Shown: positions 1-20,168 of the stretch, piece after piece
How positions within the stretch are numbered: position 1 is the first letter of the stretch
Layout of the letters: each line of letters opens with the position of its first letter
Source: a virus
Virus record (IMG/VR): IMGVR_UViG_3300017779_000233
Location: 1-20,168 of that record
DNA length: 20,168 nucleotides
Direction: 5' to 3' (one strand)
Program-made: the position numbers and the translations under genes
Notes under the pieces: model-generated
Seen by the model: the letters and a program-made list of their open reading frames with translations, nothing else
What the model was told of the DNA's origin: nothing
Databases searched by the model: none

Positions 1-914
1 ACTACAGCTCTGTGTGAATTGAGCTTGTCGTAATCCCATGCACCGTCTTCACTGACGTAAGGGTCGAAGTAATCCTCAAGTTGAGCATTCTTCTGAATAA
101 GTTGATTCCGATAGTTGTCGTCCAATCCGAACTGGAAACTGTTTCCGTTGCCGAGATCGAATTCCAATCCCGTAAGCGCGGATGTTTCGCGTCGCATGTT
201 CGCCAACCATTCGTCGTCGATGAAGGTTTCCTCTTCAGGTGCAGACTGCTGTTGTGGTGCTCGGTACGTTTCCCGAATATCACTGATGCTGTCACGCGCC
301 TTTTGAGCGTCTACCTTCAGCTGGAGCTTTGAGAGCGAGACCTCTTGCTCTGAGTAAACCTCAGTATCAAGCTTGTACTTGCTATTTACCAGCATTCTAA
401 TCTCATCGTTAGAAAGATTAGGGTAATCCATCGCCGAGTTAATCATGACGACACCCATGTCGTCCATGTTGGCTGGATCTAGACGCTGATAAGCAAGGTA
501 GTCCTCAGGAGATCTTCCAGTGTCTTGAACGAACTGGGCAATCTTCTGAACTCTCTCGTCCAGTTGTGGAGCTTCTTGTTGCTCCGTATATGTCAAGTCG
601 TCGAAAGATTTAATGTCCTTTCCCAGCCGCTCGCTGAGATATCCAAACATAGCCTCTTCGACTTGTTGATTCGTGTATTGCGGCTGCTCTTGCTGTGGAG
701 TCGGTTGAGCAGGTGCGGCCTCAGGGTCTACGTATGGTGTTTCCTGTGGCTGCTCAGGCTGGTCCTGAGGCTGCTGCATAGACTGAGCAAAGTCTTCCGC
801 GTTGTCAAAGAACTGTACTTCTGGCTGAGACTCCTGGGGAGCTTCAACTTGAGGTTGTTCCGCTTGTGGTTGCTCCACCTGAGGAGCTTCGGTAGTAACG
901 TTTTCGTTTTCCAT
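1..914 (-). CDS. Scaffold-like head assembly protein (C-terminus cut by window edge)
   Basis: An uninterrupted frame starts at the ATG at 914 (MENENVTTEAP) and runs about 304 codons off the left edge. The first ~90 residues are Gln/Glu/Pro-rich and acidic, with repeats of the type EQPQ and QPQE. A charged helical part follows (around GYLSERLGKDIKSF and later VSLSKLQLKVDAQKARDS), then an acidic Asp/Tyr-rich part near the edge. No enzyme motif is visible. An acidic, low-complexity N-terminus, helical middle and place in the late operon after portal and small structural genes fit a scaffold or head-assembly protein. If so, the major capsid gene should follow just beyond the left edge. The function is inferred from composition and position only. 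It could also be another internal virion protein. Confidence 0.6.
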   Translation of the reverse strand, partial: MENENVTTEAPQVEQPQAEQPQVEAPQESQPEVQFFDNAEDFAQSMQQPQDQPEQPQETPYVDPEAAPAQPTPQQEQPQYTNQQVEEAMFGYLSERLGKDIKSFDDLTYTEQQEAPQLDERVQKIAQFVQDTGRSPEDYLAYQRLDPANMDDMGVVMINSAMDYPNLSNDEIRMLVNSKYKLDTEVYSEQEVSLSKLQLKVDAQKARDSISDIRETYRAPQQQSAPEEETFIDDEWLANMRRETSALTGLEFDLGNGNSFQFGLDDNYRNQLIQKNAQLEDYFDPYVSEDGAWDYDKLNSHRAV

Positions 915-934
915 AAATTAAATTGTTTGTTTTA

Positions 935-1222
935 TTATCCTGCTGGGGCGAAGTAGCAAACCGCCTTCGCGTTTGAGCCTCCCGCAAGTGTAAGAGAGCT
1001 CCATCTTCCATACACTGTAATTCCCTTTGGTATTGTATTTGTGCCATACTGAGGAAATCCAGTGTCACAGTTTCCAACCTGAGTGTCGTCGTGAAGAGAG
1101 GTTACGGCAATAACGACCTCCCCTGAAGGAATGGTGACTGCTCCGTTTCCGCTCTTGAGCTCTCCGCCATACTGCCCGAAGGAAGCATTGTTGAACGTTC
1201 CTGTATTTGTAAGTTTTGCCAT
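935..1222 (-). CDS. Small beta-rich virion protein, 95 aa
   Basis: Starts ATG AAK-type (MAKLTNTGTFNN) with an A-rich leader and no Shine-Dalgarno. The 95 residues are Gly/Thr/Ser/Asn-rich with alternating hydrophobic stretches (VTIPSGEVVIAVTSL, GITVYGRWSSLTLAGG), the pattern of a small all-beta protein. Two cysteines are present in the middle and one near the end. No signal peptide or enzyme motif is seen. It lies between a scaffold-like gene and two beta-rich paralogues in the same direction, so a head decoration or minor structural role is likely. The exact role is not recognisable from sequence. Confidence 0.65.
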   Translation of the reverse strand: MAKLTNTGTFNNASFGQYGGELKSGNGAVTIPSGEVVIAVTSLHDDTQVGNCDTGFPQYGTNTIPKGITVYGRWSSLTLAGGSNAKAVCYFAPAG

Positions 1223-1232
1223 GTCTTATGAA

Positions 1233-1640
1233 TTATGAGTATCTAACTGCTGAGCTATCCAGACCAAACACTGCATACTCAACAATCTGATCTACATCAG
1301 TTCCGTAAACCTTAAGTTCTACAGATGGATCTACAGGCATAAAACAAAACTCACCGCCTGCGAGCTTCGCAAGCACTGGGTCGTCATTGGAGGTTTCAGC
1401 GTACACGTATGCGTACTTTTCGGCTTCACCCCCAAGGTTTTTCACGTACAGATACGCTCTGTTTAGCTTTTCGTTTGCCTTATGAATAATTTGAGCAGTA
1501 CCACCTGCAGAGGTGGCAACAATTTTAACTCTCTGAACATTTCCGCTGTCTGCGCTAAGAGACACGCTTGAAGCAATGTCTACAGCAGTGGCGAGAACGT
1601 CAGAAGAGCTAACCCTGATATTTGCTCTTACTGTACCCAT
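1233..1640 (-). CDS. Beta-rich virion protein, paralogue A, 135 aa
   Basis: Start ATG at 1640 overlaps the stop of the upstream gene as TAATG, so the two are translationally coupled. The N-terminal third is Ser/Ala/Thr-rich. The C-terminal two thirds hold a strand pattern, YLYVKNLGGEAEKYAYV, then LAGGEFCFMPV and VEYAVFG. The same order of elements (a [YH]xxxxN segment, a strand with Val/Phe, an [LA]xAG[DE] turn followed by Phe-x-x-P or similar, and a final hydrophobic strand) is seen in the next gene (1640-2059) and in 15888-16328. This family resembles small decoration or head-fibre proteins seen in marine phages. Function is inferred. Confidence 0.65.
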   Translation of the reverse strand: MGTVRANIRVSSSDVLATAVDIASSVSLSADSGNVQRVKIVATSAGGTAQIIHKANEKLNRAYLYVKNLGGEAEKYAYVYAETSNDDPVLAKLAGGEFCFMPVDPSVELKVYGTDVDQIVEYAVFGLDSSAVRYS

Positions 1641-2059
1641 TAGGCTTCGAAGATGAGCAAGTACTCAAGGGTCATAGCGGTTGCAACGCTAGGAGTGATG
1701 CAGATGTCGTTAGCGGCATCGTGAGCACTCCAGGGAAGGAACATCCAGTCTCCAGCGTAAAGTCTTCCGATCTCCTCAGGAGTTCCTCCGCTGTCACCGA
1801 TAGAAACGGTGAAGAACTCTGTAGCCACAGTGCTTGGGTTTCTCATGTAAATCTTGTGAGCCTTTGCAGCCGTGTATTCGCTACCCTCGAAAATGTTAAC
1901 GAGTGATGTTGCGGTAAAGATTTTACGAGAAACGCCTGTGGTCTGATCGAGACCAGTTACAGAGTCAGCCTTGGTCAGCGTAGCCGAGGTTGAAAGAGAC
2001 AACGCATCGCCAGTCAGATCTGAGCTAGAGAGCGTAATAGTTGCAGTTGTAGTTGCCAT
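1640..2059 (-). CDS. Beta-rich virion protein, paralogue B, 139 aa
   Basis: Starts MATTTATITLSSSDL at the ATG at 2059, about 20 nt downstream of a TATATTTG box, and is probably the first gene of a short transcription unit. It has an N-terminal Thr/Ser/Leu-rich beta segment, then KIYMRNPSTVATEFFTVSIG, RLYAGDWMFLPW and a final LEYLLIFEA strand. It shares this order with the genes at 1233-1640 and 15888-16328. There is no signal peptide, which fits a virion protein assembled in the cytoplasm. A decoration or minor head protein is the most likely role, judged from fold pattern and position. Confidence 0.65.
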   Translation of the reverse strand: MATTTATITLSSSDLTGDALSLSTSATLTKADSVTGLDQTTGVSRKIFTATSLVNIFEGSEYTAAKAHKIYMRNPSTVATEFFTVSIGDSGGTPEEIGRLYAGDWMFLPWSAHDAANDICITPSVATAMTLEYLLIFEA

Positions 2060-2078
2060 TTTTGTTTGGTAGTTTTTG

Positions 2079-2086
2079 CAAATATA
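2079..2086 (-). promoter_or_regulatory. TATATTTG box (Bacteroidota -7 promoter element)
   Basis: Minus-strand TATATTTG followed by CAAAAAC, 20 nt before the ATG at 2059. It matches the TAnnTTTG consensus of Bacteroidota primary-sigma promoters. I see no clear -33 TTG upstream, where Lys codons of the preceding gene lie. Confidence 0.5.
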
Positions 2087-2090
2087 AGTG

Positions 2091-2345
2091 TTATTTCTTT
2101 TTCTTCTTTCTAAGCTTCGGCTTATACCTTGACACCCTGCCTTTTGTCTTCTTTTCCTTTGCTGCCCTAGCTTTTTGAGCAGGGGTCAACTCAGACCATG
2201 TAGAGGGTGTTTTAGAAGAAACTCTTTTTGTGGGGCGAAAGGTTCTGTCGCTTCCGCTATATCCTTTTTTGCCGCGTGGTGTACGCCAGTCTTCCTTGAA
2301 CCAGCGCTTGAGGGCAAGCCCCTTTGCTGTTTTCCTGACCGCCAT
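2091..2345 (-). CDS. Small basic phage protein with SKRVSSKTP motif, 84 aa
   Basis: Start ATG at 2345 overlaps the upstream stop as TAATG. The protein is strongly basic and ends in a Lys run (LRKKKKK). The order KGLALKRWFKEDW, then a Gly/Lys linker, then FRPTKRVSSKTPSTWSEL is a pattern I recognise from small uncharacterised proteins of phages and giant viruses, called DUF5872 as far as I remember. Its role is unknown. The charge suggests nucleic-acid binding or packaging with DNA. It is the last of four short basic genes (2091-2972) joined by overlapping stops and starts. Confidence 0.75.
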   Translation of the reverse strand: MAVRKTAKGLALKRWFKEDWRTPRGKKGYSGSDRTFRPTKRVSSKTPSTWSELTPAQKARAAKEKKTKGRVSRYKPKLRKKKKK

Positions 2346-2503
2346 TACTTCTTTTTGCTCTTGTTGCCCCAGTTCTTAGCACCGACTTTGCGGCACTTGG
2401 CCACGGCGCCAGAGGCGTAGGCCGATGGCCACACTTTGTATCTGCGCTTTACCTTATGGTAGCAGGCATCCTTGTTGGTGCCCCCCTTCTTCATTACCTT
2501 CAT
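2345..2503 (-). CDS. Small basic phage protein with YKVWPSAYASGA motif, 52 aa
   Basis: A short gene beginning MKVMKKGGTNKDACYH at the ATG at 2503. That ATG overlaps the upstream stop as ATGA, and the gene ends with Lys-Lys-Lys-stop in a TAATG overlap with the next gene. The central motif YKVWPSAYASGAVAKCRKVG, with Cys at about 14 and 39, recurs in many marine phage and large-virus proteins of unknown function. It often sits close to the SKRVSSKTP and TGSNLKAP motifs that flank it here. A second in-frame ATG three codons in is possible. A nucleic-acid or metal-binding role is a guess from the charge and Cys residues. Confidence 0.75.
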   Translation of the reverse strand: MKVMKKGGTNKDACYHKVKRRYKVWPSAYASGAVAKCRKVGAKNWGNKSKKK

Positions 2504-2691
2504 GACTTAGCGTGATTTGCCATCTTGAACTTAGCTTTAGCTACAGCTCCAGGATGCGGTTTGTAATCGCCAGCCATAAGGTAGTATCTACCACCCTCCT
2601 CCATCCAGTGATAACCTTTTGGGGGGTCAACAGTCATCGTCTTGCTTGAGACGGTGAAATTCTTTGTTTTTTTTCCCTTTACCGTTTTCAT
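2500..2691 (-). CDS. Small basic phage protein, 63 aa
   Basis: Begins MKTVKGKKTKNFTV at the ATG at 2691, which overlaps the upstream stop as TAATG. An in-frame GTG 12 nt further upstream is a worse start because it lies inside the preceding gene. The middle holds GYHWMEEGGRYYLMAG and the end KPHPGAVAKAKFKM. These segments look like a short conserved phage family, but I cannot name it. It has no membrane segment. It is the second gene in the basic four-gene set and is translationally coupled on both sides. Confidence 0.65.
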   Translation of the reverse strand: MKTVKGKKTKNFTVSSKTMTVDPPKGYHWMEEGGRYYLMAGDYKPHPGAVAKAKFKMANHAKS

Positions 2692-2972
2692 TAGCACTTC
2701 CACTTTCTAAGGGCAAGGGCCTTGCGTGTAGGCTTACCGTTTTTTCTCATAGGACCTTTTACGCCTTTCATTCTGGCGCAGAACGAGCGTTTGCGAGGTC
2801 CTCCGCCTGGCTGTGGAGCCTTGAGGTTAGAGCCCGTTTCTCTGTTGTATTTTTCACGGCCAGCCTTGGTCAAGCCACCAGTGCGAGACTTGTGCTTACC
2901 CATTTTAAGCTTTACGCCCTTCTTTGCGGTTCGAGGAGTGCTAGACGCATTATTGTTTTTCATACAGTGCAT
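2691..2972 (-). CDS. Small basic phage protein with TGSNLKAP and RKALALRKWKC motifs, 93 aa
   Basis: The frame opens at ATG 2972 (MHC) with another ATG at 2963 (MKNNNASS). The second is equally plausible, and no Shine-Dalgarno decides between them. The protein is about one quarter Lys/Arg. KSRTGGLTKAGREKYN, TGSNLKAP, RKRSFCARMKG and the C-terminal GKPTRKALALRKWKC are recognisable from a conserved family of cyanophage and large-virus proteins (I recall DUF6321, from memory). Function is unknown. The repeated RKSFCARM-type Cys/Arg pattern and the charge suggest nucleic-acid contact. It is the first gene of the basic cluster, 10 nt after the fibre-like gene stops. Confidence 0.75.
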   Translation of the reverse strand: MHCMKNNNASSTPRTAKKGVKLKMGKHKSRTGGLTKAGREKYNRETGSNLKAPQPGGGPRKRSFCARMKGVKGPMRKNGKPTRKALALRKWKC

Positions 2973-2981
2973 GAGACAAAT

Positions 2982-4067
2982 TTAAGAAATTTGATATTTC
3001 TCGGCGAGAAGCCTTGCAAGGGCTCTGCACTGCTGATCTCCAATGTCTGTATCGAAGGCTCCAATGGTCGCAATGTAGTTAGTGTAAACTCCAGATCCAG
3101 CCGAATGACCCCACACATGCTGACCGTGAAGACCTATGGCCTCCCAGCTCCAGCTCGTTAAAGCCCCAAGAGGGCCAGATTGAGAAAAAGCCGCCGTTAC
3201 GGGATTGGTTTCACTTGGGTCAATAAAGCCCAGAGCTTTAGAGTTGTAAAGGTGGGCCACTCTGTCCTTGTCTACCCGAACAACAAAAGCCTCAGTAACG
3301 TCGGGGACAAGCTTGCCTCCAGTAAATCTAGAGTCGGTTAGCGCTCCGTAGCTAAAGGCGTAATTTCCATCGGAGGACGGTGTTGTTGATGTGTCCTCTG
3401 CATCAAGATAAACTCTTGGAAACCCAGTAGATGGGTTGTTGGTGTTAAGAACTAAGGCTGACTTTGCGGCACGATCTTGCTGAATATCAGTCCCCACCGT
3501 CTCATCGTGAAGAAAGCAAAACGGAGTTCCAGCCATGCCCCTGCTATTTCCGCTGGTCTGTGAAGCCTCGTGCGTAACCAAAAACAAAACAAAAGAGTCG
3601 GTTTGGGTAAACGGCGTAGTGAGCCTTAAGGAATCACTGTCAGGAGACTTTCCTGTAGATACGCTGTCAAATTTTAGAGCACCGTGCGTAGAAAACGGAT
3701 GCCCAGAAATTTCAAACGTCGGGGGATTAGAAACAGTTGGGAGTGGGGTTGCGTTCTCTTGGACTACGTTTCGAACGTCGATGGCATCGTATGCAGACCC
3801 CCCAGTTCCATTGTTGGTCCAAGAAGTCACATCTTCACCAGAAGTGAAGCCAGGTGTTCCGTCAGACCTGAAATCTATCAAAGCGGTGCTCAATATGTCG
3901 TCAAGCTCCTGAGCGTTAGATACAGTGGGAGTCTTAAACTTGTTGGGTCTGCTGATAGTAAACTTTACAGACTGACCGCCCACAGTTGAAGACACCTCGG
4001 TTGACGCTTGCGCCTCAAATTGAGCCGAAACGTTTTTTCTAGTGGGTTCTGTAATACTTATAGACAT
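2982..4067 (-). CDS. Lectin/LamG-like fibre or decoration protein, 361 aa
   Basis: Start ATG at 4067 overlaps the upstream stop (TAATG). The first ~70 residues are a Thr/Ser/Val-rich beta segment. From about residue 75 the protein has the look of a concanavalin-like jelly-roll: SALIDFRSDGTPG, a Trp/Asn-rich loop, GALKFDS, a long strand FVLFLVTHEA, AFVVRVDKDRVAHLYNSKALG, and a C-terminal helix LARLLAEKYQIS, which is typical of such domains in phage fibres. No transmembrane part is seen. Carbohydrate binding at the virion surface or receptor recognition is inferred from the fold pattern. It sits directly after the portal and a small beta gene. Confidence 0.6.
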   Translation of the reverse strand: MSISITEPTRKNVSAQFEAQASTEVSSTVGGQSVKFTISRPNKFKTPTVSNAQELDDILSTALIDFRSDGTPGFTSGEDVTSWTNNGTGGSAYDAIDVRNVVQENATPLPTVSNPPTFEISGHPFSTHGALKFDSVSTGKSPDSDSLRLTTPFTQTDSFVLFLVTHEASQTSGNSRGMAGTPFCFLHDETVGTDIQQDRAAKSALVLNTNNPSTGFPRVYLDAEDTSTTPSSDGNYAFSYGALTDSRFTGGKLVPDVTEAFVVRVDKDRVAHLYNSKALGFIDPSETNPVTAAFSQSGPLGALTSWSWEAIGLHGQHVWGHSAGSGVYTNYIATIGAFDTDIGDQQCRALARLLAEKYQIS

Positions 4068-4468
4068 TACCTATTTGGCGTTACGTCTTCGTTTACGGTA
4101 AACGTCCCAAAAAAGAATGTTTCGGTAGTGGAGTTGGTGTTGTGATTTGCAGCAATGTCGTAAATGTACGTTCCAGGGGCTATGTTCTGCATGGCCTCCC
4201 TTGATGCGGAAACGGTAAGAGTACCATCTCCTGCTCCAGTCACAGACGCCAAAAGCTTGTTTCTACCCCCAACAGCGGTAGATAGAACTACATCGGCCCT
4301 GCTGTTTGGATTTGTGCTCGTCCTTACGTCCATGTCAAAACTGTAAACAGTAAGATCAACTGCAGATCCAGCTGTATCCTTGACGGTAATGTCAAAGCTG
4401 AGACTGTCGCCGCGCTTGACGACAACATTGATTTCTTCTGAAGTGTCTAGGTTAAGTTCTGTTGCCAT
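4067..4468 (-). CDS. Beta-sandwich virion protein, 133 aa
   Basis: Starts MATELNLDTSEEINVVVKRGDSLSF at ATG 4468, overlapping the portal 3' end by 17 nt in another frame. The pattern of an Ig-like or baseplate N-terminal domain is visible: VVVKRGDSLSFDITVKD, then VDLTVYSFDMDVRTS, then GTLTVSASREAMQNIAPGTYIYDI, then FFFGTFTVNEDVTP. Similar domains form the N-terminal connection module of phage fibres and upper baseplate proteins. Overlaps on both sides put it in one operon with portal and the fibre-like gene, so it may attach that fibre to the virion. This is inferred from pattern and context. Confidence 0.65.
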   Translation of the reverse strand: MATELNLDTSEEINVVVKRGDSLSFDITVKDTAGSAVDLTVYSFDMDVRTSTNPNSRADVVLSTAVGGRNKLLASVTGAGDGTLTVSASREAMQNIAPGTYIYDIAANHNTNSTTETFFFGTFTVNEDVTPNR

Positions 4469-6905
4469 CCTGGGTAAGGTTTCTAATTATCTCTTTTGTA
4501 TTGTCTTGTGCAAGTTCTCCTCGCCGATCTTTTCTCTGGCTCATGAGCTTAGACTGGGCCACGGCCTGCTTGTCTACCCTTTCATCCTTTCTGTCCTCCT
4601 TAAGGACCTCAATCTTTTGCTTAAACTCCTGATCATCAGTTTTAAATCCAAGTGTAGCCTGAGCCTTAATCATCTCAATCTCCTTCTTAAACTCGTGTAG
4701 GGCTTGAGCAACCTGAATGTCAGCTTGAGCCTTAGCCTGAATCTTTTGCATCTCAATCTGTGACTCCATCTGAAGCTCCTGTTGCCTAGACTGAGAGGCT
4801 TGTTGAGCGGCCTGTTGTGCCTGCTGAGCCTGCATCTGAGAGTTCTGTTGAGACATCTGCATCTGTCTTTGCTGCTTCTTGGTGCGCCTAAGAGACAAAA
4901 GTCTTTCCGCCTGCTCTACATCCTTAAGCTCCCTGACAGCCATTGCGTCTTCAAGATCAATAGCCTGCTGCTGAAGCGACATCTGAATAGACTGCTCAAG
5001 GAACTGTCTTTCTCTGTCGTCCATATTTTTGGTGACGGTGACCCCGAAGTTAAACATAGGGAGGTTTTCAAAAGAAGAAAGAACACCCATATTTGACTTT
5101 CCGACCGCGTTAGAGTACGCTTCAAAAATAACAGACTCTTTTGGCAACACCTGAAGGCATTTTACAATGTCTTCGCACACACTCTGAAACAAAACAACAG
5201 AGGCATTTGTGATGTCGTAAATAGCGTTATTTCCTGCGGCAATAGCCTGCTCTCGAACGCCAACCAAAGCATCACCCTTAGGGGTAGATGCGTCCATGGC
5301 CTCGTTAACACCCGTAACATCCCTGATCATTCGCATGTAGTGATTGTACAGGTTAATCAGCTCATTGATGTTTCGGATGCTGTTTCCGATTTCTCTAATC
5401 GGTGGGTTTTGAAATCCTCCCTCTGGGTTCTTGCTTCTGTAATAGAAGACACCAGTCTGTTCGTAGATGTCGTGCAACTCTAGTGGCTGGAGCTCTCCGC
5501 CCTTGCCTAGCTGTACATTTTCCAGCCCCTCAATATCAATGATCAACCCGTCTGGCTTTGCTTTAGCAATGGCCTGTTGAATTTTGAGGTGAGTAAGCTG
5601 AAGCATGTCAGCAAATCCCTTCGTGCTTCCGATCATTGACTTCGGAACCATGTCGTCAAGGTTCGTCGCAACAGCGGAGTAAGACATCCGCGTTCTGCTG
5701 AGGTCGTGCATGTTGCGGGGCATGTTAGTCTTGATGCCGTAATCAAAAAGATAACCGCATCCCATCACATAAATACCACCGTACACATTTGTAATCTCAA
5801 GGCAGTGGGGCTTTCTTTCGTATACGCCACCCTTTCTTTCCTTGTAGTTGTATCCTTTTACGTAAAAGCCAACGTTTCCAAACTTGTTTTCTTTTTCCTC
5901 AAAGTACATTTTGTCCGTAGACAAAAACTCGAAGTCGAGGATTTCAACAATGTACTCGTCGTACCCATAAACCGTTCTTCTGGCCTGATTGTCGTAATGC
6001 GTTCTTCTAAGTGAAGATGAATCATTGCCGTATTTGGATGCAGACTTTTCTGCAATTTTTTCAATCTGCTCCTCTGTAAGCTTTTCCCCAGCAAGCCTCT
6101 TAAGTTCCGAAATGGATATTCTTCTAACAGCACCAGCGTAGCTTATGTCGCCGAAGTTTGGGTCTTCTGTGTAGCTGTGAACAAAGTCCTTGGGGTCGAT
6201 GTAGTCAATGGAAATCCCGTATGACGGATCGTTCAATCTTTTTACAACACACATGCCACAGGAAACCAGGTCTCCAACGGCCCTTCTAAATGTTGTTTCG
6301 TTGAACTTATTCCAAGTAAGCGTAGCCTGTGTTGCAAGCTGAGCCGCAACCTCCGCGTCAAGCTTTACGTTTGTCCCGAGAAAAATTTCAGCCTCTTCCA
6401 GGGTTTCTGGAATGCTGTCTGGATCTTCGTTGACAACGATTCCGTGGGCTTTTTTGAGATCTACGAGAAGCTGCCTGTTCTTAACAAGCATCTCAATCTT
6501 CTTTTTTTCCTTGTCCCTAAAAGATGTAGAAAGAGGGTCGACGGCCTCTACGTTTGGGTACATGTCCCTAGAGAGAACCTTATTTGTAACAATTCTAGCA
6601 AACTTAGGCAGAACTGGAACGGGACTAAAGTCCATGTTCAACAGGGTTCCGTCGTTGTTGTTCGGGTCTAGATTGTTTAGAAGTCTTTTGTAAATATCGA
6701 CATCCTGCGTACCGTTAGCGTACTTTCTGTTTCTGTGAAACTCCCTATTTCTCCTATTGATGGCAGAGTCGTCTGGAGAAGATCCATTCCACTGCGCCTC
6801 TATCGCTTTTGCGTAGGCCATCCCATACTCCTGAACAAGCTTTTCTTCTTGCGACGCTAGGGGGTTGGGAAAGGACTTGGACGCTTTAGTTGAGCTGCCG
6901 TACAT
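4452..6905 (-). CDS. Portal protein, 817 aa
   Basis: Forms the dodecameric DNA channel at the head vertex. The ATG at 6905 (MYGSSTKASKSF) is chosen because the only longer form would need a TTG inside the promoter region. The first ~600 residues are a mixed alpha/beta portal body (for example DFSPVPVLPKFARIVTNKVLS, YFEEKENKFGNVGFYVKGYNY, and DVTGVNEAMDASTPKG, a typical portal helix segment near INELINLYNHYMRMIRD). From about 660 to the end is a long Gln/Lys/Glu-rich coiled coil (RQMQMSQQNSQMQAQQAQQ onwards), the expected place of the barrel. Large portals of this size directly downstream of terminase are typical of crAss-like phages. Transcription probably starts from the TATATTTG box just upstream. 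Confidence 0.9.
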   Translation of the reverse strand: MYGSSTKASKSFPNPLASQEEKLVQEYGMAYAKAIEAQWNGSSPDDSAINRRNREFHRNRKYANGTQDVDIYKRLLNNLDPNNNDGTLLNMDFSPVPVLPKFARIVTNKVLSRDMYPNVEAVDPLSTSFRDKEKKKIEMLVKNRQLLVDLKKAHGIVVNEDPDSIPETLEEAEIFLGTNVKLDAEVAAQLATQATLTWNKFNETTFRRAVGDLVSCGMCVVKRLNDPSYGISIDYIDPKDFVHSYTEDPNFGDISYAGAVRRISISELKRLAGEKLTEEQIEKIAEKSASKYGNDSSSLRRTHYDNQARRTVYGYDEYIVEILDFEFLSTDKMYFEEKENKFGNVGFYVKGYNYKERKGGVYERKPHCLEITNVYGGIYVMGCGYLFDYGIKTNMPRNMHDLSRTRMSYSAVATNLDDMVPKSMIGSTKGFADMLQLTHLKIQQAIAKAKPDGLIIDIEGLENVQLGKGGELQPLELHDIYEQTGVFYYRSKNPEGGFQNPPIREIGNSIRNINELINLYNHYMRMIRDVTGVNEAMDASTPKGDALVGVREQAIAAGNNAIYDITNASVVLFQSVCEDIVKCLQVLPKESVIFEAYSNAVGKSNMGVLSSFENLPMFNFGVTVTKNMDDRERQFLEQSIQMSLQQQAIDLEDAMAVRELKDVEQAERLLSLRRTKKQQRQMQMSQQNSQMQAQQAQQAAQQASQSRQQELQMESQIEMQKIQAKAQADIQVAQALHEFKKEIEMIKAQATLGFKTDDQEFKQKIEVLKEDRKDERVDKQAVAQSKLMSQRKDRRGELAQDNTKEIIRNLTQDGNRT

Positions 6906-6926
6906 CTTTGTGGGTATACATTTTTG

Positions 6927-6934
6927 CAAATATA
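6927..6934 (-). promoter_or_regulatory. TATATTTG box upstream of portal
   Basis: Minus-strand TATATTTG in the 47-base gap between terminase stop and portal ATG. It is followed by CAAAAATG, whose ATG is out of frame with portal. It matches the Bacteroidota TAnnTTTG -7 element and would give a leader of about 15 nt. No convincing -33 TTG is seen upstream. Confidence 0.5.
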
Positions 6935-6952
6935 GTAAATGTGCCGATGACG

Positions 6953-9061
6953 TTAATTATGCTTATACCTTCTGAAAAACTTAGACTCCTTAAAATCAGA
7001 CACTTTCTTTTTTGACTTAACCTTTTGAGCAGCAAGCAGACAAAGCCCAGAGCTAATCGTCAGGTCAAACTTGGTTCTGTTGTCAATTTTGTATCCAATC
7101 CAGTCCTCTAGGGTTCTGTTAAAATACATCTTTCCAATTTCACCAGTTTCGTGATTCGCGCCCACGTGGTCATGCACGTATGCCTCAATAGCATGAGCAT
7201 GAGCTTGAATGACATCTTGAGAGTTGGAAGGAATTCCCTTTGTCTTTACGTTCACCTTCGCAGAGGTAGACATTAGGTGTCTGGGTCTGTCCATAAGGTA
7301 CCCATCGTAACCCCTTGATTCAAAGTATCTTGCGATGCCATACTTGTTGTTTTCTATGAGTATTGGATACCCATAAAACACGGCAGCCTTTAACACATCC
7401 TCGTAAAAGATTTTAGCCAAAGGTGGACGGGACGCATACTCCAGCACGAACATGTTCGATGGATGCTCCATGTGAAACTTATTGTACAGGTGTAGCGCTC
7501 CTTTCGACCCCCGTCCGTCGACGGTGGCGTCAAGGTCGTAGGAGTCAACCCCGCCTACCCCCAGCTCTGCATTGGGTGCAACGCGCTTGTTTCGTAAAAA
7601 CTTCTTTTGATTTCTCACCTCTGGAGGAGGCATCCAAGCAACATGAAATCTACCGTTCGGATCTGGAGCAAATACAACCTCTGTATCTTTCTCTCCGTTC
7701 TTCCAAACGAAATTTCCGACGACGACAGGATTTGGAAACAACTCGTCGTTGTACTGGACTTGCTCGTAAATTTTACCGACATTAAAAAGGCTCCCTTCAA
7801 TACTATCCCTAAATGCCTCGTCTGTGGTAAAGGGAAACTGCCTGACAATTTCATTCATCTCAGAGGCATCATGCTTCAGAGCCTCTCTTTCATTTTTGAG
7901 ATAAGTACGGGCTCCGAGCTCAACATCTACACCATCAATGCCCTCAACAGGAGATTCAGGGTCTTCGTGTACGGCCCTCCCGTGCTTATCAAAAAAGCCC
8001 TCCAGCGCCATATCAGCGGGAATAAAGAGTCGGTAGAGTCCTGATCTAGTCCTCCCATTCTTGTTCCTTTCGTCTGGGTCTGAATCCCTCCAAAGGTCTT
8101 TGTACTCTTTTCCTCCTTTGTCCATCGGATTGACGGTGCTTCCCACCATTGCTTTTCCGACGATTTTTCGCCCGACGATCAAACAAGTCCGTTGAATCCT
8201 CCAGGCGTCCCTTATGTCTGTAGGTCTTTCCCATTTACCAGCTTCGTCCAGATAGAGCAAATGTAGCTTTTCTCCATCATAGGCGTTGTTGGTAGTGTTC
8301 TTCCAGTTTATGACCGTATTAAGAGCCTCGCCCGTCTGCGTAGTCTTATTGTTCTTCGTGATTCTCTTAGACGGCTCGCGAAAAGCCAGCTCCATGCGCG
8401 GATTGGTCGTTCCATCCTGAATAGGTTTGAAGAAGAAGGGGTAGTGCCTGAACATCTGCACGACCTTCTTCATGAATATATTCTCTTGGGCGTCCTTACC
8501 AGTCTTTGACTGTATCCCCAAGAGCTTGTCTTTGACTTGTGTGGCTTCGTCTAGAAGCACAGCAGAGCAGATATTGGTATATCCACTCCGCCTACATTTA
8601 GTATACAGCTGCCCGATACATCGGGGGTCCGCCTCACACGCAGACAAATGTACGAAAATTTCTCTTTGAAACTCTAAGTAGTCTGGATACCCGATATCCA
8701 TTCGGGTCCATTGAAGCATCATGTAATGCCTGCCCGTAATATATGTAGGGACACCGTCGTTATAGAACCAAAAGCCTTCACGCCGACGGCGAAACTCCTC
8801 CTCGACATACGGACGAAACTTTTCTCTAAAGGGCCTGGGCATCTCGGCCCACTCATCCATACTCTTAATCCGAAGCATTTCCTCAGGCATAGGAACCCTT
8901 TCCCACAGCTGCAGGTGGTTTGGCTTTCCATATCCCGCAATTTTCGTTTTGGGAGGCTGAGCGGGAAGTGCAATGTCCAGCCCACCGATTCGAACAATTT
9001 CTCCTTTCGTACCGTTGGGGCAAATTGCGACAAAGTCCTCAACATCAGTAGACTTGGCCAT
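6953..9061 (-). CDS. terL: Terminase large subunit, 702 aa
   Basis: The ATP-driven DNA packaging motor and headful/termini nuclease. N-terminal region: GFWFYNDGVPTYITGRHYMMLQW (about 96-118), a conserved segment in this terminase group. ATPase: a degenerate Walker A at YTKCRRSGYTN (153-163), where Arg-Ser replaces the usual Gly-Lys; Walker B LHLLYLDEAG (266-275, Asp272 Glu273); coupling motif GSTVN (307-311). Nuclease: GGVDSYDLD (503-511), ILIENN (567-572) and an acidic residue in FDLTISSGL near 676 give the RNase H-type Asp/Glu/Asp set. The start overlaps the preceding 61-aa gene by 17 nt. The terminase-then-portal order and the length fit crAss-like or related Bacteroidota phages. No obvious small terminase is adjacent. 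Confidence 0.95.
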   Translation of the reverse strand: MAKSTDVEDFVAICPNGTKGEIVRIGGLDIALPAQPPKTKIAGYGKPNHLQLWERVPMPEEMLRIKSMDEWAEMPRPFREKFRPYVEEEFRRRREGFWFYNDGVPTYITGRHYMMLQWTRMDIGYPDYLEFQREIFVHLSACEADPRCIGQLYTKCRRSGYTNICSAVLLDEATQVKDKLLGIQSKTGKDAQENIFMKKVVQMFRHYPFFFKPIQDGTTNPRMELAFREPSKRITKNNKTTQTGEALNTVINWKNTTNNAYDGEKLHLLYLDEAGKWERPTDIRDAWRIQRTCLIVGRKIVGKAMVGSTVNPMDKGGKEYKDLWRDSDPDERNKNGRTRSGLYRLFIPADMALEGFFDKHGRAVHEDPESPVEGIDGVDVELGARTYLKNEREALKHDASEMNEIVRQFPFTTDEAFRDSIEGSLFNVGKIYEQVQYNDELFPNPVVVGNFVWKNGEKDTEVVFAPDPNGRFHVAWMPPPEVRNQKKFLRNKRVAPNAELGVGGVDSYDLDATVDGRGSKGALHLYNKFHMEHPSNMFVLEYASRPPLAKIFYEDVLKAAVFYGYPILIENNKYGIARYFESRGYDGYLMDRPRHLMSTSAKVNVKTKGIPSNSQDVIQAHAHAIEAYVHDHVGANHETGEIGKMYFNRTLEDWIGYKIDNRTKFDLTISSGLCLLAAQKVKSKKKVSDFKESKFFRRYKHN

Positions 9062-9230
9062 ACCTGTTGCTTCTAAAGCTAGGGGCGCCTGACTTTGGGT
9101 TTTTCAGTTCCATGTACTTGCCACATGGACACTTAATGTCGTGATATGCTCCATCGTTTCCAAACTTGATGGAGACTCCGCTTTTGGACTCTTCGTGCTT
9201 GTCCTCGCAGTTGCAGATGTAATCAGCCAT
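9045..9230 (-). CDS. Small Cys-rich, probable zinc-binding protein, 61 aa
   Basis: Starts MADYICNCEDKHEES and has CNC near residue 6-8 and KCPCGKYMEL near 33-36, giving four cysteines in two knuckles. This suggests a short zinc ribbon. The C-terminus (FRSNRYGQVY) overlaps the terminase start by 17 nt in a different frame, so the two are co-translated. A helper of packaging is possible given the position, but the sequence only shows the metal-binding pattern. Confidence 0.65.
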   Translation of the reverse strand: MADYICNCEDKHEESKSGVSIKFGNDGAYHDIKCPCGKYMELKNPKSGAPSFRSNRYGQVY

Positions 9231-9250
9231 GATGATAGTGAATTGTATTG

Positions 9251-9324
9251 TACGCCTGACAGGATTCGAACCTGTGACCGTCTGCTTAGAAGGCAGATGC
9301 TCTATCCAACTGAGCTACAGGCGC
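9251..9324 (-). tRNA. tRNA-Arg (anticodon UCU)
   Basis: Canonical cloverleaf on the minus strand. Acceptor GCGCCTG pairs with CAGGCGT (one G-T pair), followed by an A discriminator. D-arm is GCTCAGTTGGATAGAGC. Anticodon loop CTTCTAA carries TCT at 9290-9288. T-arm is CAGGTTCGAATCCTG. CCA is not encoded. It reads AGA codons, which the Arg-rich late proteins use. It lies between two short late genes. Confidence 0.95.
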
Positions 9325-9329
9325 ATGCC

Positions 9330-9551
9330 TTAGCCCTTGCTGTTCCGCTTCTTCGGCCTGTTGTTGGCTCTGTTAATGCTTGCTTTCAAAAACCCTTTAA
9401 TTTTTGACCCAGAGTGAGCGGCATCCTTGCCGTCCCGATTCCCATAAGTCTTTTTCTTTCTATTGTATTTATTGAGGGCAGCGCGATACTTCTTGGCCGC
9501 ACGAGACTTCCCGTACTTCCTGTATTCCTTTTTGTAGTCGCGCTTCTTCAC
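9330..9551 (-). CDS. Small basic HNH-like protein, 73 aa
   Basis: The frame starts with GTG at 9551 (KKRDYKKEYRKYGKS). There is no ATG upstream in frame, and a TATATTTG box ends only 4 nt before the GTG, so the message may be leaderless. The protein is very basic. The segment RKKKTYGNRDGKDAAHSGSKIKG followed by INRANNRPKKRN resembles the GKDVDHKDGNPxNN...SANR core of short phage HNH proteins, but the second catalytic His/Asp is not convincing, so it may be a degenerate or non-catalytic relative. HNH genes beside terminase are common in tailed phages, where they assist packaging cleavage. That role is only inferred here. Confidence 0.6.
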   Translation of the reverse strand: MKKRDYKKEYRKYGKSRAAKKYRAALNKYNRKKKTYGNRDGKDAAHSGSKIKGFLKASINRANNRPKKRNSKG

Positions 9552-9555
9552 AAGA

Positions 9556-9563
9556 CAAATATA
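9556..9563 (-). promoter_or_regulatory. TATATTTG box 4 nt before a GTG start
   Basis: Minus-strand TATATTTG between the stop of the 43-aa gene (9567) and the GTG start at 9551. Only TCTT separates the box from the start codon, so a transcript starting at the usual distance would be leaderless or nearly so. Confidence 0.45.
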
Positions 9564-9566
9564 CGA

Positions 9567-9698
9567 TTATCTGCCTTGACCTCTGTACTTCTTAGAGTAG
9601 TGCTTAGAGGACTTGTTATTGGAGTGCTTAGTCTTGGAGTGGACATCGGCTCTCTTGATTCTTTTTTTCTGAACGTAAGTTGACGCTTGTTTTGCCAT
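9567..9698 (-). CDS. Small basic phage protein ending KKYRGQGR, 43 aa
   Basis: ATG at 9698 (MAKQASTYVQKKR) after an A-rich leader (AATTAAAAACA). Translation gives a 43-residue basic peptide with RADVHSKTKHSNNKSSKHY and the end KKYRGQGR. This ending is common in very small proteins of marine and Bacteroidota phages next to packaging genes. No function is known to me. The length, conserved-looking C-terminus, ATG and position between other short genes support it as real. Confidence 0.7.
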   Translation of the reverse strand: MAKQASTYVQKKRIKRADVHSKTKHSNNKSSKHYSKKYRGQGR

Positions 9699-9711
9699 TG
9701 TTTTTAATTTG

Positions 9712-9788
9712 TCCGCGAGGTGGGACTTGAACCCACATGTGACCAGTTACCCTTTCTACAAGGTATAAGCTTGAGGGGATACTCGCGG
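9712..9788 (-). tRNA. tRNA-like element, isotype unclear, probably degenerate
   Basis: On the minus strand a perfect 7-bp acceptor (CCGCGAG/CTCGCGG plus A) and a perfect T-arm (GTGGG-TTCAAGT-CCCAC) are clear. The middle is not canonical. There is no GG in the D-loop, and the D-stem is at best TAT/ATA. The anticodon region TACC-TTGTAGAAAG-GGTA gives either a 10-nt loop or a tight CCTT-GTAGA-AAGG hairpin. If T33 precedes GTA it would read Tyr codons. It starts directly after the stop of a 47-aa gene. It may be a decayed tRNA, a tRNA mimic or a processing signal. Confidence 0.45.
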
Positions 9789-9932
9789 TTAGTCCTCAAA
9801 CTCATCGTTCCAGGAGTCCTCCCAAAACTTAAAGTCTGTTCTGTTGTACTGCCATACTATCTTTTTCCAATCACTTAGAGAATCTTTCAGCGAAACCTCC
9901 GCTGTAGTCTCTTGCTTCTTCGATTGATCCAT
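9789..9932 (-). CDS. Small acidic, Trp-rich protein, 47 aa, overlapping gene
   Basis: ATG at 9932 (MDQSKKQETTAEVSLKD) lies inside the 3' end of the upstream gene, overlapping it by 62 nt in another frame, and reads to TAA at 9789. Residues 20-47 are rich in Trp, Phe, Asp and Glu (DWKKIVWQYN, then FWEDSWNDEFED). The reading frame covers the whole gap between the upstream stop and the tRNA-like element, and its acidic/aromatic composition differs from random sequence. I do not recognise the family. It could bind one of the many basic proteins coded nearby, but that is speculation. Confidence 0.55.
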   Translation of the reverse strand: MDQSKKQETTAEVSLKDSLSDWKKIVWQYNRTDFKFWEDSWNDEFED

Positions 9933-10161
9933 TAGTACTAATGTCTTTGATCATTTGCTCTAATCGCTGTCTTTCAACAATTAGCTCCTTGCAGTCTGTA
10001 GCTGTTTGTTTGATTGACTGAAGCTCTGCTTTTCTGGCAGCGCCTCCAGCCTCTGGATCAACTGGCTTTTTAACCTCGTCGATCATATTGTTGATGGCCA
10101 CCTCCATAGACGCCATTAGGCGCGTGGCGGCCTCAACCGTTGTAAACTTCTTCCTCGACAT
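9871..10161 (-). CDS. Small helical protein, 96 aa
   Basis: The ATG at 10161 (MSRKKFTTVEAATRLMAS) is preferred over a longer form that would overlap the upstream gene much more. It overlaps that gene by 29 nt. The sequence is predicted to be nearly all helix: EAATRLMASMEVAINNMIDEV, then RKAELQSIKQTATDCKELIVER, then QRLEQMIKDI, a probable coiled coil. No terminase small subunit is otherwise visible near TerL, and a short helical, oligomer-forming protein a few genes upstream is a candidate for it. There is no recognisable helix-turn-helix, so this stays weak. Confidence 0.65.
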   Translation of the reverse strand: MSRKKFTTVEAATRLMASMEVAINNMIDEVKKPVDPEAGGAARKAELQSIKQTATDCKELIVERQRLEQMIKDISTNGSIEEARDYSGGFAERFSK

Positions 10162-10738
10162 AGTAGATATCTGTGTAATCAACCCTGTAGTACTCCACAT
10201 CGTCGATTTTGAATCGGTAATCCATGTTCTTTTTGAAGCCAACTACGTCTCCGACCTCAAGGCCAAGCTCTTTGGTCTTCTCAGACTCAAATGATACTAC
10301 CCCCTTTGTAACGGGGTCCTCCTTGAGTTTGACGACCTCGATGACCTCCGACTCGGGCTCTTGCTCTTCATCGAAAGGCGAAAGCACGACCCACCCTCCA
10401 AGAGGATGCACCTCGCCAGTATCTTTTGATTTGTAAGCAATAGCTTGATTGTTTATCACCGAAATGCTTGGATCACAATACCTTACGAGGTAATGATCTT
10501 CGTGGCCAGTAAGCACTTGACCCTCATTAAGCACTACTAGGTGATGGAAGAACAAAGTATCTCCTGGCTGTGCGCCAGTGTCATACTTAAAAGGAACAGC
10601 AACCAAAGGGCCAGCATTAACGCGATGCTTAAACTCGTTGAAGCGGTTGTCCACATACAGCTCCAGGCCCGACGAAGTTTTAATAGTGTCATTGATTTGT
10701 TTTTCAAGTTCAACGACGAAGAGATCAAATGTCTTCAT
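10133..10738 (-). CDS. Possible GroES-like co-chaperonin, 201 aa
   Basis: ATG at 10738 (MKTFDLFVVELEKQIND). A longer TTG start would run into the upstream gene. The middle (NAGPLVAVPFKYDTGAQPGDTLFFHH) and the end (VEVGDVVGFKKNMDYRFKIDD then VEYYRVDYTDIYYV) fit the beta-barrel pattern of GroES/gp31-type co-chaperonins, in which a GDxVxF turn is followed by a strand and a final metal-free barrel strand. The middle contains an acidic linker (DEEQEPESEVIEVV). Phage co-chaperonins help the host GroEL fold the capsid protein, which suits this late gene neighbourhood. The similarity is recognised by eye and is not decisive. Confidence 0.5.
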   Translation of the reverse strand: MKTFDLFVVELEKQINDTIKTSSGLELYVDNRFNEFKHRVNAGPLVAVPFKYDTGAQPGDTLFFHHLVVLNEGQVLTGHEDHYLVRYCDPSISVINNQAIAYKSKDTGEVHPLGGWVVLSPFDEEQEPESEVIEVVKLKEDPVTKGVVSFESEKTKELGLEVGDVVGFKKNMDYRFKIDDVEYYRVDYTDIYYVEEEVYNG

Positions 10739-10742
10739 TGAA

Positions 10743-10982
10743 TTAGAAATTGAGATCGAGCTCAAGCAAGCATGGCATGTCGTCTACGACTTTCCACAAT
10801 ACCTGAGACTCGTCTTCCTCTTGCAAATATACAAGATATCTCTTCTTTCCATGCACATGTAAGTGCTTTTCATCCATTACTATAGCGCTAACTTTGCCTC
10901 GACCAGCGTTCATTCCGACGTAATACGCCATGGCATCCTTCGGATCTCGCCCGATGATAATTTTTCTAATAAGTCCTTCCAT
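10743..10982 (-). CDS. Hypothetical protein, 79 aa
   Basis: Starts MEGLIRKIIIGRDPKDAMAYYVG at ATG 10982, 1 nt after the upstream stop. It is a mixed alpha/beta small protein with GKVSAIVMDEKHLHVHGKKRYLVYL, which looks like a small beta sheet, and a final acidic segment. No family is recognised. An internal TATATTTG at 10831-10824 falls on codons for Tyr-Leu and is probably chance. It is the second gene of the cluster leading to the co-chaperonin-like gene. Confidence 0.65.
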   Translation of the reverse strand: MEGLIRKIIIGRDPKDAMAYYVGMNAGRGKVSAIVMDEKHLHVHGKKRYLVYLQEEDESQVLWKVVDDMPCLLELDLNF

Positions 10983-10983
10983 T

Positions 10984-11289
10984 TTAATTTAGTGATATAC
11001 CCAGCCCATTCAAAAGGTCATCCAAGTCTGGACCGTCATCAGGCGGGGTGTAAGAGTCTTTCATAAAGTCAGTGATGATTTCAAGCTCATCCACGGTCTG
11101 AACGTTGTAATTGAAGAAAGCCTTCATGTTGCTCTGATCTTCAGTTACTGGCTCAAGAAGACCAACCACAACGGCAGAAATGACACGATCCTCCATGCCA
11201 TACTTGTGTACAAGCTCTTGAATTGCTCCAGAAATCTCCTGTATTTCGTACCAGAAGCCTTCTTCTTCCATATCTTCATAGTTCCCCAT
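10984..11289 (-). CDS. Hypothetical acidic protein, 101 aa
   Basis: Starts MGNYEDMEEEGFWYEIQEIS at ATG 11289, only 9 nt from the ATG of the divergent gene at 11299. It is acidic and mostly helical (AIQELVHKYGMEDRVISAVVVGLL) with an acidic C-terminus, PPDDGPDLDDLLNGLG. It is the first gene of a minus-strand run toward TerL. No family is recognised. The missing room for a promoter between it and the opposite gene suggests read-through from 12987 or initiation inside the neighbour. Confidence 0.65.
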   Translation of the reverse strand: MGNYEDMEEEGFWYEIQEISGAIQELVHKYGMEDRVISAVVVGLLEPVTEDQSNMKAFFNYNVQTVDELEIITDFMKDSYTPPDDGPDLDDLLNGLGISLN

Positions 11290-11298
11290 ACCTCAATT

Positions 11299-11751
11299 AT
11301 GCCTAAAAGTTCCGTGTCAAAAAAGAAGCTCTTCCGAGACTTCTCTAAACTGAATCAAAGGTACGTCAAAAAGAACTACCTAAAGCACCTTAGGTCCGCT
11401 ACCAATGACTTCTGCAGAAGGTACGACATCTTTGAAAAAGAGCTTCAGTTTATGCTCTGGGCCTACGATCTAGAGTTCTGGACATTGTCATACGCAGCAC
11501 AAGACTACGGGTACAACAAAAAGAAACTAGGTGAACGTATTGTATACGAGCTAGTTAACAACGGTTACGTATACAAACACTTTAACAGGCTAACCCCGTC
11601 AGACACGTTTGAAGATCACCTGTTTAGAGATGAAACCAAGTACAATTACAGAGTCAGGTACGCCCTCACCCAAAAAGCAAGGCTTCTCGTCCAGACATAT
11701 TACCGCTGTCTAGAAGGCGCTGGTACTTCATCGGATGCACCGCAATCCTGA
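11299..11751 (+). CDS. Winged-helix DNA-binding protein candidate, 150 aa
   Basis: A plus-strand gene in a minus-strand block. ATG at 11299 (MPKSSVSKKKLFRDFSKL); the frame also reads upstream but only through antisense sequence of the neighbour. A basic N-terminal helix is followed by LQFMLWAYDLEFWTLSYAAQDYGYNKKKLGERIVYELVNNGYVYKHF, which fits helix, recognition helix and start of a wing. The wing is near DHLFRDETKYNYRVRYALT, and a last helix ARLLVQTYYRCL follows, an arrangement like MarR-type regulators. A switch for late or early transcription would suit its isolated orientation. Its 3' end overlaps the sulfotransferase-like gene by 86 nt on the other strand. Confidence 0.65.
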   Translation: MPKSSVSKKKLFRDFSKLNQRYVKKNYLKHLRSATNDFCRRYDIFEKELQFMLWAYDLEFWTLSYAAQDYGYNKKKLGERIVYELVNNGYVYKHFNRLTPSDTFEDHLFRDETKYNYRVRYALTQKARLLVQTYYRCLEGAGTSSDAPQS

Positions 11752-12256
11752 ATCGGTCCATGTATTCAAAGGTTTGACGATTAAACCTATATCCAATTCC
11801 TATGTGCTTAAGTATGTCCTCAATCCTTGAGTCGATGTCATCGTAATCCACCTCTAGCACGTTTGTAAAGATAGCTCGAACACCCTCTAGTTCAATTAAG
11901 GCTTGAGAAATAATCTCTCCGTATTGAAAAGGGAGAGAGCCACCCACGCCGCTAGGAAACTCAGCTTTTAACGACTCAATAACCTCAAGGGGGTCTCGGT
12001 TAATAATGACTATCGGGCGATCCCCGTATGCGTTATAAAAGCCTTTTGCCCACAAGGGAAAGCTTGAGTCAACCCCACCGATTGGCGAGAGTATTCCAGG
12101 CCACAGATCCCCAGGCATAGTGCCTTCCATTACACGTAATCCAGGCTCGTGCTCACAGCAACACATCGTGTTTAGGTAATGAGCCAGCCAAGCCCCGCGA
12201 GTACGGGGCAAACCAGTCACAAAAAATGACTGTCGTTCAGAGTTTTCAATCGCCAT
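11666..12256 (-). CDS. Sulfotransferase-like P-loop protein, 196 aa
   Basis: ATG at 12256 overlaps the upstream stop (TAATG). The N-terminus SFFVTGLPRTRGAWLAHYL (10-28) matches the 5'-phosphosulfate loop TGLPRSGSTWL of PAPS-dependent sulfotransferases. PIVIINRDPLEVIESL (81-96) matches the 3'-phosphate motif, with Arg87 and Ser95. At 196 residues it is short but complete in outline. Located downstream of fibre-like genes, it may modify virion or host surface glycans, which is inferred. The last ~28 codons overlap the plus-strand gene, and both frames look like real protein. Confidence 0.75.
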   Translation of the reverse strand: MAIENSERQSFFVTGLPRTRGAWLAHYLNTMCCCEHEPGLRVMEGTMPGDLWPGILSPIGGVDSSFPLWAKGFYNAYGDRPIVIINRDPLEVIESLKAEFPSGVGGSLPFQYGEIISQALIELEGVRAIFTNVLEVDYDDIDSRIEDILKHIGIGYRFNRQTFEYMDRFRIAVHPMKYQRLLDSGNMSGREALLFG

Positions 12257-12987
12257 TAAGGGTTTTTACAGGTCTTGTACTTGTTTCCCAGTCCCTTTAT
12301 GATAGATTCAGAAAGAGCGCTGTTATGGATCGCAATATCTAAAATCTCACCATTCAATCCAAGCGTTCCGTCGCTTTTTCCTAAAATATGATCAATGGGG
12401 AACGTTGCGGTGATGCCATTGACGTTTACCGCAGCAGCGTCTGCAATCTTGTCTCCGTCTATGTTGTAGATGTCAGCCTTGACGGGATTACCCGACCCAT
12501 CCACCACGATAGCAATCATCTCTACATCTGATCCAAAGGTATAGGCAGTGGTGCTGTTTGCGGTTGAGTTTATGGGGTAATCTCTCTCTCCAGCGGCAGC
12601 CTTGCTACCGTTGGCCTTGTATATAACATCTGCACCTCCAGCCTTAATTCCCCAGTGAGTATCGTTTGACGTTCCGCTAATCAGCCAAGTGTCATTGGTG
12701 TAGTCACCATTGGTCCATGCACAAACCATTGTGTATGGGGTGGTGATCGGATTTATGCTTTCTGTTGAGGCAAGACTCATGGTGTTGGACCCGTCGCAAG
12801 ACAAGCTTGTGAGTCCAAAAAACACATTGCTACTGGCGTTTGATGGTGATTTTGCTGTTGGCTTTCTGGAAGTAGTGGACTGTGTAAAAGCTCCTGTATT
12901 TGATCCAGTGCTAGACTTTGTGGCAACCTTTGCGTTATTAGTGTTGCTAAAATCATTCAAAAAATTAAGCCTTATTATCTTACTCAT
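12256..12987 (-). CDS. LamG-like tail fibre or decoration protein, 243 aa
   Basis: ATG at 12987 (MSKIIRLNFLNDFSNTNN). Residues 20-60 are a Ser/Thr/Lys-rich linker. The remainder has a lectin-like jelly-roll pattern: NVFFGLTSLSCDGSNTMSL, TMVCAWTNGDYTNDTWLISG, HWGIKAGGADVIYKA, VEMIAIVVDGSG, and a C-terminal NGEILDIAIHNSALSESIIKGL, the final helix usual in LamG/concanavalin-like domains of phage proteins. It is coupled to the sulfotransferase-like gene by TAATG overlap, so the two products may act on the same surface structure. No family name can be assigned. Confidence 0.6.
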   Translation of the reverse strand: MSKIIRLNFLNDFSNTNNAKVATKSSTGSNTGAFTQSTTSRKPTAKSPSNASSNVFFGLTSLSCDGSNTMSLASTESINPITTPYTMVCAWTNGDYTNDTWLISGTSNDTHWGIKAGGADVIYKANGSKAAAGERDYPINSTANSTTAYTFGSDVEMIAIVVDGSGNPVKADIYNIDGDKIADAAAVNVNGITATFPIDHILGKSDGTLGLNGEILDIAIHNSALSESIIKGLGNKYKTCKNP

Positions 12988-12990
12988 AAT

Positions 12991-13515
12991 TTAGATTGTA
13001 ATTTCGGTAGAAACAATGACAAAGTCTTGGTAGTCACTTTTCTGAGCTGTAAGAGTGAAGACATACAGATTTTCGTCGCTTGCGGTCAAATCTGTTGAAT
13101 TGAAAGAAGCAAGATTAAATCTAGAGCTTCCGCCAACTTGAAATGTGGAGGCAGCAAGCCCACTAGCACTATTCACAGGGCTAAGGAAGTAAGCCTTGAG
13201 CGTGAGAAGTGAGGCGTTAAAGTAGAAAAATATATCTTCAGTTGCCTGAGCCTGAACTGTTCCGCCACTGGCTATTTGGTCATCATATCTTTCCACCTTC
13301 AAGGTAAAAGAAACACCAGTTACCTGATCACCCTGAGATGGAGACGATGGACTAAGCAATCCGTCCATAGTTGATCCCGCGGTGTCAAATAAAAATGTGA
13401 TGTTGACGTCCTCGTCGCCCTCATCCGTAATGGTGAGTGAAGCCGAATTTGCCGTGATAACAAGAAGCTCATCAAGAGCAGTCGAGGCAGTCAGTGTGTT
13501 TCCTAGTCCTAGCAT
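12991..13515 (-). CDS. Tail/structural beta protein, 174 aa
   Basis: Starts MLGLGNTLTASTALDELLVITAN at ATG 13515, 1 nt after the endolysin stop. It contains beta segments (VNITFLFDTAGST, VSFTLKVERYDD, FFYFNASLLTLKAYFL, NLYVFTLTAQKS) and Ser/Ala-rich turns, and ends in DFVIVSTEITI. Composition and place next to fibre-like genes suggest a tail or decoration protein. No enzyme motif, signal peptide or membrane segment is visible, and I do not recognise the family. Confidence 0.65.
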   Translation of the reverse strand: MLGLGNTLTASTALDELLVITANSASLTITDEGDEDVNITFLFDTAGSTMDGLLSPSSPSQGDQVTGVSFTLKVERYDDQIASGGTVQAQATEDIFFYFNASLLTLKAYFLSPVNSASGLAASTFQVGGSSRFNLASFNSTDLTASDENLYVFTLTAQKSDYQDFVIVSTEITI

Positions 13516-13516
13516 A

Positions 13517-13996
13517 TCAGAGAGCCTTAAACATTACTTCGTAGTAAACCTTTCCCTCATCGTCACGACAAGCTTTGAGGCACCGACCACGATTAACGCC
13601 ATCATGCACATAACTGACGTGAACCCAATCAGGATTGTCTGAATCGCCAAATTCCCACACCATCTGATCAAACTTAACATTCTCTTGTATCCACTCGAAG
13701 ATTTGAGAGTTTGTACACTTTCCGTATACGTCTGCATCAAGGTCGAGTGCTCTCCCTTCCATGTGTTGACTACGAAGCGAACCGCCGATAGCACGGTTGA
13801 GCTCAGGGCCACGATAGCCTGACGACACGTATATAGGGCACCCGAAAGCCTCCCTAAGAGGTTGAAATACATGTTCTGCAATCGCCTTGAGATTTTGGAT
13901 GACCCATTCATCGTCTGGAGTGTTATTGATTCCCAACCTTGAAGCGGTAGTGCTTTTTGTGCACTCCTTAAGTGTCAGGTTCTTAGATAGTTGCAT
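13517..13996 (-). CDS. M15-family peptidase endolysin, 159 aa
   Basis: Cleaves peptide bonds in host peptidoglycan at lysis. The ATG at 13996 (MQLSKNLTLKECTKSTTASRLG) is the standard start of this family; a GTG 36 nt upstream is less likely. Typical M15 features are IYVSSGYRGPELNRAIGG (56-72), the zinc site SQHMEGRALDLD (76-87: His78 and Asp85) and WVHVSY (124-129: His126). Length is normal for the Peptidase_M15_3 type found in Bacteroidota phages. There is no signal peptide, so a holin or membrane partner would be needed. A TAAATTTG box at 14081-14074 may drive it separately, since a terminator lies upstream of it. Confidence 0.9.
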   Translation of the reverse strand: MQLSKNLTLKECTKSTTASRLGINNTPDDEWVIQNLKAIAEHVFQPLREAFGCPIYVSSGYRGPELNRAIGGSLRSQHMEGRALDLDADVYGKCTNSQIFEWIQENVKFDQMVWEFGDSDNPDWVHVSYVHDGVNRGRCLKACRDDEGKVYYEVMFKAL

Positions 13997-14073
13997 GTCG
14001 ATTAACGAATTTTTACAGTCAAAAACTTGCACGGAATTGGTTTTTCTCCGTACAATGAGATCAGCAAGCAGCT

Positions 14074-14081
14074 CAAATTTA
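14074..14081 (-). promoter_or_regulatory. TAAATTTG box upstream of endolysin
   Basis: Minus-strand TAAATTTG fits TAnnTTTG. It lies 77 nt before the endolysin ATG and downstream of the terminator at 14304-14328, where a new promoter would be needed. It shares the 118-base gap with the plus-strand gene at 14115. Confidence 0.4.
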
Positions 14082-14114
14082 CGAAATTCAATTTAATCCC
14101 TTAATACTTACACA

Positions 14115-14285
14115 ATGAAATTTACCATTGCATCAGCCGCCCTCGTAGTAGTCGGATTCCTTTTCATGGATGACGCAGCATCAAAAAACAATCGCCTTCA
14201 GGACCGAATGAACAGCGCTCAAGTCCAGGACGCGATCATTGCAATCAACCACTTGAATTCTCCAATGCCGTGGGAACGGAATTGA
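14115..14285 (+). CDS. Small membrane or exported protein, 56 aa
   Basis: ATG at 14115 on the plus strand, reading to TGA at 14285 and followed by a terminator 18 nt later. Residues 3-18 (FTIASAALVVVGFLFM) form one hydrophobic segment without positive charges except Lys2. Then comes a charged, helical tail (KNNRLQDRMNSAQVQDAIIAINHL) ending PMPWERN. It is opposite to and next to the endolysin gene, so a role in lysis is possible, such as a small holin-like or spanin-like part. Only one membrane segment is present and the family is unknown, so this is speculative. Confidence 0.6.
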   Translation: MKFTIASAALVVVGFLFMDDAASKNNRLQDRMNSAQVQDAIIAINHLNSPMPWERN

Positions 14286-14303
14286 TAGGATGTATATAGA
14301 TAG

Positions 14304-14328
14304 AAAAAGGGGCGCGAGCCCCTTTTTT
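14304..14328. terminator. Bidirectional Rho-independent terminator
   Basis: AAAAA-GGGGC-GCGA-GCCCC-TTTTTT. This is a 5-bp GC stem with a GCGA (GNRA) tetraloop, extended by A-T pairs, with a T tract on each strand. It lies between converging genes (14285 plus, 14333 minus), so it can stop transcription from both sides. Confidence 0.9.
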
Positions 14329-14332
14329 GTTT

Positions 14333-15886
14333 TCAGTATTTTCCTCCGAACTTATACATTCGGCCTCCTTGACCTCGGCTTTTTTTGGGGCGGCCAAACA
14401 TCTCTAATGGTGGGGCTGGCATGTAGCCAGTACCTGCTGCTCTTGATACGCGATCCTCATATTCTTCCCTCGCCTTTTTTCTGTTTCTCCGACCGAAAAG
14501 GGCAAGCTTACCTCCATCTTTTTTCTGAAGCATAGCAGCCAACTGTTGGGCAAGCATTCTTCTTTCGAGTTCTGTTTGACCAGCCCCTGGCCCGCTTGCT
14601 CTCATTTCTTCAGAACCAGTATAGTCTGAGATCATGGGCTCAAGAGCTCCGATGTCAAATCTACCAAGGCCTGTATCACCTGATGTTGGGTCCTTGAGGG
14701 GTCTCATGCCTCCCTGAAGGCTGGGCTGAGGTCTATTCACGGGGATTTGACTTGGTCCTCTTCCTGGAATAGACGCCATGGGATCACCTGGGGCGGTCTG
14801 CATGGGTGGGTCTGGGATAATTGTCTCTGGAGTTTCAGACTCTGGAGACATATCTCTTGTGCTGCCTCTTCCAAGCTTAGCGTACCACGTCAGATCGTCC
14901 TGATTGTCACCTCTGATAGATCCGTCGTTTTTGATTCTTCTTCTGTTTGTCTGAAGGAACTCGGCACCAGACGGCACATCAAAGACCTTGAAGTTGAACT
15001 TTCCAGCAGAATCTGTGGTTCCGAGATCTTTTGTATCTGCAGAGATCATGGCTCCAAGGGGAATCTTACCCTCAACAACACCAGCTGCAAAGATATTACC
15101 AGCTTCTCCGTCGTAACCCCTTGAAATCATTGCCTCATCCATCACACCGACATCAAACTTGCCGCTATTCATTCTAGAGTAGAGGTTGGCAGTTTCTGTC
15201 GCTACGGGAAGATCGGCTTGTCTCGCCAGTCTAGTCAGCCTATTGGTCTGTGTGTCGGAGTGATTAGGGTCGGCAGCTTGAGACAGCTGATATACTGTTG
15301 CATTCTCAAGACCCCCAGGAATGTTTTCCTTGGCCCATGCCACCTTTTTGGGATCGCTTTCGATCTGAGACATGAGGCTACCCTTCAGCGGGGAAAGGTT
15401 TTCTTCAATTTGAGACTTGGCAGACGAGAATGGACCACCATCTTCGTTTAGTCCGCCCTCATCATACATCTTTCCTCCGTCCTCGTAGAGAGTAACCTTT
15501 GTCTTGTTTCTCTTCTCGTTTACTTTTGCGACCTTGTTTCCGTCATTGTCGTAATGAACCTCGTCCGCGCCCAGAAAAGACCTGAGACCGCTGGTGTTCT
15601 TTTTCGTTCCAACGATGTTTCCAAAGTCGTCGTAAACGTTTTCCATCTTTCCTCCGTCCTCGTACATCTTGCCACCCATTCCGTATTCCTTCACGGCCTT
15701 CATGCCCATTGCAGCGTACTGCTGCTTTTCCTGTTCGCTAAGACTGTTCATTCCGCCCATGGCCATCATGATCTTTTTCCCGTATTCAGCCATAGGGTTT
15801 TTCATTCCGTACATGGCTTTCTGGCCAGTAATGTTTTCAAAGGCCTCTGGGCTCGCCTTTCTTAGTGCTTTAAGTCCTTCGTTCAT
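14333..15886 (-). CDS. Virion protein with GGKMY repeats, 517 aa
   Basis: ATG at 15886 (MNEGLKALRKASPEAF). Short Gly-Gly-Lys-Met/Leu-Tyr units recur: MGGKMYEDGGKMENVY (70-85), LYEDGGKMYDEGG (133-145), KKDGGKLALFG (near 457) and GGRMYKFGGKY at the very end. Between them, the middle (about 155-350) is mixed alpha/beta, and 365-420 is Pro/Gly-rich and likely disordered. Similar GGKMY-type repeats occur in long proteins of Bacteroidota phages, usually virion-associated. It belongs to the late operon with the lysozyme-like protein upstream. Function is unknown. Terminator 14304-14328 follows directly. Confidence 0.7.
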   Translation of the reverse strand: MNEGLKALRKASPEAFENITGQKAMYGMKNPMAEYGKKIMMAMGGMNSLSEQEKQQYAAMGMKAVKEYGMGGKMYEDGGKMENVYDDFGNIVGTKKNTSGLRSFLGADEVHYDNDGNKVAKVNEKRNKTKVTLYEDGGKMYDEGGLNEDGGPFSSAKSQIEENLSPLKGSLMSQIESDPKKVAWAKENIPGGLENATVYQLSQAADPNHSDTQTNRLTRLARQADLPVATETANLYSRMNSGKFDVGVMDEAMISRGYDGEAGNIFAAGVVEGKIPLGAMISADTKDLGTTDSAGKFNFKVFDVPSGAEFLQTNRRRIKNDGSIRGDNQDDLTWYAKLGRGSTRDMSPESETPETIIPDPPMQTAPGDPMASIPGRGPSQIPVNRPQPSLQGGMRPLKDPTSGDTGLGRFDIGALEPMISDYTGSEEMRASGPGAGQTELERRMLAQQLAAMLQKKDGGKLALFGRRNRKKAREEYEDRVSRAAGTGYMPAPPLEMFGRPKKSRGQGGRMYKFGGKY

Positions 15887-15887
15887 G

Positions 15888-16328
15888 TTAGCTTGCTATA
15901 AAGATTTCGACCTGACAGCCAGCTGTGTTTGCTATGGCTTCGATTTCGTCCAAGTTTGTTAGTGATGAATGACCCGCTGCACCAGCGCCAGAGGCGTTGG
16001 CGTCAGATACGGAGTTTCCAAGGACGAAGGAGTCTCCAGCCTCGATTTTCACAAAGTATTCCTGGACACCATCCTCTCTCACGCGAAGCGTGACAAAATT
16101 TGATCCGTCCAAATTGGTTATTCTTAAGTGCTTTAAAGAGCCATCTGCAATGGCTACGCCAGAAGCGGATGACGCAAAGCTCACAAGATCAATATACCCT
16201 GAAGTCGGTACACTTACGAGCCTGTGGAGTACGTCGGTTACGCTTCCGATTGTATGGGTGTTCGTTGCGCCATGAGCGGTACCGTTCAGGGTGACCGCTT
16301 CTGTGATGGTGAGGGTAAGGTCTGCCAT
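15888..16328 (-). CDS. Beta-rich virion protein, paralogue C, 146 aa
   Basis: ATG at 16328 (MADLTLTITEAVTLNGTAHG), only 5 nt after a TATATTTG box, so it is probably translated from a near-leaderless message. It shows HLRITNLDGSNFVTLRVREDG then VKIEAGDSFVLGNS and a final CQVEIFIAS strand. This is the same element order as the genes at 1233-1640 and 1640-2059, at about the same length. It is likely a decoration or small spike protein. The Ala/Ser/Gly-rich loop (SDANASGAGAAGHSS) before the last strand is an insertion not seen in the other two. Confidence 0.7.
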   Translation of the reverse strand: MADLTLTITEAVTLNGTAHGATNTHTIGSVTDVLHRLVSVPTSGYIDLVSFASSASGVAIADGSLKHLRITNLDGSNFVTLRVREDGVQEYFVKIEAGDSFVLGNSVSDANASGAGAAGHSSLTNLDEIEAIANTAGCQVEIFIAS

Positions 16329-16333
16329 GGATG

Positions 16334-16341
16334 CAAATATA
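16334..16341 (-). promoter_or_regulatory. TATATTTG box 5 nt before ATG
   Basis: Minus-strand TATATTTG then CATCC then ATG (16328). At the normal distance between a Bacteroidota -7 box and the start site, transcription would begin at or next to the A of ATG. It sits in the 24-base gap after the stop of the 397-aa gene. Confidence 0.5.
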
Positions 16342-16352
16342 GCCTATTATGA

Positions 16353-17546
16353 TTACTCGGAAAACATCCTTGAAGCTGCCCCATACTTCATCTTAGCACC
16401 AAATCCACCCCCCTCTGCTTCTGTGAGGTTTTCAAAGAGCAGGTCTGTGTCCAAACCGAGCTCCCTAAGCGCACTTAGCTGGGCGTTGATCTGATCTGTC
16501 TTAGACAGAAGGTCGCCACCAGCCACCAGGTTGGTTATGTTGGCCATCATCTCGGGGGGTACGTTCTCATAGTTGTCCCCCATAGTCTTCTTGAAGGCCT
16601 CGTTGTACATAGCCATCTTCTTCGGATCAATGGGATCTCCCTCATCAAGTCTTCCCCCTGCTGCCATCTGACCGAGCTGGAAGCCCTCAGGCAGTCTGCT
16701 GGGGTCAACATCACCAAGCACAGTGCCCTTGACGTAGTCTCTTGTTTCTTTTGGCCAGTAGTGACCGCCGTCATACTTGCCGCTAGGCCCAGTGGCGTCT
16801 AGAAGCTTAATTGCCTCCTCGTAGTTGGTTGGGTTGATGCTGTGACCATCCTTCTTAGCCGCCTCGTTGCTCCTTAAGGCATTTTGACCGCCCTGATTGT
16901 ACGCCTCGTAGGACCTCATAAGCCTAGAAAGGTTATTTGTGGCGTTTTTAACCCACTCTGTATTGTAGGACTTGGTCATGTAGTAGTCCCTGACCTTCTC
17001 ATTGACTTCGGGGTCGTACACATTAGAGCCTTCTGGGACAACGCCATCTTTAACAGCATCCGTCAGGGCGGCTGGCGACACACCATAAAGACCGCCTGCA
17101 TACTTAGATCTAGCATTCGGGTTTCCAGAGCTTTCATAAAACATCTGAATCTTCTTTCGCTCAGTCTGATTTGGCATGTAACGGCCTCCCTGCGGCTGCT
17201 GAGTCTGTACCTGCGGCTGTTGAGTCGGTTCCTTAATTAGTCTGGGTTGATTGATCGGGGGTCCCGAAGCATCATCGTCGTATGGGAGCTCACCTCCTTT
17301 AATAGGTATGACACTCGGACCAGTAGATATTGGCCTTTTGGGGTGCGAAAGCCTTCTCTGTGGCGCGGCCTCCTCCTCCCCCGTGAAGAACTTTACAATC
17401 CTGTCGTAAATGCCGTCCTCCTCGGGCGGATCGTCCTGCGGAACGGGATCAACTTGCAATCCTTGTTGAGCAAAATAGTCCAAAGGCCTTTGAACCCTGC
17501 TTTTTCTTACTTGATAACCCTGTGGGCGTCGTGTTCTTGTAAACAT
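16353..17546 (-). CDS. Virion protein with lytic transglycosylase-like domain, 397 aa
   Basis: ATG at 17546 (MFTRTRRPQGYQVRKS). Residues 1-125 are Pro/Gln-rich and probably disordered. Residues 133-225 resemble a SLT/goose-type lysozyme core: IQMFYESSGNPNARSKY, with the catalytic Glu candidate at 138 in ESSGNP, GGLYGVSPAAL (151-161) in place of GLMQIxP, and SYEAYNQGGQNAL (212-224) in place of AYNAGxGAV. The C-terminal part is helical with GGRLDEG and GGFGAKMKYG. Such domains in virion proteins open a local hole in peptidoglycan during DNA entry. Whether it is active cannot be judged. It is the first gene of the late block. Confidence 0.7.
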   Translation of the reverse strand: MFTRTRRPQGYQVRKSRVQRPLDYFAQQGLQVDPVPQDDPPEEDGIYDRIVKFFTGEEEAAPQRRLSHPKRPISTGPSVIPIKGGELPYDDDASGPPINQPRLIKEPTQQPQVQTQQPQGGRYMPNQTERKKIQMFYESSGNPNARSKYAGGLYGVSPAALTDAVKDGVVPEGSNVYDPEVNEKVRDYYMTKSYNTEWVKNATNNLSRLMRSYEAYNQGGQNALRSNEAAKKDGHSINPTNYEEAIKLLDATGPSGKYDGGHYWPKETRDYVKGTVLGDVDPSRLPEGFQLGQMAAGGRLDEGDPIDPKKMAMYNEAFKKTMGDNYENVPPEMMANITNLVAGGDLLSKTDQINAQLSALRELGLDTDLLFENLTEAEGGGFGAKMKYGAASRMFSE

Positions 17547-17568
17547 ACAGCTATTGTTGTGTCTAAAA

Positions 17569-17576
17569 CAAAGATA
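17569..17576 (-). promoter_or_regulatory. TATCTTTG box for the late operon
   Basis: Minus-strand TATCTTTG fits TAnnTTTG, 22 nt before the ATG at 17546. A TTG at 17602-17600, 23 nt upstream of the box, could be the -33 element, though that spacing is longer than usual. This is the best candidate for the main leftward late promoter. Confidence 0.5.
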
Positions 17577-17839
17577 CCGATTATTTCCTTTATATCCTCC
17601 AACAGTAATGAGGCCATTTTTGTCTTGATCACAATAACATCGCGAAGTTATAAAACAATTTTTTAAAAGTCAACCGTCAAGTGACTGTTCATGTAACGTC
17701 GCTTACGGTATTGATAATGAGTTAGTTATATTATTTGACCTGTCTCAAGGCAAATTAAGGACTGAATTAAGATCCGTCGAAAAAAGGGATGAGATATGTA
17801 CACCGTGGGGATTATATACATACACAGCCACCCGCAAAC

Positions 17840-18175
17840 GCAATCCGAAACGGATTGCCACGACCTCCCCCCTGCACTTTAGTGCAGTTTTTGCTACAAC
17901 TTTCAGCTTTTTGCCTGACTTTCAGTCAGTTAGCCTTGGTTAGTTCAAGCACAGCTTGAGACTAACTTTGCAGGCGCAGTGCTCCGAAGGAGAGGACAAT
18001 CCCCCCTGTAACTCAAGGAGTTACAAACATGACCCCACTACTGGGGCTTCACTGAACACCCTTTCAAGGTCTTGACCTTGACTTGATTTGAGTTGGCAGT
18101 CCCTTCACGCAGTACCCTACGAGTCAACAAGTTGACCCTGCGGTACCTCGACCTTTACTCTAACTCGTTAGAGTA
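17840..18175 (+). repeat. Array of ten unrelated short hairpins in non-coding DNA
   Basis: Hairpins, arm-loop-arm: 17840 GCAATCCG-AAA-CGGATTGC; 17872 CTGCAC-TTTA-GTGCAG; 17915 CTGACT-TTC-AGTCAG; 17939-17966 a 12-bp stem with one bulge (GTTAGT TCAAGC-ACA-GCTTGA); 17982 CTCC-GAA-GGAG; 18007 TGTAACTC-AAG-GAGTTACA; 18033 CCCCA-CTAC-TGGGG; 18064 TCAAGGT-CTTG-ACCTTGA; 18123 GTCAAC-AA-GTTGAC inside CGCAG/CTGCG; 18156 TACTCTAA-CTCG-TTAGAGTA. The spacing is about 25-57 bases. Arm sequences differ from each other; only the architecture repeats. Confidence 0.85.
17872..17892 (+). terminator. Hairpin plus T-tract, possible terminator
   Basis: CTGCAC-TTTA-GTGCAG followed at once by TTTTTG. It has the form of a weak intrinsic terminator on the plus strand, but it is also one member of the hairpin array and no plus-strand gene ends before it. 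Confidence 0.3.
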
Positions 18176-18191
18176 CTTCGGCAGAAAAGTA

Positions 18192-18245
18192 GAGATATGT
18201 ATTAGAATGAAAGAAACCTATGGTTTCATTCTAATACATTATCTC
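18192..18245 (+). promoter_or_regulatory. Long leader hairpin before the 169-aa gene
   Basis: GAGATA pairs with TATCTC (18240-18245). TGTATTAGAATGAAA (18198-18212) pairs perfectly with 18224-18238, and an inner AAACC/GGTTT offers an alternative top. About 21 bp in total with one bulge. The ATG follows 7 nt later at 18253. It would form a strong 5' leader structure on the message. Confidence 0.8.
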
Positions 18246-18252
18246 ATAAACC

Positions 18253-18762
18253 ATGACAAACTTCCAATTTTCCGACTGCAAGAAAGCGGTCAACCAAGCC
18301 CTCTTCCGTCCAACCGCAGACCGCAAGGCCGCCGCAATCAAAGCTTTGCAAGAAGCTTTGGAGTTGGTCACTAACCTCGAAGAGGTTAAAGACAAGCCGA
18401 AGGCTTCCAAGACGAAGAAGCGTCGTCGTAAGACGACGAAGAGGACACCTTCACAGAAGGTGGCAGACCGCCAAGAGATGGCCAACAAGACCAACGAAGT
18501 TGGTCCAGTCAAGCCTTCGAAGAAGGCTAAGACAGCTTCCGTTAAGGAAGCTAAGGCATCTCTGAAAGAGATGGATGCCAAGAACAAGGCGAAGAAGCAA
18601 TCGAAGATTGAAGCCAAGAAGGTAGCTATGGGGGTCAACGAAGTTGACAGAGTAGCTTCCTTGGAAGCTAAGATTGAGGCCTTGACGCAGTGCTTGGCCA
18701 TGCACATGGAGACTACGTCTCTCCCTTCTGCTATCGAAGATAGCAATAATGTCCCCTTCTAA
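18253..18762 (+). CDS. Lys/Ala-rich basic protein, 169 aa, encoded by hairpin-filled sequence
   Basis: ATG at 18253 (MTNFQFSDCKKAVNQALF) with no Shine-Dalgarno, 7 nt after a 21-bp hairpin. Residues 1-46 look helical (RKAAAIKALQEALELVTNLEEV). Residues 47-125 are Lys/Ala/Thr/Ser-rich with KTKKRRRKTTKRTPSQK, resembling histone H1-like tails. Residues 130-155 form a short coiled coil (VDRVASLEAKIEALTQCLAM). No enzyme motif is present. DNA or RNA binding is likely from charge. The coding sequence contains about 14 short hairpins in different reading frames, so part of the amino-acid composition may be dictated by nucleic-acid structure. It is the first gene of the rightward block, probably early. 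Confidence 0.75.
   Translation: MTNFQFSDCKKAVNQALFRPTADRKAAAIKALQEALELVTNLEEVKDKPKASKTKKRRRKTTKRTPSQKVADRQEMANKTNEVGPVKPSKKAKTASVKEAKASLKEMDAKNKAKKQSKIEAKKVAMGVNEVDRVASLEAKIEALTQCLAMHMETTSLPSAIEDSNNVPF
18339..18745 (+). repeat. Array of about 14 short hairpins inside a coding sequence
   Basis: Arm-loop-arm: 18339 CAAAGCTT-6nt-AAGCTTTG; 18372 TAACCTC-GAA-GAGGTTA; 18394 AAGCC-GAA-GGCTT; 18421 CGTCGTC-GTAA-GACGACG; 18446 CACCTTC-ACA-GAAGGTG; 18489 GACCAAC-GAA-GTTGGTC; 18512 AGCCTTC-GAA-GAAGGCT; 18534 AGCTTCC-GTTAA-GGAAGCT; 18557 CATCTCT-GAA-AGAGATG; 18598 CAATC-GAA-GATTG; 18634 GTCAAC-GAA-GTTGAC; 18653 TAGCTTC-CTTG-GAAGCTA; 18709 GAGAC-TAC-GTCTC; 18729 TGCTATC-GAA-GATAGCA. All are perfect. GAA loops are closed by C-G in seven of eight. 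The loops fall in two different codon phases. Confidence 0.9.
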
Positions 18763-18773
18763 TCGTTCTAGTA

Positions 18774-18821
18774 TCTCTTACTACACACTCTCTTCATTTA
18801 TGAAGAGTGTGTAGTTAGAGA
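18774..18821 (+). promoter_or_regulatory. Long leader hairpin before the 46-aa gene
   Basis: TCTCT/AGAGA, a T-T mismatch, then ACTACACAC (18780-18788) with GTGTGTAGT (18807-18815), a 2-nt TC bulge, TCTTCA/TGAAGA and a TTTA loop. About 20 bp. It begins 11 nt after the preceding stop, so it could act as terminator-like 3' end protection, leader, or both. No T tract follows. Confidence 0.8.
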
Positions 18822-18839
18822 GACTTACCACTCAAAATT

Positions 18840-18850
18840 TCAAACTTCAA
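18840..18850 (+). promoter_or_regulatory. TCAAACTTCAA leader element, copy 1
   Basis: The 11-mer ends 11 nt before the ATG at 18862. Identical copies stand 10 and 11 nt before the ATGs at 19083 and 19797, and a copy with one change stands before 20048. No Shine-Dalgarno is present at these genes, so the element may serve start-site choice or promoter function. Confidence 0.6.
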
Positions 18851-18861
18851 ACCCCAACCAC

Positions 18862-19002
18862 ATGGATAAGCACATCCGCCGTCAGCTCATCGCTGACCTC
18901 ATCGACAGCCATCTCGGCATGGACCTCATCACCTGCACTTCAGCGTGGGACGACCTCACCTGCGACGAGCAGATGACCTTGGCTGACCTCATCGACAGCT
19001 AA
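18862..19002 (+). CDS. Small acidic protein with repeated ADLIDS, 46 aa
   Basis: ATG at 18862 (MDKHIRRQLIADLIDSHLG) to TAA at 19002. It is Leu/Asp-rich and helical, with two Cys and the hexapeptide ADLIDS both at residues 11-16 and at the extreme C-terminus, so the two ends are alike. It has its own hairpin leader and TCAAACTTCAA element, which supports it as a real gene. The family is not recognised. Very short acidic early proteins of phages often bind and inhibit host enzymes, but nothing here shows a target. Confidence 0.65.
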   Translation: MDKHIRRQLIADLIDSHLGMDLITCTSAWDDLTCDEQMTLADLIDS

Positions 19003-19010
19003 GCTGTACA

Positions 19011-19063
19011 GGTACACTGACGAGTCCTGAATGGACGAAACACCCCCTTGGGGTGTCTGTATC
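19011..19063 (+). ncRNA. Type I hammerhead ribozyme
   Basis: All core elements are present. Stem I GGTACA (19011-19016) pairs with TGTATC (19058-19063, one G-U). CTGACGA core is at 19017-19023. Stem II GTCC-TGAAT-GGAC spans 19024-19036. GAA is at 19037-19039. A19040-T19056 closes stem III, which continues CACCCC... as ACACCCC-CTT-GGGGTGT (7 bp). The GUC cleavage triplet is 19055-19057, so cleavage falls after C19057. Stems II and III are closed and stem I is open, which is the type I form. It sits 8 nt after one gene's stop and 20 nt before the next ATG (19083), and would leave that message with a 25-nt leader and a 5'-hydroxyl end. No stem I loop for tertiary contact is evident. Confidence 0.92.
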
Positions 19064-19072
19064 AAACTTCAA
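19062..19072 (+). promoter_or_regulatory. TCAAACTTCAA leader element, copy 2
   Basis: It starts at the last two bases of the ribozyme's stem I and ends 10 nt before the ATG at 19083. After self-cleavage it would lie almost at the 5' end of the message. Confidence 0.6.
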
Positions 19073-19082
19073 TTCATCTACG

Positions 19083-19448
19083 ATGACAAAACTTCAAGAA
19101 CTATACTTCACCATCCAAGGGTGGGACGGCTTCAGCGTGAAGCACGACCTGACCGAATACGGAGGCGGTGGCTACGCTGTGGGCGGAGCGTCCAAGTGCT
19201 TTGAAATCAAAGCCGACGACCTCTCATGGAACCACTTCGCCTACACCATCATGCCCAGCTTGCAAGAGCAGACACGAGGCAAAGCGGCAAACCTCCTCAT
19301 TGGAGGATGGGTCGATGACGACGGAATGGCCTACATCGAACTCTCTGACATCGTGCAGGACCGCAGGCAGGCGATCGAGTTGGGTGAGGAGCGCGAAGAG
19401 AAAGCCATCTACGACCTTTGGAACAACGAAGAAATCAAACTAAAATGA
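19083..19448 (+). CDS. Hypothetical protein, 121 aa, downstream of hammerhead
   Basis: ATG at 19083 (MTKLQELYFTIQGWDGFSVKHDL). A GTG 30 nt upstream is rejected because it lies within the ribozyme. It is a mixed alpha/beta soluble protein with a Gly-rich loop (TEYGGGGYAVGGASK), ANLLIGGWVDDDGMAYIELSDIV and an acidic C-terminal helix (LGEEREEKAIYDLW). It ends in an ATGA overlap with the next gene. No family is recognised. Production of its message presumably depends on the self-cleaved leader. Confidence 0.75.
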   Translation: MTKLQELYFTIQGWDGFSVKHDLTEYGGGGYAVGGASKCFEIKADDLSWNHFAYTIMPSLQEQTRGKAANLLIGGWVDDDGMAYIELSDIVQDRRQAIELGEEREEKAIYDLWNNEEIKLK

Positions 19449-19606
19449 ACGAATACCTTATGACGTACTACCGTGGACGTGACCGCGACGATTGGAGGGA
19501 GGAGAAATTCCTCGCATACACCTTGGACCTTGCACTCGAACACGCTGTGGACTGGTGTCCTGATGGGTGGACGGTCAAGAAAGTGGAACCCTCTAACAAT
19601 CAGTGA
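19445..19606 (+). CDS. Hypothetical protein, 53 aa
   Basis: ATG at 19445 (MNEYLMTYYRGRDRDDWREEKF) overlaps the preceding stop as ATGA, so it is translationally coupled. A central helix (LAYTLDLALEHAVDWC) and a DGWTVKKVEP strand suggest a small folded domain. Short phage proteins of the form 'YL[MV]xYRGR...A...A..WCPDGWTVxxV' look familiar but I cannot name them. Function is unknown. Confidence 0.7.
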   Translation: MNEYLMTYYRGRDRDDWREEKFLAYTLDLALEHAVDWCPDGWTVKKVEPSNNQ

Positions 19607-19609
19607 GTT

Positions 19610-19705
19610 ATGGGTAAACGATTAAAGCAAAACGTTAACCTCGCGTTCATCGCATTCCTTGCATGGATGGGTGGGTTGTTGACTCTGGTTGCTCTGCTCA
19701 ACTAA
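19610..19705 (+). CDS. Tiny single-pass membrane protein, 31 aa
   Basis: ATG at 19610 to TAA at 19705, 3 nt after the preceding stop. The first eight residues (MGKRLKQN) are basic. The rest (LAFIAFLAWMGGLLTLVALL) is one hydrophobic helix, so an N-in inner-membrane peptide is expected. Small membrane peptides in early phage regions can block superinfection or act on the host envelope, but nothing specific is shown here. Confidence 0.55.
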   Translation: MGKRLKQNVNLAFIAFLAWMGGLLTLVALLN

Positions 19706-19709
19706 TATA

Positions 19710-19769
19710 GAGAGTTACGTATATATACTCTCTGAACAGAGTGAAGAGAGTATATATACTTAACCTCTC
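19710..19769 (+). promoter_or_regulatory. Long leader hairpin before the 83-aa gene
   Basis: GTATATATACTCTCT (19719-19733) pairs perfectly with 19745-19759. Outside it, GAGAGTTA (19710-19717) pairs with TAAC(C)TCTC (19761-19769) around a C-T mismatch and a bulged C. About 23 bp in total. The top can refold as CTCTG-AA-CAGAG (19730-19741), so two conformations compete. Confidence 0.85.
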
Positions 19770-19774
19770 ATACT

Positions 19775-19785
19775 TCAAACTTCAA
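19775..19785 (+). promoter_or_regulatory. TCAAACTTCAA leader element, copy 3
   Basis: Ends 11 nt before the ATG at 19797, directly after a 23-bp hairpin. This is the same arrangement as copy 1. Confidence 0.6.
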
Positions 19786-19796
19786 AATCCAATACA

Positions 19797-20048
19797 ATGG
19801 TGAAAGACAATTTCTTCTCACGGCCTGTCGGTGCGGCAGTCCTTTTCCTCAACGACTTCCACTTCGGTGCGAACCTGAACAAGCTCAACCGAGCGGCCAG
19901 GCTTGTACCCAAGGATGTCAAGGGCTTTGCATCTCTGATTGCCTGTGCCCCTCATGCTGACGCTGACGCGGTGCAAGACATCATCAACCTGCTCGACGAC
20001 TATGCTCACGATGCAGAGAACGACCTCATCTTCAAACTTCAGAACTAA
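19797..20048 (+). CDS. Hypothetical protein, 83 aa
   Basis: ATG at 19797 (MVKDNFFSRPVGAAVLFLND) with its own hairpin and TCAAACTTCAA element. It is helical, soluble and acidic at the end (DAVQDIINLLDDYAHDAENDLIF). LNKLNRAARLVPKDVKGFASLIACAPHADAD forms two probable amphipathic helices. The stop overlaps the next ATG as TAATG. The family is not recognised. The gene's own 3' end codes for a fourth TCAAACTTCA element that stands before the next gene. Confidence 0.7.
   Translation: MVKDNFFSRPVGAAVLFLNDFHFGANLNKLNRAARLVPKDVKGFASLIACAPHADADAVQDIINLLDDYAHDAENDLIFKLQN
20032..20042 (+). promoter_or_regulatory. TCAAACTTCAG, variant leader element, copy 4
   Basis: One change from the other copies, ending 5 nt before the ATG at 20048. 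It lies within the last codons of the 83-aa gene (Phe-Lys-Leu-Gln), so it may be chance. It is listed because the 10-base core is identical. Confidence 0.35.
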
Positions 20049-20168
20049 TGAAATTTACACAATCCTTCAAGACCACGCTACCACACGTGGCAATGACCAC
20101 GGCCTATGACGTGGACAAAGACCGAGCGACCAACGTCGTCATGGACTCATCCGTCACGATTGACCCCG
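20048..20168 (+). CDS. Hypothetical protein, N-terminus only, cut by window edge
   Basis: ATG at 20048 overlaps the preceding stop (TAATG). The 40 codons visible read MKFTQSFKTTLPHVAMTTAYDV, then DKDRATNVVMDSSVTIDP, open to the right edge. Too little is seen to suggest a role. Coupling to the 83-aa gene puts it in the same rightward operon. Confidence 0.6.
   Translation, partial: MKFTQSFKTTLPHVAMTTAYDVDKDRATNVVMDSSVTIDP

Follow-up and report, generated by a model that had tools for sequence, protein, structure and literature searches.

What kind of element is a dense run of short inverted repeats that crosses from non-coding DNA into a gene, and what keeps its arms paired? The question arises in a 20.2-kb piece of a marine phage (IMG/VR virus record IMGVR_UViG_3300017779_000233), of which all 20,168 nucleotides were analyzed and are referred to below as the window. 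The terminase of this phage is most like those of the Flavobacterium elemo phages and Cellulophaga phages and bears a distant likeness to those of crAss-like phages. Structural genes occupy the - strand, with a tRNA gene among them (9251-9324, - strand), small genes occupy the + strand, and the hairpin zone sits where these two gene arms diverge. A host search in 84,980 bacterial and archaeal genomes returned no match.

Hairpin counts and the boundaries of the zone

The initial annotation described a continuous array of hairpins at 17840-18822 that passes from non-coding into coding DNA, and counting confirmed it. With loops of 2-4 nt, the segment 17830-18830 contains 23 non-overlapping perfect hairpins with arms of at least 5 bp (3.1 in dinucleotide shuffles, maximum 10), 19 with arms of at least 6 bp (0.84, maximum 6) and 14 with arms of at least 7 bp (0.21, maximum 2). 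The earlier tally of 7-bp hairpins within the gene, five with GAA loops (18372, 18489, 18512, 18557, 18729) and one with ACA (18446), was exact. Permuting synonymous codons, which holds both protein and codon usage constant, did not reproduce the array: the coding part has 8 hairpins with arms of at least 7 bp, against 0.43 (maximum 3) in the permutations. The remaining 17.8 kb of the window shows no excess at arms of at least 6 bp (12 vs 12.0). In the 64.7-kb contig G004, whose ends are bridged by contig G001, 18 hairpins fall in the peak kilobase and about 1 per kb elsewhere, so that each genome has one array locus. The array has no match in Rfam. It is real, far above chance and conserved. 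The features of the zone are as follows, in window coordinates, with the strand given where one is assigned.

17805..17821, +: single-copy motif GTGGGGATTATATACAT, marks the abrupt left edge of the zone and resembles a promoter or an origin; conserved in relatives
17840..17858: leader hairpin, 8-bp arms, loop AAA; relatives differ in the arms, with compensating changes
17872..17887: leader hairpin, 7-bp arms, loop TT
17915..17929: leader hairpin, 6-bp arms, loop TTC
17945..17959: leader hairpin, 6-bp arms, loop ACA
18007..18025: leader hairpin, 8-bp arms, loop AAG; AGT or ACT (mutual reverse complements) in relatives, on the same inner arms
18064..18081: leader hairpin, 8-bp arms, loop TT
18123..18136: leader hairpin, 6-bp arms, loop AA
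18156..18175: leader hairpin, 9-bp arms, loop TC
18197..18239: long intergenic hairpin ahead of the gene, 16-bp perfect arms
18253..18762, +: gene that opens the zone, coding for a basic protein of 169 aa (net charge +16) without known family
18339..18360: coding hairpin, 8-bp arms, 6-nt loop
18372..18388: coding hairpin, 7-bp arms, loop GAA
18421..18438: coding hairpin, 7-bp arms, loop GTAA
18446..18462: coding hairpin, 7-bp arms, loop ACA
18489..18505: coding hairpin, 7-bp arms, loop GAA; almost unchanged among relatives
18512..18528: coding hairpin, 7-bp arms, loop GAA, inverted to TTC in L028 and L031
18534..18552: coding hairpin, 7-bp arms, loop GTTAA
18557..18573: coding hairpin, 7-bp arms, loop GAA
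18598..18610: coding hairpin, 5-bp arms, loop GAA
18634..18648: coding hairpin GTCAAC GAA GTTGAC (V-N-E-V-D); GTCAGT GAA ACTGAC (V-S-E-T-D) in L002
18653..18670: coding hairpin, 8-bp arms, loop TT
18729..18745: coding hairpin TGCTATC GAA GATAGCA (A-I-E-D-S); TGCTAAC GAA GTTAGCA (A-N-E-V-S) in relatives
18770..18825: long intergenic hairpin, 22-nt arms that are 91% complementary; recurs in similar form elsewhere in the genome
19012..19062, +: type I ribozyme, hammerhead-like, conserved across the group; outside the array

The array has an abrupt left boundary at GTGGGGATTATATATAT (window 17805), a single-copy motif, and opens 35 bases to the right of it. One good match to this motif (0-1 mismatches) is present per genome in the window, G001 and G004. 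Relatives were gathered in two sets. The first comprises 31 viral contigs that encode a protein related to the 169-aa protein; the second, obtained by means of a distant relative, comprises 12. All 31 contigs of the first set carry a dense array at the gene, and so do nearly all of the second. Across the loci of the first set the number of hairpins per 250 bp is 0.3 to the left of the motif, jumps to about 4 there, stays at 3-6 across the first kilobase to its right, and is back at the background level by about 2.25 kb. The edge and the decay were repeated in 11 of the 12 contigs of the second set, those showing the motif, with fewer hairpins in L146. The limits first drawn for the array need correcting: 17840-18822 is dense, the left anchor is the motif at 17805, and on the right the array of relatives continues into downstream genes, fading by about 2 kb. 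Two outer structures (18197-18239 and 18770-18825) turned out to be part of longer intergenic hairpins. Such hairpins, of about 20 bp, stand immediately before start codons at both sites and at about 19705-19770. The sequence at 18767-18850 recurs in several copies in G004 and G001 at 85-92% identity.

Is the array a property of the gene or of the place? The zone of L095 begins with a gene for an acidic protein (net charge -14) unrelated to the window protein, and this gene is filled with 11 hairpins, against 0.95 under synonymous permutation, while terminase (TerL), portal, primase and other genes have no excess. The array is thus set by position and not by gene, and the zone is defined by its place relative to the motif. 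Only a few hairpins are present in L123, which retains the motif as well as a relative of the gene; an array is thus not an obligatory feature. Lys, Ala and Glu are abundant in the window protein, and repeats of such composition might be thought to yield palindromes by chance; this coding artefact, to which we give practically no credence, is refuted by the synonymous permutation, by the non-coding half of the array and by the unrelated acidic gene that is equally filled.

The group of marine phages bearing the array is large, with at least 600 matches in a TerL scan; the isolated relatives elemoA, phi18:3, phi40:1 and ctfjg026 are without it. The 169-aa protein is basic, with a predicted C-terminal helix and a structure model (pTM 0.29) that is confident only for an N-terminal helical hairpin at residues 1-40. 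It has no relative among protein families, PDB sequences or Foldseek matches, and its gene has no homolog in phage records. A linear element, GGACAATCCC, is conserved between leader hairpins (for example at about 17993-18002 of the window) and is present even in L123. Start codons lie within array hairpins (TTCATC TAC GATGAA and others) at the first gene and at following genes in L028, L029, L033, L036, L048 and others. The array gene of L055 (about 8001-8700) is present in two tandem copies with hairpins in each. The contigs of L038, L049, L050 and L051 stop within the array gene, possibly through assembly breaks at hairpins or variable sequence.

Hairpin design and covariation among relatives

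Array hairpins obey narrow design rules. Those of the leader with 5-bp arms occur at the background level (0.89 vs 0.98 per kb), arms of 6, 7 and 8 bp exceed background there 17-, 46- and 350-fold, and arms of 9 bp or more are rare. Loops are of 2-3 nt, predominantly 3 nt, and the closing pair is pyrimidine-purine in 96% of array hairpins compared with 56% of background hairpins. Apart from this closing-pair rule, arms and loops vary freely; hairpin positions are retained across relatives.

The variation preserves pairing. Among 21 distinct coding sequences, 71 cells were changed on both sides with pairing kept, compared with 29.6 in shuffles (0 of 500 reached the observed value) and 16-28 when the structures were slid along the sequence as a control. 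Close comparisons of the leader gave 23 compensated pairs out of 24 changed, and change rates there were highest in loops (0.30), lower in linkers (0.17) and lowest in arms (0.09). Some compensated coding changes alter amino acids, as in A-I-E-D-S to A-N-E-V-S and V-N-E-V-D to V-S-E-T-D. Single changes without compensation are common in coding hairpins, in part because hairpins give way to others in a shifted register. Overall, shuffles and compensation in relatives bear out the earlier proposal that only the design is conserved, with structure as the target of either selection or a mutational process.

Compensation of this kind could also arise without any function. If synthesis from the motif were prone to template switching over the first 1-2 kb, inverted repeats would be both created and repaired, and the hairpins may do nothing. 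Such an origin would fit a leader nearly devoid of uncompensated intermediates, a decay in one direction from a fixed point, and the loop inversions GAA/TTC, AGT/ACT and TATG/CATA on identical inner arms. Loop inversion is a known signature of template switching (PMC8604942, PMC8794818), marked in yeast by GAA/TTC (PMC8604942). Like the inverted repeats described there, the array shows homogenized arms, inverted loops including GAA to TTC and, in the leader, coupled two-arm changes that lack intermediates (coding hairpins less so); those repeats, however, are scattered single events (PMC8604942, PMC8794818), whereas the array is dense, confined to one locus and strict in size. The sharp lower limit of 6 bp and the upper limit near 8 bp, the hairpin positions kept among relatives, the scarcity of hairpins beside the motif of L123 and the modest excess of loop inversions (19 vs 11.8, p = 0.024) all speak against a mutational by-product. 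The size limits and the retained positions indicate selection, and template switching may keep the arms perfect; we regard a purely mutational account as a serious rival, though rather unlikely.

Wobble pairs, loops and the choice between DNA and RNA

Selection on structure could act on DNA or on RNA. An RNA stem is expected to tolerate G-U. Among about 2300 pairs of near-perfect hairpins, G-T mismatches (7) and A-C mismatches (8) were found in similar numbers, and single changes in coding hairpins gave 45 G-T and 67 A-C. Leader triloops of the G-N-A or T-N-C type number 44 where 20.4 are expected, with each strand enriched separately, and the nine leader tetraloops include neither GNRA nor UNCG. 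G-N-A triloops form unusually stable DNA mini-hairpins. The promoter loop of phage N4 contains such a sheared G-A pair (PMC4496689). Given that G-T does not outnumber A-C and that both strands show an excess of G-N-A loops, we infer that the selected form is DNA rather than RNA. The suggestion of the initial annotation that RNA beads protect the message is weakened by the same wobble counts and by leader loops that are not RNA-type tetraloops.

Other features are shared by both forms. Stem III of the hammerhead-like sequences, presumably an RNA hairpin, likewise has a pyrimidine-purine closing pair and often triloops, so these two traits cannot separate DNA from RNA, and the wobble and loop-type tests are the only ones speaking for DNA. 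The hammerhead set contains 25 G-U pairs and is a weak control, as these lie mostly in one conserved column and the search itself allowed G-U. These type I ribozyme-like sequences usually lie about 750 bp past the start of the array gene, right before the leader of the next gene; their stems covary, and they score 23 bits, below the Rfam cut-off of 34 bits. They were found in L012, L018, L019, L021, L027-L029, L032, L034, L036, L037, L039, L040, L042, L045-L048, L071 and L126, and also in L083, L092, L107, elemoA (L024) and phi18:3 (L137).

A role in RNA would mean folding within the first early transcript, with the hairpins as beads that might bind a phage protein, prevent R-loops or protect the message; the basic protein encoded in the zone could be the binder, as in the N/boxB pair. 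An edge at a promoter-like motif with decay only rightward, conserved hammerhead-like RNA elements on the same strand, the likeness of array hairpins to hammerhead stem III and a window protein that is basic with predicted helices are all in keeping with such a role. The lack of preference for wobble, the absence of GNRA and UNCG from leader tetraloops, the T-N-C loops favored in the leader on the + strand, the start codons inside hairpins of several relatives and the acidic product of the first gene in L095 (net charge -14) are harder to reconcile with it. We consider a function at the RNA level unlikely, though it deserves serious consideration.

Possible roles and related systems

Our tentative preference, held with somewhat less than even confidence, is for a zone of DNA mini-hairpins selected for shape beside an early promoter or replication origin, in which template switching possibly keeps the arms perfect. 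Judging from the sequences compared here, it is conceivable, if short of probable, that genes within about 2 kb of the motif have been rewritten, amino acids included, into mini-hairpins of 6-8 bp that form a DNA-shape cis zone; that these serve replication or early transcription belongs to the same reading and is proposed just as cautiously. Over 1-2 kb from one fixed motif per genome, short perfect inverted repeats would be selected for shape and not for sequence. The strands would separate at the motif or immediately to its right, at the start of replication or in early transcription under negative supercoiling, and each repeat on the opened strand would snap into a compact DNA hairpin. As a cis site without sequence requirements, the array would either be read by a hairpin-recognizing protein or keep the opened strand compact and free of SSB, and template switching would probably help the arms to stay perfect.

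The origin or promoter role, and a protein that reads the array, are our guess. We would place the zone at a replication start where the two gene arms join. The site has an origin-type layout, with a single-copy motif and an AT-rich stretch, and this placing draws on layout only, given that a search of the array phages for a Bac_DnaA domain found none. A sigma-70 scan found nothing at the motif, and GC skew, mostly accounted for by gene direction, gives no origin position. Against a reading in terms of DNA, the motif, the transcribed direction and the same-strand hammerhead-like sequences also fit a role in RNA, and few hairpins accompany the motif in L123 and L146.

Several known systems resemble the array in part. 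The lambda boxB/N pair and G4-type single-strand origins have hairpins of defined sequence, in one to three copies, by early promoters or origins; the array similarly lies beside an early promoter-like or origin-like site but has many copies of undefined sequence. The early-promoter DNA hairpins of N4, in the early region of a podovirus, leave many stem bases free if pairing is kept, and occur in three copies with conserved stem and loop bases (around -11) that are read by a giant T7-like polymerase (PMC4496689). Array hairpins likewise have short stems (6-8 bp) and mostly 3-nt loops, whereas their arms and loops lack conserved bases beyond the closing-pair rule. Hairpin promoters for an injected RNA polymerase, with stems of 5-7 bp and 3-nt loops extruded by gyrase, would accordingly match the array in hairpin size, loop size and early location (PMC4496689). 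We nevertheless think them very improbable here, as there are about 20 copies, some in genes, with stem bases that are not conserved, a search for the T7-like RNA polymerase family (run without a positive control) gave no match, and the giant internal protein matches LPD38 and not a polymerase. A crAss-type polymerase was also rejected, D.D.D motif matches in two giant proteins lying in unconvincing contexts.

Perfect inverted repeats of up to 284 bp are found within protein genes of Nematomorpha mitochondria (PMC6649704). As in those genes, palindromes of the array represent a compromise between structure and protein; unlike them, they are of a fixed size class (6-8 bp) and lie in a single zone anchored at the motif. 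TIGR arrays, which carry box C/D motifs and spacers along with a Tas protein that has a Nop domain (PMC12045711), are similar in being tandem palindromes of variable sequence in phages, and were rejected on the absence of the Nop domain from G004 and G001 (controls positive). A search for repeats longer than 2-3 bases found no repeated family inside the array.

A literature search of open-access papers yielded no matching published system. The array is a cis element that secondary structure by itself defines and that is powerful enough to dictate the sequence of proteins; present across a large group of marine phages, it offers a natural system for asking whether DNA hairpins form in cells. 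It also bears on how replication or early transcription starts in these phages and on how selection and template switching share the upkeep of perfect palindromes. The LPD38 polyvalent-protein domain lies in a 2801-aa protein of G004 (39614-48019), which has kin in Stx phages and Vibrio podoviruses and is probably injected.

Follow-up and report, generated by a model that had tools for sequence, protein, structure and literature searches.

Gene layout and features of the hairpin tract

We analysed a 20,168-nt virus record (IMG/VR IMGVR_UViG_3300017779_000233), referred to here at its full length as the window. Its minus strand carries the structural genes (portal, 4452–6929; terminase, 6953–9061; endolysin, 13517–14032), and a tRNA gene on the same strand (9251–9324) lies beside the terminase-side genes. 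Genes on the opposite strand start at 18253. A tract of small hairpins fills a 400-nt leader and the first of these genes, fading over about 2 kb. The features are given below, with loops in parentheses, stems of relatives as 5′ arm/3′ arm, and loop phases counted from the ATG at 18253.

17778–17820, plus strand: conserved start element, cGAAAAAA..gg.gAG..at.t..A.cgtGGGGATTATATA, 29 aligned loci; sharp 5′ edge of the hairpin tract
17840–18239: non-coding leader with ten perfect hairpins (5–8 bp stems, 3–4-nt loops) starting at 17840, 17872, 17915, 17945, 18007, 18033, 18064, 18123, 18156 and 18213
18112–18146: composite hairpin, outer helix GTACC/GGTAC enclosing the hairpin at 18123–18136
18197–18239: 16-bp inverted repeat enclosing the last leader hairpin (18213)
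18253–18762, plus strand: lysine-rich ORF of 169 aa, carrying the coding part of the tract
18339–18360: hairpin CAAAGCTT(TGCAAG)AAGCTTTG
18372–18388: hairpin TAACCTC(GAA)GAGGTTA, loop phase 0; relatives CAACCTC/GAGGTTG, TAATCTC/GAGATTA
18394–18406: hairpin AAGCC(GAA)GGCTT, loop phase 2
18422–18439: hairpin TCGTCGT(AAG)ACGACGA or, in the other register, CGTCGTC(GTAA)GACGACG
18446–18462: hairpin CACCTTC(ACA)GAAGGTG
18489–18505: hairpin GACCAAC(GAA)GTTGGTC, loop phase 0
18512–18528: hairpin AGCCTTC(GAA)GAAGGCT, loop phase 2; loops of relatives TTC, AAA, CAA, TCC
18534–18552: hairpin AGCTTCC(GTTAA)GGAAGCT
18557–18573: hairpin CATCTCT(GAA)AGAGATG, loop phase 2, closed by T-A
18598–18610: hairpin CAATC(GAA)GATTG, loop phase 2
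18634–18648: hairpin GTCAAC(GAA)GTTGAC, loop phase 0; relatives GTCAGT/ACTGAC, GTCAGC/GCTGAC
18653–18670: hairpin TAGCTTC(CTTG)GAAGCTA; relatives TGGCTTC/GAAGCCA, TTGCTTC/GAAGCAA, TGTCTTC/GAAGACA, TGTCCTC/GAGGACA
18709–18721: hairpin GAGAC(TAC)GTCTC; relatives GAGTC/GACTC, GAATC/GATTC
18729–18745: hairpin TGCTATC(GAA)GATAGCA, loop phase 0; relatives TGCTAAC/GTTAGCA
18769–18825: intergenic 22-bp inverted repeat containing hairpins 18769–18783 and 18790–18807; the tract thins downstream

The 169-aa protein showed no Pfam or PHROG family, and no homologue of its gene was found among cellular genomes in a genome collection. Its AlphaFold model consisted of helices only (pTM 0.28) and had no PDB match. 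The protein and its homologues (L034–L056) usually end in an acidic PF tail (DELPF, DVPF), which resembles the tip of single-strand binding protein. Two more residues (PFEL) are present in some members, and one distant group is without the tail. A relative of 64.7 kb has a separate ORF of 102 residues with a GDDLPF end.

Inverted repeats of 16–22 bp stand directly ahead of ORFs at 18197–18239, 18770–18825 and 19714–19764, and the motif CTTCAAACTTCAAA is repeated at 18838, 19773 and 20030, near early-gene starts. At several early genes (19074–19086 and 18995–19007; L103 and L197), start codons lie within hairpins of the form TTCATC(TAC)GATGAA and stop codons lie within loops, for example ACAGC(TAA)GCTGT.

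Start element and extent of the tract

The consensus of the start element over the 29 loci can also be written cgaaAAAa..gg.gAG..at.t..A.cgtGGGGATTATATatat. It contains the anchor GGGGATTATA, which has a single copy in the window and a single copy in the 64.7-kb relative. The core GTGGGGATTATATA (17805–17818) occurs once per genome, and the tract begins 34 nt downstream. Heading the early gene block, this element of about 43 bp is a candidate promoter or replication origin. The Bacteroidetes promoter consensus TTG-N19-TANNTTTG was not found above chance across the window. Matches to the 14-mer GTGGGGATTATATA in viral contigs were mostly due to chance; the array was present with those in L157, L159, L165, L169 and L197, the last being a distant relative. 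In L145, five hairpins follow a match to GTGGGGATTATATA in an unrelated context.

When 28 loci were aligned on GGGGATTATA, hairpin density was about 0.04 per 100 nt upstream and 1.7 in the first 100 nt, then about 2.4 at 600–800 nt, 1.1 at 1 kb and 0.4 at 1.8 kb, and it was back to background by about 2.3 kb. The original prediction, which had placed the hairpins at 18372–18745, was correct and understated: these coordinates cover only part of a feature that begins near 17840 and reaches at least 18825. Across 18000–19000, hairpins with stems of 5 bp or more number 12 per 500 nt, compared with 0–7 elsewhere in the window.

Only the hairpin at 17872–17887 has a T run (TTTTT) after it, and the array does not consist of intrinsic terminators. 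This second leader hairpin with its TTTTT (17872–17892) is found in the window and close relatives, and given the T run, a role in intrinsic termination or attenuation is conceivable. The sequence GACAATC (17995–18004), outside the hairpins, is kept in the leader of nearly all relatives. A long-range pairing of the leader (GGGGATT/AATCCCC) was predicted in two groups and absent from a third, and we make no claim for it.

Hairpin excess over shuffled sequences

The gene at 18253–18762 contains 10 hairpins (stems of at least 6 bp, loops of 3–5 nt), whereas 2000 synonymous-codon shuffles gave 1.09 on average and never more than 6. GAA loops numbered 6 in the gene versus 0.15 in the synonymous shuffles, and the leader had 8 hairpins versus 0.30 in dinucleotide shuffles. 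An excess over synonymous shuffles was also seen in at least 16 further ORFs of relatives. The same kind of shuffle test showed no hairpin excess in the terminase, portal, primase-helicase and other genes of these phages.

The eight coding GAA loops start exactly where they had been placed, four in phase 0 relative to the ATG (18379, 18496, 18640 and 18736) and four in phase 2 (18399, 18519, 18564 and 18603). Seven of the eight are closed by C-G, as "mostly" had implied, the exception being the T-A pair at 18564. The GAA loop announced upstream was found near 17981–17991 as CTCC(GAA)GGAG, with a stem of merely 4 bp, and the CTTG loop lies at 18660. The predicted GTAA loop exists at 18422–18439 in one of two equal registers, the alternative loop being AAG. 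A repeated peptide, already dismissed on account of the loop phases, is ruled out by these phases together with the synonymous shuffles. A repeat family copied around the region was likewise rejected, as stem sequences differ from site to site.

Distribution among relatives

The array was found in all 31 IMG/VR loci encoding a relative of the 169-aa gene (31/31), and in three longer contigs it was the sole such cluster. The two ends of the 64.7-kb relative overlap by about 80 nt, indicating that this is nearly a closed genome. In the divergent loci L103 and L197, the array crosses three consecutive ORFs of 144/153 aa, about 60 aa and 188/209 aa. The third ORF has a C-terminal basic region resembling that of the window gene, and the first two are unrelated to the window gene. 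In L103, hairpin counts for the three ORFs are 11, 5 and 8 (shuffle means 1.2, 0.5 and 0.9); in L197, the first ORF has 12 and the third has 7 (shuffle means 2.0 and 0.7). Therefore, no single protein accounts for the tract. These marine bacterial viruses form a family in which a 1–2 kb tract of dozens of tiny perfect hairpins lies behind one fixed site and crosses whatever genes are there.

Cultured relatives by terminase are Elemovirus and Cellulophaga, Maribacter and Tenacibaculum phages, with at most 40% identity, and an uncultured Manatee Spring record shows 48% terminase identity. Among the terminase relatives examined, the hairpin cluster was absent from elemoA, MW202828, Panino, phi18:3, phi38:1 and Gundel_1. 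The more distant, crAss-like phi14:2 had a maximum of 5 hairpins per 600 nt, compared with 6–18 in the arrays. In MW202828 (43745–45900; L020), GTGTCG(TTAA)CGACAC is found between genes of the early region in seven or more copies and may be a phage operator or promoter repeat. The cultured relatives, together with a weak match of a nearby gene to a T9SS-type sorting domain (E 0.0027), suggest a host among the Bacteroidota.

Covariation of the stems

Orthologous hairpins in the gene showed paired substitutions, such as TGCTATC/GATAGCA to TGCTAAC/GTTAGCA. Among 23 sequences, 55 of 172 pair columns had double substitutions, compared with 10–37 when partners were slid. In retained hairpins, distinct interior pairs were compensated in 57 cases and broken by a single change in 13, the broken-pair counts being small. 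The outer helix of the composite leader hairpin also covaries among relatives (GTACC/GGTAC, ATACC/GGTAT, GTAGTC/GACTAC and GCTAAC/GTTAGC). Compensatory substitutions thus exceed the controls, as in a conserved secondary structure, and the paired substitutions and the excess of compensated pairs show that evolution keeps the structure of the hairpins rather than their sequence.

Stem, loop and folding properties

The G-U tolerance expected of functional RNA helices was not seen in the tract. Its stem interruptions were G-T in 6 cases, A-C in 11 and other in 43, compared with 63, 0 and 15, respectively, in 91 tRNAs of related phages (p about 2e-17; p-values are nominal, and the sequences compared are related). 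Terminator-like hairpins, with small counts, had 8 G-T, 3 A-C and 3 other interruptions, and the chance rate for G-T in background hairpins was 86/471; these wobble control sets are modest in size. Escherichia coli rRNA was rejected as a wobble control for having too few hairpins of such shape, and the tRNAs were used instead.

Loop identity was far from random. Lengths of 3–4 nt account for 93% of loops in the tract and 43% of those in the background. The DNA mini-hairpin rules invoked by the original prediction fit the data, as C-(GNA or complement)-G accounts for 29/72 gene triloops and 27/101 leader triloops versus 11/261 in the background. Closing pairs were C-G rather than G-C in ratios of 84:6 and 77:1 (background 110:93). 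Tetraloops with Y..R ends were strongly enriched, and as a terminal pyrimidine and purine can pair, two-base loops would remain. UUCG and GNRA loops are rare, and triloops and two-base-like CTTG/TTTA loops dominate. The proposed dominance of GAA holds in the coding part, where GNA exceeds TNC (35 vs 12); on the plus strand of the leader the order is reversed (TNC 28 vs GNA 12; nominal p 0.017), so that the dominance of GAA is confined to the coding part.

RNA folding gave z-scores of −5.7 for the leader and −6.4 for the gene. With DNA parameters the fold of the gene was at least as extreme (z −7.7), and the minus strand folded as well as the plus strand. In phage N4, a C-G closing pair and a 5′G...A3′ loop let such small hairpins extrude at physiological supercoiling, and SSB melts the hairpin on the other strand and leaves the C-G closed, G..A-loop one (PMC4496689).

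Interpretation of the tract

The lack of G-T tolerance, the short loops, the mini-hairpin rules for loops and closing pairs and the equal folding of both strands favour selection on DNA structure, single-stranded or extruded, with a structured early RNA as a close rival. We give nearly an even chance to the reading in which the tract is an element of DNA structure with its anchor at a single fixed start site. More tentatively, and at somewhat below even chances, we propose a new kind of element in dsDNA phages, namely a tract of DNA mini-hairpins on the kilobase scale that has a single fixed start, does not depend on the encoded proteins, is selected for pairing of the DNA in coding as well as non-coding sequence and forms an origin or early-entry zone. 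In such an element, the start element, as promoter or origin, would open the early gene block. Behind it, 1–2 kb of underwound or single-stranded DNA might snap into a row of perfect hairpins of 5–9 bp with loops of 3–4 nt. Acting as DNA, these hairpins might keep the stretch open and accessible to proteins of replication or early transcription, so that it is not fully coated or re-annealed. The product of the first gene, with its basic stretch and, in most members, its acidic PF tail, may work at the tract.

Several observations count against the DNA reading. Like a transcript, the tract follows closely on a promoter-like element and is in sense orientation with the early genes. The nested outer helices of the leader form only in a single strand, a state more typical of RNA, and the strand bias of the leader loops counts against a symmetric cruciform. 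In addition, many loops (TAT, AAA, CTT) are not GNA. It is quite possible, if short of an even chance, that selection acts on RNA, with local hairpins armouring the leader of the early transcript and the first 1 kb of mRNA against ribonucleases, Rho or RNA-targeting defence, or shaping translation, and fading with distance from the transcript start. The sense orientation and sharp onset, the strong RNA folding, the covarying outer helices and conserved linkers of the leader, the one-strand bias of its loops and the start and stop codons inside hairpins of several genes all agree with such an RNA. It would, however, have to lack the G-U pairs tolerated in tRNA and terminator helices and to make little use of UUCG and GNRA loops, and it would leave the equal folding of the minus strand and the extreme DNA-parameter fold of the gene to be explained.

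We regard it as unlikely that the hairpins are a mutational by-product with little function of their own, formed as template switching during replication corrects near-palindromes to perfect ones in an often single-stranded stretch. Such correction would yield Watson-Crick stems free of G-T and double changes in one step. However, the hairpins of the 31 loci have persisted at identical codon positions, with the protein retained, copying alone would not give loop rules or a closing-pair bias, and the single-stranded state would still need a cause. A binding array for an RNA- or DNA-binding protein, similar to a CsrB-type sponge, would account for many hairpins with a restricted loop set, but is very unlikely because the loops are not one motif and vary at orthologous sites.

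Least probable of all, and hardly tenable, is the suggestion of the original prediction that these are N4-like hairpin promoters read by a virion RNA polymerase: stem and loop size, C-G closure and the G..A loops of part of the hairpins fit the N4 extrusion rule, but the stems have no sequence in common, the 20–35 hairpins are far too many against the three early promoters of N4, and the 64.7-kb relative, a nearly closed genome, yielded no such polymerase. Pfam, PHROGs and PDB-sequence searches and direct searches with N4 and phi14:2 gave no T7/N4-like or crAss-like match in this genome, within the reach of methods that very remote homologues might escape. With N4 mini-vRNAP and the phi14:2 RNA polymerase as queries, tblastn gave no match below E 0.17 and phmmer found nothing. 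PF00940 had no match in this relative and equally none in 14 control genomes, which provided no positive control, so that this result alone says little. The giant virion protein of the relative (2801 aa; L033, 3615–12020) has a C-terminal LPD38 polyvalent-protein domain (Pfam) and matches PHROGs of unknown function, with no PDB sequence match, and its other large virion proteins showed no polymerase match. Judged by position, giant proteins occur at the equivalent place in Elemovirus and MW202828.

Comparison with known systems

Over 1–2 kb beside one fixed site, selection for hairpins takes precedence over codon choice in several ORFs, including two that are unrelated to the window gene. Whether it acts as DNA or RNA, a tract of this kind is not known from tailed phages, and the retention of the hairpins is not explained by any known system; we found no comparable phage hairpin array in open-licence papers. 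If it acts as DNA, it would be a natural setting in which to study how small cruciforms extrude and how single-stranded DNA serves as a landing zone in vivo, on a scale well past that of the three promoters of N4. If it acts as RNA, it would represent an early mRNA armoured with unusual density and could point to host defences that target RNA. Members of the clade are frequent in marine metagenomes and therefore reachable for study.

Elemovirus and other flavobacterial podoviruses share homologous terminase and portal genes and a similar gene order with these phages, but are without the hairpin cluster. The large ornate phage RNAs GOLLD and ROOL, non-coding RNAs near tRNA arrays (PMC12286853), are likewise conserved structures, several hundred bases long, that phages encode. 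They have Rfam models, whereas the tract has no Rfam match, enters ORFs and has stems without wobble pairs. At gathering score, Rfam covariance models matched only the tRNA at 9251–9324 in the window, by which a known RNA family (including GOLLD and ROOL) is rejected. Structured RNA elements overlap coding sequence in RNA viruses, where covarying hairpins are kept in ORFs regardless of codon phase, as they are here. Unlike these, the tract belongs to a dsDNA phage and has one fixed start, a polar fade and strict Watson-Crick stems.

The early promoters of phage N4 resemble the tract in their stems of 5–7 bp, 3-nt loops, C-G closure, G..A loops in part and position at the start of the early genes. 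Stems in the tract are 5–9 bp and about two thirds of its loops are of 3 nt; C-G closure with a 5′G...A3′ loop is enriched on one strand or the other, in only 27/101 and 29/72 triloops. N4 has three supercoil-extruded promoters with stem bases conserved among all of them and a virion RNA polymerase, whereas the tract has 20–35 hairpins with freely differing, unrelated stems, running through coding sequence, and no such polymerase was found in the 64.7-kb relative. As extrusion of the N4 promoters obeys this loop rule too, the N4 idea survives as an analogy and not as membership, and by that analogy the tract may possibly work physically as the N4 hairpins do.

Follow-up and report, generated by a model that had tools for sequence, protein, structure and literature searches.

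A type I hammerhead ribozyme between two early phage genes, at a position where related phages carry hairpin or tRNA-like leaders

The early mRNA of phage T7 carries RNase III processing sites between its genes. Self-cleaving RNAs have also been described in phage DNA. In the part of the work of Perreault et al. (2011; PMC3088659) considered here, hammerheads flanked single genes or blocks of genes in prophages, and transcript processing was proposed for them; cleavage activity was demonstrated for three clusters, and tandem bacterial or prophage hammerheads cleaved a polycistronic RNA of ~2 kb in vitro, with one set cleaving in E. coli. Theta (HDV-like) ribozymes lie beside phage tRNAs and have been linked to tRNA-based recoding (PMC10879173, in the part considered here). 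Hammerheads that flank phage genes have been a known kind since 2011, and their job has been a long-standing question since their description. The hammerhead described here adds an interchange with other probable cut sites, a standard leader, a signature of flank and loop bases, and a natural allele series in cultured phages. In closely related phages, one and the same gene follows a ribozyme in some and a long hairpin or a tRNA-like RNA in others, which amounts to a natural replacement experiment and points to RNA cutting at gene boundaries.

The window, that is, the whole stretch of DNA analyzed, is the entire record, 20,168 bases long, of a marine phage. Its minus strand encodes the terminase and portal proteins, and the early genes begin at 18.2 kb on the plus strand (Table 1). 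The terminase shared 48% identity with that of an uncultured podovirus and 34 to 40% with the terminases of Flavobacterium elemo and Cellulophaga phages; because of these relatives, the hosts are probably Flavobacteriia. The predicted cut at 19057/19058 falls between the stop codon of the 46-aa gene and the AUG of the 121-aa gene, 25 nt downstream, and the original prediction had given both the 25-nt leader (19058-19082) and the 121-aa open reading frame at 19083 correctly. The only match of the 121-aa protein was phrog_17808, and a Pfam search of this protein found no match. A tRNA-Arg (UCU) was seen between structural genes at 9250-9324(-); it shares 93 to 96% identity with tRNA genes found in some records of Acinetobacter phages.

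Table 1. Features of the early gene region in the window
Feature	Position	Strand	Basis or detail
Long hairpin with arms perfect over 16 bp, 13 nt upstream of the first early gene's AUG	18197..18239	+	Inverted repeat I3, direct reading
Early gene, 169 aa	18253..18762	+	ORF; homologues with hairpin leaders
Long hairpin with arms of 22 nt (91% complementary); putative site of RNase III type	18770..18825	+	Inverted repeat; same type in relatives
Leader element TCAAACTTCAA	18840..18850	+	Motif match
46-aa gene; UAA stop 19000-19002, 8 nt upstream of hammerhead	18862..19002	+	ORF
Small hairpin ACAGC(UAA)GCUGU, upstream stop codon in loop	18995..19007	+	Direct comparison of clade loci
Conserved A just upstream of stem I, putative docking contact	19010..19010	+	Flank comparison
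Hammerhead ribozyme, type I	19011..19063	+	6-bp stem I, 4-bp stem II, 5-nt loop II, 7-bp stem III
Loop II UGAAU (consensus U-N-A-N-U), putative docking contact	19028..19032	+	Loop comparison
Predicted cleavage site, after C17 (GUC triplet)	19057..19058	+	Hammerhead consensus, inferred
Leader element TCAAACTTCAA; its first two bases complete stem I	19062..19072	+	Motif match
121-aa gene after the predicted cut, first of three-gene block	19083..19448	+	ORF, homologues
53-aa gene, AUGA overlap with preceding stop, without own leader	19445..19606	+	Direct reading
31-aa hydrophobic ORF, ends block	19610..19705	+	Direct reading
Long hairpin with arms of 20 nt (95% complementary; -30.0 kcal/mol) at the next gene boundary	19714..19764	+	Inverted repeat, folding
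Leader element TCAAACTTCAA	19775..19785	+	Motif match
83-aa gene, hairpin leader in window; L151 and L158 homologues with hammerhead leaders	19797..20048	+	ORF, clustering

Direct reading of positions 19011-19063(+) gave a complete type I hammerhead with an open stem I. In stem I, G19011-A19016 is paired with U19058-C19063, including one G-U pair, and the core segment CUGACGA follows at 19017-19023. Stem II (GUCC 19024-27/GGAC 19033-36) is closed by the loop UGAAU, the core GAA occupies 19037-39, and stem III (ACACCCC 19040-46/GGGGUGU 19050-56) is closed by the loop CUU; C17 of the cleavage triplet GUC is base 19057. The core bases expected of a hammerhead ribozyme, CUGANGA and GAA with U-H before the cut, were all found within 19017-19057. 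The Rfam type I covariance search proposed with the original prediction did return Hammerhead_1 (RF00163) at 23.2 bits (E 0.0045 over 701 bases searched), but this match lies under the gathering score of 34, and a search of the window at the curated threshold missed the hammerhead. The RAGATH-1-hammerhead model (RF03152) gave 22.5 bits in the window against its threshold of 56.3, and 12 related loci yielded zero hammerheads at the Rfam cut-off. Because of these low scores, routine annotation misses the hammerheads of this phage group. The window RNA is a hammerhead beyond the reach of the curated Rfam model, matching in fold and core. A descriptor of the core plus three stems matched a single site in the 20 kb and had no match in 300 dinucleotide shuffles. 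The minimum-free-energy fold (-20.9 kcal/mol) contained stem II, stem III and the larger part of stem I; its folding-energy z was only -1.5, which is too weak as proof of a hammerhead, and the identification therefore rests on the core and on covariation.

Some 40 distinct IMG/VR relatives retained the core and all stem pairs despite many double changes. In 38 distinct homologues, all 570 of 570 stem cells were paired, with both sides changed in 67 of them, and the covariation score was 0.349, compared with 0.121 after shuffling and at most 0.053 with slid partners. Double changes occurred at three pairs of stem I, three of stem II and one of stem III, so that all three stems showed covariation. 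The core was invariant across the clade alignment, but GAAAC and GUC belonged to one search pattern. This pattern scan, which retrieved 37 stretches with hammerhead and leader, fixed CGAAAC and GUCU-N-U-N-UCAAACUUCA, and the invariance of those columns is partly due to this choice; it placed no constraint on stem II, on the 5' side of stem I or on the greater part of stem III. Orthologues of the 121-aa gene in L004-L007 (44 to 92% identical) have the hammerhead at the equivalent spot with altered stems, and stem II of the window and these orthologues reads, for example, GUCC/GGAC, GCGC/GCGC or GCCU/AGGC. One to four clade hammerheads were present in 20 of 20 related records of 35 to 65 kb, which had been picked because each has one. 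Chance origin was ruled out by the 0 of 300 shuffles together with covariation, and base reading, descriptor and covariation all confirm the complete three-stem type I hammerhead first proposed. Two tandem hammerheads were observed in L056 at 4210-4430; in the second, an insertion of ~110 nt enlarges the loop of stem III ahead of GGGUGUC-UAUG-UCAAACUUC. A circular RNA formed between two hammerheads was rejected as an explanation, as the window has just one and tandem pairs such as that of L056 are not the rule.

The geometry of the ribozyme is fixed in the clade: 41 of 41 variants have a stem I of 6 bp, a stem II of 4 bp and a loop II of 5 nt, with a stem III of about 5 to 8 bp. For comparison, 52 phage hammerheads of the same 6/4/5 geometry without an immediate leader match were collected, with 24 different stem I sequences; most come from other phages and some from the window's own phage group, so that the set is not fully independent. 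The base preceding stem I was A in 100% of the 41 clade members and 98% of the 52 others, stem I was closed by G-C in 41/41 and 51/52, and the base after stem I was A in 100% and 98%, respectively. Loop II was U-N-A-N-U in the clade and nearly fixed as such in the others. The fixed lengths of stems I and II and the fixed loop and flank bases would be requirements for docking of loop II with stem I, and tertiary-contact partners are, on this sequence pattern, probable. The original prediction had seen no evident partners of this kind, a view contradicted by the conserved A, G-C and AA flanks and the UNANU loop, unrelated phages included. An outer helix closing stem I was found in one case, against four expected by shuffling, and stem I is accordingly taken as truly open. 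Pairing of loop II (UGAAU) with AUUCA of the leader was discarded, since loop and leader did not covary and the leader is retained without a hammerhead in L003.

Most hammerheads of the clade lie at gene boundaries. Of 39, 33 had an upstream ORF stop at -25 to +20 nt relative to stem I and were followed by a new ORF at most 60 nt from the cut, compared with 5% of random same-strand positions. Likewise, 75 of 117 other phage type I hammerheads were placed between a stop and a start, compared with 3.8% of random positions. The distance from cut to AUG fell inside one 3-nt range in 35 of 43 cases. Upstream stops range from -22 to +17 relative to stem I, and for 8 of 41 members of the clade it is the UGA within the CUGA core that is predicted as the upstream stop. 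Small hairpins similar to that in Table 1, with the upstream gene's stop in or beside the loop, were seen directly before many clade hammerheads.

The leader element UCAAACUUCAA is repeated ahead of neighboring genes, where it is preceded by long hairpins. Its exact form TCAAACTTCAA occurs in three copies in the window, each just upstream of an early gene, and the sharing of an element with neighboring leaders has thereby been borne out. Two of the three copies have a long hairpin upstream, and another long hairpin lies ahead of the first early gene. Apart from these three hairpins, which stand at the other early gene boundaries, no inverted repeat combining long arms with a loop was found in the 20-kb window. 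The order of a hammerhead, hairpin or bare stop codon, then the element, then AUG recurred in 20 related records, with the AUG mostly 12 to 14 nt past TCAAACTTC. The long hairpins of relatives fold at about -25 to -34 kcal/mol, and direct reading found no T tract after the hairpins. Hairpin leaders have the double-stranded stem of about 20 bp or more that marks an RNase III site, and from this length they are probably cut by host RNase III; for some, which carry tandem G-A motifs and conserved loops, protein binding is an alternative.

In addition, the long hairpins (window 18770-18825 and 19714-19764, and relatives) fall into a few classes by their conserved terminal loops UGAACGUAGUGAA, UGAGUUUACGAA and UUCAUUUAUGAA, some with tandem G-A internal loops, and these classes look like an undescribed RNA motif. 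In several relatives, the leader of the first early gene contains a long hairpin (L240 near 4000-4100 and L254 near 3800-3890, gene strand). The loop side of this hairpin (GACUCUC) and a second loop a short way downstream (GAGAGUC) are complementary, possibly a kissing or switching structure.

When downstream proteins were clustered by BLASTP, leader types were mixed inside families; some "HP" calls in this clustering were weak hairpins, and only folded ones were relied on. The tree of the 121-aa family held 17 hammerhead, 3 hairpin and 1 tRNA-like leaders. Within it, L003, with a hairpin, was sister to L006, with a hammerhead (support 98/99), and supported branches required at least three changes of the hammerhead label. 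The 83-aa family has mainly hairpin leaders, with hammerheads in L151 and L158, and the 46-aa family has six hammerheads. The tRNA-like RNA of L030 scored 28.3 bits (E 0.00063) with the Rfam tRNA model, just under the cut-off of 29, and ends 7 nt upstream of the element; the 5' half of a hammerhead lies some 200 nt upstream of it. A tRNA-like candidate in L252 was unsupported by Rfam, and the output of ARAGORN with relaxed thresholds was mostly noise and was set aside. Degenerate tRNA-like RNAs, with the T arm intact and odd anticodon arms, were noted just upstream of gene leaders at L242 4100-4222, L247 7600-7760 and L131 about 3000 (gene strand). Against a processing role of the ribozyme, gene function is independent of it, since orthologues exist behind other leaders. 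A leader swap may reflect movement of the gene to a place with another leader, not replacement on the spot; the upstream gene differs in L003. If the interchange is true, the role of the ribozyme can be read from its replacements.

Homologues in cultured phages were located via the terminase relatives; a DNA similarity search for the window hammerhead in cultured phages gave just chance 18-nt matches. Model R1 found a hammerhead in Flavobacterium phage elemoA_7-9A (L261, NC_055852.1) at 17283-17350(-) with 54.4 bits (E 2.2e-11), preceding gp69 with the leader UCAAACUUU; the elemoA homologue reached 27.8 bits with RAGATH-1-hammerhead. A short CDS annotated antisense across this hammerhead is probably spurious. 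The gp69 hammerhead region was present in 68 of 68 elemo records. Its stem II is GACU/AGUC in elemoA_7-9A and, by double compensation, GGUU/AACC in elemoA_15-9B, B and C, and it reads GACU/AACC with two mismatches in elemoD (L270) and elemoF (L267), so that two compensated alleles and one naturally broken allele exist in culture. In elemoA_7-9A, a second hammerhead, of type III, precedes gp62 at 19083-19139(-) (36.3 bits, cut-off 48.5). Cellulophaga phage phi18:3 has a hammerhead before gp049, in a gene cluster also containing ardA, and phi13:2 and phi46:3 retain the gene and the last stretch of the leader with the hammerhead absent. These homologues in phages of Flavobacterium sp. BAL314 and Cellulophaga baltica make the role directly testable with no genetic engineering. 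Loss of the core or of pairing where the gene is kept had been named as evidence against the original prediction. The outcome was mixed: no broken core was found at this leader in the window's group, but a hairpin or tRNA-like RNA stands there instead in L003, L115, L135 and L030, and the homologous elemoD and elemoF hammerhead has its two stem II mismatches.

We consider it probable that the self-cleaving hammerhead serves as punctuation of a long early phage transcript, i.e., processes mRNA at a gene boundary. The chief support is that three unlike folds, each of a type that serves or may serve as an RNA cut site, share one place, and the placement statistics and leader swaps uphold the proposal of a cut between two small genes with mRNA processing as its likely job. 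From the computed structure, covariation, placement and leader interchange, we infer cleavage, its timing and its effects on mRNA ends and stability as follows. The early operon would be transcribed as a single RNA, in which the hammerhead would fold after RNA polymerase passes 19063 and cut past 19057. The upstream product would be a 46-aa message ending in stems II and III with a 2',3'-cyclic phosphate, and the downstream product a three-gene message with the short unstructured 5'-OH leader UGUAUCAAACUUCAAUUCAUCUACG-AUG. At other genes of the phage group, the boundary job would fall to long hairpins, probably through host RNase III, and at least once to a tRNA-like RNA, through putative RNase P/Z action. 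It is an even call whether the early polycistronic RNA of marine Bacteroidota phages is divided in this way by interchangeable cut sites (hammerhead, RNase III-type hairpin or tRNA-like RNA) before one standard translation leader.

A role in RNA stability, compatible with boundary cutting and not exclusive of it, is possible but unlikely as the explanation: the ribozyme would yield a 3' end guarded by a cyclic phosphate together with two helices, or a 5'-OH end that escapes nucleases sensing a 5'-phosphate, and the hairpins would protect likewise, uncut. The GC-rich stem III and the very stable hairpins, both adjoining the same leader, are consistent with this, but the tRNA-like RNA at the same place shares cutting with the ribozyme, and not mere stability. 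That the ribozyme is a control device and not punctuation, with a ribosome terminating on the 46-aa gene covering the 5' strand of stem I and cleavage depending on upstream translation, appears improbable. Upstream stops do concentrate no more than about 20 nt from stem I, many of them falling in stem I itself or in the core, and the stop-bearing hairpins ahead of many clade hammerheads fit such control; however, packing between genes alone gives equal clustering, and the spread of the stops shows no one fixed spacing. Quite improbable is a transcription signal in which hairpins are terminators, TCAAACTTCAA is a phage promoter and the ribozyme trims the upstream RNA end. The strong conservation of the element ahead of many early genes would agree with a promoter, but the hairpins lack a T tract, the element also occurs directly after stop codons without any structure, its usual distance from the AUG is that of a translation leader, and the hammerhead cut is just 4 nt from it. 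An inactive relic carried along with the leader could account for the score under Rfam gathering and for the broken stem II of the elemoD/F homologue, but is highly improbable, because fully paired stems with 67 double changes need continuing selection on the fold.

Several described systems come close to this hammerhead. With Rfam Hammerhead_1 it shares the core, the type I permutation, the 6-bp stem I and stem II GUCC/GGAC, and it differs in that its open stem I end abuts the leader element and in its subthreshold score; with RAGATH-1-hammerhead it shares the hammerhead core and a hairpin just upstream of stem I. As in T7 early mRNA, structured cut sites would lie between early genes, but one site here is a ribozyme that needs no enzyme, and RNase III action on the hairpins is putative. 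Theta ribozymes, as presented in the part of PMC10879173 considered, are also self-cleaving phage RNAs, with another fold and another target. The exchange with hairpins and tRNA-like RNAs at orthologous genes and the shared leader element set this locus apart from the prophage clusters of PMC3088659, for which the part considered does not report them. In those clusters, as here, hammerheads lie between phage genes and are proposed to cut long transcripts into mRNAs of operon or gene length.
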